Shown piece after piece: positions 1 to 64,000 of a stretch of 64,000 bases of DNA. This DNA comes from Amedibacterium intestinale (GTDB lineage: Bacteria; Bacillota_I; Bacilli_A; Erysipelotrichales; Erysipelotrichaceae). The notes beneath the pieces are model-generated. The model worked only from the letters and a program-made list of their open reading frames with translations. It was not told where the DNA came from and did no database searches. The position numbers and the translations under genes are program-made. The stretch is from assembly GCF_010537335.1 (NCBI RefSeq), contig NZ_AP019711.1:434001-498000 (forward strand), read 5' to 3'. Each line of letters starts with the position of its first letter. The stretch's first letter is position 1.

Positions 1-1
1 A

Positions 2-664
2 TCTTTTGAATTGGTACCTCTATATCAAAAACAGATTATCAAAACAGCGAATGAACTAGGAAAACCAGTTGTTACAGCTACACACATGCTGGAAACAATG
101 CAGCAGAATCCTCGTCCAACTCGTGCAGAAGCAAGTGATGTTGCAAATGCTGTATTAGATGGAACAGATGCTATCATGCTGAGTGGAGAATCTGCAGCAG
201 GTGATTATCCAGTAGAAGCAGTACAAACAATGGATCGCATTGCGAAAGCAATGGAACCAACACTTCCATATCATGAACGTTTGAAAAATGCTATGAAAAC
301 TAGCCAGAGAACAAAAAATGATGCAATTGCTATTTCTGTAGCAGATACTTCTATGACATTGGATGTTGCTGCTGTTATTGCGTTTACACAGAGTGGAAAC
401 ACAGCACGCCGTATTTCTAAATACCGTCCAAAAGCACCAGTTATTGCTGTTACATTTGATGAAAGAACACAGCGTTCACTGGCTATGAACTGGGGAGTAA
501 CAACAGTATTGTCTGAAGTTGCAAACAACCAGAACAATGAATGTGAGTTAGCACGTACTATTGCAAAAGAACATGGAATCAAAGATGGAGAAACAATCAT
601 CTTGGTTGCAGGTTATCCAGTAGGATGCGGTGCTACTAATACAATGAAAATTATTGAAGTTTAA
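2..664 (+). CDS. pyk: Pyruvate kinase, C-terminal part (5' end outside window)
   Basis: Glycolytic enzyme converting phosphoenolpyruvate and ADP to pyruvate and ATP. The frame is open from the first bases of the window, so the start is missing. What remains carries the conserved end of the catalytic barrel (NPRPTRAEASDVANAV and DGTDAIMLSGE) followed by the C-terminal allosteric domain, ending at the usual length (IIEV then stop). It lacks the extra PEP-utiliser domain found after the C domain in some Bacillus enzymes. An intrinsic terminator follows directly. Confidence 0.96.
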   Translation, partial: SFELVPLYQKQIIKTANELGKPVVTATHMLETMQQNPRPTRAEASDVANAVLDGTDAIMLSGESAAGDYPVEAVQTMDRIAKAMEPTLPYHERLKNAMKTSQRTKNDAIAISVADTSMTLDVAAVIAFTQSGNTARRISKYRPKAPVIAVTFDERTQRSLAMNWGVTTVLSEVANNQNNECELARTIAKEHGIKDGETIILVAGYPVGCGATNTMKIIEV

Positions 665-673
665 TAATTTATG

Positions 674-702
674 AAAATCCTGTTTTAAAACGGGATTTTT
701 TC
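674..702 (+). terminator. Intrinsic terminator after pyk
   Basis: AAATCCTG, a short loop, then CGGGATTT followed by a T run forms a hairpin ten bases after the pyk stop codon. Confidence 0.8.
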
Positions 703-747
703 TATTATATGAATTTAGAAATGAAGGAAGTTGATATTGTAGTGAAA

Positions 748-761
748 ATCACATATGTGAT
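748..761. promoter_or_regulatory. Perfect 14-bp palindrome before the aminopeptidase gene
   Basis: ATCACATATGTGAT is a perfect inverted repeat immediately before a TAAAAT -10-like hexamer (761-766), with TTGTAG at 737-742 as a possible -35. The TCACA/TGTGA half sites resemble Crp/Fnr-family operators. That it binds a regulator is inferred from symmetry and position only. Confidence 0.4.
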
Positions 762-792
762 AAAATAAGAAAAAAAGGAAGGAGCTTTCGAT

Positions 793-2022
793 ATGAAAGG
801 TATGATTCAAAAATATGCAGAATTAGCAATTCGTAAAGGAGTTAATCTGCAAAAAGGACAAATTCTTATTATTAATGCTTCTGTCAATGCGGTTGAACTA
901 ACAAGAGCTTGTGTAGAAGAAGCTTATAAAGCAGGTGCGAAAAGGGTACAGGTATTTTATCAGGATGAATATATAAATAGAAGTAACTATTTCTATCAGA
1001 GTGATGAAGAACTTCAGCATATCTATCCCTGGGAAATTGATAGTCGCTTAGATTTGATGAAAGATGGTGCATGTATTCTTCATATCATTTCTGAAATTCC
1101 AGGTATTATGAACGGAGTTGATGCATCTAAAATCAGTAAAGCAAGAATGGCGAAAGCAATATTAAGTAAAGACTTACAGGAATACACCATGTTGAATAAA
1201 ACACAGTGGTGTATTATTGCAGTTTCAAATAAGGAATGGGCAGATGTAGTATTCCCAGAATTTGAAGGAGAAATTGGTGCAGAAGAAGAACTTATGGATA
1301 GAATTCTTTCTAGTGTTCATGTAAGGGAAGATAATGATCCTATTGAAGAATGGACAAAATTAAATGCTTCTTTCCAGTCTAGAATTCAGAAACTTAATAC
1401 GTATCATTTTGATTCTTTGCATTTCGTGAACTCTTTAGGAACGGATTTATATGTTGAACTTCCTAAAACTCATATTTGGGCAGGAGGAAGTGAAAAAACA
1501 GAAAGTGGTGTAGAATTTAATCCCAATATGCCTACAGAAGAAATCTTTTCTATGCCAAAACGTGATGGGGTAAATGGAATTGTATATGCTTCTCGTCCAC
1601 TTCTTTATAATGGAACAATGATCAATGATTTCTGGATTCGTTTTAAAGATGGAAAAGCCGTTGAATTTGATGCTAAAGAAGGATTGGATGCACTAACAGA
1701 ACTTATAAATTTTGATGAAGGAAGTTCATATCTTGGAGAAGTTGCACTAGTTCCATATCATTCACCAATTTCAGAAAGTGGTATATTATTTTACAATACC
1801 TTATTTGATGAAAATGCGTCTTGTCATTTAGCACTTGGTGATGCATATCCTATGAATATAGAAAATGGTACTAAAATGAGTGAAGAAGAATTGAAACAGG
1901 CGGGTGCGAATTCTTCTTTAACACATGTTGATTTTATGTTTGGTAATGAAGATATGTGTATTACAGGAAATAAGGATGGCAAAGAGATTCCTGTATTCAA
2001 AGATGGAGATTTTGTATTTTAA
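793..2022 (+). CDS. Aminopeptidase, M29 family (AmpS/PepS type)
   Basis: Cytosolic two-metal exopeptidase that removes N-terminal residues from peptides; 409 residues is normal for family M29. The C-terminal half holds the family metal-site blocks: the NMPTEEIFSMP segment, the SESGILFYNTLFDENASCH block and the final HVDFMFGNEDM block. The ATG follows AAGGAAGGAG. It stands alone between the pyk terminator and the thrS promoter, with a palindrome in its own promoter region. Substrate preference cannot be told from sequence. Confidence 0.92.
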   Translation: MKGMIQKYAELAIRKGVNLQKGQILIINASVNAVELTRACVEEAYKAGAKRVQVFYQDEYINRSNYFYQSDEELQHIYPWEIDSRLDLMKDGACILHIISEIPGIMNGVDASKISKARMAKAILSKDLQEYTMLNKTQWCIIAVSNKEWADVVFPEFEGEIGAEEELMDRILSSVHVREDNDPIEEWTKLNASFQSRIQKLNTYHFDSLHFVNSLGTDLYVELPKTHIWAGGSEKTESGVEFNPNMPTEEIFSMPKRDGVNGIVYASRPLLYNGTMINDFWIRFKDGKAVEFDAKEGLDALTELINFDEGSSYLGEVALVPYHSPISESGILFYNTLFDENASCHLALGDAYPMNIENGTKMSEEELKQAGANSSLTHVDFMFGNEDMCITGNKDGKEIPVFKDGDFVF

Positions 2023-2070
2023 ATATAGCATACAAATGCGATTCCTATTTTAAAATAGAAAGGTTACTAA

Positions 2071-2099
2071 TTGACATTACTTCATATTTGTTGTATAAA
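2071..2099 (+). promoter_or_regulatory. Promoter of the thrS T-box transcript
   Basis: TTGACA (2071-2076), 17-base spacer, TATAAA (2094-2099). It lies immediately upstream of the T-box leader. Confidence 0.75.
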
Positions 2100-2105
2100 G
2101 TATAC

Positions 2106-2318
2106 AGATAAAGACAGTGAAAAGGACATGAAACAGATATTTTTGATGCAGAGAGAAAAGCGGCTGGTGAAAGCTTTTTGAAAAAATACTGATTTTACTA
2201 CCTTGGAGTTGCCCCTGAAAAGGTGTGCCGTATACCTTGCGTTATAGGTTTTGAGAGTCTTATGAGTTTCATAAGGAAAAAAGGTGGTACCGCGTTTAGA
2301 CTGACGTCCTTTGACGAC
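2106..2318 (+). promoter_or_regulatory. T-box leader (threonine) before thrS
   Basis: Reads tRNA-Thr charging and prevents termination when the tRNA is uncharged. Stem I carries the GGCTGGTGAAAG block near 2162. The specifier is most likely ACT (2197-2199), with ACC next to it (2200-2202); both are threonine codons. ACT is preferred because it lines up with the ATC and GCT specifiers of the other two T-boxes here relative to the TTGGAG block. The antiterminator T-box motif AAGGTGGTACCGCG is at 2281-2294. The AGACTG...CAGTCT hairpin with a T run is the terminator. Confidence 0.92.
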
Positions 2319-2349
2319 AGTCTTTTTTTAGTTGTATGGGAGGTAAATT

Positions 2350-4083
2350 ATGATTGATATTAGAGAAAATGAAGCATTAAGTGTTTTAAATCATTCTTGT
2401 GCTCATATGATGGCACAGGCAGTGAAACGATTGTATCCACAAGCTAAATTCTGGGTTGGACCAGTTGTTAGTGAAGGATTCTATTATGATATTGATTTAG
2501 GTGATGAAGTAATCAAAGATGAAGATCTTCCGAAAATCGAAAAAGAAATGAAAAAAATTGCGAAAGATGGAAAACGTATCGTTCGTAAAGAGATTTCTAA
2601 GGCAGAAGCTTTGGAAATGTTTAAGGATGATCCATATAAAATTGATTTGATTTCTGATTTAGAAGATGGAACAATTACATGTTATCAGCAGGGGGAATTT
2701 ATTGACTTGTGCCGTGGACCTCATGTTGAAACTGTAAAACAGTTGAAAAACTTTAAACTTTTAAAACATTCTGGTGCATATTGGAAAGGCGATGCCAACA
2801 ATAAAATGCTTCAGCGTATTTATGGTGTTTGTTTTGAAAGTGCAGAAGCTTTAGAAGAACATCTAGAAATGCTGGAAGAAGCAAAAAAACGTGATCACAA
2901 AAAAATTGGTAGAGAAATGGGATTGTTTATGATGAGCGAATACGCTGCTGGAATGCCTTTCTTCTTGCCTAATGGTATGATCTTACGTAATTTGTTAGAA
3001 AATTTCTGGTATGAAGAGCATACAAAAGAAAACTATCAGTTTATTAAAACTCCGATCATGATGAGTAAAGAATTATGGGAAACAAGTGGACACTGGGCAA
3101 ATTATCGTGAAAATATGTATACAACATCGGTAGATGATAGAGAATTTGCGATTAAACCAATGAACTGTCCAGGCTCTATGCTTGTGTTTAAAAACGGCTT
3201 ACATTCTTATAAGGATATGCCAATGCGTATTGGGGAACTTGGACAGGTACATCGTCATGAAGCAAGTGGTGCTTTGAATGGTTTGTTCCGTGTTCGTACA
3301 TTTACACAGGATGATGCACATATCTTTATGCGTCCAGATCAGATTGAAAGCGAAGTTAAAGAACTCATTCGTTTTATTGATCGTGTATATTCTATTTTTG
3401 GTTTATCTTATCGTATTGAACTTTCTACACGTCCAGAAGAAAAATATATTGGTGATTTAGCAATCTGGGAAGAAAGTGAAAAAGCACTTGCGGCAGCATG
3501 TGTAAGTGCAGGGAAAGAATATAAAGTAAATCCAGGGGATGGAGCATTTTATGGTCCAAAACTTGATTTCCATATCAAAGATTCTTTAGGAAGAGAATGG
3601 CAATGTGGTACCATCCAGCTGGATATGAATCTTCCAGAACGTTTTGATTTAACTTATGTAGAAAAAGATGGTTCAAAAGTTCGTCCAGTTATGCTGCATC
3701 GTGTGATCTTTGGATCTATTGAACGTTTCATCGGTATTTTGATTGAACATTTTGCAGGACACTTCCCAACTTGGCTTGCTCCACAACAAGTAATGATCAT
3801 TCCTGTACATTATGAAAAACACGCAGAATATGCAGAAAAATTAAATGAAAAATTGCTTGCCTTAGGATTTAGAAGCAAAGCAGATACTAGAAATGAAAAA
3901 CTAGGATATCGTATTCGTGAAGCACAGCTTGCGAAAGTTCCTTACCAGCTGGTAATTGGAGATGGAGAAGTTGAAAATAATACGGTAACGATTCGTCGTG
4001 CACAAAGCAAAGATTCACAAACTGTAAATGTTGAAGAATTTATTGAAATGCTTACAAAAGAAGTGGAGAATAAACAGTTATGA
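2350..4083 (+). CDS. thrS: Threonine--tRNA ligase lacking the N-terminal TGS domain
   Basis: Charges tRNA-Thr. Bacterial ThrRS is usually about 640 residues and begins with a TGS domain of about 60; this protein has 577 and begins directly in the editing domain. Editing motifs are present (HSCAH at 15-19; C121 and H125 in DLCRGPH). So are the class II catalytic motifs, the likely zinc ligands (Cys in MNCPG near 273, His in DDAH near 323, His in MLHR near 449) and the C-terminal anticodon-binding domain. The ATG has GGGAGG just upstream, and the T-box terminator lies between it and any upstream coding sequence, so the short N terminus looks real. It overlaps the next gene by four bases. Confidence 0.97.
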   Translation: MIDIRENEALSVLNHSCAHMMAQAVKRLYPQAKFWVGPVVSEGFYYDIDLGDEVIKDEDLPKIEKEMKKIAKDGKRIVRKEISKAEALEMFKDDPYKIDLISDLEDGTITCYQQGEFIDLCRGPHVETVKQLKNFKLLKHSGAYWKGDANNKMLQRIYGVCFESAEALEEHLEMLEEAKKRDHKKIGREMGLFMMSEYAAGMPFFLPNGMILRNLLENFWYEEHTKENYQFIKTPIMMSKELWETSGHWANYRENMYTTSVDDREFAIKPMNCPGSMLVFKNGLHSYKDMPMRIGELGQVHRHEASGALNGLFRVRTFTQDDAHIFMRPDQIESEVKELIRFIDRVYSIFGLSYRIELSTRPEEKYIGDLAIWEESEKALAAACVSAGKEYKVNPGDGAFYGPKLDFHIKDSLGREWQCGTIQLDMNLPERFDLTYVEKDGSKVRPVMLHRVIFGSIERFIGILIEHFAGHFPTWLAPQQVMIIPVHYEKHAEYAEKLNEKLLALGFRSKADTRNEKLGYRIREAQLAKVPYQLVIGDGEVENNTVTIRRAQSKDSQTVNVEEFIEMLTKEVENKQL

Positions 4084-5003
4084 GATTTTTAAAAGGTGTA
4101 CTTGCAGCAGCTCTTGTATTGACTATGACTGCTTGCTCTTCTAAAGAACCTACAAAAGAAGATCCATTAAAAATCTTAGTTCCGCAAGGGGCGCCAGCTT
4201 TAGCATTGCTGCCTTTATATGGACAAGAAAATATAACGGTTGAAACTGTAGCGGGAAGTGATGCGCTGCTTGCTGCTTTATCAAAAAAAGACAGTGAATA
4301 TGATGCAGTTGTAGCTCCTATCAATGTTGGTGCAACATTGATTGAAAAAGAAAAAACGGATTATGTATTAGATAGTGTAGTTACCTGGGGGAATTTGTAT
4401 ATTGTAGGAACAGATGAATCTGCGTTATCTGAAGAAGGTATGTTTGCAGCTTTTGGAGAGGCTGCAGTACCACAAAAAGTTTTGATGAGCAGTATGGATA
4501 TGGATACGATTAAAGGTGAGATAAAATACTTTGGTTCTGCGAACGAAGTATCTGGAACTCTTCTTGCGAAAAAGGCAAATGCAGGTCTACTTGCAGAACC
4601 TGCAGTTACAGCTACAATTGCAAAGGCAAAACAGCAGGGGATAGAATTAAAAGTATTAAAAGATTTACAAAAAGAATATCAGCAAAAGAACAATACACCT
4701 TCATATGGTTATCCTCAAGCAGCCTTGTTTGTTAAAAAAGGAAGCGAAGAAAAATTATCTTCTGCTTATGATAAGATGGAAGAATTCGCAAATAAAACAA
4801 GTCTAGAGGATGAAAATGCAATTGTTGAAGCAGTACAAAAAGCAACGCCAGAGAAGTTAGGAATTCCAAATGCAGAAATTGCACAAAAATCATGGAAACG
4901 TCAAAATATACGTGTTGTTAAAGCGGTTGATGTAAAAGATGATATAAATACATTTTTGAAACAGTTTAATATTAATATTACGGATGATGCTTATACAAAA
5001 TAA
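4080..5003 (+). CDS. Lipoprotein resembling ABC-transporter substrate-binding proteins
   Basis: The N terminus is a lipoprotein signal ending in the lipobox LTMTAC, so the mature protein would be tethered by Cys20. The rest (for example LKILVPQGAPALALLPLY) resembles periplasmic-binding-protein folds of the sulfonate/NMT1-like type. No permease or ATPase lies nearby, so substrate and partner are unknown. ATGA overlap with thrS implies translational coupling, although no functional link to tRNA charging is evident. Confidence 0.75.
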   Translation: MRFLKGVLAAALVLTMTACSSKEPTKEDPLKILVPQGAPALALLPLYGQENITVETVAGSDALLAALSKKDSEYDAVVAPINVGATLIEKEKTDYVLDSVVTWGNLYIVGTDESALSEEGMFAAFGEAAVPQKVLMSSMDMDTIKGEIKYFGSANEVSGTLLAKKANAGLLAEPAVTATIAKAKQQGIELKVLKDLQKEYQQKNNTPSYGYPQAALFVKKGSEEKLSSAYDKMEEFANKTSLEDENAIVEAVQKATPEKLGIPNAEIAQKSWKRQNIRVVKAVDVKDDINTFLKQFNINITDDAYTK

Positions 5004-5019
5004 AGGAAGGTAATTAAAT

Positions 5020-5403
5020 ATGAAATATGCAATAACTTATATGAATAATATGGTATTTCAACATTTTGGAAAATGTCCGGAATTTTTATTAGTTGATATT
5101 GAAGATGGAAAACTGGTAAATAAAGAATTGCTGTCTTCCAATGGAAGTGGGCATGGTGCACTTGTTACACTGCTAAAAGAAGCAAATGTAGATATGCTGG
5201 TATGCGGTGGAATTGGACAAGGAGCTAGAGATGCACTTGCACAAAATAGTATTTCTTTGATTTCTGGGGCAAGTGGAAATGTAGATGAAATCATTGAACA
5301 ATTAATAAAAGGAACTTTAAAAGACGATCAAAGTGGCATGTGCAACCATCATCATGATGGAACAGAACATAATTGCGGAGAACATAAGTGTTCAGATCAT
5401 TAA
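5020..5403 (+). CDS. Dinitrogenase iron-molybdenum cofactor (NifX/NifB C-domain-like) family protein
   Basis: 127 residues. The first 100 form the NifX/NafY-type fold seen in many non-nitrogen-fixing anaerobes; MLVCGGIGQGARDAL is the recognisable core. The tail is rich in His and Cys (CNHHHDGTEHNC and on), suggesting metal binding. No nitrogenase genes are present, so a role in nitrogen fixation should not be assumed. The gene follows the lipoprotein by 16 bases with GGAAGG as ribosome site and ends the operon. Confidence 0.8.
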   Translation: MKYAITYMNNMVFQHFGKCPEFLLVDIEDGKLVNKELLSSNGSGHGALVTLLKEANVDMLVCGGIGQGARDALAQNSISLISGASGNVDEIIEQLIKGTLKDDQSGMCNHHHDGTEHNCGEHKCSDH

Positions 5404-5409
5404 GACATA

Positions 5410-5440
5410 AAGCAGCGGTTTTCCGCTGTTTTCCTTTTTT
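5410..5440 (+). terminator. Intrinsic terminator of the thrS operon
   Basis: AGCAGCGG, loop TTTT, CCGCTGTT, then a T-rich run seven bases after the preceding stop. Confidence 0.85.
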
Positions 5441-5552
5441 TATACAAAACTTATAGGATGTTGTGTGCGAAGTGTACAAATTATAGAAATAGTCTTTTTA
5501 TAACGATAAAATTATGATAAAATATATTTAGTATATATAGGAGGTATGCCAA

Positions 5553-5954
5553 ATGAGCATCGGTCAGAAATTTAAAGAATTTATAGCACCTATGGATGAA
5601 GATGAGGTATTGGAAGTAGAACAGGAAGAGGACACTCCTTCTATTTCTGCTTATGAACAGCCAAAATCGAAAGCAGTAAACCGTTTGCCAGGCGATACAA
5701 AAATGGTTTTATTTGAACCTAGATCTTTTGATGAAGCAGAAGAAGTGGCAAAACGCTTGAAAGAGAATAAAGCAGCTGTTATCAATTTACATAAACTTCA
5801 AAGAGATTATGCACAAAGAACAATTGATTTTTTAACTGGTGTAATTTTTGCATTAGATGGATCCATCCAGAAAATTGGACATAATGTTATTTTGTGTGCA
5901 CCTAAAAATGTAGCCGTTCATGGGGAAATCAGTCTGGATGCAGATGAGGATTAA
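5553..5954 (+). CDS. sepF: Cell division protein SepF
   Basis: Membrane-associated FtsZ anchor and polymer organiser. It has the N-terminal amphipathic segment (MSIGQKFKEFI), an acidic linker (about 16-35) and the SepF domain with RSFDEAEEVAKRLKEN, QRTIDFLTGVIFAL and NVILCAP. At 133 residues it is slightly shorter than B. subtilis SepF. AGGAGG precedes the ATG. It heads sepF-ylmH-divIVA, a classic division-cluster order. The next gene is in the same reading frame directly after the TAA. Confidence 0.95.
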   Translation: MSIGQKFKEFIAPMDEDEVLEVEQEEDTPSISAYEQPKSKAVNRLPGDTKMVLFEPRSFDEAEEVAKRLKENKAAVINLHKLQRDYAQRTIDFLTGVIFALDGSIQKIGHNVILCAPKNVAVHGEISLDADED

Positions 5955-5957
5955 TAT

Positions 5958-6710
5958 CTGAAAAGATATCTGGAACATTTTCGGGGTAATGAGGAATTTG
6001 CCAAACGCGTTTACGACTTGTTGGAACAGTGTGAACGTAAGAAGCGAAGGATACTTACTCCCTTTTTTTCGCCAGATCAGATTTCTATTTGTGAACAGAT
6101 TTTGGGAAAACAGGTGTATTATAAAATTGATGGAGGGTATGATGGAGCAGAACGCTGTCGTATAGCAATTTTACCTTATGAAGAAGATGCAGATATGAAA
6201 ATTACATGTTTAAAAGCAACTTATTCTTCACAATTTGCAACTTTATCGCATCGTGATCTTCTAGGTGCCCTATTAAATCTTGGGTTAGAAAGAGAAACTC
6301 TAGGGGATTTACTGGTCAAGGATAATGCAATTTATATATTTGTTGATTCAGAAATAGAAAATTATATTGTTTGTAATTTAACAAAAATAAAACGATGCAG
6401 TGTGCATTTTCAGCCATATTATGAGAAAATTGAATATACGCAAAACATTATTTATAAAAATCTAATTGTATCGAGTTTGCGTCTTGATGTATTGGTTTCT
6501 GCTCTTGTTAATGTATCAAGGAAAAAAGCACAGGATTTTATTCGAGCAGGATATGTAAAAGTTAATCATATAGTTCTTGATGAAAGTTCATATTTATGCA
6601 ATAATAATAGTGTTATTTCCATTCGTGGACATGGGCGTTTTCATTTTAAGGAAGTCATAAAGAGGACGAAGAAAGACCATTTAGTGATCGAAACGGGAAA
6701 ATATCAGTAA
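5958..6710 (+). CDS. ylmH: YlmH-like S4-domain RNA-binding protein, probable CTG start
   Basis: RNA-binding protein of the division cluster. The C-terminal S4 domain (LRLDVLVSALVNVSRKKAQD and on) is clear. A TTG start at 6018 would lose conserved N-terminal residues. The frame continues upstream to the sepF TAA and encodes family-like sequence (YLEHFRGNEEFAKRVYDLLEQ). No ATG, GTG or TTG exists there, but a CTG at 5958 sits seven bases after GAGGA. Taking it gives 250 residues, near the family norm of about 257. Read-through of the sepF TAA is the alternative. Confidence 0.85.
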   Translation: MKRYLEHFRGNEEFAKRVYDLLEQCERKKRRILTPFFSPDQISICEQILGKQVYYKIDGGYDGAERCRIAILPYEEDADMKITCLKATYSSQFATLSHRDLLGALLNLGLERETLGDLLVKDNAIYIFVDSEIENYIVCNLTKIKRCSVHFQPYYEKIEYTQNIIYKNLIVSSLRLDVLVSALVNVSRKKAQDFIRAGYVKVNHIVLDESSYLCNNNSVISIRGHGRFHFKEVIKRTKKDHLVIETGKYQ

Positions 6711-6724
6711 GCAAGGGTGATGAT

Positions 6725-7192
6725 ATGGAAAAACGTGTATTTGACACAATGAAAAATGGATATAATCGTTATCAGGTAGATGACTATATACATTCTTTGG
6801 CAGAGGAAATTGAATCTTTGCGAAAAAAACTGGAATGTAACAACGTAATGATGGAACGTTTAAGTAAAGAAAAAGATGATTTGGAAAAAAAGTACAAAGA
6901 AGTAAGTGACAACCTGTATATTAAAGAGCAGGCTGCTGGAGAAATGGCACGAATGGCAATGAAGGAAGCCAATATGATTGTAGATACGGCAAATCAGAAT
7001 GCGGAAACTATTATTAAAGAAGCGCTGATGATGGCAAGAGGAATTCTCTTGGATATTTCCAGATTAGGAAATGAAGCAAGAGATATGAAAGGAAATATGC
7101 AAGAGGAGTTAGAACGAATTAGGGAAGCTCTTGAAAATTTTGAGACTCCTGCAATACCGGATTTAAATCTATTGAAAAAAGAAGAATTGTAA
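6725..7192 (+). CDS. divIVA: DivIVA-family cell division protein
   Basis: 155 residues. The N-terminal lipid-binding DivIVA motif (FDTMKNGYNRYQVDDYI) is followed by coiled coil at about 22-70 and again at about 75-150. DivIVA proteins mark negatively curved membrane at poles and septa. It follows ylmH by 14 bases. GGGTGATG before the ATG is a weak ribosome site. Confidence 0.9.
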   Translation: MEKRVFDTMKNGYNRYQVDDYIHSLAEEIESLRKKLECNNVMMERLSKEKDDLEKKYKEVSDNLYIKEQAAGEMARMAMKEANMIVDTANQNAETIIKEALMMARGILLDISRLGNEARDMKGNMQEELERIREALENFETPAIPDLNLLKKEEL

Positions 7193-7204
7193 AAGCTAGG
7201 AAGA

Positions 7205-7404
7205 AGACAAGTTTTTGTTTATGGATTTTAAGAGAGTAAACGGTTGGTGTAAGTTTATATGAAGTATACAAAAATATCACTTTGGAGCTGATTATCTGAA
7301 CATAGTAAGATAGTTCGATACACTTATCGTTAAAAGTAGAGTGCTCTGTATAGAGAACTAAGGTGGTACCACGTTAAGCGTCCTTAGATGGATGCTTTTT
7401 TTAT
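7205..7404 (+). promoter_or_regulatory. T-box leader (isoleucine) before ileS
   Basis: Stem I block CGGTTGGTGTAAG (about 7240), specifier ATC at 7276-7278 before ACTTTGGAG, T-box motif AAGGTGGTACCACG at 7360-7373, and terminator hairpin AAGCGTCC...GGATGCTT with T run at 7375-7403. It separates ileS from divIVA, so ileS answers to uncharged tRNA-Ile. Confidence 0.92.
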
Positions 7405-7424
7405 TTATAAGGAGGATGTTAAGT

Positions 7425-10151
7425 ATGGAATATAAAGATACATTGTTGATGCCAAAGACAAGTTTTGAAATGCGTGGAAAGCTTCCAAGCAAAGAACCTG
7501 GATTTCAGAAACGTTGGAAAGAAATGAGCATTTATGAAAAAATGCTGGAAAAAAGAGAGGGATGTGAAGCATTTGTTTTGCATGATGGACCTCCTTATGC
7601 AAATGGTGATATTCATTTAGGACATGCATTAAATAAAGTTTTAAAAGATGTTATTTTAAGAAGTAAATTTATGGCAGGATATAAAGTGCCATATATTCCA
7701 GGATGGGATACACATGGACTTCCTATTGAAACAGCTATTCAAAAATTGGGTCATAACCGCAAAGAAATGGAATTATCTGATTTCCGTAAATTATGCTATA
7801 ACTATGCATTGGAACAGGTAGAACGTCAAAAAGCTGGTTTCTTATCTTTAGGGGTAGTAGGAGATTATGATCATCCATATATTACATTGCAGAAGGAATT
7901 TGAAGCTCATCAAATTGATATTTTTGGTAAAATGGCAATGAATGGTTTGATTTATAAAGGATTAAAACCAGTATACTGGAGTCCATCTAGTGAGACAGCT
8001 TTAGCAGAAGCAGAAATTGAATATAAAGATATTAAATCACCTACAATTTTCGTTAAATTTGCTGTAAAAGATGGAAAAGGAGTTTTAGATACAGATACAT
8101 CTTTTGTTATTTGGACTACAACACCTTGGACAATTCCTGCTAACTTGGCAATTTGTTTGAACAAAGATTATACATATGCACTTGTAGAAAGTGAAAAGGG
8201 AAAATTGATCGTTCTTGATGAATTAGTTGATTCTTTGTGGGAAAAATTTGGATTGACAGTAAAAAACAAAATTGCTACTTATAAAGGCAGTGAGTTGGAA
8301 ATGATTACTTGCCAGCATCCTTTATATGATCGCGAATCTTTAGTGATTCTTGGAGATCATGTTACAGCTGACGCTGGTACTGGATGTGTTCACACAGCAC
8401 CAGGATTTGGTGCAGATGACTTCTTTATTGGACAAAAATACGGTTTGCCAGCATATTGTAATGTTGATGAACATGGATGTATGATGGAAGAATGTGGAGA
8501 ATGGTTAGCTGGTCAATATGTTGATGATGCGAATAAAACTGTTACACAGAAATTAGATGAACTTGGAGCATTATTAAAACTTGAATTTATTACCCATTCC
8601 TATCCACATGATTGGAGAACAAAAAAACCAATTATTTTCCGTGCAACAACACAGTGGTTTGCATCTATTGATAAAATTCGTACACAGTTGTTAGATGAAA
8701 TCGCAAAAGTAGATTGGATTCCTAAATGGGGCGAACAGCGTATGCATAATATGATTGCAGATCGTGGAGACTGGTGTATTTCACGTCAGCGTGCATGGGG
8801 TGTGCCAATTCCAATTTTCTATGCTGAAGATGATACTCCAATTATGGATGAAAATGTATTTGCACATGTAGCTGCATTATTTAAAGAACATGGTTCTAAC
8901 ATCTGGTTTGAAAAAGAAGCAAATGAACTTCTTCCAGAAGGATATACACATCCTGGTTCACCAAATAACATTTTCCGTAAAGAAACAGATACAATGGATG
9001 TTTGGTTTGATTCAGGAAGTTCTCATACTGGTGCTATGATGGATAGAGGTTTAGGATATCCTGCTGATTTATATTTTGAAGGAAGCGACCAGTATAGAGG
9101 GTGGTTTAACTCTTCCTTGATTATTGGTACTGCAGTACATGGACATTCTCCATATAAACAAGTATTAAGCCATGGATTTGTTATGGATGGCAAAGGGGTT
9201 AAAATGTCGAAATCTCAGTGGAATGCAGTAGCACCTGGGGAAATCACAAAGAAATATGGGGCAGATATTCTTCGTTTGTGGGCAGCTAGTGTAGACTATC
9301 AGGCAGATTGCAGTATGTCTGATGAGATTATGAAACAGGTTAGTGAAAACTATCGTAAAGTACGTAATACATTTAGATTCCTGCTAGCAAACATCAATCC
9401 TGAAACAGATTTTACAAAAGAAGATTTAGTAGATGTAAAAGAGTTAAGTTTATTAGATAAATATATGCTGATTCGTTTATATGAAGTAAATGAAAAAGCT
9501 AAAAAAGCATATAAAGAATATCGTTTTGCAGATGTTACAAGTATGTTGACAACATTGATGACAAATGAATTTTCTTCTTATTATCTAGATTATACAAAAG
9601 ATATTTTGTATATTGAAAAGAAAGATGATGTAAAACGTCGTCAGGTACAAACTGTTCTATATCATGCTTTAAATGTACTTGTCCGTTTATGGGCTCCAAT
9701 TCTTGTTCACACTTGTGAAGAAGTAAATGATTTCTTCCACGCAGAAGATGAAAGTATTCACTTGGGAAGCTTCTTGGAATCTATTGATGTTGAGGAAAAT
9801 GAAGAAATTAAAGCTGAGATGGAAAAATTAATGGCAGTACGTAGCGATGTCTTTAAGGCTTTGGAAGAAGCACGTGCGGATAAAATCATAGGTAAATCAT
9901 TGGAAGCTTATGTGAAAGTGCATGTGAATGAAGAGCTATCTACTTTAATTAATAAGTATTGTGGTGCTCACTTTAACCAATGGCTAATTGTCTCTAAAGC
10001 TGAACTTTGCAATGAAGAATTAAAAACATATGATGTATGTCAGGTAAGTGTAGAAAAATGTAATGGTCATGTATGCCCACGCTGCTGGAATATCACAGAC
10101 TCTACAGCAGAAGATGGATTGTGTGAACGTTGTGCATCTGTATTAAAATAA
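7425..10151 (+). CDS. ileS: Isoleucine--tRNA ligase
   Basis: Class I synthetase charging tRNA-Ile, 908 residues. It has the HIGH-type motif HLGH (about 63-66, within PPYANGDIHLGHALNK), the CP1 editing domain (WTTTPWTIPANLA), KMSKS (about 593-597) and a C-terminal zinc finger (CPRCW and CERC, from about 883). The ATG is preceded by AAGGAGGATG; an upstream in-frame start at 7392 lies within the T-box terminator and is rejected. Confidence 0.97.
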   Translation: MEYKDTLLMPKTSFEMRGKLPSKEPGFQKRWKEMSIYEKMLEKREGCEAFVLHDGPPYANGDIHLGHALNKVLKDVILRSKFMAGYKVPYIPGWDTHGLPIETAIQKLGHNRKEMELSDFRKLCYNYALEQVERQKAGFLSLGVVGDYDHPYITLQKEFEAHQIDIFGKMAMNGLIYKGLKPVYWSPSSETALAEAEIEYKDIKSPTIFVKFAVKDGKGVLDTDTSFVIWTTTPWTIPANLAICLNKDYTYALVESEKGKLIVLDELVDSLWEKFGLTVKNKIATYKGSELEMITCQHPLYDRESLVILGDHVTADAGTGCVHTAPGFGADDFFIGQKYGLPAYCNVDEHGCMMEECGEWLAGQYVDDANKTVTQKLDELGALLKLEFITHSYPHDWRTKKPIIFRATTQWFASIDKIRTQLLDEIAKVDWIPKWGEQRMHNMIADRGDWCISRQRAWGVPIPIFYAEDDTPIMDENVFAHVAALFKEHGSNIWFEKEANELLPEGYTHPGSPNNIFRKETDTMDVWFDSGSSHTGAMMDRGLGYPADLYFEGSDQYRGWFNSSLIIGTAVHGHSPYKQVLSHGFVMDGKGVKMSKSQWNAVAPGEITKKYGADILRLWAASVDYQADCSMSDEIMKQVSENYRKVRNTFRFLLANINPETDFTKEDLVDVKELSLLDKYMLIRLYEVNEKAKKAYKEYRFADVTSMLTTLMTNEFSSYYLDYTKDILYIEKKDDVKRRQVQTVLYHALNVLVRLWAPILVHTCEEVNDFFHAEDESIHLGSFLESIDVEENEEIKAEMEKLMAVRSDVFKALEEARADKIIGKSLEAYVKVHVNEELSTLINKYCGAHFNQWLIVSKAELCNEELKTYDVCQVSVEKCNGHVCPRCWNITDSTAEDGLCERCASVLK

Positions 10152-10157
10152 AGTATA

Positions 10158-10193
10158 AAAACAGTGAATAAAATAGATATTCACTGTTTTTAA
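10158..10193 (+). terminator. Intrinsic terminator after ileS
   Basis: AACAGTGAATA, short loop, ATATTCACTGTT followed by Ts. Confidence 0.85.
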
Positions 10194-10211
10194 CATTCTC
10201 TCATATAAAAA

Positions 10212-10240
10212 TTGAATATTTTTAAAAATTAAAGTACAAT
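10212..10240 (+). promoter_or_regulatory. Promoter of the SpoU methyltransferase gene
   Basis: TTGAAT (10212-10217), 17-base spacer, TACAAT (10235-10240), 25 bases before the start codon. Confidence 0.6.
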
Positions 10241-10265
10241 AGCTACGATAGAAAGAGGGAAGTTT

Positions 10266-10991
10266 ATGAAAATAACATCTTTAACAAATGCCAAAGTAAA
10301 ACAATGGTCAAAATATAAAGAAAAGAAATACAGGGAAATTGATAAAAAGTTTTTAATTGAAGGAGAACATCTTTTACAAGAAGCACATAAAGAAGGTTTG
10401 ATTGAGTGTGTAATAAGTGTAGAAGAAAATACTTCGTGGGATATGTATGAACACTATGAAATTACTTCGGATATAATGAAGAAACTATCTTCTAGTGTTT
10501 CTGGAAGCAATATTATGGCATTATGTCATTACCCAGAACAAAAAGAAACGTATGGAAAGAAAATTATCATACTAGATGATGTACAAGATCCTGGTAATTT
10601 AGGCACAATCATACGAAGTGCGTTGTCTTTTGGATATGATAGTATTATCTTGTCAAAAGGATGTGCAGATGTATATAATGAAAAAGTTATTCGTTCTACA
10701 CAAGGTGCATGTTTCCATATTCCGGTATTTCGAAAAGATTTACAGGAAGTTCTTACTGATTTTAAACAGCAGGGCATAGCAGTCTATGGAACTGCTTTAA
10801 AAAATGCAATAGATTTACAGGAACTTGAAGTTAAATCGCCATATGCCTTTGTTTTTGGCAATGAAGGACAGGGAGTAAGTCAAGGGATTTTAAATAGATG
10901 TGATAAACTTGTGAAAATTGAAATGGAAACTTTTGAATCTTTAAATGTAGCAGTTGCGGCAGGTATATGTATGTATACATGCAATCATTAA
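10266..10991 (+). CDS. TrmH/SpoU-family RNA 2'-O-methyltransferase
   Basis: SAM-dependent RNA ribose methylase of the SPOUT class, 241 residues. The N-terminal substrate-binding part starts with the typical SLTNAKVKQWSKY. The C-terminal knotted domain has motif 1 (DDVQDPGNLGTIIRSA, Asn and Arg), motif 2 (FVFGNEGQGVS) and motif 3 (ESLNVAVAAGICMY). Closest in layout to the RlmB/YsgA group acting on 23S rRNA; the exact target is not determined. Confidence 0.9.
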   Translation: MKITSLTNAKVKQWSKYKEKKYREIDKKFLIEGEHLLQEAHKEGLIECVISVEENTSWDMYEHYEITSDIMKKLSSSVSGSNIMALCHYPEQKETYGKKIIILDDVQDPGNLGTIIRSALSFGYDSIILSKGCADVYNEKVIRSTQGACFHIPVFRKDLQEVLTDFKQQGIAVYGTALKNAIDLQELEVKSPYAFVFGNEGQGVSQGILNRCDKLVKIEMETFESLNVAVAAGICMYTCNH

Positions 10992-11025
10992 CGATATAAA
11001 AATTGATATGAATCTATGTTTCGAT

Positions 11026-11074
11026 AAAAAACAGATGATCAATGAGAACTAGTTCCATTACCATCTGTTTTTTT
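11026..11074 (+). terminator. Intrinsic terminator after the SpoU gene
   Basis: AAAACAGATG (11028-11037) pairs with CATCTGTTTT (11062-11071) before a T run. Confidence 0.75.
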
Positions 11075-11086
11075 ATATGGAATACA

Positions 11087-11140
11087 ATAAAAAAACTGTG
11101 ATTTATCAGAGAAGTAATTTTCTCTTATTCATCACAGTTT
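11087..11140 (-). terminator. Intrinsic terminator of the thiolase gene
   Basis: On the minus strand AAACTGTGAT and ATCACAGTTT form a long stem with an inner GAGAA/TTCTC stem, followed by a T run. It lies just after the thiolase stop. Confidence 0.8.
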
Positions 11141-11148
11141 CTTTTTTA

Positions 11149-12354
11149 TTAAGGACGTTTAACGATAACTGCTGTACCTTGACCTCCACCAATACATAGA
11201 GAAGCAAGTCCAAGTTTAACATCACGTTTAACCATTTCATGAATTAAAGATACTAGGATACGGTTACCTGAAGCCCCAACAGGGTGTCCTAAAGCGATAG
11301 CTCCACCGTTTACATTTGTTTTAGCCATGAATTCTTCACGGTCAATGCCATGTTCTTCAACTAATTCGTGGATAACTCCTAATGACTGAGCAGCAAATGC
11401 TTCGTTAAGTTCTACTAATTCAATATCTTGTAATTTTAAATCAGCATAGTTCAAAGCATTACGAATTGCTGGAGTAGGTCCTAATCCCATTGTTAATGGA
11501 TCAACACCACCCTGTCCAATTCCAATAATTTCACAAATTGGAGTAAGATTATATTTTTCAACAGCTTCTTCGCTAGCTAATAAAACAAAGCTTGCACCAT
11601 CATTGATACCAGAAGCATTACCTGCTGTTACTGTACCATCTTTAATGAATGCTGGACGAAGTTTAGCGAGTTTTTCTGGAGTAGATTTACGGTTAGGGTG
11701 TTCATCTGTATCAAAGATAACAGTTTCTTTTCTAAGTTTTACTTCCACTGGTACAATTTCATCTTTGAAACGTCCGCCATCTACTGCAGCGATAGCTTTC
11801 TGCTGAGAAGCATAAGCAAATTCATCTTGCATTTCACGAGTGATATTGTATTTTTTCGCAATATTTTCAGCAGTTACACCCATGTGGATTTTGTGTTTAG
11901 CATCTGTTAATGCATCATAAATCATGTGGTCTGTAACTTTGAAATCTCCCATTTTGTTTCCTGTACGAGTATTTGCAGGAATTAGGTAAGGAGCACCTGA
12001 CATAGATTCAACACCACCGGCAATAACGATATCGTTAAAACCAGTTTGAATAGACATAACACCTTCCATTACTGTTCTTAAACCAGAACCACAAACCATA
12101 TTTACAGAATGTGCACATACAGTTTCAGGAATACCAGCTTCCAATAAAATCTGACGAGCAATATTCTGTCCAAGTCCTGCACCTAAAACGTTACCGCAAA
12201 TTAATTCGTCAACGTTTTCTGGAGCTACTTTGGCATCTTCCAATAAAGCTTTAACAACAGTTGTACCTAAATCAAGAGGAGATACAGTTGTTAAAGATCC
12301 TAGAAAGCTACCGATAGCGCTACGTTTAGCACTGATTACATAAGTTTTTTTCAT
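11149..12354 (-). CDS. thlA: Acetyl-CoA C-acetyltransferase (thiolase)
   Basis: Condenses two acetyl-CoA to acetoacetyl-CoA, the first step of the butyrate pathway. 401 residues is slightly above the usual 392. The catalytic set is complete: Cys88 in VNMVCGSG, His357 in ALGHPVG and Cys387 in SLCIGGGQG. It is transcribed away from the bcd operon, sharing its upstream region, and ends at its own terminator. The biosynthetic role is inferred from the neighbouring butyrate genes; the same fold also serves degradation. Confidence 0.96.
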   Translation of the reverse strand: MKKTYVISAKRSAIGSFLGSLTTVSPLDLGTTVVKALLEDAKVAPENVDELICGNVLGAGLGQNIARQILLEAGIPETVCAHSVNMVCGSGLRTVMEGVMSIQTGFNDIVIAGGVESMSGAPYLIPANTRTGNKMGDFKVTDHMIYDALTDAKHKIHMGVTAENIAKKYNITREMQDEFAYASQQKAIAAVDGGRFKDEIVPVEVKLRKETVIFDTDEHPNRKSTPEKLAKLRPAFIKDGTVTAGNASGINDGASFVLLASEEAVEKYNLTPICEIIGIGQGGVDPLTMGLGPTPAIRNALNYADLKLQDIELVELNEAFAAQSLGVIHELVEEHGIDREEFMAKTNVNGGAIALGHPVGASGNRILVSLIHEMVKRDVKLGLASLCIGGGQGTAVIVKRP

Positions 12355-12389
12355 ATTCTTCTACCTGTCTTTCTTTTATGTGTACGTAG

Positions 12390-12407
12390 TTGTTACGTAT
12401 TTCACAC
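12390..12407. promoter_or_regulatory. Degenerate Rex-like operator at the thiolase transcription start
   Basis: TTGTTACGTATTTCACAC matches the Rex consensus TTGTTAA-N4-TTAACAA at 11 of 14 defined positions. It lies just downstream of the minus-strand -10, where a bound repressor would block transcription. Weak on its own, but supported by the perfect site on the other side of this region. Confidence 0.4.
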
Positions 12408-12411
12408 CATT

Positions 12412-12440
12412 ATGATAGCGAAAAAAGATTTGTATGTCAA
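12412..12440 (-). promoter_or_regulatory. Promoter of the thiolase gene
   Basis: On the minus strand: TTGACA (12440-12435), 17-base spacer, TATCAT (12417-12412), about 58 bases before the start codon. Confidence 0.75.
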
Positions 12441-12574
12441 CATCTTGTGAAAAAAATAATTAGTGAAATTCCATATATTTTCATTGTTATAAAAAAGTAG
12501 ATTTCGTTATGTTTTATATTATAAATTATATAGAAAACAATAAGTACACGGTAAGAATTTAAAAAAATAAAAAC

Positions 12575-12592
12575 TTGTTAAATTTTTAACAA
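12575..12592. promoter_or_regulatory. Rex-type operator before the butyrate operon
   Basis: TTGTTAAATTTTTAACAA is a perfect inverted repeat equal to TTGTTAA-N4-TTAACAA, the site known for the NADH-sensing repressor Rex. It ends five bases before the -35 of the bcd promoter. In clostridia Rex represses butyrate genes and releases them when NADH is high; the same is inferred here. No rex gene is in the window. Confidence 0.85.
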
Positions 12593-12597
12593 ATGTA

Positions 12598-12626
12598 TTG
12601 ACTACTGGCAGATAAAGGACTACAAT
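12598..12626 (+). promoter_or_regulatory. Promoter of the bcd-etf-hbd operon
   Basis: TTGACT (12598-12603), 17-base spacer, TACAAT (12621-12626). The leader to the bcd ATG is about 80 bases. Confidence 0.8.
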
Positions 12627-12711
12627 GAGAAGTGGATTATGGGTTCCTTCCAGGAATTACATTTATAAATCCTATACTAGTTCAAGTAAATTCAAGGAGA
12701 GGAGAACACTT

Positions 12712-13851
12712 ATGGACTTCATGTTAACAGAACAACAACAAATGATGAAGAAACTATTCGCTGAATTCGCTGAAAAAGATGTAAAACCTCTTGCAGCAGA
12801 AGTTGACGAAGATGAACGATTCCCACGTGAAAACGTAGAAACAATGAAAGCATGTAAAATGCTTGGTATTCCATACCCAAGAGAATACGGTGGTGCTGGA
12901 GCTGATTATTTAAGCTATATTCTTGCAGTAGAAGAATTAAGTAAAAAATGCGGTACAACAGGAGTTGTATTATCCGCACATACATCATTAGGTACTTGGC
13001 CAATTTTTGCATTCGGTACTGAAGAACAGAAACAGAAATATTTGCCAGACTTATGTACTGGTGAAAAATTAGCTGCTTTTGGATTGACAGAACCAAATGC
13101 TGGTACAGATGCTGCTGGTCAGCAGACAACTGCAGTGAAAGATGGAGAAGACTACATCTTAAACGGTACAAAGATTTTCATTACAAATGCTGGTGAAGCT
13201 GATGTATATATTATCTTTGCGATGACAGATAAAACGAAAGGTAACCATGGTATTTCTGCATTTATCGTAGAAAAAGGTATGCCAGGATTTACTGTTGGAC
13301 AGCACGAAAAGAAATTAGGTATTCGTGGTAGTGCAACAAGTGAATTGATTTTCAACAATGTGCGTTTGAGTAAAGACCACCTGTTAGGTCAGGAAGGAAA
13401 AGGATTTAAAATTGCCATGATGACACTGGATGGTGGACGTATTGGTATCGCTGCTCAGGCATTAGGTATTGCACAGGGTGCGATTGATGAAGTTGTTCCT
13501 TATGTAAAATCTCGTAAACAGTTTGGACGTGCTATTTCAAAATTCCAAAATACACAGTTCCAGTTAGCTGATATGCAGACAAAAGTAGATGCTGCAAGAT
13601 GGCTGGTTTATGATGCTGCATGTAAAAAACAGGAAGGAAAACCTTACTCTGTAGAAGCTGCAAAAGCAAAATTATTTGCAGCTGAAGTAGCTATGGAAGT
13701 TACAACAAAAGCTATCCAGTTAATGGGTGGATATGGTTATACTCGTGATTACCCAGTAGAAAGAATGTTCCGTGATGCAAAAATCACTGAAATCTATGAA
13801 GGTACATCTGAAGTACAGCGTATGGTTATCGCTGGAGCAATGTTGAAATAG
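12712..13851 (+). CDS. bcd: Butyryl-CoA dehydrogenase (short-chain acyl-CoA dehydrogenase)
   Basis: FAD enzyme reducing crotonyl-CoA to butyryl-CoA, 379 residues. It starts MDFMLTEQQQMMKKLF, typical of the family. AFGLTEPNAGTDA and FITNAGEADVYI form the FAD-binding middle, and YEGTSE near 363 carries the catalytic glutamate. The ATG at 12712 follows AAGGAGAGGAG; an in-frame ATG at 12625 lies at the -10 and is rejected. Genes for both electron-transfer flavoprotein subunits follow directly, as expected for the bifurcating Bcd-Etf complex that couples crotonyl-CoA reduction to ferredoxin reduction. Confidence 0.96.
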   Translation: MDFMLTEQQQMMKKLFAEFAEKDVKPLAAEVDEDERFPRENVETMKACKMLGIPYPREYGGAGADYLSYILAVEELSKKCGTTGVVLSAHTSLGTWPIFAFGTEEQKQKYLPDLCTGEKLAAFGLTEPNAGTDAAGQQTTAVKDGEDYILNGTKIFITNAGEADVYIIFAMTDKTKGNHGISAFIVEKGMPGFTVGQHEKKLGIRGSATSELIFNNVRLSKDHLLGQEGKGFKIAMMTLDGGRIGIAAQALGIAQGAIDEVVPYVKSRKQFGRAISKFQNTQFQLADMQTKVDAARWLVYDAACKKQEGKPYSVEAAKAKLFAAEVAMEVTTKAIQLMGGYGYTRDYPVERMFRDAKITEIYEGTSEVQRMVIAGAMLK

Positions 13852-13870
13852 TAGGAAAGGAATGAAGATC

Positions 13871-14659
13871 ATGAAAATTATCGTTCTTGTAAAACAGGTA
13901 CCGGATTCAACTGAAATCCGTGTTGATAAAGTAACTGGTACATTGATTCGTGCCGGTGTTCCAAGTATCATCAATCCAGATGATTTGGCAGGTGTTGAAG
14001 AAGCACTTAAAATTAAAGAAACAACAGGGGCAACTGTTACCGTAGTTTCTATGGGTCCACCTCAGGCTAGTGGAATGTTGAAAGAATTGTATGGTCGTGG
14101 AGTTGATGAATGTGTATTGATTACTGACCGTGCATTTGCTGGTGCAGATACTTGTGCTACTTCTAGTACACTTGCTGCTGCAATCGAAAAACTTGGTTAT
14201 GACTTGATTATTGCAGGTCGTCAGGCAATCGATGGAGATACTGCACAGGTTGGTCCTCAGACTGCAGAACGTTTGGACATTCCTCAGGTAACTTATGTTG
14301 ATAAAATCATTGATATCAATGATGAAAAAATTACAGTAAGAAAATCATTGGAAGAAAGTGAAGAAATCATTGAAGCTAAACTTCCATGTCTATTAACTAC
14401 TTTAAGTGGAATGAACTCTCCTCGTTACATGAACTGTAATGACATCGTTGATTCTTTCTCCAAAGAAGTAAAAATCATGACATTCAATGATTTAGGTATC
14501 GCTGCAGAAAAAGTTGGTCTTGCAGGTTCTCCAACAAAAGTACATCACACATTTACAAAAGATGTAACTGCAGAAACTGAAACTTATGAACTGCCAGCTG
14601 CTGAAGCTGCAAAACTAATTGCGAAAACATTGAAAGAAAAACAGATTATTACAAAATAG
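13871..14659 (+). CDS. etfB: Electron transfer flavoprotein, beta subunit
   Basis: Nucleotide-binding subunit of the Bcd-Etf complex, 262 residues, starting MKIIVLVKQVPDS as in other EtfB proteins. DLIIAGRQAIDGDTAQVGP is the family signature. The ATG at 13871 is chosen because AGGAAAGG is ten bases upstream; the ATG at 13862 is only one base from it. It follows bcd by 19 bases and precedes etfA by 13. Confidence 0.95.
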   Translation: MKIIVLVKQVPDSTEIRVDKVTGTLIRAGVPSIINPDDLAGVEEALKIKETTGATVTVVSMGPPQASGMLKELYGRGVDECVLITDRAFAGADTCATSSTLAAAIEKLGYDLIIAGRQAIDGDTAQVGPQTAERLDIPQVTYVDKIIDINDEKITVRKSLEESEEIIEAKLPCLLTTLSGMNSPRYMNCNDIVDSFSKEVKIMTFNDLGIAAEKVGLAGSPTKVHHTFTKDVTAETETYELPAAEAAKLIAKTLKEKQIITK

Positions 14660-14672
14660 GAGGAGAAGAACA

Positions 14673-15695
14673 ATGGCTAAATTTGAAGGATACAAAGATA
14701 TTTACGTATTCGTTGAACAAAGAAATGGCGTTATTGCCAATGTTGGATACGAATTGATTTCCGAAGCTAGAAAATTAGTGGCTTCCATTCCTCACATGGG
14801 ATTTAAAGTTGTTGGTGTTTTACTTGGACATAACATCAAAGATCAGGCACAGACTGTTATCGCACATGGTGCTGATAAAGTTATCGTAGCTGATGATGCT
14901 ATGCTGGAAGGATACTCTACACAGTTTTATACTGATACATTAACGCAGATTATCAATGAATTTAAACCAGATAGTTTCTTAACTGGTGCAACGGTATTAG
15001 GTCGTGATTTAGCACCACGTGTTGCTGCTCGTTTGAATGCTGGTTTAACTGCAGATGCTACAAAAATTGAAATGGACCCTGAAAAGAAAGATGAAGCTTT
15101 ACTTTTGGTAACTCGTCCAACATTTGGTGGTAACTTATTTGGTACAATCATTTGTCCAGATACTCGTCCACAAATGGCTACGATTCGTCCAAACGTATTC
15201 TCTATGGATGCTCCAGATGCATCAAGAAGTGGAGAAGTTATTGAATTTACTCCAAAATTTGAAAATACAGATGCAAAAGTTGTTGTAAAAGAAGTTATCG
15301 CTAAAGTGGTAGAAGGTATTGATATTACAAAATGCGATATTCTTGTAGGTGCTGGTCGTGGTGCTGAAGACTGCTTAGATATGGTACAGGCTGTAGCTGA
15401 TGAATTAGGTGGAGCTATGTGTGCTTCTCGTGCAGTAGTTGATGATGGATTTGCATCTAAAGATATTCAGGTAGGACAGACTGGTAAGACAGTACGTCCA
15501 TCTCTATACATTGCTTGCGGTATTTCAGGTGCTTGTCAGCACGTAGCTGGTATGGAAAAATCTGATATGATCATCGCTATCAACCGTGATCCTCAGGCTG
15601 AAATTTTCTCTATTGCCAACATGGGATTTGTAGGTGATGTAAAAGAAATTCTTCCTTTATTGAAAGAAGAAATTATTGCTGCTAAAAAAGCATAA
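14673..15695 (+). CDS. etfA: Electron transfer flavoprotein, alpha subunit
   Basis: FAD-binding partner of EtfB, 340 residues. The C-terminal FAD domain has the signature GQTGKTVRPSLYIACGISGA and ends with NRDPQAEIFSIANMGFVGD. It lacks the N-terminal ferredoxin extension of some anaerobic EtfA proteins. AGGAGGAGAA precedes the ATG. Confidence 0.96.
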   Translation: MAKFEGYKDIYVFVEQRNGVIANVGYELISEARKLVASIPHMGFKVVGVLLGHNIKDQAQTVIAHGADKVIVADDAMLEGYSTQFYTDTLTQIINEFKPDSFLTGATVLGRDLAPRVAARLNAGLTADATKIEMDPEKKDEALLLVTRPTFGGNLFGTIICPDTRPQMATIRPNVFSMDAPDASRSGEVIEFTPKFENTDAKVVVKEVIAKVVEGIDITKCDILVGAGRGAEDCLDMVQAVADELGGAMCASRAVVDDGFASKDIQVGQTGKTVRPSLYIACGISGACQHVAGMEKSDMIIAINRDPQAEIFSIANMGFVGDVKEILPLLKEEIIAAKKA

Positions 15696-15706
15696 CATTA
15701 GTTGAA

Positions 15707-15731
15707 ACAGAAAGGGCAATGCCCTTTCTGT
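15707..15731 (+). terminator. Strong hairpin between etfA and hbd, without T run
   Basis: ACAGAAAGGGC, loop AAT, GCCCTTTCTGT: an 11-bp perfect stem, followed by ATAATAAAA rather than Ts. It is more likely an RNA stabiliser or processing site that sets the level of hbd relative to bcd-etf than a full terminator. Confidence 0.5.
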
Positions 15732-15756
15732 ATAATAAAAAAAAGGAGATATGAAC

Positions 15757-16596
15757 ATGAAAAAAGTTGGTGTAATTGGTGCTGGAACAATGGGACAAGG
15801 TATCGCAAATGCATTTGCTACAAATGGTTATGATGTAACTGTATGCGATATTAAATTGGAATGGGCACAGAATGGTATTAATAAAATTGGTGCAAAACTT
15901 GACAAATTAGTTTCAAGAGAAAAAATGACTGCTGATAAAGCTGGTGAAATCAAAGGAAATCTAAAAGCTGGTGAATACAGTGATTTAGCTGACTGTGATT
16001 TAGTAGTTGAAGCTGTACTTGAAATTATGGAAACGAAAAAAGAACTGTTCTCTACTTTAGATGGTATCTGCAAAGATTCTTGTATCTTTGGTACAAACAC
16101 TTCTTCTTTATCAGTTACTGAAATTGCTAAGGGAATTAAACACCCAGTTATCGGTATGCATTTCTTTAACCCAGCGGATCGTATGAAACTGGTTGAAGTT
16201 ATTTCTGGAATTAACACTCCAGCAGAAACAAAAGAAGCAATCATTGAAATTTCTAAATCATTAGGAAAAACTCCAGTTGAAGTTGCAGAAGGTCCAGGAT
16301 TTGTAGTAAACCGTATTCTGATCCCTATGATCAATGAAGCTGCTACTATTTTACAGGAAGGTATTGCTTCTATTGAAGATATCGATACTGCTATGAAACT
16401 TGGGGCTAATCATCCAATGGGACCATTGGCTTTAGGTGACTTGATTGGTCTTGATATTGTAGTTGCTATCATGGATGTTTTATATGCTGAAACTCACGAC
16501 AGCAAATATCGTTGCTGTACATTATTAAGAAAAATGGTTCGTGGTGGAAAACTAGGTCAGAAAACTGGTGTAGGATTCTACGACTATTCTAAATAA
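15757..16596 (+). CDS. hbd: 3-hydroxybutyryl-CoA dehydrogenase
   Basis: Reduces acetoacetyl-CoA to 3-hydroxybutyryl-CoA with NAD(P)H. 279 residues. The N-terminal Rossmann motif GAGTMGQG is at 8-15; the catalytic His block GMHFFNPADRMKLVE and the C-terminal dimer domain follow. The ATG at 15757 lies eight bases after AAGGAG; the one at 15751 is two bases after it. Confidence 0.95.
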   Translation: MKKVGVIGAGTMGQGIANAFATNGYDVTVCDIKLEWAQNGINKIGAKLDKLVSREKMTADKAGEIKGNLKAGEYSDLADCDLVVEAVLEIMETKKELFSTLDGICKDSCIFGTNTSSLSVTEIAKGIKHPVIGMHFFNPADRMKLVEVISGINTPAETKEAIIEISKSLGKTPVEVAEGPGFVVNRILIPMINEAATILQEGIASIEDIDTAMKLGANHPMGPLALGDLIGLDIVVAIMDVLYAETHDSKYRCCTLLRKMVRGGKLGQKTGVGFYDYSK

Positions 16597-16614
16597 GAAG
16601 TCTTTTAAGTAACG

Positions 16615-16670
16615 AAAGTGAATCTATAATTTCACATGACTACCATTGAAATTGTGGGTTCACTTTTTTA
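16615..16670 (+). terminator. Hairpin terminator between hbd and crt
   Basis: AAAGTGAA (16615-16622) and TTCACTTT (16659-16666) close a long stem with an inner ATTTCA/TGAAAT pairing, followed by Ts. It would make crt at least partly a separate transcript. Confidence 0.7.
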
Positions 16671-16696
16671 AAAATGTTTAAGGAAGGAAGATACAC

Positions 16697-17476
16697 ATGG
16701 AAACTATTTTAGTAAATGTAGAAGCTCATGTAGCTACGATTACAATTAACCGTCCAAAAGCTTTGAATGCTTTAAGTACACAGGTATTAACAGAATTAAA
16801 TACTGCTTTGGATGAAGTAAATGAAAATAAAGATGTATATTGTGTGATTATCACAGGTGCAGGAGAAAAATCTTTTGTAGCTGGTGCTGATATTGCAGAA
16901 ATGAAAGACAAATCAGTAGAAGAAGCTGCTGAATATGGAAGATTTGGAAATGCTGTATTCCGTAAAATCGAAACTTTCAGATGTCCAGTGATTGCCGCTG
17001 TTAATGGATTTGCATTAGGTGGTGGATGTGAACTTGCAATGAGTTGTGATATTCGATTAGCAAGTGAAAATGCTGTTTTTGGACAGCCAGAAGTTGGTTT
17101 AGGGATTACTCCAGGATTTGGAGGAACACAGCGTTTAGCTAGAACTGTTGGTGTAGGTATCGCTAAAGAAATGATTTATACTGCACGTAACATCAAAGCA
17201 CCTAGAGCTTATGAAATTGGTTTAGTTAATAAAGTAGTACCTGCTGAAGAATTGATGGCAACTGCAGTGAAAATGGCAAATGGTATTGCAGCGAATGCAC
17301 CAATCGCAGTAGCTTATTCTAAAAAAGCAATTAACAATGGTTTACAGACTGACATTGATAGTGGTATTGCCATTGAAGTAGAAGAATTCTCTAACTGTTT
17401 TGCTACGGAAGATCAGACATATGGAATGACTTGTTTCTTAGAAAAAGCAAAAGAAAAGACTTTCTCTAACAAATAG
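16697..17476 (+). CDS. crt: 3-hydroxybutyryl-CoA dehydratase (crotonase)
   Basis: Dehydrates 3-hydroxybutyryl-CoA to crotonyl-CoA. 259 residues, crotonase fold. The two catalytic glutamates are present (Glu112 in GGGCELA and Glu132 in PEVGLG), as are the oxyanion-hole segments AGADIAEM and ALGGGC. AAGGAAGG precedes the ATG. It completes the acetyl-CoA to butyryl-CoA set with thl, hbd, bcd and etfBA. Confidence 0.95.
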   Translation: METILVNVEAHVATITINRPKALNALSTQVLTELNTALDEVNENKDVYCVIITGAGEKSFVAGADIAEMKDKSVEEAAEYGRFGNAVFRKIETFRCPVIAAVNGFALGGGCELAMSCDIRLASENAVFGQPEVGLGITPGFGGTQRLARTVGVGIAKEMIYTARNIKAPRAYEIGLVNKVVPAEELMATAVKMANGIAANAPIAVAYSKKAINNGLQTDIDSGIAIEVEEFSNCFATEDQTYGMTCFLEKAKEKTFSNK

Positions 17477-17520
17477 TATTTAATATAGATATACTTATAC
17501 ATTGTTAGGAGGTAATCATT

Positions 17521-19071
17521 TTGAGTAAAGTAATTAGCTTGGAGCAGGCTGTTTCTATGATTCCTGATGGAGCTACCTGTGGTATTGGTGGATTTATTGG
17601 TTCAGGACATCCTCAAGAATTTTCAGTAGGTATTGAAGAATCCTTTTTGAAGAGTGGACATCCCAATAATCTAACCATTATGTTTTCAGCCGGTATTGGA
17701 GATGGAACTGACAAACTTGGTCTAAATAAACTAGGGCATGAAGGTTTGTTAAAAAGAATTATCGGTGGACACTGGGGATTGATTCCTGCATTGCAGAAAC
17801 TTGTATTTGAAAATAAAGTAGAAGGATATAATCTTCCACTTGGAACCATTTCCTTGTTGTTTAGAGATATTGCTGGACATCGTCCTGGAACAATTACAAA
17901 GATAGGGTTAAAAACATTCATTGATCCTCGCTTGGAAGGGGCAAAAATGAATGAAAGAACAAAAGAAGATTTAGTTGAACTTATGGAAATTGATGGGGAA
18001 GAATGGCTTCGTTATAAACCATTCCCTGTTAATGTTGCCTTGATTCGAGCAACATATTGTGATGAAGATGGAAATGCAACTATGGATAAAGAAGCTGCTA
18101 CTTTGGATTCTTTGTCTATTGCACAGGCAGCTAAAAATTCAGGCGGTATTGTATTACTGCAGGTAGAAAAGGTAGTACAGAATGGTACATTAGACCCAAG
18201 AAAAGTAAAGATTCCTGGAATTTATGTAGATGGTATTGTTGTTTCTCGTCCTGAAAATCATTGGCAGACATATGCTGGACAATACAATCCTGCATTGTGT
18301 GGGGAAGTAAAAGTACCAGTAGATTCTATTGCACCTATGGCATTAAATGAAAGAAAGATCATTTGTCGTCGTGCCGCAATGGAATTAGATCCAGATGCAA
18401 TCATTAATCTTGGTATTGGTATGCCAGAAGGAATTGCCAATGTTGCAAATGAAGAAGGACTTCCTGGTTTGAAACTTACAGTAGAAGCTGGTGGAATTGG
18501 CGGAGTGCCAATGGCTGGAACTGCATTCGGTACTTGTACGAACCCAGATGCTATTATTGATCAGCCATATCAGTTTGATTTCTATGATGGTGGAGGACTT
18601 GGACAGGCATTTTTAGGACTTGCAGAATGTGATCGTTTTGGTAACATCAATGTTTCTCGTTTCGGACCTAAGATTGCTGGATGTGGAGGATTCATTAACA
18701 TCACACAAACAGCACCTGTTGTTGTTTACTGTGGAACATTTACTGCAGGTGGGTTAAAAATTTCTGTAGAAGATGGCAAACTGCATATTCTTCAGGAAGG
18801 TCGTGTAAAGAAATTTATTAATGATGTTGAACAAATTACGTTTGCGGCTGAATACGCAACACAAACAGGACAGAAAGTTATGTATATTACAGAACGTGCT
18901 GTATTTGAACTATTAAATGGAGTGTTGACGTTAACGGAAATAGCGCCAGGAATTGATCTTGAAAAAGATGTATTGGCGCATATGGAATTCAAACCTGTTA
19001 TTGCAGAGGATTTGAAAGAAATGGACGCAAGATTGTTTGCTCCAGAAATTATGGGATTAAAAGAAAATTAG
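17521..19071 (+). CDS. Acyl-CoA:acetate CoA-transferase (propionate/butyrate CoA-transferase type)
   Basis: Moves CoA between short-chain acids, forming butyrate (or propionate) and acetyl-CoA. 516 residues, a fused alpha-beta family I CoA-transferase like propionate CoA-transferase (Pct). Glu322 in TVEAGGIGG is the likely residue that carries CoA. The start is TTG with TAGGAGGT seven bases upstream. Position after crt suggests it makes the final butyrate-releasing step. It is not the ButCoAT (But) family common in Lachnospiraceae. True substrate range is unknown. Confidence 0.85.
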   Translation: MSKVISLEQAVSMIPDGATCGIGGFIGSGHPQEFSVGIEESFLKSGHPNNLTIMFSAGIGDGTDKLGLNKLGHEGLLKRIIGGHWGLIPALQKLVFENKVEGYNLPLGTISLLFRDIAGHRPGTITKIGLKTFIDPRLEGAKMNERTKEDLVELMEIDGEEWLRYKPFPVNVALIRATYCDEDGNATMDKEAATLDSLSIAQAAKNSGGIVLLQVEKVVQNGTLDPRKVKIPGIYVDGIVVSRPENHWQTYAGQYNPALCGEVKVPVDSIAPMALNERKIICRRAAMELDPDAIINLGIGMPEGIANVANEEGLPGLKLTVEAGGIGGVPMAGTAFGTCTNPDAIIDQPYQFDFYDGGGLGQAFLGLAECDRFGNINVSRFGPKIAGCGGFINITQTAPVVVYCGTFTAGGLKISVEDGKLHILQEGRVKKFINDVEQITFAAEYATQTGQKVMYITERAVFELLNGVLTLTEIAPGIDLEKDVLAHMEFKPVIAEDLKEMDARLFAPEIMGLKEN

Positions 19072-19075
19072 GTAC

Positions 19076-19101
19076 AAAGACAGCGATAATGCTGTCTTTT
19101 C
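19076..19101 (+). terminator. Intrinsic terminator of the butyrate block
   Basis: AAAGACAGC, loop GATAAT, GCTGTCTTTT directly after the CoA-transferase gene. Confidence 0.85.
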
Positions 19102-19159
19102 CATTTATTTACCAAAAAAGACAAATCTATTTTGTATTTTAGAGGAAATGTTATTATAT

Positions 19160-19358
19160 AGATAAGATATGACATATGATGTCATATATGATGGAAAAAA
19201 CAAGTGGAGATATAAAATCTGTGAGATTTGTTTTGGAAGTCAATCGTCTTTTGTATCTTGGAAAATAAATACTTCCCAATGCTTCACAAATTGCATGTGG
19301 AAACAAAAGACAAAGAAAAATACAGCTGTTGAAAAGAAAACGACAGTTGTATTTTTTT
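19160..19358 (+). ncRNA. Candidate structured small RNA before threonine aldolase
   Basis: No convincing gene lies here, but several features suggest a transcript: TTGTAT-N17-TATATA promoter-like boxes (about 19131-19160), a perfect palindrome TATGACAT-ATG-ATGTCATA (19168-19186), and a terminator hairpin AATACAGCTGT/ACAGTTGTATT plus T run (19319-19358). Inside, GTCTTTTGT pairs with ACAAAAGAC around a CCAATGC/GCATGTGG hairpin, and an upstream TTGGAAGT could pair with the enclosed ACTTCCCAA, giving a pseudoknot. It matches no RNA class I can name. A 6S-like RNA or a gene leader are possibilities. Confidence 0.35.
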
Positions 19359-19376
19359 ATGTATTTCACGTATAAT
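19347..19376 (+). promoter_or_regulatory. Promoter of the threonine aldolase gene
   Basis: TTGTAT (19347-19352), 18-base spacer, TATAAT (19371-19376). The -35 overlaps the right arm of the preceding terminator. Confidence 0.55.
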
Positions 19377-19401
19377 ATTACCTATAAAGGAGATGGAAAT
19401 G

Positions 19402-20430
19402 ATGTATAGTTTTAAAAATGATTATAGTGAAGGTGCACTGCCTGCTATTATGGAATTGTTAAATAAAAGCAATTGTGAACAGACAAATGGATATGGTGAA
19501 GATTATTTTTGTGAAGAAGCAAAAAAGAAAATAAAAGACAGATTGCAATATAAAGCTTGTGATGTACATTTTTTAGTAGGAGGAACACAGACAAATCTTA
19601 CCGTTATAGCAAGTGCATTGCGTCCATATGAAGCTGTTATTGCAGCAGATACAGGACATATTAATGTGCATGAAACAGGAGCTATTGAAGCGAGTGGACA
19701 TAAAGTTTTAACAGTAAAAGGTACAGATGGAAAAGTAACAAGTGAAGCAGTCAGAAAAGTTGTTTTAGATCATGAAGATGAACACATGGTGAAACCTACT
19801 ATGGTCTATATATCAAATGCTACAGAAATAGGTACAATGTATTTAAAAGAGGAATTGCAGGAATTGTATGCTACCTGCAAAGAATTAGGTCTTTATTTGT
19901 TTATGGATGGAGCAAGACTTGGCAGTGCACTAATGGCACAGAATAATAATATCACATGGGAAGATCTTTGTTCATTATGTGATGTCTTCTATATTGGTGG
20001 AACAAAAAATGGAACACTTTTTGGAGAAGCACTTGTAATTGTAAATGAAGAATTGAAAAAAGACTTCCGCTATATGATCAAACAAAGAGGAGGACTTCTT
20101 GCAAAAGGAAGACTTTTAGGAATTCAATTTCTTGGCCTTTTTGAAAATGAAAATTTTGAAAAGGCTGCAAAGCATGCAAATAACATGGCTGGAAAGTTGC
20201 AAAATGCATTTATACAAAAAAAGATACCATTGTTTATATCTACGACAACAAATCAGATATTTCCTATTTTAACTAATATACAAATGGATATACTTTCAAA
20301 AAAATACGCATTTCAGATTTGGGAAAAGCTGGATAATGAACATACTGCAGTTCGTTTTGTGACTTCCTGGGCGACGAAAGAAGAAGCTGTTGAAGAATGT
20401 ATACAAGATATTTTACGCCTGGAAGCTTAA
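19402..20430 (+). CDS. ltaE: Low-specificity threonine aldolase (beta-eliminating lyase family)
   Basis: PLP enzyme splitting threonine or allo-threonine to glycine and acetaldehyde. About 342 residues. FLVGGTQTN and the PLP lysine K202 in YIGGTKNG are clear; FMDGARLGSAL carries the cofactor-binding aspartate. AAAGGAG at 19386-19392 abuts an ATG at 19393, so the ATG at 19399 or 19402 (MYSFKNDYSEG) is the better start. Its terminator has been split by an insertion element. Confidence 0.9.
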   Translation: MYSFKNDYSEGALPAIMELLNKSNCEQTNGYGEDYFCEEAKKKIKDRLQYKACDVHFLVGGTQTNLTVIASALRPYEAVIAADTGHINVHETGAIEASGHKVLTVKGTDGKVTSEAVRKVVLDHEDEHMVKPTMVYISNATEIGTMYLKEELQELYATCKELGLYLFMDGARLGSALMAQNNNITWEDLCSLCDVFYIGGTKNGTLFGEALVIVNEELKKDFRYMIKQRGGLLAKGRLLGIQFLGLFENENFEKAAKHANNMAGKLQNAFIQKKIPLFISTTTNQIFPILTNIQMDILSKKYAFQIWEKLDNEHTAVRFVTSWATKEEAVEECIQDILRLEA

Positions 20431-20442
20431 AAAGCAAAAATC

Positions 20443-20464
20443 AAAAAAACACATCGGAATGATC
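20443..20464 (+). terminator. Left half of the threonine aldolase terminator, split by an IS
   Basis: AAAAAAACACATC is the 5' arm of a terminator. The matching arm GGATGTGTTTTTTTT lies at 22258-22272 beyond the IS. Joined, they form one normal hairpin with a short loop. Confidence 0.8.
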
Positions 20465-20494
20465 TGGTCCCTGTCAAGTGGACACACTAAATAA
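20465..20494 (+). repeat. Left terminal inverted repeat of the IS
   Basis: Begins TGGTCCCTGTCAAGTGGACA and continues to AAATAA. It matches the complement of 22213-22242 at 24 of 30 positions, including the GACACAC block. Confidence 0.85.
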
Positions 20495-20518
20495 GTAAAA
20501 TTTATTACCCAATTGGCA

Positions 20519-21418
20519 TCATGCTGATTGGGTTTTGTTTTTGAGTGACTCCTTATATTTTGCGATTCTTGGATTAAATGCGATTGGATAATGTTTTGGT
20601 TTTTCATTATTGATAGCTTCTATTCTTACTTCCATTGGTGCTTTTGAATCAAATCTCGTTTGATAACGTTGATGATTATAGAAATCGATGTATTTGCTAA
20701 TTGCTTCCACCAAGCTCTCTTTATTATGGATATCATATATCTTATACATTTCTGTTTTAATGATTCCCCATAGACCTTCTGTTGGACCATTATCCAGACA
20801 ACACGCTACTCTTGACATGGACTGCGTCATTCCTTGTTCCTTCAGCTTGTGCTGGAATACCGGGCTTGTATATTGAAAACCCCGATCTGAATGAAATAGC
20901 GGGTGAGCATCTGGATTTAGCTTGATTGCTTGATTGAAGGTGTCTAACACAAGTGCATTATCATTTCGATTACTAATAGACCATGCGATAATAGAACGAT
21001 CATACAGATCGAAAAATGCACTAAGATATAGTTTTTCTTGCGAATGTGGGACTTTGAACTCCGTTACATCGGTTGTCCATTTTTCATTTGGTCCAGATGC
21101 TTCAAATTCTCGGTGGAGTATATTCTCAGCTTTTTGATTCAGCTTGTTTGAAACCGTACAACAGGTTCTTTTTCCTCTGATTGCAGAATGAATCCCAAGA
21201 ATCCTCATTATTCTACGAACACGTTTCGTATTATAGTGCTTATTATATTTACGATTGATGAAGATACGCATTCTGCGATAACCTAAAATCCCACCATATT
21301 TCTGATGATATTCCATGATGATTTCTGCTAGTTTCATATCTTCCTGTTCATTGGCTGTAATAGAGCGATTCAGCCATTTATAATAGGCTGAACGTTTAAC
21401 ACCTAATCGTTTGCACAT
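20519..21418 (-). CDS. IS3-family transposase, DDE catalytic part (orfB)
   Basis: Carries out strand transfer of the IS. From the internal Met at 21418 it is 299 residues, but the frame is open further back to about 21480 (ending in AKYLAIRELHEAKKYSISW), which suggests fusion to orfA by -1 frameshifting near the A-rich tract at 21481-21490. HTH_21-like N terminus, then the rve integrase core: Asp in WTTDVTEF, Asp in FHSDRGFQY and Glu in LDNGPTEGLWG, so D-D-E is complete. Confidence 0.93.
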   Translation of the reverse strand: MCKRLGVKRSAYYKWLNRSITANEQEDMKLAEIIMEYHQKYGGILGYRRMRIFINRKYNKHYNTKRVRRIMRILGIHSAIRGKRTCCTVSNKLNQKAENILHREFEASGPNEKWTTDVTEFKVPHSQEKLYLSAFFDLYDRSIIAWSISNRNDNALVLDTFNQAIKLNPDAHPLFHSDRGFQYTSPVFQHKLKEQGMTQSMSRVACCLDNGPTEGLWGIIKTEMYKIYDIHNKESLVEAISKYIDFYNHQRYQTRFDSKAPMEVRIEAINNEKPKHYPIAFNPRIAKYKESLKNKTQSA

Positions 21419-21462
21419 CCAGCTGATACTATATTTCTTTGCTTCATGAAGTTCTCTGATAG

Positions 21463-22179
21463 CTAAGTATTTCGCTTCGTTTTTCGTTTTGGAGAATACC
21501 GCCTCCTTTCGATTTCCTGTACTTTTTTTAAGAGCTCATTCTCCATTTCCATTTCCTTAAGCTGATGCTCAAGAAGTTTTACCTTACGTTGCAGTTTCTC
21601 TGTTTCGCTTAGCTGTTCTTCAGTCTTGTGCTGTCCGCGACGATCGATAAGACCTTCCTCTCCAGCTGATAGATATTTTCTAACCCATTGATATATCTGC
21701 GTGTATGAAATATCAAATAGTTCAGCTGTCTCCTTATAATTCTTGTTGTGTTCCAAACAGTAATTTACGATTTTAATACGTTCTTCTTTTGCTGTTTTTC
21801 TGCTGCGATCTTTCATATAAACCTCCGGCTTAGGATCATAATCCTTAAGTTCTTCAAGGTTATTATACTTCTTAATCCAGCTTCTGACAGTACTGTATGA
21901 AGGAATTTCATATTTGATGGCAATATCTACGAGAGAACCTTCTCCTGCAAAATATGCTTGAACTACCTGTTGTTTGAACTCTTTAGTATATTTTGCATTA
22001 TGTGTTTTATGGTTGAAACATCTAGGTCCCAATGACTGATACATCTTTATCCATGTACTTATTGTCTTCTTATCGATATTAAAATCATTGACAAGCTCTC
22101 TTACACTTTTCTCTCTGTTTAAATATTGTTCACAAATATATACTTTTTCTTTTGTTGATAACTTTGGCTTTCTTCCCAT
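21463..22179 (-). CDS. IS3-family transposase, DNA-binding part (orfA)
   Basis: 238 residues with two or three helix-turn-helix repeats (KEKVYICEQYLNREKSVREL; FKQQVVQAYFAG; RIKIVNYCLEHNKNYKETAE) and a C-terminal leucine-zipper-like coiled coil (LQRKVKLLEHQLKEMEMENE). It binds the element ends. ATG at 22179 is chosen because GGAGGTGG precedes it; the frame extends nine codons upstream without a ribosome site. Confidence 0.9.
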   Translation of the reverse strand: MGRKPKLSTKEKVYICEQYLNREKSVRELVNDFNIDKKTISTWIKMYQSLGPRCFNHKTHNAKYTKEFKQQVVQAYFAGEGSLVDIAIKYEIPSYSTVRSWIKKYNNLEELKDYDPKPEVYMKDRSRKTAKEERIKIVNYCLEHNKNYKETAELFDISYTQIYQWVRKYLSAGEEGLIDRRGQHKTEEQLSETEKLQRKVKLLEHQLKEMEMENELLKKVQEIERRRYSPKRKTKRNT

Positions 22180-22212
22180 AGAAAAATCCCACCTCCATAG
22201 ATACACGTTTGT

Positions 22213-22242
22213 TTATTTCGTGTGTCTACTTTAGTGGGATCA
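22213..22242 (-). repeat. Right terminal inverted repeat of the IS
   Basis: On the minus strand it begins TGATCCCACTAAAGTAGACA and ends AAATAA; the partner of the left repeat. Confidence 0.85.
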
Positions 22243-22272
22243 TATCAGAATTGAAAAGGATGTGTTTTTTTT
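22243..22272 (+). terminator. Right half of the split threonine aldolase terminator
   Basis: GGATGTGTTTTTTTT (22258-22272) complements the arm at 20443-20456. Alone it cannot form the original hairpin. Confidence 0.75.
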
Positions 22273-22293
22273 AACTCTAGTTTATGTTGATAT

Positions 22294-22638
22294 TTATATT
22301 TTTACTAATAGATTCTTTTGTGATGTTTTATAGATGAGCATTGTTGTTATTGTACAAAGGAAAATTAATAAGATAGTTAGAAGCAGCAGACTATTTAAAG
22401 GATAGACATATATAAAATAATATAGGGTGTTAGGAATGATATTCAAAAGTGCTTTGATAATCATCGTACCGATACTTGAAATGCAAATGTAATAGAAACC
22501 TTCATATAGTAACATTTTAAATAGTTGTTTGTTTGTCATTCCAATTGCCTGCAGGATTGCCAATTCTTTTTTACGTGTTTCTGCACTTGTGATGAATATA
22601 TTGATAATTTTGAAATTAAAACTAGGGATTTTAATCAA
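22294..22638 (-). pseudogene. Remnant of an FtsX-like ABC transporter permease
   Basis: 114 residues matching only the C-terminal part of an FtsX/MacB-type permease: the RKKELAILQAIGMTNKQLFKML motif after what should be the second membrane segment, then two more membrane helices. The large extracellular domain, first helix and ATPase gene are missing. The only start is a TTG without a ribosome site, and an in-frame stop lies four codons upstream. It reads as a deletion leftover next to the IS. Confidence 0.8.
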
Positions 22639-22814
22639 TAGATTCTGCTATTGAAACGTAAATGGTTTTACGTTGTAGTATGCCAATTTATAGTTTTAGA
22701 ATACAGATAATGTCTTTGTTTGAAGAATAAGGTTAAATTTTTTTATTTATAGATAAAGAAAATAGACAAATAAGAGAAAAAGCAATAAAATATACATAAA
22801 AAAAGAGGTGCTTT

Positions 22815-23399
22815 ATGAAAAAAAGAATAGTATTGATGATATTGTTATGTATATTAATTAGTGGTTGCTCTTCAAAAGGAAAAGATGAAGTTTCTAAAAA
22901 CAATTATTGTGATGATAATGCAGGAATCTGTGGCTTTGAAAATAAAAATGACAATCTAGTGGATACGGATTTTATGATGAAAATTTCTATGGAAGAGGCG
23001 ATTCATAAAATGTCTGAAAAAGAAACGGCTGTATTTTATTTTGGTTATCCAGATTGTCCATGGTGCAAAGAAGCAGTTCCAATCTTAAAGGAAGTTGCTA
23101 AACAATTTCATGATAAGATATACTATGTGCAAACAAGAGACAGTCAAAAAGAATTGTTATATACAGATGAAGAAAGAAAAGAGTTAAGCTTATATCTGAA
23201 AGATTATATGAAGGAAGATGAAAGTGGAGATTTGAAGTTATATGTGCCACTTGTTGTTCGTATTGAAAATGGAAAAGTGGTGGATGGTCATTTGGGGACA
23301 GTAGAGGGTCATGATGCTCATGAAAGAAAAATGAATGAGGAAGAGAAAGAAGAGGTTATGCAGATTTATAAAAAAATTGTATTAAAGGGGGATAAATAA
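22815..23399 (+). CDS. Thioredoxin-like lipoprotein with CPWC motif
   Basis: 194 residues. Lipoprotein signal with lipobox ISGC (Cys18), then a thioredoxin-like domain with FGYPDCPWCKEAVPIL; CxxC suggests thiol redox activity outside the membrane. It resembles bacteriocin-transport-accessory-like thioredoxins. GAGGTG precedes the ATG. It overlaps the next gene at TAATG, so the two are coupled, though a link between a thiol protein and a vitamin transporter is not obvious. Confidence 0.75.
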   Translation: MKKRIVLMILLCILISGCSSKGKDEVSKNNYCDDNAGICGFENKNDNLVDTDFMMKISMEEAIHKMSEKETAVFYFGYPDCPWCKEAVPILKEVAKQFHDKIYYVQTRDSQKELLYTDEERKELSLYLKDYMKEDESGDLKLYVPLVVRIENGKVVDGHLGTVEGHDAHERKMNEEEKEEVMQIYKKIVLKGDK

Positions 23400-23920
23400 T
23401 GAATAACAGAGTAAGAAACTTAACATTAACAGCTTTATTTTTAGCTCTTGGTTTAATTTTGCCAAGTGCATTTCACATATTTGGTCCATCAGCCGGCTCT
23501 GTTTTTTTACCTATGCATATTCCTGTTTTGTTATGCGGCTTTATTTGTGGACCAACATATGGAGCTTTATTAGGAGTAATCACGCCTTTGATAAGTAGTT
23601 CTTTAACAGGAATGCCAGTTTTAATGCCTACTGGCGTTGCGATGATGTTTGAATTGATGACGTATGGTTTTATAAGTGGAATGCTCTTGAAAAAGATTAA
23701 TATTTATATCGCATTACCAATAACAATGTTGTTGGGACGTGCTGTGAGCGGTATTGCAAACTTACTTTTATTAGATTATTTAGGGAAACCATATGCATTG
23801 GAAATATTTTTAACAACAGCTTTTGTAAAAGCGATACCAGATATTGTATTACAATTGATTTTAATACCAATGCTTGTTAAAGTTGTACAGCATTTACAAG
23901 TAAAGCATAACGATAATTAG
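23399..23920 (+). CDS. ECF transporter substrate-binding (S) component
   Basis: 173 residues, about six membrane helices, starting with the S-component motif RVRNLTLTALFLALG that docks to the shared EcfT. Family members take up vitamins or metal ions through the common EcfA/A'/T module, which is not in the window. The substrate is not recognisable. GGGG precedes the ATG by eight bases. Confidence 0.82.
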   Translation: MNNRVRNLTLTALFLALGLILPSAFHIFGPSAGSVFLPMHIPVLLCGFICGPTYGALLGVITPLISSSLTGMPVLMPTGVAMMFELMTYGFISGMLLKKINIYIALPITMLLGRAVSGIANLLLLDYLGKPYALEIFLTTAFVKAIPDIVLQLILIPMLVKVVQHLQVKHNDN

Positions 23921-23922
23921 TT

Positions 23923-23945
23923 GGATCTGTTCCAGATCCTTTTTA
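23923..23945 (+). terminator. Intrinsic terminator after the ECF gene
   Basis: GGATCTG, loop TTC, CAGATCC, then TTTTT. Confidence 0.85.
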
Positions 23946-23970
23946 TGTGTATAACACAAGTATTTTGTAA

Positions 23971-23990
23971 ATAAAAAGGCCTAAAGGCCT
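23971..23990 (-). terminator. Intrinsic terminator of xpt
   Basis: On the minus strand AGGCCT-TT-AGGCCT followed by TTTTTAT, 27 bases after the xpt stop. Confidence 0.75.
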
Positions 23991-24017
23991 GTGTAAAGGT
24001 TATAAAAGATATTAGGA

Positions 24018-24593
24018 TTATTCACTTATAAATGTGATTTTACCATTATCTAAAGACTGAATGCGAGCTAGGGAATAAACACTATATCCGAGTTCTTCCA
24101 CTTTTTTTCTTCCACTCTGAAATGCTTTTTCTATAATAATAGCAATACCGCACAATTCAGCTTGGGCTTCCTCTATAATTTTTATAGCTCCAATGCATGC
24201 TTCGCCATTCGCCATAAAATCATCTATAAATAAAACTTTGTCATCTTGGTGTAAATATTTTTTGCTGCATGTGACAGTATAGTCTTTGTTTTTTGTAAAG
24301 GAATGGACAAGTGTTTGATAACACTCATCAGTTGTTATTTTAGATGGATTTTTTTTCAAATAAACAACAGGAACATTAAGTAAATAACCTAAAAATAAAC
24401 TTGGTGCAATTCCACTAGTTTCAATAGTTACAATTTTTGTGATAGTTTTATTTTGAAAGTGATTTTGTATGTCTTTAGCCAATTCCATCATTAGTTTTGG
24501 GTCTATTTGATGGTTGATAAAAGCATCTACTTTTAAAACATCTTTATTGATTGCTTCGCCATATGTTTGAATATAATTTTCTAACAGCTTCAT
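24018..24593 (-). CDS. xpt: Xanthine phosphoribosyltransferase
   Basis: Purine salvage enzyme joining xanthine to PRPP. 191 residues, the usual length. Starts MKLLENYIQTYGEAI, has TSGIAPS and the PRPP-binding motif VLFIDDFMANGEA. In bacilli xpt often follows a purine riboswitch; no such aptamer is visible in the 170 bases upstream here, and pbuX does not follow. Confidence 0.93.
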   Translation of the reverse strand: MKLLENYIQTYGEAINKDVLKVDAFINHQIDPKLMMELAKDIQNHFQNKTITKIVTIETSGIAPSLFLGYLLNVPVVYLKKNPSKITTDECYQTLVHSFTKNKDYTVTCSKKYLHQDDKVLFIDDFMANGEACIGAIKIIEEAQAELCGIAIIIEKAFQSGRKKVEELGYSVYSLARIQSLDNGKITFISE

Positions 24594-24770
24594 ACTTCTA
24601 CTCCTTTTTTGTACAAAGAATATTATAACGCATATAAATACAGAAAATAAAGAACAAATTTATTAAAATCAATATTTGATTATATTTTTATAACAATATT
24701 GTGTTAATTGAAAAGAATACATTGAAACATGTAACTATACTTGATATCATATTACCCATGAGGTGGATAT

Positions 24771-25643
24771 ATGAAAAAAAGATATGCTAATTTATTGCTT
24801 ATGGTGGTAACAATCATTTGGGGAGGAGGTTTTTTGGCCACGGATGGTGCTTTGGAAACGATTTCTCCTTTTTATGTAATGATGATACGATTTTTAGGTG
24901 CGTCTATCTTCCCTTTGGTTTTGGGCTGGAAGAAATTAAAGAAATTGTCTGCTTTACAAATTAAGCAAGGAGTTATAACGGGATTTTTTTTATTTTTCGC
25001 ATTTGCATTTCAAACATTTGGGCTGGTGTATTCTACACCAGGTAAAAATGCATTTTTGACAGCAACAAATGTGGTGTTTGTGCCATATTTGTTATGGTTT
25101 ATTTATCATAAAAAACCGACTAGAAAAGAAATCTTTGCGAGTATGATCTGTGTTATAGGAATTGCATTGTTAACATTGAAACCGAATGCTTTGTTTCTAG
25201 GGTTAGGAGATATTCTTTCTATAATATGTGCGGTGTTTTTCGCTTTGCATATTATTTCTCTTGAAAGATATGGAGCACATACGGATGCAATTTGTATGAC
25301 AGCTCTTCAGATGATAACGGCTGGAATTATATCTAGTGTCTGTGCATTTTTATTTGAAACAGCTCCAAGTACGATTCCTTTACGTGCTATGGGTAATATT
25401 GCGTACTTGATTTTCGTATCTACATTGCTGGCATACTTATTGCAGACATATGCACAAAAATTTACAAGTGCAAACAGTGCATCGCTAATTCTTTCTATGG
25501 AAGCTTTGTTTGCATCATTATTTTCTTATTTGTTGTTACACGAAGTGATGACACCATTGATGATGTTAGGAGCAATTCTCATTTTCCTAAGTGTGATTTT
25601 TCTGGAATATAGACCTAAAAAAAATAAAAATATCAAAAACTGA
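24771..25643 (+). CDS. EamA/DMT-superfamily transporter
   Basis: 290 residues with about ten membrane helices as two EamA repeats; the N-terminal motif IIWGGGFLATDGAL and the mid-protein GLVYSTPGKNAFLTATNVVF are typical. DMT exporters move amino acids or metabolites; no substrate can be assigned. Its leader is about 170 bases from xpt, divergently transcribed. GAGGTGG precedes the ATG. Confidence 0.88.
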   Translation: MKKRYANLLLMVVTIIWGGGFLATDGALETISPFYVMMIRFLGASIFPLVLGWKKLKKLSALQIKQGVITGFFLFFAFAFQTFGLVYSTPGKNAFLTATNVVFVPYLLWFIYHKKPTRKEIFASMICVIGIALLTLKPNALFLGLGDILSIICAVFFALHIISLERYGAHTDAICMTALQMITAGIISSVCAFLFETAPSTIPLRAMGNIAYLIFVSTLLAYLLQTYAQKFTSANSASLILSMEALFASLFSYLLLHEVMTPLMMLGAILIFLSVIFLEYRPKKNKNIKN

Positions 25644-25687
25644 CATTTTTTTTGAGCGTTTTTTATTAGAATGAAAGTGGTGATTAT

Positions 25688-26014
25688 ATGTCTTATATTT
25701 ATCCATTAAATCCCTGCTTTTATGAAGTGTTTGAAAAATATCCAATATTACTTAAGCAGATTATGGGGATGGAAAAGGAACAGAAGGAAATGATTTTGAT
25801 GACTATAGATGCAAAATCATTTGTTAAATCTTTACAAAGTTTCTTATCTAATGAAATCATATGTTATGAAGATGATTGTATTTGTTTTGAAGATAGTATA
25901 GAGAAAAAAAGGTATTTTCTTTATATAAAAGAGGGGGTATTTTATACGGAGGATAATAATAATCCATGTATAGAGTGTATTAAAAGAAAGTATCCCTACT
26001 CTGTAATGGTGTAG
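25688..26014 (+). CDS. Hypothetical protein, 108 residues
   Basis: Not recognised. Soluble, acidic, with Cys at several positions (CYEDDCICFED; PCIECIKRKYP), which might bind metal. AAAGTGGTG lies before the ATG. It lies alone between the transporter and the small membrane protein gene. Confidence 0.6.
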   Translation: MSYIYPLNPCFYEVFEKYPILLKQIMGMEKEQKEMILMTIDAKSFVKSLQSFLSNEIICYEDDCICFEDSIEKKRYFLYIKEGVFYTEDNNNPCIECIKRKYPYSVMV

Positions 26015-26038
26015 TAAATTGTTTTTTTTATAAAACTA

Positions 26039-26067
26039 TTGTAAATTTTCAATAAAAATAGTAAAAT
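26039..26067 (+). promoter_or_regulatory. Promoter of the UPF0154 gene
   Basis: TTGTAA (26039-26044), 17-base spacer, TAAAAT (26062-26067). Confidence 0.6.
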
Positions 26068-26095
26068 AGGTTTGCTGTTAGGAGGAATCATATCT

Positions 26096-26311
26096 ATGGA
26101 TTTTTTGACTTCAATAATGTTTACTTTAGTAGGTTTAGTTATAGGAGGCTTTCTTGGTTTCTATTTCACAAAGAAAAAATTTGAGAAAGAATTAAAAGAA
26201 AACCCACCAATTAATGAAAAAATGATTCGTGCAATGTTTTTACAGATGGGAAGAAAACCTTCTGAAGCACAAATTAAGCAAATAATGAAATCAGTTAATG
26301 CAAATAGATAA
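26096..26311 (+). CDS. UPF0154 (YneF-like) small membrane protein
   Basis: 71 residues: one N-terminal membrane helix (about 3-24), a basic stop-transfer segment and the family motif NPPINEKMIRAMFLQMGRKPSE. Widely conserved in Firmicutes, function unknown. ATG at 26096 follows AGGAGG by ten bases; an upstream TTG lies before that site and is rejected. Confidence 0.9.
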   Translation: MDFLTSIMFTLVGLVIGGFLGFYFTKKKFEKELKENPPINEKMIRAMFLQMGRKPSEAQIKQIMKSVNANR

Positions 26312-26315
26312 TAAA

Positions 26316-26338
26316 AATACGGGAAACCGTATTTTTTG
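26316..26338 (+). terminator. Intrinsic terminator after the UPF0154 gene
   Basis: AATACGG, GAAA loop, CCGTATT, then Ts. Confidence 0.85.
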
Positions 26339-26411
26339 TTTACAAATTATAACAGTATTGTAAGATTGGTTAAAAATGATTATGTTATAATACACATGAG
26401 GTGTATTCTTT

Positions 26412-27104
26412 ATGAAAGTATTAAAAAAGAGCTTAACATTTATTTTTGTGCTTTTGTTAATGTGTGGTGTTTTTATTTTGGGTGTTGGATATATGAATTA
26501 TAGAAAGGTAATCAAAGAAACACCGATTAAAGAACAGGTAAGCGAAATAAGAAGTAATGAGAATTATGTAACATTAGAAGAAGTTAGTCCATATTTAATA
26601 AAAGCAACTGTTGCCATAGAGGATCATCGATTCTATGAACATGGAGGTGTTGATTACATTTCAATGTTACGAGCACTAGTTCAAAATGTTATATCTAAAG
26701 GTATTGTGGGAGGAGGAAGCACCATAACTCAGCAATTGGCAAAAAACATGTATTTTGATTACAGTGCGAATTACATACGGAAAGTTAGTGAATTGTTTGT
26801 TGCGTATGATTTAGAAAAACAGTTGTCAAAGGATGAAATTTTAGAGCTGTATCTAAATATTATAAATTATGGTGATAATCATATAGGGATACTGGAAGCA
26901 AGTCAGGGATACTTTTTAAAAAATCCAAGTAAATTAACATTGGATGAAGCAAGTCTATTGGCAGGATTGCCACAATCTCCAAGTAATTATCAATTAAGTA
27001 ATCATTTGGATGCTGCACGAAATAGACAAAAATATGTATTAGAAGCAATGGTAGAATATGGTTATATTGATAAAAGTGAAGTCTATAGTTTAGAAAACGA
27101 TTAA
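26412..27104 (+). CDS. mtgA: Monofunctional peptidoglycan glycosyltransferase (GT51)
   Basis: Polymerises lipid II into glycan strands at the outer membrane face. 230 residues: membrane anchor (about 8-28) and a GT51 domain with catalytic Glu70 in IEDHRFYEHGG, GGSTITQQLAKN (101-112), Glu127 in KVSELFVAYDLE and EILELYLNIINYG. There is no transpeptidase domain and the protein ends soon after GT51, so it is a stand-alone glycosyltransferase rather than a truncated class A PBP. Confidence 0.93.
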   Translation: MKVLKKSLTFIFVLLLMCGVFILGVGYMNYRKVIKETPIKEQVSEIRSNENYVTLEEVSPYLIKATVAIEDHRFYEHGGVDYISMLRALVQNVISKGIVGGGSTITQQLAKNMYFDYSANYIRKVSELFVAYDLEKQLSKDEILELYLNIINYGDNHIGILEASQGYFLKNPSKLTLDEASLLAGLPQSPSNYQLSNHLDAARNRQKYVLEAMVEYGYIDKSEVYSLEND

Positions 27105-27480
27105 AACAAGAGCTAATAATTTTATATTTTGTTCTATGTAACTGCATATCGCTAAGTAGAGAAAAATAAAAAAATCCTGATGCTTTGTTTGAAGGAAGAG
27201 TGTTCCGTATTGAGTTTGATGCAGGAATTGATGATGTATTTATAATGTAGGAAAGAAAGATATTTGTTTTTTGTGATAGAGTAATAGTGTTCATAGAGGT
27301 TTCTTTTATAATGTGTGTAAACTTTATAATATGACATCTATGAACTTTTTTCATTTCTTAGAGAGGGTAGAGGAGCGCAGTGGTTAGGTATAAATGTTAG
27401 CTTTTATATCCCTAACTTAATTCCAGTTTTATTTTACAACCTTTGGCACGAAAAAAAGTATTAAAAAAATAAAAAAAGTA
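27105..27480. other. Intergenic stretch with a gene remnant and inverted repeats
   Basis: 376 bases without an intact gene. Codons 27176-27250 read PDALFEGRVFRIEFDAGI and on to a stop; this looks like coding sequence but has no start, so may be a decayed gene end. GTTCATAGA (27289-27297) and TCTATGAAC (27337-27345) form a 9-bp perfect stem followed by six Ts. GTTAGG/CCTAAC forms another stem near 27383-27418. Confidence 0.45.
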
Positions 27481-27509
27481 TTGCATTTTATTTTGCGTTG
27501 ATATATAAT
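27481..27509 (+). promoter_or_regulatory. Promoter of tRNA-Leu
   Basis: TTGCAT (27481-27486), 17-base spacer, TATAAT (27504-27509), 11 bases before the tRNA. Confidence 0.85.
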
Positions 27510-27520
27510 AACTGAGCAAT

Positions 27521-27607
27521 GCCCGAGTGGTGAAACTGGTAGACGCAACGGACTCAAAATCCGTCGGTAGCGATACCGTGCCGGTTCGAGTCCGGCCTCG
27601 GGCACCA
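27521..27607 (+). tRNA. tRNA-Leu (anticodon CAA)
   Basis: The acceptor arms GCCCGAG and CTCGGGC pair perfectly, followed by discriminator A and an encoded CCA. The anticodon loop CTCAAAA between CGGA and TCCG gives CAA. A long variable arm and a GGTTCGAGTCC T arm are as expected for leucine. It decodes UUG. It has its own promoter and terminator, so it is a single-gene transcript. Confidence 0.97.
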
Positions 27608-27617
27608 TGTGATAATG

Positions 27618-27642
27618 AAAGCCTTGAATAAAGGCTTTTTTT
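27618..27642 (+). terminator. Intrinsic terminator of tRNA-Leu
   Basis: AAAGCCTT, short loop, AAGGCTTT, then Ts. Confidence 0.85.
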
Positions 27643-27857
27643 GTGCCTGTATTTTGGTTTGGCAATAATTTATAATGAGTTTAATTTATCTACCATGTTT
27701 TGCTGCGATTCATTAAATCAATGTCCATAAACATTATTTAACATTTTAGAAAAAGAAGCCCTGTTTACTTTTTGATGATGAGTCAAACCTGTTATTAATT
27801 CTATTTTTAAAGTCAGGTGTTGAGAATGTAAAATGGCATGGCAGAAGGTATGATGTG

Positions 27858-28028
27858 ATGTGGATTAATATTTTGATAATAGCATTTATTGTGTATGGTT
27901 TTGAAATCACCATAAAAGAAAGAGCAGAAAGACGTCTGGCGAAACAAGATGACAAAACAAACATCAATCGTGCAGAAGTAGCTCTTACAAAAGCAGTAAA
28001 CCGAATCAAAGTGTATGAACATCACTAA
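27858..28028 (+). CDS. Small membrane protein, 56 residues
   Basis: Not recognised. One N-terminal helix (about 2-15, NILIIAFIVYGF) followed by a charged amphipathic helix (KERAERRLAKQDDK, then RAEVALTKAVNRIKVYEHH). AGAAGG nine bases before the ATG, and a strong terminator right after the stop, support a real gene. It lies between tRNA-Leu and the rRNA promoter. Confidence 0.65.
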   Translation: MWINILIIAFIVYGFEITIKERAERRLAKQDDKTNINRAEVALTKAVNRIKVYEHH

Positions 28029-28031
28029 AAG

Positions 28032-28073
28032 AAAAACTCCGCCATTGGATGAATGTCCAAATGCGGAGTTTTT
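28032..28073 (+). terminator. Intrinsic terminator after the small membrane protein gene
   Basis: AAAAACTCCGC (28032-28042) pairs with GCGGAGTTTTT (28063-28073), with an inner CATTGGA/TCCAAATG stem. Confidence 0.85.
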
Positions 28074-28172
28074 GTATGAAAGATAAATTCATAAGAAGGC
28101 AGTTTAGAGCGCTGCAGGAAAAGAGAAAAGAAAAAAATCTCGAAAAAAATTAAAAAAAAGAGTAAAAAAATG

Positions 28173-28201
28173 TTGACATAGGGAAGAGCGGGTGGTAATA
28201 T
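28173..28201 (+). promoter_or_regulatory. rRNA operon promoter
   Basis: TTGACA (28173-28178), 17-base spacer, TAATAT (28196-28201). The leader to 16S is about 120 bases and contains CTTTGAAAAC, a sequence repeated in the 16S-23S spacer near 29943 as expected for antitermination or processing signals. Confidence 0.8.
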
Positions 28202-28331
28202 ATACGAGCACCAAGCGAGAGAGCTTGGCTCGGTCTTTGAAAACTAAACAGGAAACGTCAATTTCAAACAATGAAAAAGATAACAAAACAAAAGAAAAAA
28301 CGTTAGCAGAAAACGTTTTGAGCTAAAATCA

Positions 28332-29872
<1,541 letters not shown>

Positions 29873-30049
29873 AAGGAGAAAGAGTGTAGAGAAAGATATT
29901 TCCTGTTTGGTTTTGGAAGGCTGAGAAGCATTCCGAATCGATCTTTGAAAACTGAATAACAGAAGACATAACAGAAGGTCTATAACGAAAAGTTGTAAGA
30001 AATTCACGAGTTGAAGTTAAACAAACAGAAAACTCAAAGCTAAGCTAAT
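29873..30049 (+). other. 16S-23S internal transcribed spacer without tRNA
   Basis: About 177 bases, no tRNA gene. CTTTGAAAACTGAATAAC (about 29943) resembles boxA-type leader sequence. Confidence 0.85.
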
Positions 30050-32948
<2,899 letters not shown>

Positions 32949-32990
32949 ATGTTGACTGTTGTTCAGTTTTGAAGGTTCGAACCTTCAGGG

Positions 32991-33105
32991 ATCTGGTGAT
33001 GATGGCGAAGTGGACACACCTGTTCTCATCCCGAACACAGAAGTTAAGCACTTCAGCGGCGACAATATCCAGACGTGCTCTGGTGAAGATAGCACGTCGC
33101 CAGTT
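32991..33105 (+). rRNA. rrf: 5S ribosomal RNA
   Basis: CTGGTG and CGCCAG pair as helix I; the conserved CCGAACACAGAAGTTAAGC lies at about 33033. It follows 23S by about 43 bases. Confidence 0.95.
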
Positions 33106-33112
33106 CCTTTTT

Positions 33113-33134
33113 GAGCCTTGCGGCTCTTTTTTTT
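33113..33134 (+). terminator. rRNA operon terminator
   Basis: GAGCC, TTGC loop segment, GGCTC, then eight Ts. Confidence 0.9.
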
Positions 33135-33195
33135 AGGTTTTGATTCTATTTTTTTTGATAGTAATGTATAATAAGTAAAGCTAAGAGGTGGTAAC

Positions 33196-34356
33196 ATGAA
33201 GAAAAAAGTTTTAGTAGGTTTATCAGGTGGAGTTGATTCTGCTGTTGCTGCACACATTTTAAAGGAACAAGGTTATGATGTGACATGTGCGTTTATGCGA
33301 AATTGGGATTCTTTTGCTAATAACGATATTTTGGGAAATCCAACTATACAGGATGATGTATGTCCACAAGAGCAGGACTATGCGGATGCAAAAGCTGTTG
33401 CAGATAAATTAGGATTACCTTTATTGCGCGTGGATTTTGTGAAAGAATATTGGGATAATGTGTTTACCTACTTTTTAGAGGAGTATAAAAAGGGTCGAAC
33501 GCCTAATCCAGACATTTTATGTAATAAATATATTAAATTTGATGCATTTATGAAATATGCAAATAAGTTAGGGTTTGACACTGTTGCGACAGGACATTAT
33601 GCTCGCGTTGATAAAGGTGGCGCCTATACAAAAATGTTAAGAGGTGTAGATTCAAACAAAGATCAAACTTATTTTTTATGTCAGATATCTTCTGATGCAT
33701 TATCAAACACATTATTTCCTATAGGGGATTTAGAAAAAAAAGAGGTACGACGCATAGCTGAAGAATTAGAACTTGAAAGTGTTATGAAAAAGAAAGATTC
33801 TACAGGAATTTGCTTTATTGGCGAAAGAAATTTTAAAGAATTTTTACAAAATTATCTTCCAAGTAAAGATGGAAAAATTGTTGATATAGAAACATTAGAT
33901 GTTGTTGGTGATCATATCGGTGTTTTATATTATACGATTGGACAAAGAAAAGGCTTAGGAATTGGCGGAAATAAAGGTCCTTGGTTTGTTGTAGGTAAAG
34001 ACGTTGAGAAAAATATTCTTTATGTTGCTAATGGTGATGAAAGCAATTGGCTACACACAACAAGTTGCATTGTATCTGGTGTAAACTGGCTTCGTCCAGA
34101 AAAGCTTAGTGAAGAATATCACTGTACTGCTAAATTTCGATATCGTCAAAAAGATAATGATGTAATTATACGTTTTATTGATGAAAAAACCGTTCTTGTT
34201 TCTTATCCACAAAGCGTATCCAGTGTTACCTGTGGGCAGGAAGCAGTATTCTATGATGGAGAGGAGTGTCTTGGAGGAGGCGTCATTGAAGAGGTGTTTA
34301 TCCAGGGAGAAAGTTTACAGAATCGCATAAAACGGAGAACATCATATGGAAAATAG
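33196..34356 (+). CDS. mnmA: tRNA-specific 2-thiouridylase MnmA
   Basis: Inserts sulfur at U34 of tRNA-Lys, -Glu and -Gln. 386 residues. P-loop LSGGVDS (9-15), catalytic Cys109 in NPDILCNKYIKF and Cys206 in STGICFIGE; GHYAR and DQTYFL blocks present. AGAGGTGG precedes the ATG. It overlaps the CPBP gene by 11 bases. Confidence 0.96.
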   Translation: MKKKVLVGLSGGVDSAVAAHILKEQGYDVTCAFMRNWDSFANNDILGNPTIQDDVCPQEQDYADAKAVADKLGLPLLRVDFVKEYWDNVFTYFLEEYKKGRTPNPDILCNKYIKFDAFMKYANKLGFDTVATGHYARVDKGGAYTKMLRGVDSNKDQTYFLCQISSDALSNTLFPIGDLEKKEVRRIAEELELESVMKKKDSTGICFIGERNFKEFLQNYLPSKDGKIVDIETLDVVGDHIGVLYYTIGQRKGLGIGGNKGPWFVVGKDVEKNILYVANGDESNWLHTTSCIVSGVNWLRPEKLSEEYHCTAKFRYRQKDNDVIIRFIDEKTVLVSYPQSVSSVTCGQEAVFYDGEECLGGGVIEEVFIQGESLQNRIKRRTSYGK

Positions 34357-35053
34357 ATTTCAATGGAAATGTGCGAATAAGTTCTCTTTGTTGTTTTTGA
34401 TAGTTGTTTATTTTTTTGGATATATGTTTTTAGTTCCAGTTCTTGCAAGAAATTTGACTTTATTCTTAAATCCGAATGCTATTGTCATGAGTATACCAAT
34501 TCTTACTATTCTATATGCAATTATTTTAGTTTTATCAGTTTTAATAACGAGGCCTTTGTGGCAAGAAGCATGGGATAGTTTTAAACAAAACATAGTTAGG
34601 AATCTTTTTGAAATTATAACAATGACTTTCTTTGTACTGGCACTTAATTTTGCTTTAAGTATGATTGTTTCTCTTATTTCTGGAACGCCAGAAAGTGTAA
34701 ACCAAGAAAATATAAAGGTAAATACTACAATAGCTCCAATATTTATGTTATTCTCTTCTGTGATTTTTGCACCTATCGTAGAAGAAAGTGTTTTTCGTGG
34801 AGGAATTTTTTCATACTGTAGAAAATATATGGGATTTGTTCCTTCGGCAATTATTAGCGGATTCTTCTTTGGATGTATTCATGTGATGGGTTCTTTTATA
34901 ACATTTCAATTTACAGATTTAGTTTATCTTGTGGTTTATGGTGGGTTAGGATTCTTTTTCTGTTATTGTTATGAAAAGAAAAATAGTATTGTTTCTTCTG
35001 CAGGAGTACATGCTTTAAATAATTTGATTTCTTTTATGCTTTTGGGGGTCTGA
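34346..35053 (+). CDS. CPBP (CAAX-type) intramembrane metalloprotease
   Basis: 235 residues, about six membrane helices. Conserved metal-site motifs: EESVFRGG (Glu145-Glu146), FFFGCIHV and HALNN. Bacterial members act in bacteriocin immunity or protein processing; the target is unknown. Overlap with mnmA and 12-base spacing to recD2 suggest one operon. Confidence 0.88.
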   Translation: MENRFQWKCANKFSLLFLIVVYFFGYMFLVPVLARNLTLFLNPNAIVMSIPILTILYAIILVLSVLITRPLWQEAWDSFKQNIVRNLFEIITMTFFVLALNFALSMIVSLISGTPESVNQENIKVNTTIAPIFMLFSSVIFAPIVEESVFRGGIFSYCRKYMGFVPSAIISGFFFGCIHVMGSFITFQFTDLVYLVVYGGLGFFFCYCYEKKNSIVSSAGVHALNNLISFMLLGV

Positions 35054-35065
35054 AAGGAGATATAA

Positions 35066-37231
35066 ATGGAAGATATGATATTGCAGGCAAGATTACTGCA
35101 TGTTGTATTTTATAATGCTGAAACTGGCTATTTTGTTGGTCGTTTTCAATTATGTAATGAAACAAAAAGTACATTTACTGCAACAGGTTTTTTTCATAGT
35201 ACAGAAATCGATAGCGTATGGGATCTTCATGGGTCTTATAAAGAACATCCGCGCTATGGTTTACAGTTTAATATTACTAGTTATGAAAGAGTTCTGAAAA
35301 ATGATATTACAAGTTTAATACAGTTTTTTTCTAGCTCTAGATTTCCAGGAATTGGAAAACAAAGTGCTAAAAAGATTGTTGATACATTAGGTCATGACTG
35401 TATAGAAAAAATACAAAAAGACCCAGCTGTATTATTAAGTATTCCGGATTTTCCTTTGAAAAAAGTAAAAATTATTGAAGAAGGTATTTTAGAAGAAAAG
35501 GAAGATGACATTTCGTACTTTTTTTCAAAATTCGGGATAGGTGTTCAAACAGCCAAAAAAATTGAAAATATTTATGGGAATAATACAATAGAAGTCATAA
35601 AACAAAATCCTTATCAATTGCTTGAAGAAGTTGATGGTGTGGGTTTTAAGACTGCTGATAAATTAGCAAGAGATTTATCTGTTTCTTTGGATGATCCACG
35701 TCGTATAAAAGCTATTATTGTTCAATTAGTCCAGCAATGGTGTAATTCTACTGGTGATACATATATAGAAATAGAAAAGCTTTATAAAAAAATTCAAAAA
35801 GAATTTCATGATTTAGATGTTGAAGCTTACTTACAGGAGATTTTAGATGAAGGAATCTTAATAAAAGAAGATAAAAACATTTATTATCATAAACAATTTG
35901 AAGCAGAAAAATATATATCTTCATTTTTATTTGATTTTCCTTATGTCGAACAGCCATTTTCGTATATAGAAACTTTGGGTGATGATATTGAAAATATAGA
36001 AGATGAATTGCATATCGAATATGAGAAAATTCAGAAACAAGCATTTCATAATTTTTTTCTACATCCTTTTTCTATCATTACAGGTGGACCTGGGACAGGA
36101 AAAACAACAATTGTACAAGGACTTATTTCGCTCTATAAAAAATACTATCCTTTAGATACGATAGCTTTATGTGCTCCAACTGGTCGTGCATCAAAACGAT
36201 TAAGTGAAATTTGTCAAAATGTAAAAGTTTCTACTATACATTCTTTATTACATTGGGATTTAGAATCAAATACATTTTTGAAAAATGAAAAAGAATTATT
36301 GGATTGTGATCTTTTAGTTATTGATGAGTTTAGTATGGTTGATCAGCAACTTTTTCAAGCACTATTGAAATCAGCAAAACTTGTTAAAAAGATTTTATTA
36401 ATTGGAGATGAAAATCAGTTAGCCAGTGTTGGATGTGGCAGTGTTTTAAAAGACTTGATTACATCCTCCTTATTCCCTTTGACACGTTTAGAAAAAATAT
36501 TTCGCCAAAAAGAAGGCAGTGATGTAATCACACTTGCTCATGAAATAAATGAAGAGAATGTTACTGTGTTGGAACAGGGTAATGATATAGCATTTTTTTC
36601 CTGTGAAAACTATGAAGTAAAAGATATCTTGATTCCTATAGTGTCAAATGCATTGGAAAAGGGTTATTCTATAAAAGACATTCAAGTTTTGGCGCCTATG
36701 TATGGTGGTGTTGCAGGTATTGATGCATTAAATAATACTTTGCAAAAAGTACTGAATCCTCAAGATGGTTATAAAGATGAAATAAAAGTTGGATATCGCG
36801 TTTTTCGTGTTGGGGATAAAATCTTACAATTAAAAAATCAGCCAGATGAAAATGTATATAATGGTGATATTGGAGAAATAATTGCTATAGAATATGCAGA
36901 TGAAAATGCATTATCTAAAAATGTAATTCTGGCAGATTTTGATGGCAATTTTGTAGAATACAGTGGAGAACAAATTTCTAATATTACACATGCATATTGT
37001 ATATCTATCCACAAAGCTCAGGGAAGCGAGTATCCTATTGTGATTATGCCTGTTGTAAAAGATTATGCATTTATGTTAAGTAAACGTTTGCTTTATACTG
37101 GTGTAACACGTGCAAAAAAAAGTCTGGTATTGCTTGGGTCTAAAGAAGTGTTCTTAAAATATATTCATTTACAGGAAAGACATATTCGTAAGACAACTTT
37201 AAAAAAGCATATCTTAGAAAAATTTGAATAA
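35066..37231 (+). CDS. recD2: RecD2-type ATP-dependent DNA helicase
   Basis: 5'-3' SF1B helicase for DNA repair, not part of RecBCD. 721 residues: N-terminal OB and HhH-like region (for example PGIGKQSAKKI and VDGVGFKTADKLA), Walker A GGPGTGKTT (about 340-348), motif II VIDEFSM, and the C-terminal YCISIHKAQGSEYP and TGVTRAKK. AAAGGAG before the ATG. Confidence 0.94.
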   Translation: MEDMILQARLLHVVFYNAETGYFVGRFQLCNETKSTFTATGFFHSTEIDSVWDLHGSYKEHPRYGLQFNITSYERVLKNDITSLIQFFSSSRFPGIGKQSAKKIVDTLGHDCIEKIQKDPAVLLSIPDFPLKKVKIIEEGILEEKEDDISYFFSKFGIGVQTAKKIENIYGNNTIEVIKQNPYQLLEEVDGVGFKTADKLARDLSVSLDDPRRIKAIIVQLVQQWCNSTGDTYIEIEKLYKKIQKEFHDLDVEAYLQEILDEGILIKEDKNIYYHKQFEAEKYISSFLFDFPYVEQPFSYIETLGDDIENIEDELHIEYEKIQKQAFHNFFLHPFSIITGGPGTGKTTIVQGLISLYKKYYPLDTIALCAPTGRASKRLSEICQNVKVSTIHSLLHWDLESNTFLKNEKELLDCDLLVIDEFSMVDQQLFQALLKSAKLVKKILLIGDENQLASVGCGSVLKDLITSSLFPLTRLEKIFRQKEGSDVITLAHEINEENVTVLEQGNDIAFFSCENYEVKDILIPIVSNALEKGYSIKDIQVLAPMYGGVAGIDALNNTLQKVLNPQDGYKDEIKVGYRVFRVGDKILQLKNQPDENVYNGDIGEIIAIEYADENALSKNVILADFDGNFVEYSGEQISNITHAYCISIHKAQGSEYPIVIMPVVKDYAFMLSKRLLYTGVTRAKKSLVLLGSKEVFLKYIHLQERHIRKTTLKKHILEKFE

Positions 37232-37278
37232 TTTATTCTTAATTACTCACACTAGTAGTACAACAGGAGGTAATTTAG

Positions 37279-37455
37279 ATGAATAAATGTATGTTTGCGG
37301 CAATGACCGGACTTATTGTTGGAATGTATTTAGGTTATACAAAAGATGATGAAATTGAAGATTTTTGTCGTCAGTCTAAAAGAGCTAAGAGAAAAATGAA
37401 GAAGACTTACCATAAAACTATGGATAACCTAATGAATTACATGGAATTAGATTAA
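37279..37455 (+). CDS. Small YtxH-like protein, 58 residues
   Basis: Starts MNKCMFAAMTGLIVGMYLGY, one short Gly-containing membrane helix, then a basic helical tail (KRAKRKMKKTYHKTMDNL). AGGAGGT lies eight bases before the ATG and a terminator follows the stop, so it is a genuine small gene. The layout fits YtxH-type membrane-anchored small proteins; function unknown. Confidence 0.75.
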   Translation: MNKCMFAAMTGLIVGMYLGYTKDDEIEDFCRQSKRAKRKMKKTYHKTMDNLMNYMELD

Positions 37456-37472
37456 ACCCTAACGGGTTTTTT
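37454..37472 (+). terminator. Short intrinsic terminator after the small gene
   Basis: AAACCC-TAAC-GGGTTT plus Ts. It ends four bases before the next start codon, so it may also limit translation of the AI-2E gene. Confidence 0.7.
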
Positions 37473-37476
37473 CTTT

Positions 37477-38568
37477 ATGAAAAATAAACTAAATATTGTA
37501 TCTGATTTTTGTAAGAGTCTTCTTCCTATGGTTCTGTTTTTGCTGGTAATAGTGCTTTTATGCAAACAATTACATATATCAGAATCTCTACTCTCTTTAT
37601 ATAAAGCGATTTTGCCTATAGTTACTGGAATTGTAATATCATTTTTATTACAGCCATTCATTGACAAACTATCAAAATATATGAAGGTAAATAGAGCGGT
37701 CATGCTTGTCTATATGGGGGTATTTGTGCTCTTATGTATTTTTTTAATTATCCTTTTACCTCTTTTGTATCAACAAATTAGTGAATTATTATACTTATTA
37801 CCTAAACTATTTACGAACATTCGTTCTTTTTTTGAACAATATCTAAGTAGTGTTGATGTACAGTCTTTTATAGATAAACAGGATATAAAAAAACTTTATG
37901 ATGGTATTTTTTCTCAGATACAGGGCATGGTTTCAACAACTGTTTTTTTCTCTATAGCTTATGTAAGTGCTTTTTTTATTTCTATAGATCTTTCTTTTTG
38001 GAAAAAGGTAATTCATAAAACAATACCTGTCCATAAACGATATTATACTTTTTATCATACTTTTAGCAGTGTTGTCTTTCAGTATTTAACAGGAACCATC
38101 GTTGATATGCTATTTATTGCGATATCATCGTTTATTGTTTTATTCTTATTTCATTTTCCAAATGCATTTTTATATTCTGTGTTATTAGCATTTTTAAATT
38201 TATTTCCGTATATAGGAGCTACTATAGGAATTGTTTTAATTGGGATTATTGCTTTACTTGAATATAGTAGTTTTCCATGGGTGTTATTTATTGTTATTTT
38301 TATTTTACAACAGATAGAAGGTAATTTAGTGCAGCCAATGATTTTTCATAAGACAATGCATGTTCGACCTTTATTAACATTTGTGTTTCTTTTCATAATG
38401 GAGGCAATATTTGGAATATTTGGTGCTTTATTATCTCCTATTGCTGCTGCTATGACACAAATTGCAATTCGAAGCTGGATGCATTCTAAAACAAATGATT
38501 CAATTGGAAAATGGGAAGATATCTGGATTGATTTTGATGAGGCTGTCGCAAGTGAAAAAAGTAGATGA
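37477..38568 (+). CDS. AI-2E family transporter
   Basis: 363 residues, about eight membrane helices, with the family core FPNAFLYSVLLAFLNLFPYI and QQIEGNLVQPMI. Members are exporters or antiporters; few transport AI-2. The ATG follows a terminator T run without a clear ribosome site, which is unusual; no better start is seen. Confidence 0.85.
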   Translation: MKNKLNIVSDFCKSLLPMVLFLLVIVLLCKQLHISESLLSLYKAILPIVTGIVISFLLQPFIDKLSKYMKVNRAVMLVYMGVFVLLCIFLIILLPLLYQQISELLYLLPKLFTNIRSFFEQYLSSVDVQSFIDKQDIKKLYDGIFSQIQGMVSTTVFFSIAYVSAFFISIDLSFWKKVIHKTIPVHKRYYTFYHTFSSVVFQYLTGTIVDMLFIAISSFIVLFLFHFPNAFLYSVLLAFLNLFPYIGATIGIVLIGIIALLEYSSFPWVLFIVIFILQQIEGNLVQPMIFHKTMHVRPLLTFVFLFIMEAIFGIFGALLSPIAAAMTQIAIRSWMHSKTNDSIGKWEDIWIDFDEAVASEKSR

Positions 38569-38571
38569 TAG

Positions 38572-38600
38572 TTGCATGTAGAAAAAGAATTTGTTATAAT
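38572..38600 (+). promoter_or_regulatory. Promoter of the alaS T-box transcript
   Basis: TTGCAT (38572-38577), 17-base spacer, TATAAT (38595-38600). The -35 starts three bases after the preceding stop codon. Confidence 0.8.
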
Positions 38601-38605
38601 ATGCA

Positions 38606-38823
38606 AGTCAATAAGAAGATAATGAAAAAGAGGAGTACATGTAGATTCTGGCTTAGAGAGAAGACGGTTGGTGAAAGTCTTTGCATGAAGCTATGTGGAA
38701 GGCTGCTTTGGAGTCTTCACGTATCGTCGGCGTTAACGATTTGTAACAGAGGTGTGCTTTGCAGAAAGTGAACTAGGATGGTACCGCGTAATCTATTACG
38801 TTCCTGGAAAGGGACGTTTTTTT
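38606..38823 (+). promoter_or_regulatory. T-box leader (alanine) before alaS
   Basis: Stem I block CGGTTGGTGAAAG (about 38665), specifier GCT at 38702-38704 before GCTTTGGAG, T-box motif AGGATGGTACCGCG (38775-38788), and terminator ACGTTCC/GGGACGT with T run (about 38799-38823). Confidence 0.92.
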
Positions 38824-38841
38824 ATGTTTAAGGAGGAAGTT

Positions 38842-41466
38842 ATGAAACAATTAACTGGTAATGAAATTCGACAGATGTTCTTAGATTATTTTAAAAAGAA
38901 CGGACATATGATTGAACCAGGCGCAAGCCTTGTTCCACATAACGATCCTACTTTGTTATGGATCAATGCAGGGGTAGCTGCTTTAAAAAAATATTTTGAT
39001 GGTTCTGTAAAACCAGATAGTCCACGCATTGCGAATGCGCAAAAATCAATACGTACAAATGATATTGAAAATGTAGGAAAAACGGCACGTCATCATACAT
39101 TCTTTGAAATGCTTGGAAATTTCTCTATTGGGGATTATTTTAAACCTGAAGCAATTCATTTTGCATGGGAATTTTTAACAAGTCCAGAGTATATTGGATT
39201 TGAAAAAGATAGACTGTATATTACGGTTTATAAAGATGATCAGGAAGCTTATGATATTTGGACAAAAGAATGTGGTGTTGATCCATCACACTTGCTGCGT
39301 ACTGAAGGAAATTTCTGGCAGATTGGTGAAGGACCATGTGGACCAGATACAGAAATTTTTTACGATCGTGGAGAAAAATATGATCCAGAAGGGTTAGGAG
39401 AAAGAGCTTTCTTTGAAGAATTAGAAAATGATCGTTATATTGAAGTATGGAATGTTGTATTTTCACAGTTTGATGGAAAAGAAGGAGTCGATCGCAAAGA
39501 TTATAAAGAACTTCCACAGAAAAATATAGATACTGGAATGGGATTGGAACGCTTGACTTGTCTTATTCAGGATGGAGAAACAAACTTTGATACAGATTTA
39601 TTTTTGCCTTTGATTCATGCAACAGAAGCTTACACAAATTTGAAATATAGTGATCCAAAAAATAAAATGGCATATCGTGTAATTGCGGATCATATCCGTA
39701 CAGTTACATTTGCTTTAGCGGATGGTGCTTTATTCTCAAATGAGGGAAGAGGTTATGTACTTCGTCGTGTACTGCGTAGAGCTGTTCGTTTTGGTAAAAA
39801 ATTAAAAATTGAAGATTCTTTTATGTATAAACTGGTTCCTGTAGTTTATGAAATCATGAAAGATTTCTATCCTTATTTGGAAGAAAAACTGGATTATATC
39901 GCAAAACTTGTAAAAGTGGAAGAAGAACGTTTTCATACAACTTTAGCAGACGGTGAAAAACTGTTAATGGATGTGATGGAAGCTAATAAAGAATCAAAAA
40001 TGATTGATGGAAAAACAGCTTTCAAACTTTATGATACATATGGATTCCCAATGGAGCTGACAATGGAAATTGCACAGGAAAGTGGGTATACTGTTGATAA
40101 AGCTGGTTTTGATGAAGAAATGAACAAACAAAGAGAACGTGCAAGAAATGCACGTGAAGATGCAGAATCTATGAGCAGTCAATCAGCTGATTTGATGAAC
40201 TTTACAGAAGAAAGTACATTTGTTGGATATGATGAAAGAATGTGCAAAGCTCATGTTATTGGCTTGTTTAAAGATGGGCATAAAGTGGAAGAATTAAATG
40301 ATGAGGGAGACGTAATTTTTGATACGACTGTTTTCTATGCAGAAAGTGGAGGACAGGTTGGAGATTGTGGACTTATCGAAGGAGGAGTAACTGCTAAGGT
40401 AGTTAATACAATCAAAGCACCTCATAAACAACATTTACACCATGTTGTAATTGAAAACGGAAGTCTTCATATAGGAAGTCAGGTTACATTGTCCGTAGAT
40501 AATGCAAAACGTGATGTTATCACAAGAAATCACTCATGTACACATTTGCTGCAGAGTGCATTAAAAAATATCGTAGGTTCCCATATTCAGCAGGCAGGAA
40601 GCTATGTAAATCATGAATATTTACGTTTTGATTTTACACATTTTGAAAAAGTTGGTGAAGAGCAGTTAAAACAGATTGAAGAGCTTGTAAATCAGTATAT
40701 TGCAGGACACTATGCTGTTACAAAAGTAGAAATGCCAATTGAAGAAGCGAAAAAAAGTGGAGCTACTGCATTGTTTGATGAAAAATATGGAGATATCGTT
40801 CGTGTAGTAACGATGGGAGATGTATCAAAAGAGTTTTGTGGAGGCTGCCATGTAAACAACACGCAGGAAATAGGTCTTTGTAAAATCATCAGTGAAGAAA
40901 GTATAGGTTCAGGAGTTCGTCGTATTACTGCAAAAACAGGATATGAAGCATATAGAGAATTCGCTGAAGAAGAAACTATGTTAAAAAACATTGCTTCAGA
41001 TTTAAAATTAAAAGGAATTTCAAAAGTCGAAGAAAAAGTAGCTCAGGTGCTGAATGAAATGGCAACATTGAAAAAAGAACTTGCTGCTTTGCAAAATGAA
41101 ATGTTTACACTGAAAGCTAAAGAATTAAAAGAAGAAATTAAAGAATGCAATGGAAAAAACATATTAGTAAAACGTCTTGATGGTGCAGATGCAAATGCAT
41201 TGAAGGATATTGTTTCTTCTTTGAAAGCAGAAACAGAAAATATTGTAGTGTTCTTTGGCAGTGTTGTGAATGATAAAGTAGTATTTGTTGCTGGTGCAGA
41301 TAAATTGGCAATTAGTACTGGTATTAAATGTGGAGACTTGGTAAAAGAAGCTGCTGCAGTCTGTGATGGAAAAGGTGGAGGAAGACCAGACCTTGCTCAA
41401 TCAGGAGGAAAAGATATTACTCGTATTGATGAAGCATTGGAAATGATTAAAAATAAACTTTCTTAG
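38842..41466 (+). CDS. alaS: Alanine--tRNA ligase
   Basis: 874 residues. Class II catalytic domain (PHNDPTLLWINAGV and RHHTFFEMLGNFSIGDYF), editing domain with zinc motifs HSCTH and C-x3-H in FCGGCHV, and the C-terminal C-Ala domain with GGRPDLAQSGG. ATG at 38842 follows AAGGAGGAAG; two upstream in-frame ATGs lie in the T-box or before the ribosome site and are rejected. Confidence 0.97.
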   Translation: MKQLTGNEIRQMFLDYFKKNGHMIEPGASLVPHNDPTLLWINAGVAALKKYFDGSVKPDSPRIANAQKSIRTNDIENVGKTARHHTFFEMLGNFSIGDYFKPEAIHFAWEFLTSPEYIGFEKDRLYITVYKDDQEAYDIWTKECGVDPSHLLRTEGNFWQIGEGPCGPDTEIFYDRGEKYDPEGLGERAFFEELENDRYIEVWNVVFSQFDGKEGVDRKDYKELPQKNIDTGMGLERLTCLIQDGETNFDTDLFLPLIHATEAYTNLKYSDPKNKMAYRVIADHIRTVTFALADGALFSNEGRGYVLRRVLRRAVRFGKKLKIEDSFMYKLVPVVYEIMKDFYPYLEEKLDYIAKLVKVEEERFHTTLADGEKLLMDVMEANKESKMIDGKTAFKLYDTYGFPMELTMEIAQESGYTVDKAGFDEEMNKQRERARNAREDAESMSSQSADLMNFTEESTFVGYDERMCKAHVIGLFKDGHKVEELNDEGDVIFDTTVFYAESGGQVGDCGLIEGGVTAKVVNTIKAPHKQHLHHVVIENGSLHIGSQVTLSVDNAKRDVITRNHSCTHLLQSALKNIVGSHIQQAGSYVNHEYLRFDFTHFEKVGEEQLKQIEELVNQYIAGHYAVTKVEMPIEEAKKSGATALFDEKYGDIVRVVTMGDVSKEFCGGCHVNNTQEIGLCKIISEESIGSGVRRITAKTGYEAYREFAEEETMLKNIASDLKLKGISKVEEKVAQVLNEMATLKKELAALQNEMFTLKAKELKEEIKECNGKNILVKRLDGADANALKDIVSSLKAETENIVVFFGSVVNDKVVFVAGADKLAISTGIKCGDLVKEAAAVCDGKGGGRPDLAQSGGKDITRIDEALEMIKNKLS

Positions 41467-41468
41467 GG

Positions 41469-41497
41469 TTTTCATTTAACATAAAGTACGATAAAAT
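41469..41497 (+). promoter_or_regulatory. Possible promoter of the ireB-ruvX operon
   Basis: TTTTCA (41469-41474), 17-base spacer, TAAAAT (41492-41497). Confidence 0.45.
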
Positions 41498-41526
41498 ATA
41501 AGAAGATAAACGAAGGAGGTAATACG

Positions 41527-41787
41527 ATGAAAGATGTTACAGAGACTATGGCATTTAAATCCGAAGATTTAAAACGTGATAATATCAAACATGTATTACA
41601 AGAAGTAAAAAGAGCACTTGACGAAAGAGGATATAATTCTGTAAATCAATTGGCAGGTTATTTGATTAGTAATGATCCTGCATATATATCTTCTCATAAT
41701 AATGCTCGTACGATTATTCAAACGGTTGAACGTTATGAGATTATTGAAGAACTTGTTCGAAGTTATTTGGAAGAAGAGGGCGAATGA
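41527..41787 (+). CDS. ireB: IreB/ReoM-family regulatory phosphoprotein (UPF0297)
   Basis: 86 residues, normal family length. In enterococci and Listeria this small protein is phosphorylated by the PASTA kinase IreK/PrkA and tunes cell-wall synthesis through MurA turnover. The N-terminal stretch has Thr residues (DVTETMAF) where phosphorylation occurs, followed by the domain containing GYNSVNQLAGYLISNDPAYI. It overlaps ruvX by four bases, the normal ireB-ruvX-yrzB order in Firmicutes. Confidence 0.93.
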   Translation: MKDVTETMAFKSEDLKRDNIKHVLQEVKRALDERGYNSVNQLAGYLISNDPAYISSHNNARTIIQTVERYEIIEELVRSYLEEEGE

Positions 41788-42197
41788 AAACATTAGGATT
41801 AGATTTAGGAAGTCGTACGTTGGGTGTTAGTGTAAGTGATGTTTTAGGGATGATAGCTCGTCCAGTAGAAACGATTCGATTTGCAGATGATGATTATGAT
41901 TCTGCTTTTGAACAGGTAAAAAAATACATAAAAGAATTTCAAGTAAAGACCGTTGTCTTAGGATTACCAAAACATATGAATGGAGATATAGGGGAACGTG
42001 GAGAAATTTCGATTATGTTCAAAGAAAAACTGGAAACATTAGGATTAGAAGTTGTCTTATGGGATGAGAGATTAACCACAGTAGCTGCACAGAAAATATT
42101 AATCAGTGCAGATGTATCTAGAAAAAAAAGAAAAAAGATAATAGATCAGATGGCTGCTGTACAAATTTTGCAAAGTTATCTGGATAGTAAAAATTAG
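41784..42197 (+). CDS. ruvX: RuvX/YqgF-type Holliday junction resolvase-like nuclease
   Basis: 137 residues, RNase H-like fold: LGLDLGSRTLGVSVSD at the N terminus, VVLGLPKHMNG and WDERLTT. Known roles include processing of 16S precursor rRNA and possibly recombination intermediates. Confidence 0.93.
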   Translation: MKTLGLDLGSRTLGVSVSDVLGMIARPVETIRFADDDYDSAFEQVKKYIKEFQVKTVVLGLPKHMNGDIGERGEISIMFKEKLETLGLEVVLWDERLTTVAAQKILISADVSRKKRKKIIDQMAAVQILQSYLDSKN

Positions 42198-42212
42198 GGG
42201 CTATATGCCCCT
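42196..42212 (+). other. GC hairpin between ruvX and yrzB
   Basis: AGGGGC-TATAT-GCCCCT, not followed by a T run; a possible attenuator or processing site. Confidence 0.4.
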
Positions 42213-42231
42213 TGCTTATAGGAGGTAAAAT

Positions 42232-42483
42232 ATGCTGGATTCAAATAGTCTTTATGTAACAGATGAAAATGGAAATGAGAAACGAATGGAAATTTTGTTT
42301 ACGTTTGATGATGAAAGTCGTAATAAGCGATATGTTGTTTTTGCAGATCCGGAAGTAGAGAGTGATGAGGTGTTTGCTTCTGCTTATGATGATGATGGAC
42401 ATCTGCTTCCTGTAGAGACAGAGGAAGAATGGCAGATGATTGAAGAAGTAATCGGGGCTTTCCAGGATGATGAAGAGGAATAA
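42232..42483 (+). CDS. yrzB: DUF1292 protein (YrzB-like)
   Basis: 83 acidic residues; matches the conserved third member of the ireB-ruvX-yrzB group (VTDENGNEKRMEILFTFDD and YVVFADPE). Function unknown. TAGGAGGT precedes the ATG. Its end overlaps mltG by 17 bases. Confidence 0.9.
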   Translation: MLDSNSLYVTDENGNEKRMEILFTFDDESRNKRYVVFADPEVESDEVFASAYDDDGHLLPVETEEEWQMIEEVIGAFQDDEEE

Positions 42484-43531
42484 AAAGCTATGGATCATTG
42501 CTGGTGCAATAGCGATTGTACTTGTAATTATAATAGGCGGAATTTTATACTATAATTCTCAATTAAAAGCAGTTTCTAAACAGAAAGATGAAGTTATATT
42601 CGAAATCAAGCAAGGAGAACCACAACCTGAAATTTTAAAATCTTTAGAAAAAGAAAATCTTATAAAAAATGCTGATATGGCAAAGATCTGTTTGAAATTG
42701 AATGGATTGAGTGATATGAAATATGGTATTTTTAAGCTGGATCGCTCATGGGATACAAAACAAATTTTGGAAACGCTAAATGATGCTACAAAAGCGAAGC
42801 AAAATGAAACAATGATTACTTTTAAAGAAGGCATGTGGGCAAAAGATGTTGCACTTACATTGGAAAAAGAATTAGGCGTTTCATCAAAAGAATTAATATC
42901 TTTATGGAATGATGATGCGTATCTGAATACTTTGATTCAGAAATATCCATTTTTGACAAAGGATATTTTGAATGAAAATGTTCGTGTAAAATTAGAAGGT
43001 TACTTGTTCCCTGAAACTTATGTTTTTAGTAAAAAGGCTACTACTGAACAGATTACAGAAACATTCCTTGATCATTTTTTAACAATTTATCAAAAATATG
43101 AGAAGGATATCAAAGAAAGTGGTCAAAGCATACATGATATTATAAAACTAGCAAGTATGGTTCAGTATGAGGCTAGTACGAAAAAGGATATGGAATTAGT
43201 TGCAGGTGTATTTTATAATCGTTTGAAAAAAGGTATGAAACTGGAGTCAAGTGTTACAGTTTGTTATGCTTTATATGATGATTTAACAAGTGGAGAAGAT
43301 TGTGAAATTCAATATAATATCGATTCTCCATACAATACATATAAGAATGAAGGTCTTCCTGTTGGTCCTATTTTAAACCCAGGAGAAGATGCTATTGCGG
43401 CTGTTTTACATCCTGAAAAGAGTGATTATTTGTATTTTGTTGCAGATATCTATGGTGATGGAAAAGTTTATTATGCGAAAACATATGACGAACAGTTAAA
43501 GAATCAGGAAAAATTTAATTTAAATAAGTAG
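42467..43531 (+). CDS. mltG: Endolytic murein transglycosylase MltG
   Basis: Cuts nascent glycan strands at the membrane. 354 residues: N-terminal membrane helix (about 8-28), LysM-like region, and the YceG catalytic domain with LASMVQYEAS (catalytic Glu in YEAS), NRLKKGMKLESSVTVCYAL and GLPVGPILNPG. Tight packing with ireB and ruvX fits a cell-wall operon. Confidence 0.93.
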   Translation: MMKRNKKLWIIAGAIAIVLVIIIGGILYYNSQLKAVSKQKDEVIFEIKQGEPQPEILKSLEKENLIKNADMAKICLKLNGLSDMKYGIFKLDRSWDTKQILETLNDATKAKQNETMITFKEGMWAKDVALTLEKELGVSSKELISLWNDDAYLNTLIQKYPFLTKDILNENVRVKLEGYLFPETYVFSKKATTEQITETFLDHFLTIYQKYEKDIKESGQSIHDIIKLASMVQYEASTKKDMELVAGVFYNRLKKGMKLESSVTVCYALYDDLTSGEDCEIQYNIDSPYNTYKNEGLPVGPILNPGEDAIAAVLHPEKSDYLYFVADIYGDGKVYYAKTYDEQLKNQEKFNLNK

Positions 43532-43540
43532 GTAGTGAAT

Positions 43541-44173
43541 ATGAAGAAACCATTGATTATAGGAATTGCCGGTGGAAGTGCTTCTGGTAAATCGTCTATC
43601 TCTGCACAATTAAAAGAACGTTATGAACAAAGTGGTTCGGTTGTTATCATTCGACAGGATGACTACTATAAAGATCAAAGTGAAAAAACGATGGAAGAAC
43701 GAGTGAAAACAAATTACGATCATCCATTTGCGTTTGATAATGATTTATTAGTAGAGAATTTACAAAGCTTATTAAAGGGTGAAGAAATCAAAAAACCTAT
43801 TTATGATTTTGTTAATCACACACGTTCTTCTAAAACAGAAGTAGTTAAACCAAGTGATGTTATTGTTTTAGAAGGTTTATTCATTTTAGAAGAAGAAAAA
43901 TTAAGAAGTCTTTGTGATATGAAACTATTTGTAGATACAGATGCAGATGTTCGCTTTATTAGAAGACTCATACGTGATGTTAAAGAGCGAGGCAGGACAC
44001 TTGATTCTGTTGTAGAACAATATCAGACAACCGTACGTGTAATGCACAATCTGTTTGTAGAGCCAAGTAAGCGTTATGCGGATGTTATCATACCGGAAGG
44101 CGGAAAAAATAGTGTTGCACTGGATTTACTGATAACGAAAATCAGTAGTATTATTAAAGAAAACATGGTATAA
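43541..44173 (+). CDS. udk: Uridine kinase
   Basis: Phosphorylates uridine and cytidine for pyrimidine salvage. 210 residues. P-loop GGSASGKSS (11-19), RQDDYYKDQ, HPFAFDNDLL and RRLIRDVKERGR match the family. ATG at 43541 is preferred over GTG at 43535. Confidence 0.93.
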   Translation: MKKPLIIGIAGGSASGKSSISAQLKERYEQSGSVVIIRQDDYYKDQSEKTMEERVKTNYDHPFAFDNDLLVENLQSLLKGEEIKKPIYDFVNHTRSSKTEVVKPSDVIVLEGLFILEEEKLRSLCDMKLFVDTDADVRFIRRLIRDVKERGRTLDSVVEQYQTTVRVMHNLFVEPSKRYADVIIPEGGKNSVALDLLITKISSIIKENMV

Positions 44174-44196
44174 TACCAGTCGTTAGGAGTGAAATT

Positions 44197-44676
44197 ATGG
44201 CGGATGAAAAATTTTTTGTAACCAAGGAAGGTTTAGATGAACTTTTAAAAGAACAAGATAATCTGCTTCATGTTGTTCGTGACGAAGTTATTCGTGAACT
44301 TCAGGAAGCTCGTGCACAGGGGGACCTTAGTGAAAATGCGGATTATGATGCTGCTAGAGATCGTCAGGCTCGTGTAGAAGCACGTATTCGTGAACTGGAG
44401 GCTATGATCGCCAATGCGGAAATCATTGAAGAAGACAAATCAAAATCTACTGCAAAAAGTGTAGGATTAGGTTCTACTGTTACTATTTTAGACCTTTCTA
44501 CAAATGAAGAAGAAACATATTCTATTGTAGGTTCTATTGAGGCCGATCCTTTAAATGGGAAACTTTCTAATATTACCCCACTTGCTGTATCTTTGATGGA
44601 TCATAAAGTTGGAGATACTGTAGAAATTCAGGGTGTGGAAGAGCCATATTCAGTAAAAATTATTTCTTTAAAATAA
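44197..44676 (+). CDS. greA: Transcription elongation factor GreA
   Basis: 159 residues: N-terminal coiled coil with the acidic tip (EARAQGDLSENADYDAARD), C-terminal FKBP-like domain with ITPLAVSLMDHKVGDTV. It stimulates RNA polymerase to cleave backtracked RNA. TTAGGAG precedes the ATG. Confidence 0.96.
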   Translation: MADEKFFVTKEGLDELLKEQDNLLHVVRDEVIRELQEARAQGDLSENADYDAARDRQARVEARIRELEAMIANAEIIEEDKSKSTAKSVGLGSTVTILDLSTNEEETYSIVGSIEADPLNGKLSNITPLAVSLMDHKVGDTVEIQGVEEPYSVKIISLK

Positions 44677-44728
44677 AATTTGTATTTTTGACCTGTGACT
44701 TCGTATTTCTTTATGTAGGAGGGATTTT

Positions 44729-45199
44729 ATGAAGTTTGCAGGTTTTTTTTGTGTTATAGCACTTATGGTTTTGTTTTATGCAAGAAATAATGCTATAGAC
44801 ATGACACAGTTTCAAACAGATACAAAAAAAGTAGAGATAAAGGGAGAAGTAAGATCTCCAGGAGTTTATGAAGTTGATTGGAATGCAACTGTGGCAGATG
44901 TTTTAAAAGAGGCAGGAGGAAGTTTAGAAAACGCAGATATATCTTCTATTAATTTAAGCAGAAATATAGAAAATGAAGCAGTTATTGTAGTAGATAAAAA
45001 ACAAGAAGAAAAGAAAATTTCCATAAACAGTGCCACCGTTGAAGAATTAGATGAATTGCCTGGTATAGGGCCTTCAATTGCTCAAAGAATTGTAGAATAT
45101 AGAAACCACCATTCTTTTCAAACGTTGGAAGATCTGAAAGAAGTAAAGGGTATCGGAGATAAGTTGTTTCAAAAAATAAAAGATAGGATTATGTTATGA
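44729..45199 (+). CDS. comEA: Competence protein ComEA
   Basis: DNA receptor for transformation. 156 residues: membrane anchor (3-17), SLBB domain (about 34-90, VEIKGEVRSPGVYEVDW), then the helix-hairpin-helix DNA-binding domain (INSATVEELDELPGIGPSIA). TAGGAGGG precedes the ATG. It overlaps comEC by four bases. Confidence 0.93.
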   Translation: MKFAGFFCVIALMVLFYARNNAIDMTQFQTDTKKVEIKGEVRSPGVYEVDWNATVADVLKEAGGSLENADISSINLSRNIENEAVIVVDKKQEEKKISINSATVEELDELPGIGPSIAQRIVEYRNHHSFQTLEDLKEVKGIGDKLFQKIKDRIML

Positions 45200-46908
45200 A
45201 GGGATGCTGGCTCTTCTATGCTTGTTTAAGCATTTTGCTTTTGTGGGGCGATACCCCCTTTTATCAAATTTGTATATTATTTCTTATTTTTTTGACTTTT
45301 CATAAAAAAATAAGAGGTTGCAAAAAAGGTATTGTTATTGTTTTGCTTTTATTATGTCGCTGTTATATTCCTATACCAAAAGATAAGCCTAATCCAGGTT
45401 ACTTTAAGATATTAGAAATCAAATCTAGTTATGTTGTAGCTTCAGATGGAAAGCATAAAGTTATTCTCTATGGGTTGGAGAATCCCAATTTTGATAATGT
45501 GTATCTTGTAAAAAAAGAATTTCGTGAAATTGATACGATTCATAATTTTTACGGTTTCTCCTTTGAAAACTGGTTAAAAAGAAAACATATCTTTTATGAA
45601 ACACAACTTGATAATTCAAAATTGGTAAAGCAGGGGAACTCTGTTCGACATATGATCTACGAAATGATTTCTAATCGAAGTGAAGAAGAAACAACATTTC
45701 TTAAAGCTATGTTGTTTGGTGTAAATAAAGAAGATGCTTCTTTTCTTTTGTTATCAAGTGGTATGCATATTGGTTTCTTATTGATGCTGGAAAGAAAATT
45801 CTTAAAAAGGTTTATGAAAGAAGAAACAGGACAACTATTAATATTGTTACAGCTGTTAGTTTTAGCTGCATGTTTTACATTAAGCAATTCTGTTCTTCGC
45901 TTATTGTGCTTTTATACAGCGAATTTGTTTTTATTCAAAGAAAATAGAAAAGATCAATTAGGGTTAGGTATGTTTTTTATTATGTTTCTTGCACCTTACA
46001 TGGTGTTTGAAATTTCCTTTATTCTTCCATGTATATTTCGCCTAGCTTATATGTTCAATGTGAAGAAGATGCCAAAATCATATGTAAGCATATCTGTACT
46101 GTTTCCTTTGCAACTATTCTATTATCATGAGGTAAATCCAATACAAATATTTTTATTTCGATTTTTAAGAATCGTATATGCTGTATTTTATTTTCTGGCA
46201 CTTCTTACTTTATTGCCGTTTGTGCCTTATTTTTCTATATATCAAGATATTTTAAATACATTGTCTTCTATAGAAAAAATCGGATTTACAATTTTTGGTA
46301 CCGCATCTATGTGGTGGATAGTTTTATGGTTTTATATTTTTTTACGCATTATTAGCTATAAAAAGAAAAAAGATTTGATAAGACAGGGATTTCTTTTGGC
46401 TTTCTTTTTTGCAATGCCGTATTTAAATCCCTTTGCACAAGTGTATATGCTTGATGTAGGACAAGGAGATTGCAGTGTTGTAATTCTTCCATATCGTTCA
46501 AAAGTCATTATGATAGATGTAATGGGACATTTAACAAAAAATATACCAGAAGATATTATCGTGCCTTTCCTTCATGCGAAAGGAATACGAAAGATTGATA
46601 CTTTAGTTGTAACGCATGATGATTTGGATCATAGTGGAGGTAAAAAACAATTAGAAAAATTAATATCTGTTGATAATGTCGTAAATGTAAAAGAAAAAGC
46701 CAAAATATATGAAGAGGATTGGATGAAATTTTTACTTCTTGATTATAAAGGAGAAGATGCAAATGAAAACAGTATTGTTACCTATATGCAGTTTTATGAT
46801 ACATCCATCTTATTTATGGGGGATTTAGGAATCAAAGGAGAAAAAGAATTACTAAAGCAATATCCTAAGTTACAAGCTGATATACTGAACCCTTCGATTT
46901 TAAATTGA
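45196..46908 (+). pseudogene. comEC: ComEC, DNA uptake channel, interrupted by an integrated element
   Basis: ComEC carries single-stranded DNA across the membrane in competence. N-terminal helices, a short OB-like region, the competence domain with helices, and the start of the metallo-beta-lactamase domain are present (MLDVGQGDCSVVILPY near 419; VVTHDDLDHSGG). At LQADIL the family continues with KxGHHGS; here it reads NPSILN and stops. The break is at about 46888, where an element with a serine recombinase begins. The gene is therefore 3'-truncated unless excision restores it. The N terminus is shorter than in B. subtilis ComEC. Confidence 0.9.
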
Positions 46909-46940
46909 TACGAGTTTGCACTATGGTATCAAAGCGTATC
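46905..46940. repeat. Inverted repeats next to the left attachment junction
   Basis: TTGATAC (46905-46911) and GTATCAA (46926-46932), and overlapping GATACG (46907-46912) and CGTATC (46935-46940). Placed 17 bases after the comEC break, they could be integrase arm sites of attL. Confidence 0.5.
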
Positions 46941-47035
46941 GGCAAATTAGTACAAAAAAACTTTGAGATTTTAATTTATAACTTGATTTTTCATCTTGAT
47001 AGAGCAAACATAGACAAAAATCGAGGTGAAAGAAA

Positions 47036-48442
47036 ATGTTAGAACAAATCATAAATATAATCCCAGCAAACAAAGTAGAAGAAAAAAATGAAAAGAAAGA
47101 AGTGCGTGTTGTAATCTATGTGAGAGTTTCCACGAGTAAAAAAGAGCAAGTTCGCTCATTCAATAATCAAATAGATTATTTCCGTAAAAAAATTGATAAA
47201 AGAGAAGATTGGAGACTAGTTAACATCTATGCTGATGAAGGAACGACCGGAACAAGCACGAAGAATCGTAGCCAATTTCTTCAAATGATAGAAGACGCAA
47301 AGAAAGGAGAGTTTGATTTAATCCTTACTAAATCAATTTCTAGGTTTGCAAGAAATACATTAGATACAATCAAATACACAAGGTTATTGAAATCTTTAAA
47401 TGTAGGAGTTTACTTTGAAAAAGACAATCTATGGACATTGTCAGGCGATGGAGAGTTTATTCTCACAGTAATAGCAGCTGTTGCTCAAGAAGAATCTCGT
47501 TCTATTTCAGAAAATACTAAATGGGGAATGAGAAGAAAAATGTCTAAAGGCATAGGATGTGTACCTTTCTCTAATTTTTGGGGATATGATCGTGGAGAAG
47601 ATGGAGGTTATCTAATTAATGAAAAACAAGCAGAAATTGTCAAAAGAATATACAACGATTTTTTGAATGGATACACATTAAAGGATATTACACTGCTATT
47701 GGAGAAAGATGATATTAAGACGGTTAAAGGAAAAGATAAATGGGGTACATCCACAATTTCATCTATTCTTCAGAATGAAAAATATAAAGGTGACTGTCTG
47801 TTGCAAAAGTATTATGTACTTGATCCGATTACTAAGAAATTGTTGAAAAATAATGGCGAAATCGATCAGATTTATGTGATAAATCATCATAAGGCAATAA
47901 TAGATAATGACACATGGGAAAAAGTACAGTTTAGATTAACCAAGGCTGCCAACAAAACTCATGCTAGTGCTTTACTAAAAAGGAATTTTTTTATGGGAAT
48001 GTTGTACTGTTCTATATGTGATAGAAGATGTTCAAAAATGATGTATACAAAAGTTGAACATTCAGGAACTAATTATGAAACTTGTAGTTATGTTAAAACT
48101 ACTTGTGAACAAAAGGGTACTTCGCTAAAAATAAAAGAAAAAATCCTGATTTTAATAATATATGATTCAATTTTAGAATATCACGGGATAAAGAAGGAAG
48201 AAACGAAATCTCGGAAACCAATATTCGAAAATAAATACATCCAAGTAAGAACAGAAGAGAAAATAGAGATATCTTTACTACTTATACATAGGTTGATAGA
48301 TAGGATTATTGTCTTACCCGATACAAAACTTCGGATAAATTATTATGATGGGAAGATAGATGTTGTAAATTATGCTGATTATGAATGTGACGAGAGGTTA
48401 AAACAGGCGAAAGATTTTATTTACACTCAAGATGAGATATAG
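47036..48442 (+). CDS. Large serine recombinase (site-specific integrase)
   Basis: Integrates and excises the element. 468 residues: resolvase domain with nucleophile Ser32 in YVRVST and SRFARNTLDTI; recombinase domain (NEKQAEIVKRIYNDFLNGYT and on); zinc-ribbon with CSICDRRC. The first 22 residues before VRVVIYVRVST are an extra leader. AGGTGAAAG precedes the ATG. Closest gene to the comEC junction, as is usual for the integrase of an element. Confidence 0.94.
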   Translation: MLEQIINIIPANKVEEKNEKKEVRVVIYVRVSTSKKEQVRSFNNQIDYFRKKIDKREDWRLVNIYADEGTTGTSTKNRSQFLQMIEDAKKGEFDLILTKSISRFARNTLDTIKYTRLLKSLNVGVYFEKDNLWTLSGDGEFILTVIAAVAQEESRSISENTKWGMRRKMSKGIGCVPFSNFWGYDRGEDGGYLINEKQAEIVKRIYNDFLNGYTLKDITLLLEKDDIKTVKGKDKWGTSTISSILQNEKYKGDCLLQKYYVLDPITKKLLKNNGEIDQIYVINHHKAIIDNDTWEKVQFRLTKAANKTHASALLKRNFFMGMLYCSICDRRCSKMMYTKVEHSGTNYETCSYVKTTCEQKGTSLKIKEKILILIIYDSILEYHGIKKEETKSRKPIFENKYIQVRTEEKIEISLLLIHRLIDRIIVLPDTKLRINYYDGKIDVVNYADYECDERLKQAKDFIYTQDEI

Positions 48443-48484
48443 GGAACTGGTACAGTTATTAGATGATTGAAGGGAGAATGTTTT

Positions 48485-48943
48485 ATGCTAAAGAAAAGAG
48501 ACTATAAACTATTTGATGATTCTTATTTTACGATTGTCAGAAAGGAAATAAACTTTGTTGAGTTGAAATCAAATGCCACAGGGCACTTTTGGAGCGTTTT
48601 CAGCAACCAATTTGATGAGGTTAATAGAATAACTGTTTATCATAAGAAAAGAGCACAAGAAACGAAATATCACGAATATAGCAAATGTGATTCTGTTGTT
48701 GAAGCAATAAGTCACATAAAAGAGTTTGATAAGCAATTTTTAGAACGACAAGAAAAGAAAAATACCACTTGCAAAGAGAGTAGAAACCTTAAGGTGTATG
48801 AAGGGAGTGGGTATAAATATAAATCGACACCTACCATCATTCTTAAAGGGGAATGGTTAAGAAAATATGGATTTGATATAGGAGAAGACATCAAAGTGAG
48901 ATGTGATTGTTTAGGTGAGCTAATAATACATAAAGTGATTTAA
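48485..48943 (+). CDS. Protein with a C-terminal SymE-like (AbrB-fold) domain
   Basis: 152 residues. The last 40 (TPTIILKGEWLRKYGFDIGE and VRCDCLGELIIHK) match the SymE toxin/AbrB-like pattern of P-x-I-x-L-x-G-x-WL...GF-x-G. The first 100 residues are not recognised. ATG at 48485 follows GGGAGA by seven bases. SymE proteins are SOS-linked RNA toxins in some bacteria; whether this one is toxic is unknown. Confidence 0.65.
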   Translation: MLKKRDYKLFDDSYFTIVRKEINFVELKSNATGHFWSVFSNQFDEVNRITVYHKKRAQETKYHEYSKCDSVVEAISHIKEFDKQFLERQEKKNTTCKESRNLKVYEGSGYKYKSTPTIILKGEWLRKYGFDIGEDIKVRCDCLGELIIHKVI

Positions 48944-48960
48944 TATGATTTCTTTAAATT

Positions 48961-48990
48961 TACACTCAGTATTATCGACGAGTGTATTTT
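48961..48990 (+). terminator. Intrinsic terminator after the SymE-like gene
   Basis: ACACTC...GAGTGT hairpin followed by eight Ts. Confidence 0.8.
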
Positions 48991-49070
48991 TTTTATTGAG
49001 CAACCTTGGTATAAATGATAAAATGTATGTAGTTATCTTATTTGTGAAACTTAGTAAAGGATGTAAGAGA

Positions 49071-49304
49071 ATGTTAAAGAACAATATAGAAACTGATGTA
49101 AAAGAAAAATGTAATGAAGCGGATATGACTCAAGTGGAAATTGCTGAAGCAATTGGCACAACAAAATCTTATGTGAATCGAGTTATAAAAAAACAGGATG
49201 GAATTATTAATAAGACTTTTATTCGAATCATGGAACAACTTGGTTATGATATTGAGATAACTTATACAAAAAATAAAGCAGGAGGAAAAGAAAAATGGAA
49301 ATAG
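49071..49304 (+). CDS. XRE-type helix-turn-helix protein, 77 residues
   Basis: HTH at about 20-45 (DMTQVEIAEAIGTTKSYVNR). ATG at 49071 is the likely start; an in-frame ATG at 48945 would run through the terminator. It overlaps the following membrane-protein gene by ten bases, so it likely regulates that module. Confidence 0.8.
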   Translation: MLKNNIETDVKEKCNEADMTQVEIAEAIGTTKSYVNRVIKKQDGIINKTFIRIMEQLGYDIEITYTKNKAGGKEKWK

Positions 49305-50026
49305 TACGAATAATATTGGATAGCATACTAATATTGGGGATTATTGGTTTTGTGTTATTTATGAAATTTTCCTTCCCATCATACATGAAAGAGAAAGGGA
49401 AGAATTTGGCTACAAAAGAAGATATACAAGAAATTACTAGAATGACAGAAAGTGTTCAAAAAGAGTTTCGTGAAGGCTTTGAAGAGTTTTCTTCCGATCT
49501 TAATTTTAAATATGAATTCTATTATAAACGATATTCAGAATTATACTGTAAATTATATGCAATAATCATACAATCTGAATATGTAAGACACTTTATTAAA
49601 TTAACAGATGGAAATGAATACTCTTTTGAGGAAATTCCTTTTCTGGAGGTTTCAGCTACACATAAAGTCACTCAAAAATTGGATTTCAAAGTGGGAGAAC
49701 CAGTATCATTCGAAGAAACTGTTGAAGATATTGAAACACCCATATCTGAATTTAGAAAAGATAAAATGACTGATTATATTATTAAGAAAGGCGAGTTTGC
49801 ATCACAAAAATTGTTGAAATTAGCTATTTCGTATAGATTTGCATTTGATCATAGTTCTGCTAAATCAAACGTTGATAGTGCTGACCGTGATGTGGCTAAT
49901 GATGAAGAAATAAGACTAATTAAAGAAATTGTTAAATGTATTGTGATTGAATATAACGAATTAAGAAAATACCTCAAAATGGACTATATAGATTCAGAAA
50001 TTCAAGATGGTATTTTGGAATTATAA
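49295..50026 (+). CDS. Membrane-anchored protein of unknown function, 243 residues
   Basis: One N-terminal helix (about 5-26), then the motif KGKNLATKEDIQEITRMTES, a short signature met in many poorly known membrane proteins near mobile-element cargo. The rest is alpha-helical and charged. No catalytic motif seen. Translationally coupled to the HTH gene. Confidence 0.7.
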   Translation: MEIVRIILDSILILGIIGFVLFMKFSFPSYMKEKGKNLATKEDIQEITRMTESVQKEFREGFEEFSSDLNFKYEFYYKRYSELYCKLYAIIIQSEYVRHFIKLTDGNEYSFEEIPFLEVSATHKVTQKLDFKVGEPVSFEETVEDIETPISEFRKDKMTDYIIKKGEFASQKLLKLAISYRFAFDHSSAKSNVDSADRDVANDEEIRLIKEIVKCIVIEYNELRKYLKMDYIDSEIQDGILEL

Positions 50027-50063
50027 TATTTCATATATGAAAAGAAGAGAGGGATAAATCATT

Positions 50064-50741
50064 ATGTTTGGAATGTCTAAAACATTGATTGTTGTATATA
50101 AAGATGAAATGGTTGTAAATCAACTTAAAAAGATGGTAGAAACTCACGATGATAAAGAAGAAGGTATAATTGGTACTCGTGATGACTCTGTTAATGTTGT
50201 TGCTTGGACTGAAAAGGTTTGGCTCAATAATAAGAAAGCAGGGAATATAACAGATAAAGTTTTGTTTTTGGGAGATATCAGTGGGACGGATAAGCTTATT
50301 CCTGTTCTTGATATTAAATTTAATCAGTTTGGTGTTCAATATGGATGGGCAGGGAATCAAGCAGTACTTTTTGTTGATTCTAAAGAAATGCATGATAAGG
50401 ATATCTATCTTGATTTTATTGAACAGCTATCAAAACTTTCTGTTCCTGACATGATTAAGGAACCTATTAATACAAGATATGCTAATGGAGAACAGGAATC
50501 TACTCCTAATGAAACAGAGGATGATGAAAATAAAAACTCTAGAAAGAAAATAAATAAATTCCTTGGTAATGCTAAAAACACCTTGGATAAAGGTGTAAAA
50601 GCTCTTGATAAGGTACGTGTGAATGTAGCGAGTAAAACTGAAGACTTGTTAAGAGATAAAAAGAAAGTTACAAGACAACAGTTGTTCTATGGAGTTGTTA
50701 ATTTATACAACAATGACTTAGATAATTTTATGAATGCGTAG
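50064..50741 (+). CDS. Unknown protein, 225 residues
   Basis: Not recognised. Residues 1-130 look globular with beta strands (TLIVVYKDEMV; KVLFLGDISGTDKLIPVLDI; AVLFVDSKEM). From about 140 it is acidic and Asn-rich, then Lys-rich helical (KKINKFLGNAKNTLDKGVKA). Ten bases before the 499-residue gene, with which it probably forms a pair. AGAGAGGG precedes the ATG. Confidence 0.7.
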   Translation: MFGMSKTLIVVYKDEMVVNQLKKMVETHDDKEEGIIGTRDDSVNVVAWTEKVWLNNKKAGNITDKVLFLGDISGTDKLIPVLDIKFNQFGVQYGWAGNQAVLFVDSKEMHDKDIYLDFIEQLSKLSVPDMIKEPINTRYANGEQESTPNETEDDENKNSRKKINKFLGNAKNTLDKGVKALDKVRVNVASKTEDLLRDKKKVTRQQLFYGVVNLYNNDLDNFMNA

Positions 50742-50751
50742 GTGACTTGAA

Positions 50752-52251
50752 ATGACTAATTTAGAGGAAGTCAAATATGGTTGGAATTTTATGGCTGATT
50801 TACTTGGAGCAGATGCGGGAAGTAAAATAGCTTTTTCTGATTATGTTCAAAATACTCTTCAGAATGAATCTATTGCAAAACAAAATATCAGAATACAAGA
50901 AATAAACGCAGCAATTGATCAACTTGCTGATAGTATTAATAATCATCCAAGTCTTAATTTGGATTCAGAACAACTAAAAGGGTTTATTGCAGAAGAATGG
51001 CACGCTGGAACTTTTAATATAGATGCTATTAGAAAAGGATCAGAGCATAGAGCAAGGACACTTCAAGAAACTGGATATGGCAGTGTTGATATTGATACCA
51101 ATTTTGGTAAGCAATATAGCCTTAAATATGCTAATGTTGCAAAAGATGCAGAGAATTATCAAGCTGTTTTAAATAGAGATACAGGTGCTCCTAAATATGA
51201 AGGGCAAGAAAGATTAATAGCTGCAGAGCAGGTGGATGATGCTAAAGCTTGGGCACATCGCAGAGGATTGAAAGATATTGAAAACAGACCTGATGTTTCT
51301 CATTCTCATCTAGATACTGAGGAACATCTTGTTGGTAAGATTTCTGATAGAGAAGGTATAGAATCTAAAGAGTTATCCATTAAGGAATCAAAACAAATTG
51401 CTAAAGAAGCAAAAACGGATGGGTTTAATCCAGAAGAACATGGTTATACAAAAAATTCACTTTTGGATAAAGTAAGAATTGATTATGTGAATAGAGCAAT
51501 GAAGGCAGGTTTAACTGCTGCAACTATTACGGCAATTACACAGCTTGTTCCAGAATTATATAAAACAATTGATTATTTGATTAAGCACGGAGAGATTGAT
51601 TTAGATGCGTTAAAGAAATCAGGAAAGAAAGTTATATCTACAAGTGGAGAGGCTTTCTTGCGTGGATCTATTGCATATGGAGTAGAACTAGCACTACAGA
51701 ATGGTTTTCTTGGCGAGAGTATGAGAACAGTTAACCCATCTGTTGTAGGTGTTGCTGTTGCAGTAATCATGGGTACTGTTAAGGATAGCATCATGGTTGC
51801 AGCAGGTAATATGACAGCTAAACAAATGGGAATGAGATTTGTTGATTCTGTTGTGGTTTCATCTGGATATTTGGCGAGTATGAAGATTGGTGGAACTATT
51901 GCTCAAGCATTATGTCCAGAGCTTCCAGTTGTTGGATATGCAATAGGGAGTTTGCTTGGATGTTCTGTAGCCGTAGTTTATAACATAGGGAAAAATAAAT
52001 TAATTTCTTTTTGTATTGATACTGGATTTACTTGTTTTGGTCTTGTTGACCAAAACTATGAACTACCAGAAGAAGTATTAAAAGATATGGGAATTGATAT
52101 TGCTCCAATTTCAAGAGTAGATGTAAGAAGAACTAATATTAGTACAGCTTCTACTCAAGAGTTAGTTAATCGTTCTAAATATGAAACGATTGATATAAAA
52201 GTACTTAAACGTGGGGTTATCGGTATTAATAAAATAGGTTATGTCTATTAA
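50752..52251 (+). CDS. Unknown protein with hydrophobic C-terminal half, 499 residues
   Basis: Not recognised. Residues 80-115 hold a conserved-looking polar block (FIAEEWHAGTFNIDAIRKGS and HRARTLQETGYGSVDI), which could be an enzyme or binding core. Residues 252-275, 328-352 and 364-413 are Ala/Gly/Val-rich hydrophobic segments (VVGVAVAVIMGTVKDSIMVA) like membrane-inserting helices. A membrane-acting effector is possible but inferred only from composition. Confidence 0.7.
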   Translation: MTNLEEVKYGWNFMADLLGADAGSKIAFSDYVQNTLQNESIAKQNIRIQEINAAIDQLADSINNHPSLNLDSEQLKGFIAEEWHAGTFNIDAIRKGSEHRARTLQETGYGSVDIDTNFGKQYSLKYANVAKDAENYQAVLNRDTGAPKYEGQERLIAAEQVDDAKAWAHRRGLKDIENRPDVSHSHLDTEEHLVGKISDREGIESKELSIKESKQIAKEAKTDGFNPEEHGYTKNSLLDKVRIDYVNRAMKAGLTAATITAITQLVPELYKTIDYLIKHGEIDLDALKKSGKKVISTSGEAFLRGSIAYGVELALQNGFLGESMRTVNPSVVGVAVAVIMGTVKDSIMVAAGNMTAKQMGMRFVDSVVVSSGYLASMKIGGTIAQALCPELPVVGYAIGSLLGCSVAVVYNIGKNKLISFCIDTGFTCFGLVDQNYELPEEVLKDMGIDIAPISRVDVRRTNISTASTQELVNRSKYETIDIKVLKRGVIGINKIGYVY

Positions 52252-52291
52252 ATCTCACATCAGTTAAATATTTGTGTAAAAGAGATTGTGT

Positions 52292-52444
52292 ATGAGTAAG
52301 AAAAAAAGATGAAGGATGGGATTACCTGAATCTGAAGGCACAGATAGTAGCTAAAGTTGTAAGAATTCCGATGGAAGTGGTTCATTTTATAAATCATATG
52401 GATCTGCTACATATTATGATAATGATGAAGAAGAGGAGGAATAG
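52292..52444 (+). pseudogene. Decayed gene for an NSDGS-type repeat protein
   Basis: The ATG frame reads MSKKKR then stop. A second frame continues KDEGWDYL, and a third SEGTDSS, stop, SCKNSDGSGSFYKSYGSATY to EEEEE stop. Joined, these make a short protein rich in NSDGS/YYD repeats. Two frameshifts and one in-frame stop mark it as broken. Confidence 0.7.
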
Positions 52445-52447
52445 TTT

Positions 52448-53461
52448 ATGAAAATACATTATTTTCAAAGATACCATGAGAAGGAGAATGTGGCTACAGC
52501 AAATACAATGCTATTATTATCACGCCTTTACTCTTACTCATCGGACAAGTTTTTTAGATTTTTAAAGTCAGAGTATTTTTCTGATTCTTTTGATCCAGAA
52601 ATTATATTCACTCTTCAAGAGAAGAGTGTTGATAGTATTCCAGATGCAACAATTACTCAGGAGAGTTTTAAAATTGTGGTTGAAACAAAAATGTCAGATT
52701 GGTTTTATGAAGATCAGCTCCTTCGTCATTTAAACTCATTCAATGATGAAAAGTATAAGGTTATGATTACCCTTGCTCCAGAACTGATGGAAAAGAAAAA
52801 GAAAGTAGCTTTTGAGGAGAAACTTATAGAGTATAACAAAACTCAAAATCATCCAATTATTCATATAAATACAACTTTTGAAGAAATGGCTAATGCGATA
52901 AGCGATGTTCTTGATGATAGAGATTATGAAATCAATGACGTTTTAGATGATTACTTGAACTATTGTTATACCGATGGTTTGATTCCTGTATCAGATGCAT
53001 GGAAGTATATGAGAATGCAGCTAGCTGGAACAACTTTGGATTTCAATATTAGCGAAAACGTTTATTATGACAATGCTGAGCGTGGATTTAGAGCTCATGA
53101 TATACTTGGACTCTATAAAAATAAAAGTGTTCGAGCAATTGGTAAGGTTATTGCTAAAATTACTGCTGTTGAAACAGAAAATGGTATAAAATTTGACACT
53201 GAATTAGGAGAACTTACAGATGAGAGAAAAGCCACTATCGAGAGAGCGATGGCTGATGGTGATTCTCATGGTTATGATCTTAGAACAGTTAAACATCGAT
53301 ATTTCTTTGTTGAAAGATTCTATGAGACAGATTTCAAAAAAGTTACCCCAAGAGCACCGTGGGGGACAAGAATCTTTGATTTAACACAGGTTCTTGGAAC
53401 AGAGGATATTCCGGATACTGAAGAATTAGCACAAGTATTGATGACAAAGAGTTGGACTTAA
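52448..53461 (+). CDS. Probable PD-(D/E)XK-fold nuclease, 337 residues
   Basis: Residues about 62-80 read DSIPDATITQESFKIVVETK, a good PD-...-ExK core. N terminus MKIHYFQRYHEKENVATANT is followed by helical segments; the C-terminal half is unrecognised. Position within the cargo, between the unknown pair and the restriction genes, suggests phage defence. AGGAGG lies seven bases before the ATG. Activity is not shown. Confidence 0.65.
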   Translation: MKIHYFQRYHEKENVATANTMLLLSRLYSYSSDKFFRFLKSEYFSDSFDPEIIFTLQEKSVDSIPDATITQESFKIVVETKMSDWFYEDQLLRHLNSFNDEKYKVMITLAPELMEKKKKVAFEEKLIEYNKTQNHPIIHINTTFEEMANAISDVLDDRDYEINDVLDDYLNYCYTDGLIPVSDAWKYMRMQLAGTTLDFNISENVYYDNAERGFRAHDILGLYKNKSVRAIGKVIAKITAVETENGIKFDTELGELTDERKATIERAMADGDSHGYDLRTVKHRYFFVERFYETDFKKVTPRAPWGTRIFDLTQVLGTEDIPDTEELAQVLMTKSWT

Positions 53462-53854
53462 AGATGACTGCAAAAAAATCACTAAAGGTAGTGTCAAGAA
53501 TTTTGTTTAATTGTATTGTTTAAACTGTGAAATTAGATGTTTTTCCAATGATTATTCATGTTGAGAGCGTAGTATTGTTGACTAAAGTACATAAGTAAAA
53601 GTGTGAAAACGGTTTTAAATAAGGCTTTTCCGTGTTTTTAGCTAGACCATTTGGTGGAGAAAAAATGTAAAAAAACTGATATAAATTTATGAATTTGGAT
53701 AGTTGAGCATACAGAAATATTGCAGTAGGTCGACTATACAAAAATGTTGAACTTGGTCATACGTTATTCAACCGGTAACAAATAAATAAATCAGATTATT
53801 TTCAATTGGTATGTTGATATTTAAAAAAAATGATGCCAATATAGCATAAACTCC
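53462..53854. other. AT-rich gap between the nuclease and methyltransferase genes
   Basis: About 390 bases with no supportable gene. A short open stretch ending LARPFGGEKM at about 53640-53670 may be a gene relic. GTTA...TAAC at about 53763-53779 is a weak inverted repeat upstream of the methyltransferase promoter. Confidence 0.4.
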
Positions 53855-53883
53855 TGGACTTTTACAAGGCCATCGAGTATAAT
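53855..53883 (+). promoter_or_regulatory. Promoter of the DNA methyltransferase gene
   Basis: TGGACT (53855-53860), 17-base spacer, TATAAT (53878-53883), 26 bases before the start codon. Confidence 0.6.
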
Positions 53884-53909
53884 TTATCATATAAGATTGG
53901 AGGAATAAT

Positions 53910-55226
53910 ATGGCTTATGCAATTGATTTATTCTGCGGAGCAGGAGGTTGTTCCGAAGGATTGATTCAAGCCGGATTTCATATATTATTTAGTTCAGATA
54001 TCAGTGATATGGTTGAAGTGACATACAAGCATAGACATGAGCAGCTTGGGTTGATTCAAGGAAAAAACACATGGTTTGAAAGAGCGGATATTAGAAATCT
54101 TACAGGCAATATAATTAAAAAGAGTATTTCATCTCTTGAAATATTTAATGAGCGTGAAATACCGGAAATAGATTTAATGATTGGCGGTCCTAGCTGCCAA
54201 GGATTTTCAAGAGCTGGTAGGCGAGATAAATCCGACCCTCGTAATATGCTTTTTGGTGAATATGTAAGAGTGATAAGTGAAGTAAGGCCTAAATATATTG
54301 TACTTGAAAATGTTGAAGGTTTTGTTGATATGCAGTTCTTGGGATATAAAGGAATTACTGGTATCGAATATCCAGATGGAAGTGTAACCCCTGACATTCT
54401 GAGAAGCGAACTACATGAGATAGGTTATGATACCTTAGAGCCGCGAATATTAAATGCGGCTGATTATGGTGTTCCACAAAGAAGAAATAGAATAATTTTT
54501 ATAGGTTATAAGAGCGGATTAACTCCACCTGAATACCCTAAACCGACTGTTACTCCTGACAATTATCTTACTCTACTTGATGCAATTGGAGACTTGATTG
54601 TTGATGATAGTGTGAGACAGAAAGTGTGTCCTAAAAAGACTCCTTATCAATTAGCAAGTATCAAAGGAAGAACACCAACTATTTCAGGGACACCGATTTC
54701 TTGCGAACAAGAGATGAATATGGAACTATCAAAGCAAACAGCGGTTGTTGGAGAAAGATTCGGATTATTCAAGCAAGGCGAAAGTGGATCTAACCTTAAA
54801 AAACGTGTAATAGAAGAAGGTATAGATATTTCTGACAAGCCTGCTTTGATTGAACTGTGCAGTGAAAAATTCAAAATGAAGTCCGAGGACGTTGTGGCTC
54901 TTTTTAAGGATGCAAAGGCAACAAAAGAACAAGTTGAGGTGTTATTAACAAAGAAAAATATAAGACAACGATTCGCCTCTAATCAACCATCTTCAACGGT
55001 GGTCACCATTGCTGATGACTATATTAGTCCATGGGAAGATAGAACATTTAGCGTTCGTGAAATGGCTAGATGTCAGTCATTTGATGATTCGTTTGAATTT
55101 TTAGGCAAAAGAACCACAGGTGGACTAAGAAGAAGAGTTGAAGTTCCACAGTACACTCAGGTAGGAAATGCAGTTCCTCCACTATTAGCAAAAGCAATAG
55201 CGGAGGAAATCTTAAAGGTTTTATAA
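53910..55226 (+). CDS. DNA (cytosine-5) methyltransferase
   Basis: Protecting half of a type II restriction-modification system. 438 residues. Motif I IDLFCGAGGCSEG, motif IV GGPSCQGFS with Cys96, motif VI LENVEG (Glu133), motif VIII QRRNRIIFIGY and motif X GNAVPP (about 420). The residue before the catalytic Cys is Ser rather than the usual Pro. The variable target-recognition region lies between motifs VIII and IX. It ends convergently with the nuclease gene, overlapping by six bases. Confidence 0.94.
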   Translation: MAYAIDLFCGAGGCSEGLIQAGFHILFSSDISDMVEVTYKHRHEQLGLIQGKNTWFERADIRNLTGNIIKKSISSLEIFNEREIPEIDLMIGGPSCQGFSRAGRRDKSDPRNMLFGEYVRVISEVRPKYIVLENVEGFVDMQFLGYKGITGIEYPDGSVTPDILRSELHEIGYDTLEPRILNAADYGVPQRRNRIIFIGYKSGLTPPEYPKPTVTPDNYLTLLDAIGDLIVDDSVRQKVCPKKTPYQLASIKGRTPTISGTPISCEQEMNMELSKQTAVVGERFGLFKQGESGSNLKKRVIEEGIDISDKPALIELCSEKFKMKSEDVVALFKDAKATKEQVEVLLTKKNIRQRFASNQPSSTVVTIADDYISPWEDRTFSVREMARCQSFDDSFEFLGKRTTGGLRRRVEVPQYTQVGNAVPPLLAKAIAEEILKVL

Positions 55227-56183
55227 TAAATTAAAATAGCTATATGTTGTACCTAAATCGGGCAAAGCAGTGCGAATTGTAGATATGATTCCATTGGTAT
55301 GCCCGGTTTTTAAATTGCGTTCAACTAATTCCTTTATAGAACTTGCAACACCAGCAGAGGATGGTAAACCCCAATAGTTGCCCCCAGAGAGATTAATAAC
55401 TCTCAAAACCGCTGTTGAAGTATTTTTGTATTGTTGACGTCCATTTTTTACAAGTTGATTTGAAGGAACGGTAACAAAAGAATATGTAAATCTTTTGGCA
55501 TCGTGAATTGAATAACCATCAGTGCCAACAGAGATTCCATTTCTAAAAGTATTAGCTGAGTATACAGCATCCCAAAGCATAGGGATTTGTGCGTTATCAT
55601 TCCAATTTGTTTTACATTGAATAATATGAATTTCAATATCATCGAAGTCTCTAGAAACTAATGCATTTAAAATTGGTAGGAATTGATATGTTCTTCCGGA
55701 GTATGTTGCCACGGGATTACCATTGACATCATTAATGTTGATGTTATCTTTATCCATGTTGTATTCAATTTTATCAGGAAAGGTAATTGCAATTAAATCA
55801 GATTCGGTATTAGATCTGAAATTACCATAATTTACGGTGATGGCCTTATTTATAGGCTCGGGTATTAATTCTCGATTATGTTTAATAACAAATGTTCTTC
55901 TCCCAATTAAACAAAGATTTAAATACCAGCAAACTAAAGCTTCCCAATTTGCTCCGCCTCCAGCAACATCACTCTGGCTTCTTCCTGCTTGACCAGTAGT
56001 TTTGAAAATATCTCTTAAGTTGTCTCCAATGGAATAAATTTGATGTTCGGTTGGAGTAGATGAATTGAAAATATCGGTGTTAATTTTCGCTTTCCAAGTA
56101 TTCCAAACTGATGAAAAACCGTTGGTCTCAAAAAGCTTGCTTACGGATAGTTCTCTGGCATATTCTATAATATTTTGACTCAT
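55221..56183 (-). CDS. Type II restriction endonuclease (predicted)
   Basis: 320 residues. Likely cognate of the adjacent methyltransferase by position. A PD-(D/E)XK-like centre can be read as Asp128 in TESDLIAITFP and IHIIQCKTNW with Gln187-x-Lys189, i.e. a QxK variant. GGGANWEALVCWYLNLC is a striking conserved-looking block. The recognition site is not predictable. It follows the controller-like gene by 18 bases on the minus strand. Confidence 0.8.
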   Translation of the reverse strand: MSQNIIEYARELSVSKLFETNGFSSVWNTWKAKINTDIFNSSTPTEHQIYSIGDNLRDIFKTTGQAGRSQSDVAGGGANWEALVCWYLNLCLIGRRTFVIKHNRELIPEPINKAITVNYGNFRSNTESDLIAITFPDKIEYNMDKDNININDVNGNPVATYSGRTYQFLPILNALVSRDFDDIEIHIIQCKTNWNDNAQIPMLWDAVYSANTFRNGISVGTDGYSIHDAKRFTYSFVTVPSNQLVKNGRQQYKNTSTAVLRVINLSGGNYWGLPSSAGVASSIKELVERNLKTGHTNGIISTIRTALPDLGTTYSYFNLL

Positions 56184-56201
56184 TTGAAATTCCTCCTTAG
56201 T

Positions 56202-56405
56202 TTAATCCTTTATAGTTTCCATGATGTCTTCTAATTTACAATCCATTGCTTTACAGATTTTAAGAAGAACATCAGTGGTGATGTTTGCTCCTTTTCCTAA
56301 TTTGGCAATGGATGCTGCACTTATACCAGAAGCATCTTTAAGATCATTTTTATTCATTCCTTTATCTATTAACATTTTCCATAATTTGTTATAACTGATT
56401 CGCAT
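56202..56405 (-). CDS. XRE-family HTH protein, probable restriction controller
   Basis: 67 residues, Cro/C1-type HTH (KWKMLIDKGMNKNDL is not exact; the clear part is LKDASGISAASIAKLGKGAN) and VLLKICKAMDCKLEDIME. Its size and position directly before the nuclease gene match C proteins that delay nuclease expression. No C-box was confirmed. AGGAGGTAGA precedes the ATG. Confidence 0.8.
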   Translation of the reverse strand: MRISYNKLWKMLIDKGMNKNDLKDASGISAASIAKLGKGANITTDVLLKICKAMDCKLEDIMETIKD

Positions 56406-56421
56406 AATCTACCTCCTCGTT

Positions 56422-59223
56422 TCAAAAAATAAAATCACTGAAATCATATTGTTGTTCATCTGTAAGATAATTTTTTAAAAGTTCTACATCTTTACTAATA
56501 TCACGTGGCTTGATTCTGTTGATTACCTTTTCTTCAACCTCTGGAGTCCAGTAGATTTTCAATTTTTCTCTGGCTCTTGTGATAGCAGTGTAGAAGATAT
56601 TGTGTGTTACAAGTTCTTCAACCTCGTCTGTAATAACTATCTTTACAGAGTCATATTCCAGTCCTTGTGCTTTATGAATGGATACTGCGTAAGCAATCTG
56701 GAATGGAACAACATTGTATGAACTTCTATCATCTCCATCTTCATCAGCACTCTTTAATTTGTGTACATAAAATCTGACTACTGATTTATTTTCATCTTCC
56801 GAACATTCAAGTAGCTGGAGATCGATGAATCTAATATCACTTTCATCTATTACCTTTGGTATCTCAACATCAAACTGAATGCGTTCATCATGAGTTCCTA
56901 GGTCTAGAATTTCTATTCCCTTGATAAGTCCTTTCATATTGTTGTGTATGACGGGATGGAATCTGTCCGAATCTAAGAAGAGAATTGGATCTCCAACTTT
57001 ATACTGCTGAACATCCCATTGAACAGCGAGGTTAGGATTGCTTTCTTGTAGAAACCTATTGATATTGTTAATTCCATATAAGCCATCATAATTTAGACAG
57101 AGGATAGCCTCGCCTGGTTCAAGCGAAGAGAGTAGGGTTTCATCTACTTTTAAGGAGTAACTTTCTCTCTCAATGACCTCTTTCGCTGTGTCATCCATCT
57201 TTCTAACCTTATCCCATAGTTCAAGCAATCGTTCGTTTTTTGTTCGATGAGGCTGGGTCAGTTCAAATACAGCACTTTCTGGCAAGAATGATTTTAGTAC
57301 CGAGAACCAATTTCCGAATTGAATTGCGTCAATTTGATAAGTATCTCCAACCAATAAAAGCATCTCAAAGTTTGCTTTTTGCAACACCTTTACCATATCT
57401 TTATTGCTAACTGTACTACATTCATCAATAACTAATAATTCATATTTTTCACTAGAATTCTGATTTAAGAAACTGGCAATTGTAGAGAAGCTTGCATTAT
57501 CAGCATCAATCTTTCTCATCAAGTTCTCTTTCGCAGGATTTGTTTGCGTTAGATACAATTTTGCTTCATCATTTAAGTAATGAGAAACATGGTTTATAAG
57601 CGTAGATTTCCCTACACCTGCGGAGCCATATATTACACCAACTTTTGATTCTGAAAATATACGAGTGATGATGTCTCTTTTTTCAATACAATCAATTTCG
57701 TAATCATCAAATAATAGCCAAAATTCAACATCTGTACTGTAATTCTCAATACCTGACTCTGCCAACCCCTGTAATTTTTCAATCACCTTGCAAGTATCAA
57801 GTTTGTAATCGTTTATAAATACTTGGTTATGTTCAAGCATTAAATCACTTGCAGGTCTGTGACCTGAGTAAAGGCTACTGTTATACTTTTCGATGAGACT
57901 TGGATAATCAGGAAAATAAATCAATTCATCAACATCAGTGAAAAGCTGACCTTTGCCTTCCGTGTTATTTCTTATAAATCTTGCGAATAATTCCGGACGT
58001 TTATCCTTACAAGGAATACATTCGAAAACAGCTCCTAATTTTGGATTATGACCAACAGGAGATCTGTTGAATGGTAAAGAATCAAATTGCCTGCAACCAT
58101 TTGACAAATACAAACCAGAAAGCTGACTGTTTCCGGCAGTTATCCACTCTTCATAATATTTTCTATAGTAGCCAGAGGAATATTGGCTTTTAATTATAAC
58201 GTTGTTCATGTTATAAAGAAGGTATCGCAACATATTTTGTCCTTTACGACCTTCTCGTATAAGCTTTCTACATTCATCTAAAATTGGAATAAACACCATG
58301 GACTTAAGGTTGTTTTTCCATTGGAGAGTAGTTTTATCATATGCCTCGTCCGGGAAGTCCATTAGAGCAGTCAAAGTGTATTTTGTTTTAGTGAGGAACT
58401 CACAGATTAATCGTTGCTCTGGATAAGGTACTCTTATTTTCTTGCCTTTTATCAGTGAAATGAAATTTTGAAATTCACAGTCACGGATGGAAACTTCCCA
58501 GCCATCTATAATGATGATAGGCATTGTTTTTCCTAATATCTCGATAGTCTCATATATAAGATGAAACTTTGATGCGTAATTGCTTTTGATTGGAAGTTTG
58601 GTAAAAGCAATTACTCTGTTAGATTTGGATTTGTTTTTCCTATCGTCTATAGGTGTGAATGTGACTTCATAATATATTTTTCTATTTACAAACAGCGGTT
58701 TGATTTTCTGAATATAGTATTTATCTTTACTGTCGGTATGTAATTCCACAGGATGCCGTTCTATTATTTCAGAAATCTTTTTGTAGTATTCCTGCAAGGT
58801 ATCATCCAGATGCAGAGGAAACTTATCTATGTTATGTAATACTTCGATACCATAGTAGTGTCTGAGAAGATTCTTTGCTTCTAATAAGTATTGGTAATAC
58901 TTAAGCATTAATCGTTCAGAGCCATCTTCATCTAGAGTGTATTGCGTGGTGACAATTTCTAGGTAATTATGAAATTTGTATAAAGTGTACAAGTCGCTGT
59001 TTATCTGCGCAAACTCAGTGGCTTTTGCTATGTTTTCGGCAGTTATAGATATTTCTCTGCCATCGGCATAAAACTTGAGCATGACGTGGTTCACGAACTT
59101 CGTCAGTTGCTCTAAAATATCTTGAGAAATAGCACCACGAGAATTATTTTCTATTTCATCTAAATGCCTACATATTACATTATCTATCTTTTTGATAGAC
59201 TCATCGATTGTTGGCATTAACAT
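56422..59223 (-). CDS. Large SF1 helicase with unknown N-terminal half, 933 residues
   Basis: Residues about 530-930 form an SF1 (RecD/Dda-like) motor: Walker A YGSAGVGKSTLI (about 531-539), motif II LLVIDECST (about 598), motif III VGDTYQIDAI, AYAVSIHKAQGLEYDSV (about 845) and the UvrD_C-type TAITRARE (about 882). The first 520 residues are not recognised. It sits 16 bases before the controller gene and 15 after the 318-residue gene, so all four minus genes form one operon ending in the nuclease. Confidence 0.88.
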   Translation of the reverse strand: MLMPTIDESIKKIDNVICRHLDEIENNSRGAISQDILEQLTKFVNHVMLKFYADGREISITAENIAKATEFAQINSDLYTLYKFHNYLEIVTTQYTLDEDGSERLMLKYYQYLLEAKNLLRHYYGIEVLHNIDKFPLHLDDTLQEYYKKISEIIERHPVELHTDSKDKYYIQKIKPLFVNRKIYYEVTFTPIDDRKNKSKSNRVIAFTKLPIKSNYASKFHLIYETIEILGKTMPIIIIDGWEVSIRDCEFQNFISLIKGKKIRVPYPEQRLICEFLTKTKYTLTALMDFPDEAYDKTTLQWKNNLKSMVFIPILDECRKLIREGRKGQNMLRYLLYNMNNVIIKSQYSSGYYRKYYEEWITAGNSQLSGLYLSNGCRQFDSLPFNRSPVGHNPKLGAVFECIPCKDKRPELFARFIRNNTEGKGQLFTDVDELIYFPDYPSLIEKYNSSLYSGHRPASDLMLEHNQVFINDYKLDTCKVIEKLQGLAESGIENYSTDVEFWLLFDDYEIDCIEKRDIITRIFSESKVGVIYGSAGVGKSTLINHVSHYLNDEAKLYLTQTNPAKENLMRKIDADNASFSTIASFLNQNSSEKYELLVIDECSTVSNKDMVKVLQKANFEMLLLVGDTYQIDAIQFGNWFSVLKSFLPESAVFELTQPHRTKNERLLELWDKVRKMDDTAKEVIERESYSLKVDETLLSSLEPGEAILCLNYDGLYGINNINRFLQESNPNLAVQWDVQQYKVGDPILFLDSDRFHPVIHNNMKGLIKGIEILDLGTHDERIQFDVEIPKVIDESDIRFIDLQLLECSEDENKSVVRFYVHKLKSADEDGDDRSSYNVVPFQIAYAVSIHKAQGLEYDSVKIVITDEVEELVTHNIFYTAITRAREKLKIYWTPEVEEKVINRIKPRDISKDVELLKNYLTDEQQYDFSDFIF

Positions 59224-59238
59224 TCCTCCTTTCGTTTA

Positions 59239-60195
59239 TTAGTATTCTCCGTCATCCCAGTCATCGATAAAGGCATCGTAGGGAAATGAGCATGCAAATT
59301 GATCTGGATGAAGCTTTACATACAAATTGCGTATTTTGGTTCTGGCATTTCCTAAAAAAGGAGTGACGGAGCCATCGAATAAAAAGCTGTTACTTATATT
59401 GTTTAGTTCTCCAAGTAAACCAAAAACATATGACTTTAAGGTTGGATCAGCAAACACATCTGCTTTTGACATCCACTTAGTTTCATACAAGTCTTTTATT
59501 TTACAAGGCAGAGTCATATCGATTAATGATACAGCATAGTTTTCTCCGATGAGAGCAGCCATGATTTCGTCATAATCTGCTGTGAACTCTTCAAGCAGTA
59601 AATTGTCTTCGGCAGAATAGGGGGATTCGTCTGCCTGTTCTTCAGGAAGCTGAACACTTGTTGCTCCGGTAATGCTGCTTTTATTTAATCCATCTACCAG
59701 GTTGCTTACTGCGTTTCCCCACGCATCGGCTACTGCCTGTCCAGAAGCCAAGATCTTTTCAGTAAGAATATCATGTGATGTTTTATCACTGTCTTTTTTA
59801 GCACTCTTAGGAGTGCTTTTTCGTTTTTGTGCGGCAGCCATTGTAAGAATCTCTTCAAAATAATATGCAATTTTTTCTGAAGCATTATATAGATCAATGT
59901 CATTTATGTAAGGATGAAAAGCATCGCACAGCCTTTGAGTTGTTGCTTCAGAAAAATTATCTAAGTATACAATGAATTGTGCAGGTTCAATATAGGGCAA
60001 AATACGTTTGGAAAACCTAGTAATTGTTGTTTTCCCGTTAAAATAAGCTTTAAAAGTGCTTTCGCTTATATCTTCAATTTGTAATAAACCCTCTTCGATA
60101 ATGATGGATTCAAACAGTGTTTTTGTAAAAACGTGAGTGCTGTATGAACCACCGATGATGGGTTTTATTTTTTGTGCAAATTCTGTGAATTCCAT
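59239..60195 (-). CDS. Unknown protein paired with the helicase, 318 residues
   Basis: Not recognised. N-terminal region GGSYSTHVFTKTLFESIIIE and SESTFKAYFNGKTTITRFSK could include a HTH-like element; a Lys/Ser-rich linker (AAAQKRKSTPKSAKKDSDK) is followed by an acidic helical C terminus ending DDWDDGEY. First gene of the helicase operon, so probably the helicase partner or sensor. Confidence 0.75.
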   Translation of the reverse strand: MEFTEFAQKIKPIIGGSYSTHVFTKTLFESIIIEEGLLQIEDISESTFKAYFNGKTTITRFSKRILPYIEPAQFIVYLDNFSEATTQRLCDAFHPYINDIDLYNASEKIAYYFEEILTMAAAQKRKSTPKSAKKDSDKTSHDILTEKILASGQAVADAWGNAVSNLVDGLNKSSITGATSVQLPEEQADESPYSAEDNLLLEEFTADYDEIMAALIGENYAVSLIDMTLPCKIKDLYETKWMSKADVFADPTLKSYVFGLLGELNNISNSFLFDGSVTPFLGNARTKIRNLYVKLHPDQFACSFPYDAFIDDWDDGEY

Positions 60196-60454
60196 AATCC
60201 ACCTCTTTCTGTGTTTTTATTTACACTCAAGCCTACCCAAGCCTACCCATCGCTACCAAGTTCTATCCATTTAATTATCTATAATGGGTATTGTAAAAAG
60301 CAAACAGCAAGTGTTTGTAATTAGTAATTCTTTATTTAGATATAGGCTTAACCTAAATTATATCAGATAAATACAGTGGAATCTATACTTTACAGAGCAC
60401 AAAGATGCGTTCGCAGACACAAATTATACAAACACTTCATTTTTAGTCTTATTC
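60196..60454. other. Intergenic region between divergent operons
   Basis: Holds the promoters of the minus helicase operon and of the plus phage operon. A direct repeat AAGCCTACCCA occurs twice at about 60231-60250. No supportable gene. Confidence 0.5.
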
Positions 60455-60670
60455 TGACTTTTAGTTGAGTCCATTTAGTGGATTCAACTAAGTGCCAGAA
60501 GCACTTAAAAATAAATATCACAAGGCCTGATTAGCTATAAGGGCATTGGATACAGATATCGACACTAATCACAGGACTTCCTGTGAGTGGTGCGAAGAAG
60601 TACCCTACTTTCCTTATGTCTTTTTTCAGGCTTGATAGGTCGGTACTTCTATAGGCATCGACCTTTATTT
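60455..60670 (+). ncRNA. Structured leader with potential pseudoknot before the sigma-like gene
   Basis: Successive pairings: AGTTGAGTCCA/TGGATTCAACT (60463-60490), AAGTGC/GCACTT, then CAAGGCCTG (60521-60529) with CAGGCTTG (60627-60634), enclosing ATTAG (60530-60534)/CTAAT (60565-60569) and the perfect hairpin TCACAGG-ACTT-CCTGTGA (60569-60586). AGAAGTACC (60596-60604), inside that loop, pairs over nine bases with GGTACTTCT (60642-60650) outside it, a pseudoknot. The latter lies in the loop of AGGTCG/CGACCT (60637-60642, 60659-60664). Class unknown. Confidence 0.55.
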
Positions 60671-60675
60671 GTTTC

Positions 60676-60713
60676 CTTTGCCCTTCTGCAAGAACTAGGC
60701 AGAAAGGACAAAG
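60676..60713 (+). promoter_or_regulatory. Hairpin covering the ribosome site of the sigma-like gene
   Basis: CTTTG (60676-60680), CCTTCTGC (60682-60689), loop AAGAACTAG, GCAG (60699-60702), AAGG (60704-60707) and CAAAG (60709-60713) form an imperfect stem of 13 pairs. AAAGG is the only Shine-Dalgarno for the ATG at 60715, so the closed form should block translation. Confidence 0.65.
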
Positions 60714-60714
60714 T

Positions 60715-61332
60715 ATGAAAATTAGAAAGACAAATTACAAGAAAAGAGATACTTACACTTACACATTTACAAGTGCTGATGGTAAAGAAGAAAGAATCGT
60801 TATTCGACCTGGAGAGAACGGAGTTACCGAGGCTGATATCAAAATGCTACATGCTCTGGATGATAGTGAGGTCTATTACAACAACAAAAACTTAAGGCCT
60901 GAAAGAACCTCAGAAGAAAAAGCAGAAATCAAAGAATGGATCACAAAATTTGTTGAGGAAGAAACAGCTAAGAATGGCTATGCTCCAACAAAGGACGAAA
61001 TCAATTGTGCTGTTAATGAGAGATTTCCGAGAAATTACAACCTTTCCCTTGAATATGACTTTAGTACAGATGGGGCAGATTCTGATTTTGATAAGAGCCG
61101 TCTTTTATATCAGTTGGCAATGAGTCAAAACTGTGTTGTCAATGATAATACAGAAAGAGTCCGTGAACTTATTGAAGAACTTACTGAAAAGCAAAGAGTA
61201 GTTCTTAAACTTACAGAATTTGATGGATGGAGCTTAACTGATGTTTCAAAGCAGATTGGAATCAGTGTTAAGAATGTCAAAAAACATCGTGACAATGCCA
61301 TGAAATATATCAAAGAAAACTTTTCTAAATAA
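60715..61332 (+). CDS. Sigma-like regulator with region-4-type HTH
   Basis: 205 residues. C-terminal ~70 residues match sigma-70 region 4 (LTEKQRVVLKLTEFDGWSLT, then VSKQIGISVKNVKKHRDNAM). The N-terminal half lacks a clear region 2, so a core sigma role is unlikely; such proteins often regulate phage genes. It heads the replication module and has a highly structured leader. Confidence 0.75.
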   Translation: MKIRKTNYKKRDTYTYTFTSADGKEERIVIRPGENGVTEADIKMLHALDDSEVYYNNKNLRPERTSEEKAEIKEWITKFVEEETAKNGYAPTKDEINCAVNERFPRNYNLSLEYDFSTDGADSDFDKSRLLYQLAMSQNCVVNDNTERVRELIEELTEKQRVVLKLTEFDGWSLTDVSKQIGISVKNVKKHRDNAMKYIKENFSK

Positions 61333-61418
61333 TTTTTATAGAAAGGGTAAAAATTGATCTATTATCTTTGCCTGTTATTCGTAAGGAACAACACCTTACA
61401 GAAAGTGAGGTAAGGAAA

Positions 61419-61622
61419 ATGGCAATGAAACACAAAATCACAATCAATGTTTCAGACCCAAACGGAAAGAAAGCCAAAGTCCTACGAGCGGCAGATATGC
61501 GTTTACCCTCAAGAATTGCACGATTCTTATTTGGTGACTTTACACAAGTGTATTTGCTTGCTCCGGGACAGACGGTTGAGTCCGTTGATGTCAAAGAACT
61601 AAAGGAAGGAGGAAATATCTGA
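61419..61622 (+). CDS. Small phage protein, 67 residues, unknown
   Basis: MAMKHKITINVSDPNGKKAK then a basic-hydrophobic core ending DVKELKEGGNI. ATG at 61419 follows GAGGTAAGG; the earlier in-frame TTG at 61368 has no ribosome site. It overlaps the next gene at TGATG. Confidence 0.65.
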   Translation: MAMKHKITINVSDPNGKKAKVLRAADMRLPSRIARFLFGDFTQVYLLAPGQTVESVDVKELKEGGNI

Positions 61623-61912
61623 TGAGTAAATCAAGTGAGTTAGCATCACAGGTTAAACAGTTAAAACAATGTGGCAAAATGCTTATTGGTATTGCAGATA
61701 GTCTTTCACAGCTATTTTCTTCAGATGAAGAAAAACAAACAACAAAAAAGGATTTTACATTTGAAGAAGTGCGAGGAGTTCTTGCTGCTAAATCAAGAGA
61801 AGGTCATACAGCTGAAATTAAAGCAATTCTTACCGAATTTGGTGTAGAAAAACTTTCAGATGTGGATCCATTAAAGTATGAAGAACTCTTGCAAAAAGTG
61901 GAGGTGATGTAA
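61622..61912 (+). CDS. Small phage protein (Rrp5-like label in prophages), 96 residues
   Basis: N-terminal helix SSELASQVKQLKQCGKMLIG, then a SAP/ligase-adjacent-like motif DFTFEEVRGVLAAKSREGHT and on. Similar proteins are common before DUF2800 in Firmicute prophages. Coupled to both neighbours (overlap and zero-gap). Confidence 0.7.
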   Translation: MSKSSELASQVKQLKQCGKMLIGIADSLSQLFSSDEEKQTTKKDFTFEEVRGVLAAKSREGHTAEIKAILTEFGVEKLSDVDPLKYEELLQKVEVM

Positions 61913-63043
61913 ATGGCAGCACATGCATTATTGTCTGCATCATCTAGCCACCGTTGGATTAACTGTCCGCCATCAGCAAAACTTAATGCAGAGGCAGAAA
62001 AAGTAAATTGTGAAACAAATAGTGAATATGCAAAGCAAGGTACTGAAGCCCATGCTCTTTGCGAATACAAATTAAAGATTGCAATTGGTATGGAAAGCAC
62101 TGACCCTACAGAGAACCTTAGTTTCTATGACGAAGAAATGGAACGATGTGCAGAAGAGTACAAAAACTTTTGCTTATCTGTAAATCAAGAAACACAGAAA
62201 ACTTGTAAAGACCCAGTTATTCTTATTGAAGAGAAACTTGATTTTTCAAATTATGTTCCTAACGGATTTGGAACTGGCGACTGCGTAATTATTGGAGATG
62301 GAACTCTTCATGTAATTGATTATAAGCATGGTCAAGGTGTAGAAGTATTAGCTGACCATAACCCTCAAATGATGTGTTACGCATTAGGTGCATTGAATTT
62401 GTACGATGGAATTTATGACATTGATAATGTTTCAATGACTATCTTCCAACCAAGAAGAGAAAACATCAGTACATTCGTTATGAAAAAAGATAATCTCTAC
62501 ACTTGGGCAGATACAGTTCTAGTACCAAGAGCAAAATTAGCCTTTGATGGCGAAGGTGAATTTATGGCAGGAGATCATTGTAGATTTTGTAAGGTCAAAG
62601 CAACTTGTAGGAAACGCATGGAACAAAACATGGAACTTGCAAAGTATGATTTTGAGATGCCTGTAACATTAGAAGATGCCGAGATTTCAATTGTTCTTTC
62701 AAAAGTAGATGAACTTGTGTCATGGGCAACTGATGTTAAAGAGTATGCACTTCAAAGGGCAATGAGTGGTGTTCACTATGACGGATTTAAAGTAGTTGAA
62801 GGTCGCAGTGTTCGCAAGTATACCGATGAAGATAAAGTGGCAGAAACTGTAACGAGTATAGGAAAAGACCCATATGAGAAGAAGTTACTAGGAATAACAG
62901 CTATGACTACACTTCTTGGTAAGAAGAAATTTAATGAATTACTAGGTGATTTGGTTTACAAGCCAGAAGGCAAACCAACACTTGTTCCGGAAAGTGATAA
63001 ACGTCCGGAAATCAAAACAGCAAAAGAAGATTTTAATGACTAA
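61913..63043 (+). CDS. DUF2800 phage protein (PD-(D/E)XK, RecB/Cas4-like)
   Basis: 376 residues. Starts AAHALLSASSSHRWINCPPS, the DUF2800 signature. Nuclease core at about 120-145: GTGDCVIIGDGTLHVIDYKHG (Asp and DYK). A Cys cluster HCRFCKVKATC may bind Fe-S. Probably a recombination or replication nuclease. It precedes DUF2815 by 15 bases. Confidence 0.88.
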   Translation: MAAHALLSASSSHRWINCPPSAKLNAEAEKVNCETNSEYAKQGTEAHALCEYKLKIAIGMESTDPTENLSFYDEEMERCAEEYKNFCLSVNQETQKTCKDPVILIEEKLDFSNYVPNGFGTGDCVIIGDGTLHVIDYKHGQGVEVLADHNPQMMCYALGALNLYDGIYDIDNVSMTIFQPRRENISTFVMKKDNLYTWADTVLVPRAKLAFDGEGEFMAGDHCRFCKVKATCRKRMEQNMELAKYDFEMPVTLEDAEISIVLSKVDELVSWATDVKEYALQRAMSGVHYDGFKVVEGRSVRKYTDEDKVAETVTSIGKDPYEKKLLGITAMTTLLGKKKFNELLGDLVYKPEGKPTLVPESDKRPEIKTAKEDFND

Positions 63044-63058
63044 TAGGAGGAAAAGAAT

Positions 63059-63622
63059 ATGTCAAAATTTAATAACCCAATGAAAGTAATTACAGGACCT
63101 AACACAAGATGGAGCTATGCAAATGTCTGGGAGCCAAAATCAATCAATGGTGGTGCTCCAAAGTATAGTGTCAGCCTTATCATTCCAAAATCAGATAAGA
63201 CAACAGTGGATAAAATCAATGCTGCAATTAAGGCAGCTTATGAAGAAGGTCAATCAAAACTTAAAGGCAATGGTAGAAGTGTTCCTGCACTTTCTGCAAT
63301 TAAGACTCCTCTTCGTGACGGAGACCTTGAAAGACCAGACGATGAAGCATATGCAAATAGCTATTTCATCAATGCTAACTCTCCATCAGCACCTGGCATT
63401 GTAGATGTTGATAGAAATACAATCATTGACCGCAGTGAAGTCTATAGTGGTGTTTATGGACGTGCATCAATCAGCCTTTACGCATTTAATTCTAACGGGA
63501 ATAAAGGTATTGCTTGTGGTCTTAATAACTTACAAAAGATTAGAGATGGAGAACCACTTGGTGGTAAATCACGTGCTGAGGATGATTTTGCGACAGACGT
63601 AGATGATGATTTCTTATCTTAA
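63059..63622 (+). CDS. DUF2815 phage protein (putative ssDNA-binding)
   Basis: 187 residues; MKVITGPNTRWSYANVWEPK and SLIIPKSDKTTVDKINAAI are typical. The DxDDDFLS acidic tail resembles SSB tails. Expected partner of DUF2800 and the polymerase. AGGAGG precedes the ATG. Confidence 0.88.
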   Translation: MSKFNNPMKVITGPNTRWSYANVWEPKSINGGAPKYSVSLIIPKSDKTTVDKINAAIKAAYEEGQSKLKGNGRSVPALSAIKTPLRDGDLERPDDEAYANSYFINANSPSAPGIVDVDRNTIIDRSEVYSGVYGRASISLYAFNSNGNKGIACGLNNLQKIRDGEPLGGKSRAEDDFATDVDDDFLS

Positions 63623-63643
63623 GAAAGGGTTTAGGTGAAAAAT

Positions 63644-63805
63644 ATGGAATTTTTAGAGACAATCATTTTATTTGTATGTATTTTAGCTTGGACTAGTTTA
63701 AGTGTTACTTTGTTAATCGATAGCATTCAAAGTTTTATCTTTGATAGAAGACGAGAAAAAAGAGAAATTGAGTATCATGAAGAACGTATGAAAAGTTTGA
63801 AATAA
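63644..63805 (+). CDS. Small phage membrane protein, 53 residues
   Basis: MEFLETIILFVCILAWTSLS begins one membrane helix, followed by a charged tail RRREKREIEYHEERMKS. AGGTGAAA precedes the ATG. Common small gene before phage polymerases; function unknown. Confidence 0.7.
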   Translation: MEFLETIILFVCILAWTSLSVTLLIDSIQSFIFDRRREKREIEYHEERMKSLK

Positions 63806-63863
63806 TGTAGGTTTGGCGGTAGGAGAAATCTTATCGTCTTACTTTTTAGGAAGGTGGCAAGAA

Positions 63864-64000
63864 ATGAAAAATATCAGTATCGATATCGAAACATACTCAG
63901 ATGTTGATTTGCAGAAATGCGGTGTCTATAAGTATGTGGAGTCAGAAAACTTTGAGATTTTATTATTTGCATATTCGGCTGATGGTGGTGAAGTAATAGT
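63864..64000 (+). CDS. Phage DNA polymerase, family A (3' end outside window)
   Basis: First 45 codons only: MKNISIDIETYSDVDLQKCG and on; DIET is the 3'-5' exonuclease motif I of phage PolA-type enzymes, and ENFEILLFAYSADGGEV is typical. AGGAAGG lies upstream. Continues past the window. Confidence 0.9.
   Translation, partial: MKNISIDIETYSDVDLQKCGVYKYVESENFEILLFAYSADGGEVI

What the first reader, a model, noticed from the sequence alone, without database searches (positions are those of the whole stretch)
55221..60195. Restriction nuclease in one operon with a large SF1 helicase, a HTH controller and an unknown 318-residue protein
Seen: four minus-strand genes spaced 15, 16 and 18 bases apart (unknown 318 aa, 933-aa helicase with unrecognised first 520 residues, 67-aa HTH, predicted nuclease), convergent with a C5 methyltransferase. 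Ordinary type II systems need only methyltransferase, nuclease and a C protein. Known helicase-bearing defence systems (type I/III RM, DISARM, BREX) do not, as far as I can tell, have this layout. Inference: either a composite defence system or an RM set co-transcribed with an independent two-gene system.
Basis: partly seen in the sequence, partly recalled or inferred. Interest (0 to 1): 0.75.

Follow-up and report, generated by a model that had tools for sequence, protein, structure and literature searches.

The report
Prophage helicase defence module beside RM
A virus sleeping in a gut-type bacterium carries a conserved three-gene cassette (a helicase, an unknown partner protein and a small switch) in a slot where its sister viruses carry known anti-virus systems, almost always next to a restriction enzyme set that is swapped from virus to virus, so it is probably an untested second line of defence.

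Summary
The four minus-strand genes are real, but they are two units. The nuclease and C5 methyltransferase are a mobile type II RM pair that also occurs alone. The 318-aa protein (P318), the helicase (HEL) and the 67-aa HTH form a conserved cassette in temperate Bacillota phages, divergent from the phage replication operon; the window copy lies in a prophage inserted in comEC. Behind the HTH sits a different RM system in almost every phage (Eco47II, AlwI, SacI, LlaJI, MmeI and other types): 41 of 47 loci have a methyltransferase downstream, 1 of 46 upstream. In sister phages the slot before the same HTH holds Lamassu, another ABC-3C system, an AAA_13 system or a NACHT protein. P318 shares its N-terminal domain with those Lamassu LmuA proteins but has its own C-domain, found only with HEL. 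HEL is PADLOC's untested candidate PDC-S53; distant relatives lie beside type I, III and IV RM and Gabija genes. Phased 10-bp repeats precede the N-domain gene in 38 of 39 loci and vary with that domain. Best reading: P318-HEL is an uncharacterised Lamassu-like two-gene anti-phage module in a two-slot prophage defence locus. The architecture is shown; the function is inferred.

The parts
59239..60195 (-). P318: 318-aa all-helical partner protein; N-domain (1-122), disordered linker (126-186), C-domain (199-318)
   Evidence: ORF; LmuA PDLC03857 match over residues 1-142, 53.8 bits; alignments; AF2 mean pLDDT 72.6, about 93 in the N-domain
59830..60195 (-). P318 N-domain (residues 1-122), shared with Lamassu LmuA and other first proteins of the slot
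   Evidence: profile searches; pairwise
59242..59601 (-). P318 C-domain (about residues 199-318), found only with HEL
56422..59223 (-). HEL: 933-aa SF1 helicase, PDC-S53 / phrog_325 family
58489..58734 (-). OB-fold-like barrel in the HEL N-terminal half (residues 164-245); tentative
   Evidence: AF2 pLDDT 85, pTM 0.81; SSB 5odn Z 7.0, rmsd 3.1, 78 aligned; MCM OB domains Z 6-6.8
56548..57675 (-). SF1 helicase core of HEL (residues 517-892), motifs intact
56202..56405 (-). 67-aa Cro/C1-type HTH, constant junction between the defence slot and the RM slot
   Evidence: HTH_26 70 bits; survey; alignment
60233..60267 (-). Direct repeats (GGTAG-type, 10-bp spacing) just upstream of P318
60277..60283 (-). 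-10-like TATAGAT just upstream of the repeats
   Evidence: sequence, conserved in the alignment; by eye
55221..56183 (-). Type II restriction nuclease (predicted PD-(D/E)XK: E81, D129, QCK191)
53910..55226 (+). C5 DNA methyltransferase, convergent partner of the nuclease
   Evidence: DNA_methylase 196.7 bits
47036..48442 (+). Large serine integrase at the prophage end, next to the interrupted comEC
   Evidence: Resolvase and Recombinase
60715..63622 (+). Start of the divergent phage early operon (sigma-factor-like, exonuclease, SSB-like)
   Evidence: syntenic with Terrisporobacter phage TPDSL_ph1 and loci L021-L024

Best explanation
P318-HEL-HTH is an anti-phage cassette of a family of temperate Bacillota phages. 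It occupies the first slot of a two-slot defence locus that the prophage carries for its lysogen. Slot 1 (before the HTH) takes one NTPase-based defence machine: Lamassu, another ABC-3C system, an AAA_13 system, a NACHT protein or, here, P318-HEL. Slot 2 (after the HTH) takes one RM set. Proposed mechanism: the P318 N-domain (the domain found in LmuA proteins) binds the phased 10-bp repeats over the transcription start and holds the operon low; the P318 C-domain docks on HEL, as the LmuA C-domain is thought to dock on LmuC-LmuB; HEL, an SF1 motor with an SSB-like OB barrel, engages abnormal DNA (ends, ssDNA or replication intermediates of an invading phage, possibly ends made by the restriction enzyme) and switches P318 into a response that stops the infection. 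Shown: cassette, two-slot architecture, shared N-domain, swapped RM, and the association of repeats with the N-domain. Inferred: defence function, docking, trigger, output and that the N-domain itself binds the repeats.
For: P318-HEL-HTH order in about 28 contigs; all 13 viral contigs with P318 also carry HEL; of 395 genomes of the class, both that have P318 also have HEL. RM swapping: Eco47II, AlwI, SacI, LlaJI, MmeI, HNH, NlaIII/ICEA-like, GmrSD; 41 of 47 loci with a methyltransferase downstream against 1 of 46 upstream. Machine swapping before the same HTH (60-96% identical in most): Lamassu LmuA/LmuC/LmuB, CTD11 + DUF2326, AAA_13/PDC-S06, NACHT-SNaCT14. Shared N-domain: profile without bridging sequences; 61% identity between a HEL-type P318 and a LmuA; 45% over 202 aa between window P318 and an AAA_13-type protein. 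A relative of the nuclease follows an AAA_13 gene in L095. Distant HEL genes lie beside type I, III, IV RM and GajB. Repeats: 38 of 39 N-domain loci against 1 of 13 without a detected N-domain; repeat sequence tracks N-domain more than HTH (partial Mantel 0.63 against 0.36).
Against: No experiment is known to me for P318, HEL or PDC-S53. P318 has no recognisable catalytic domain and no PDB fold match, so the output is unknown. Its C-domain does not align with the LmuA CTD6 protein. The repeats lie next to the N-domain gene, so physical linkage could explain part of the covariation. HEL relatives of 56% identity or less lack P318, so HEL can act without it. Phages are redundant and related, so locus counts are not independent.
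Confidence: 0.6

Rival explanations
1. P318 and HEL are accessories of the restriction system itself: HEL processes restriction breaks or limits self-damage, and the HTH is an ordinary C protein that delays the nuclease.
For: REase follows the HTH by 18 nt; RM follows in 41 of 47 loci; distant cassettes carry a C-protein-like HTH in the same place (L068, L071); distant HEL lies beside HsdM in 3 of 14 genomes.
Against: The same nuclease-methyltransferase pair occurs without the cassette (L096); the RM types behind it are unrelated; the same place holds whole Lamassu or NACHT systems; HEL stands alone on plasmids.
Confidence: 0.17
2. The cassette is a phage housekeeping or lysogeny module: HEL is a Dda-like replication helicase and P318 or HTH is the lysogeny repressor acting on the divergent early operon.
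For: Position divergent from the early operon; phrog_325 is named Dda-like helicase; conserved palindromes in the divergent region in some loci.
Against: Sister phages with the same early operon lack HEL and carry other machines there; HEL relatives sit in plasmids and defence islands across phyla; HEL is transcribed away from the replication genes.
Confidence: 0.12
3. The locus is only a hotspot: defence genes accumulate side by side with no functional link between slot 1 and slot 2, and the HTH is merely a recombination anchor.
For: Hotspots of unrelated defence systems in prophages are known (PMC9122126); both slots turn over independently.
Against: Order, orientation, short spacing and the HTH at the junction are kept through machine swaps; the repeats persist while diverging in sequence.
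Confidence: 0.11

Closest known systems
PADLOC candidate PDC-S53 (single-gene phage defence candidate)
   Same: HEL matches over its full length, 1219 bits
   Different: The candidate lists the helicase alone; here it is paired with P318 and an HTH, neither of which is in the model
Lamassu / ABC-3C (LmuA-LmuC-LmuB)
   Same: P318 N-domain is that of LmuA PDLC03857; same phage slot, same downstream HTH, gene for the N-domain protein first
   Different: No LmuC, no SMC-like LmuB; P318 C-domain is not CTD6; the ATPase is an SF1 helicase
Prophage defence hotspots of P2 phages, P4 satellites and a Bacillus prophage (PMC9122126)
   Same: Variable defence genes between conserved phage genes, RM among them
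   Different: Here two ordered slots with a constant HTH between them and an N-domain/repeat leader in front
C-protein-controlled type II RM
   Same: Small HTH just upstream of the nuclease; convergent methyltransferase
   Different: HTH is conserved with the upstream cassette, not with a given RM; repeats are not classical C-boxes and lie in front of P318
Gabija (GajAB) and Kiwa (KwaAB)
   Same: GajB is also a UvrD/SF1 helicase; weak KwaB-like match at HEL 66-187 (21.2 bits, cut-off 26.3)
   Different: No GajA or KwaA; both matches are below a reliable level

Membership tests
Lamassu / ABC-3C | LmuA-type N-domain in the first protein | tested here: met
   PDLC03857 residues 1-142, 53.8 bits; profile and pairwise matches
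Lamassu / ABC-3C | ABC-3C C-terminal domain (CTD) on the first protein | tested here: not met
   no Pfam CTD in P318; hhalign of the C-domain with a CTD6 protein, probability 0.1
Lamassu / ABC-3C | SMC/ABC-type ATPase LmuB | tested here: not met
   the NTPase is an SF1 helicase; no LmuB in the operon
Lamassu / ABC-3C | middle component LmuC | tested here: not met
   no gene between P318 and HEL, 15-nt gap; LmuC is lacking in some Lamassu systems (PMC10586767)
PDC-S53 | full-length match to the helicase model | tested here: met
   residues 3-921 of 933, 1219 bits
PDC-S53 | protects against phages | not testable with these tools
   needs a plaque assay; no paper in the library names PDC-S53
Type II restriction-modification (nuclease + methyltransferase) | DNA methyltransferase | tested here: met
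   PF00145 196.7 bits
Type II restriction-modification (nuclease + methyltransferase) | cognate nuclease linked to the methyltransferase in other genomes | tested here: met
   L096: 63% nuclease and 60% methyltransferase, convergent; L097: degraded nuclease copy, also convergent, with a Vsr-like gene by eye
Type II restriction-modification (nuclease + methyltransferase) | cleavage and recognition site | not testable with these tools
   no family match for the nuclease
C protein (RM controller) | small Cro/C1-type HTH next to the nuclease | tested here: met
   PF13443 70.4 bits; 18-nt gap
C protein (RM controller) | controls its own and the nuclease promoter through operators in front of its gene | tested here: inconclusive
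   no promoter or operator shown before the HTH; the repeats are nearly 4 kb away before P318 and fit the N-domain better
Type I / type III RM, DISARM, BREX | their subunits beside the helicase | tested here: not met
   no HsdS/M/R, Mod/Res, DrmA-B or BREX gene in the operon
Gabija | GajA partner and full-length GajB match | tested here: not met
   best GajB match 26.7 bits over short stretches only; no GajA in the operon
Kiwa | KwaB match above cut-off and KwaA partner | tested here: not met
   21.2 bits against a cut-off of 26.3; not among the 25 families that most of 17 HEL homologues match

The most novel reading that the evidence does not exclude
A phage lineage keeps a two-slot immune locus in which an interchangeable NTPase 'guard' (Lamassu, AAA_13, NACHT or P318-helicase) is wired by one constant regulator to an interchangeable restriction system, the guard acting as a second line that responds to DNA damaged or left by restriction; the LmuA-type N-domain is a DNA-binding autoregulator with its own co-evolving 10-bp repeats rather than a toxic effector.
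Probability: 0.3. Interest if true: 0.85.

Novelty: new variant of a known kind. Interest (0 to 1): 0.7.

Why it matters
It turns an anonymous helicase candidate (PDC-S53) into a defined, testable two-gene system with a partner protein, and links it to Lamassu through a shared domain. The fixed HTH junction gives a strong anchor for finding new defence systems: whatever lies just before it is likely a defence machine, and whatever lies just after it is likely an RM set, including many nucleases with no family match. If the N-domain binds the repeats, it would give one class of LmuA proteins a function different from the effector role assumed for LmuA N-domains.

Tried and rejected
1) Sequence search of P318 and the nuclease against PDB: nothing useful. 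2) Fold search of P318 and HEL 1-520: no significant match; only an OB-barrel-like region in HEL, Z about 7, within the range of common arrangements; helical bundles of P318 matched unrelated bundles. Absence of a match does not show a new fold. 3) KwaB-like N-terminus of HEL: weak, below cut-off, not general in the family. 4) P318 C-domain as a hidden ABC-3C CTD: not supported. 5) The HTH as binder of the repeats: my first idea; weakened because repeats are absent from 12 of 13 loci that carry the HTH without a detected N-domain, and L068/L071 keep repeats with a different HTH. 6) A conserved AGTTGA palindrome as a general operator: present in some P318-HEL loci only. 7) Papers on PDC-S53 or on this locus: none in the held library; the main ABC-3C classification paper is not held, so I could not check whether it already notes RM-linked ABC-3C operons. 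8) Nuclease homologues on plasmids or in 116 genomes of the family: none apart from the window's own copy.

Full report
What is there. The methyltransferase is a C5 enzyme (PF00145, 196.7 bits). The helicase core (residues 517-892) is SF1, RecD/Dda-like, with intact motifs conserved in homologues from several phyla. The full protein matches PADLOC's phage defence candidate PDC-S53 (1219 bits) and phrog_325 (511 bits) end to end, so residues 1-520 belong to the family. AlphaFold gives a confident model of 1-520 (pLDDT 85, pTM 0.81): a helical bundle, an OB-barrel-like region at 164-245 (SSB 5odn Z 7.0, rmsd 3.1 over 78 residues), then a helical part. That match is modest and only suggests ssDNA contact. 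P318 is all-helical, with an N-domain, a disordered linker of variable length and a C-domain. PADLOC links residues 1-142 to LmuA.

The setting is a prophage. The window has comEA and a comEC gene broken off at 46908, a large serine integrase at 47036-48442, the four genes, and, divergent from P318, a phage early operon (sigma-factor-like protein, exonuclease, SSB) that is syntenic with Terrisporobacter phage TPDSL_ph1.

P318, HEL and HTH travel together. Close relatives of HEL (57-91% identity) carry P318 directly upstream, and where the contig allows it an HTH downstream. Every viral contig with P318 also has HEL. In the class, 12 of 395 genomes have the helicase family and 2 have P318, both with HEL. 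Helicase relatives of 56% identity or less lack P318 and stand in plasmids or islands, often beside type I (L028, L029, L033, L062, L063, L065), type III (L060), type IV (L066) restriction genes or GajB (L030, L061).

The RM set is exchangeable. Behind the HTH I found Eco47II-type (L016, L043), AlwI (L048), SacI (L071), LlaJI (L056), MmeI-type (L055), ICEA/NlaIII-like (L023), HNH (L025) and GmrSD (L045) genes and several nucleases with no family. The window's own nuclease and methyltransferase occur as a convergent pair without the cassette in L096 (63% and 60% identity), and a related nuclease (81%) follows an AAA_13 gene in L095. E81, D129 and QCK191 are invariant among the nucleases.

The helicase cassette is exchangeable too. 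The P318 N-domain profile led to loci of the same order where the first protein is a LmuA with CTD6 or CTD11, followed by a middle component, an SMC-like ATPase and a close relative of the same 67-aa HTH. A survey of 48 viral contigs with this HTH shows, before it: P318-HEL; Lamassu; CTD11 with DUF2326; an N-domain protein (or, in some, another first protein) with a 215-aa protein and an AAA_13 ATPase (PDC-S06); or a NACHT-SNaCT14 protein. After it there is usually an RM set, among them FokI (L109, L141, L143) and HATPase-Z1 sets. With one set of criteria, 41 of 47 loci have a methyltransferase within 6 kb downstream of the HTH and 1 of 46 upstream. The contigs are related and a few are the same phage seen twice, so these counts describe the locus and are not independent trials.

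Domain logic. A profile of the P318 N-domain built without bridging sequences finds the AAA_13-linked proteins (E about 1e-45), CTD11 proteins (1e-25 to 1e-6) and CTD6 LmuA proteins (about 1e-6). A HEL-linked P318 (L067) is 61% identical in this domain to the LmuA of L107, and the window's P318 is 45% identical over 202 residues to the AAA_13-linked protein of L130. The P318 C-domain was found only with HEL and does not align with the CTD6 protein tested. By analogy with LmuA, whose C-terminal domain is thought to dock to its partners (PMC10586767), I infer that the P318 C-domain docks to HEL.

Repeats. Just upstream of P318, after a TATAGAT, lie four GGTAG-type repeats at 10-bp spacing, in all P318-HEL loci of this subtype and once per locus. 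Other lineages have 10-bp repeats of other sequence in the same place: GATAG, GGATA, CGGACA, CGGAAG, TCGGA, TGGTTCATCA. A periodicity test is positive in 38 of 39 loci with the N-domain and 1 of 13 without a detected N-domain, although those also carry the HTH. The exception, L155, has a diverged CTD11 protein. Repeat sequence follows N-domain identity more closely than HTH identity (partial Mantel 0.63 against 0.36; between different machines 0.67 against 0.29). The simplest reading is that the N-domain binds the repeats and autoregulates. Physical linkage of repeats and N-domain gene is the main caveat.

How it probably works. The lysogen expresses the operon at a level set by the N-domain on the repeats. 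RM cuts unmethylated incoming DNA. HEL, an SF1 motor, engages DNA ends or replication intermediates of an invader, and through the P318 C-domain triggers a response whose nature is unknown. Lamassu in the same slot is thought to sense aberrant DNA ends or hairpins and to kill the infected cell (PMC10586767), which makes an abortive response the best guess. The functional steps are inference.

What is known. Prophage hotspots of defence genes are known (PMC9122126), as are Lamassu and RM on phages. I found no paper in the held library on PDC-S53 or this locus. It is not a Lamassu (three defining features not met), not Gabija, Kiwa, DISARM, BREX, type I or type III RM. I rate it a new variant of a known kind: an uncharacterised Lamassu-like, helicase-based module in an ordered two-slot prophage defence locus.

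Noticed in passing
window 45196-48442: The prophage interrupts comEC near its 3' end, with a large serine integrase directly after it. Related phages (L021, L022, L024) also lie beside comEC-like genes, others beside an rlmD/RumA-like gene (L016, L019, L025, L043).
   Followed up: partly
L016:11500-12147, L025:11500-12171, L043:10471-11118, L049:12031-12678, L071:10104-10754: A HhH-GPD DNA glycosylase (about 215 aa) sits between the HTH and the nuclease in loci with C5 methyltransferases, as a possible repair partner for deaminated 5-methylcytosine (compare Mig.MthI, from memory).
   Followed up: no
L015, L016, L019, L025, L040, L041 (about 154 aa right after the HTH): A conserved NUDIX hydrolase gene follows the HTH in many loci; no obvious reason for it in an RM operon.
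   Followed up: no
L017:6609-7988, L025:6609-7985, L056:5592-6986: P318 of about 459-464 aa; in L017 and L025 (aligned here) it carries a second, diverged copy of the C-domain.
   Followed up: no
window 52448-53461: 337-aa protein without family match; by eye it has a PD...ETK stretch (PDATITQESFKIVVETK) typical of PD-(D/E)XK nucleases; possibly one more defence gene.
   Followed up: no
window 50064-52251: Two adjacent genes (225 and 499 aa) without any family match, between the integrase and the RM genes.
   Followed up: no
L048:15756-15995 and L117:12777-13004: A second HTH of the same family heads the methyltransferase operon on the opposite strand.
   Followed up: no
L021, L025, L049 (62-66 aa, before the methyltransferase): A conserved small protein (LIYLDTYxLQxDMRIRxPKS...) precedes the methyltransferase genes; not an obvious HTH.
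   Followed up: no
L108:10356-14562 and L134, L138, L139: RM slot filled by a HSP90/MutL-like ATPase plus Z1-domain protein (weak Z1 matches in L134, L138, L139), the MORC-type restriction sets.
   Followed up: no
G399, G459, G016, G419, G400 (mycoplasma-like genomes): PDC-S53 helicases also occur in genomes of the class that appear to read TGA as Trp, several of them decayed.
   Followed up: no
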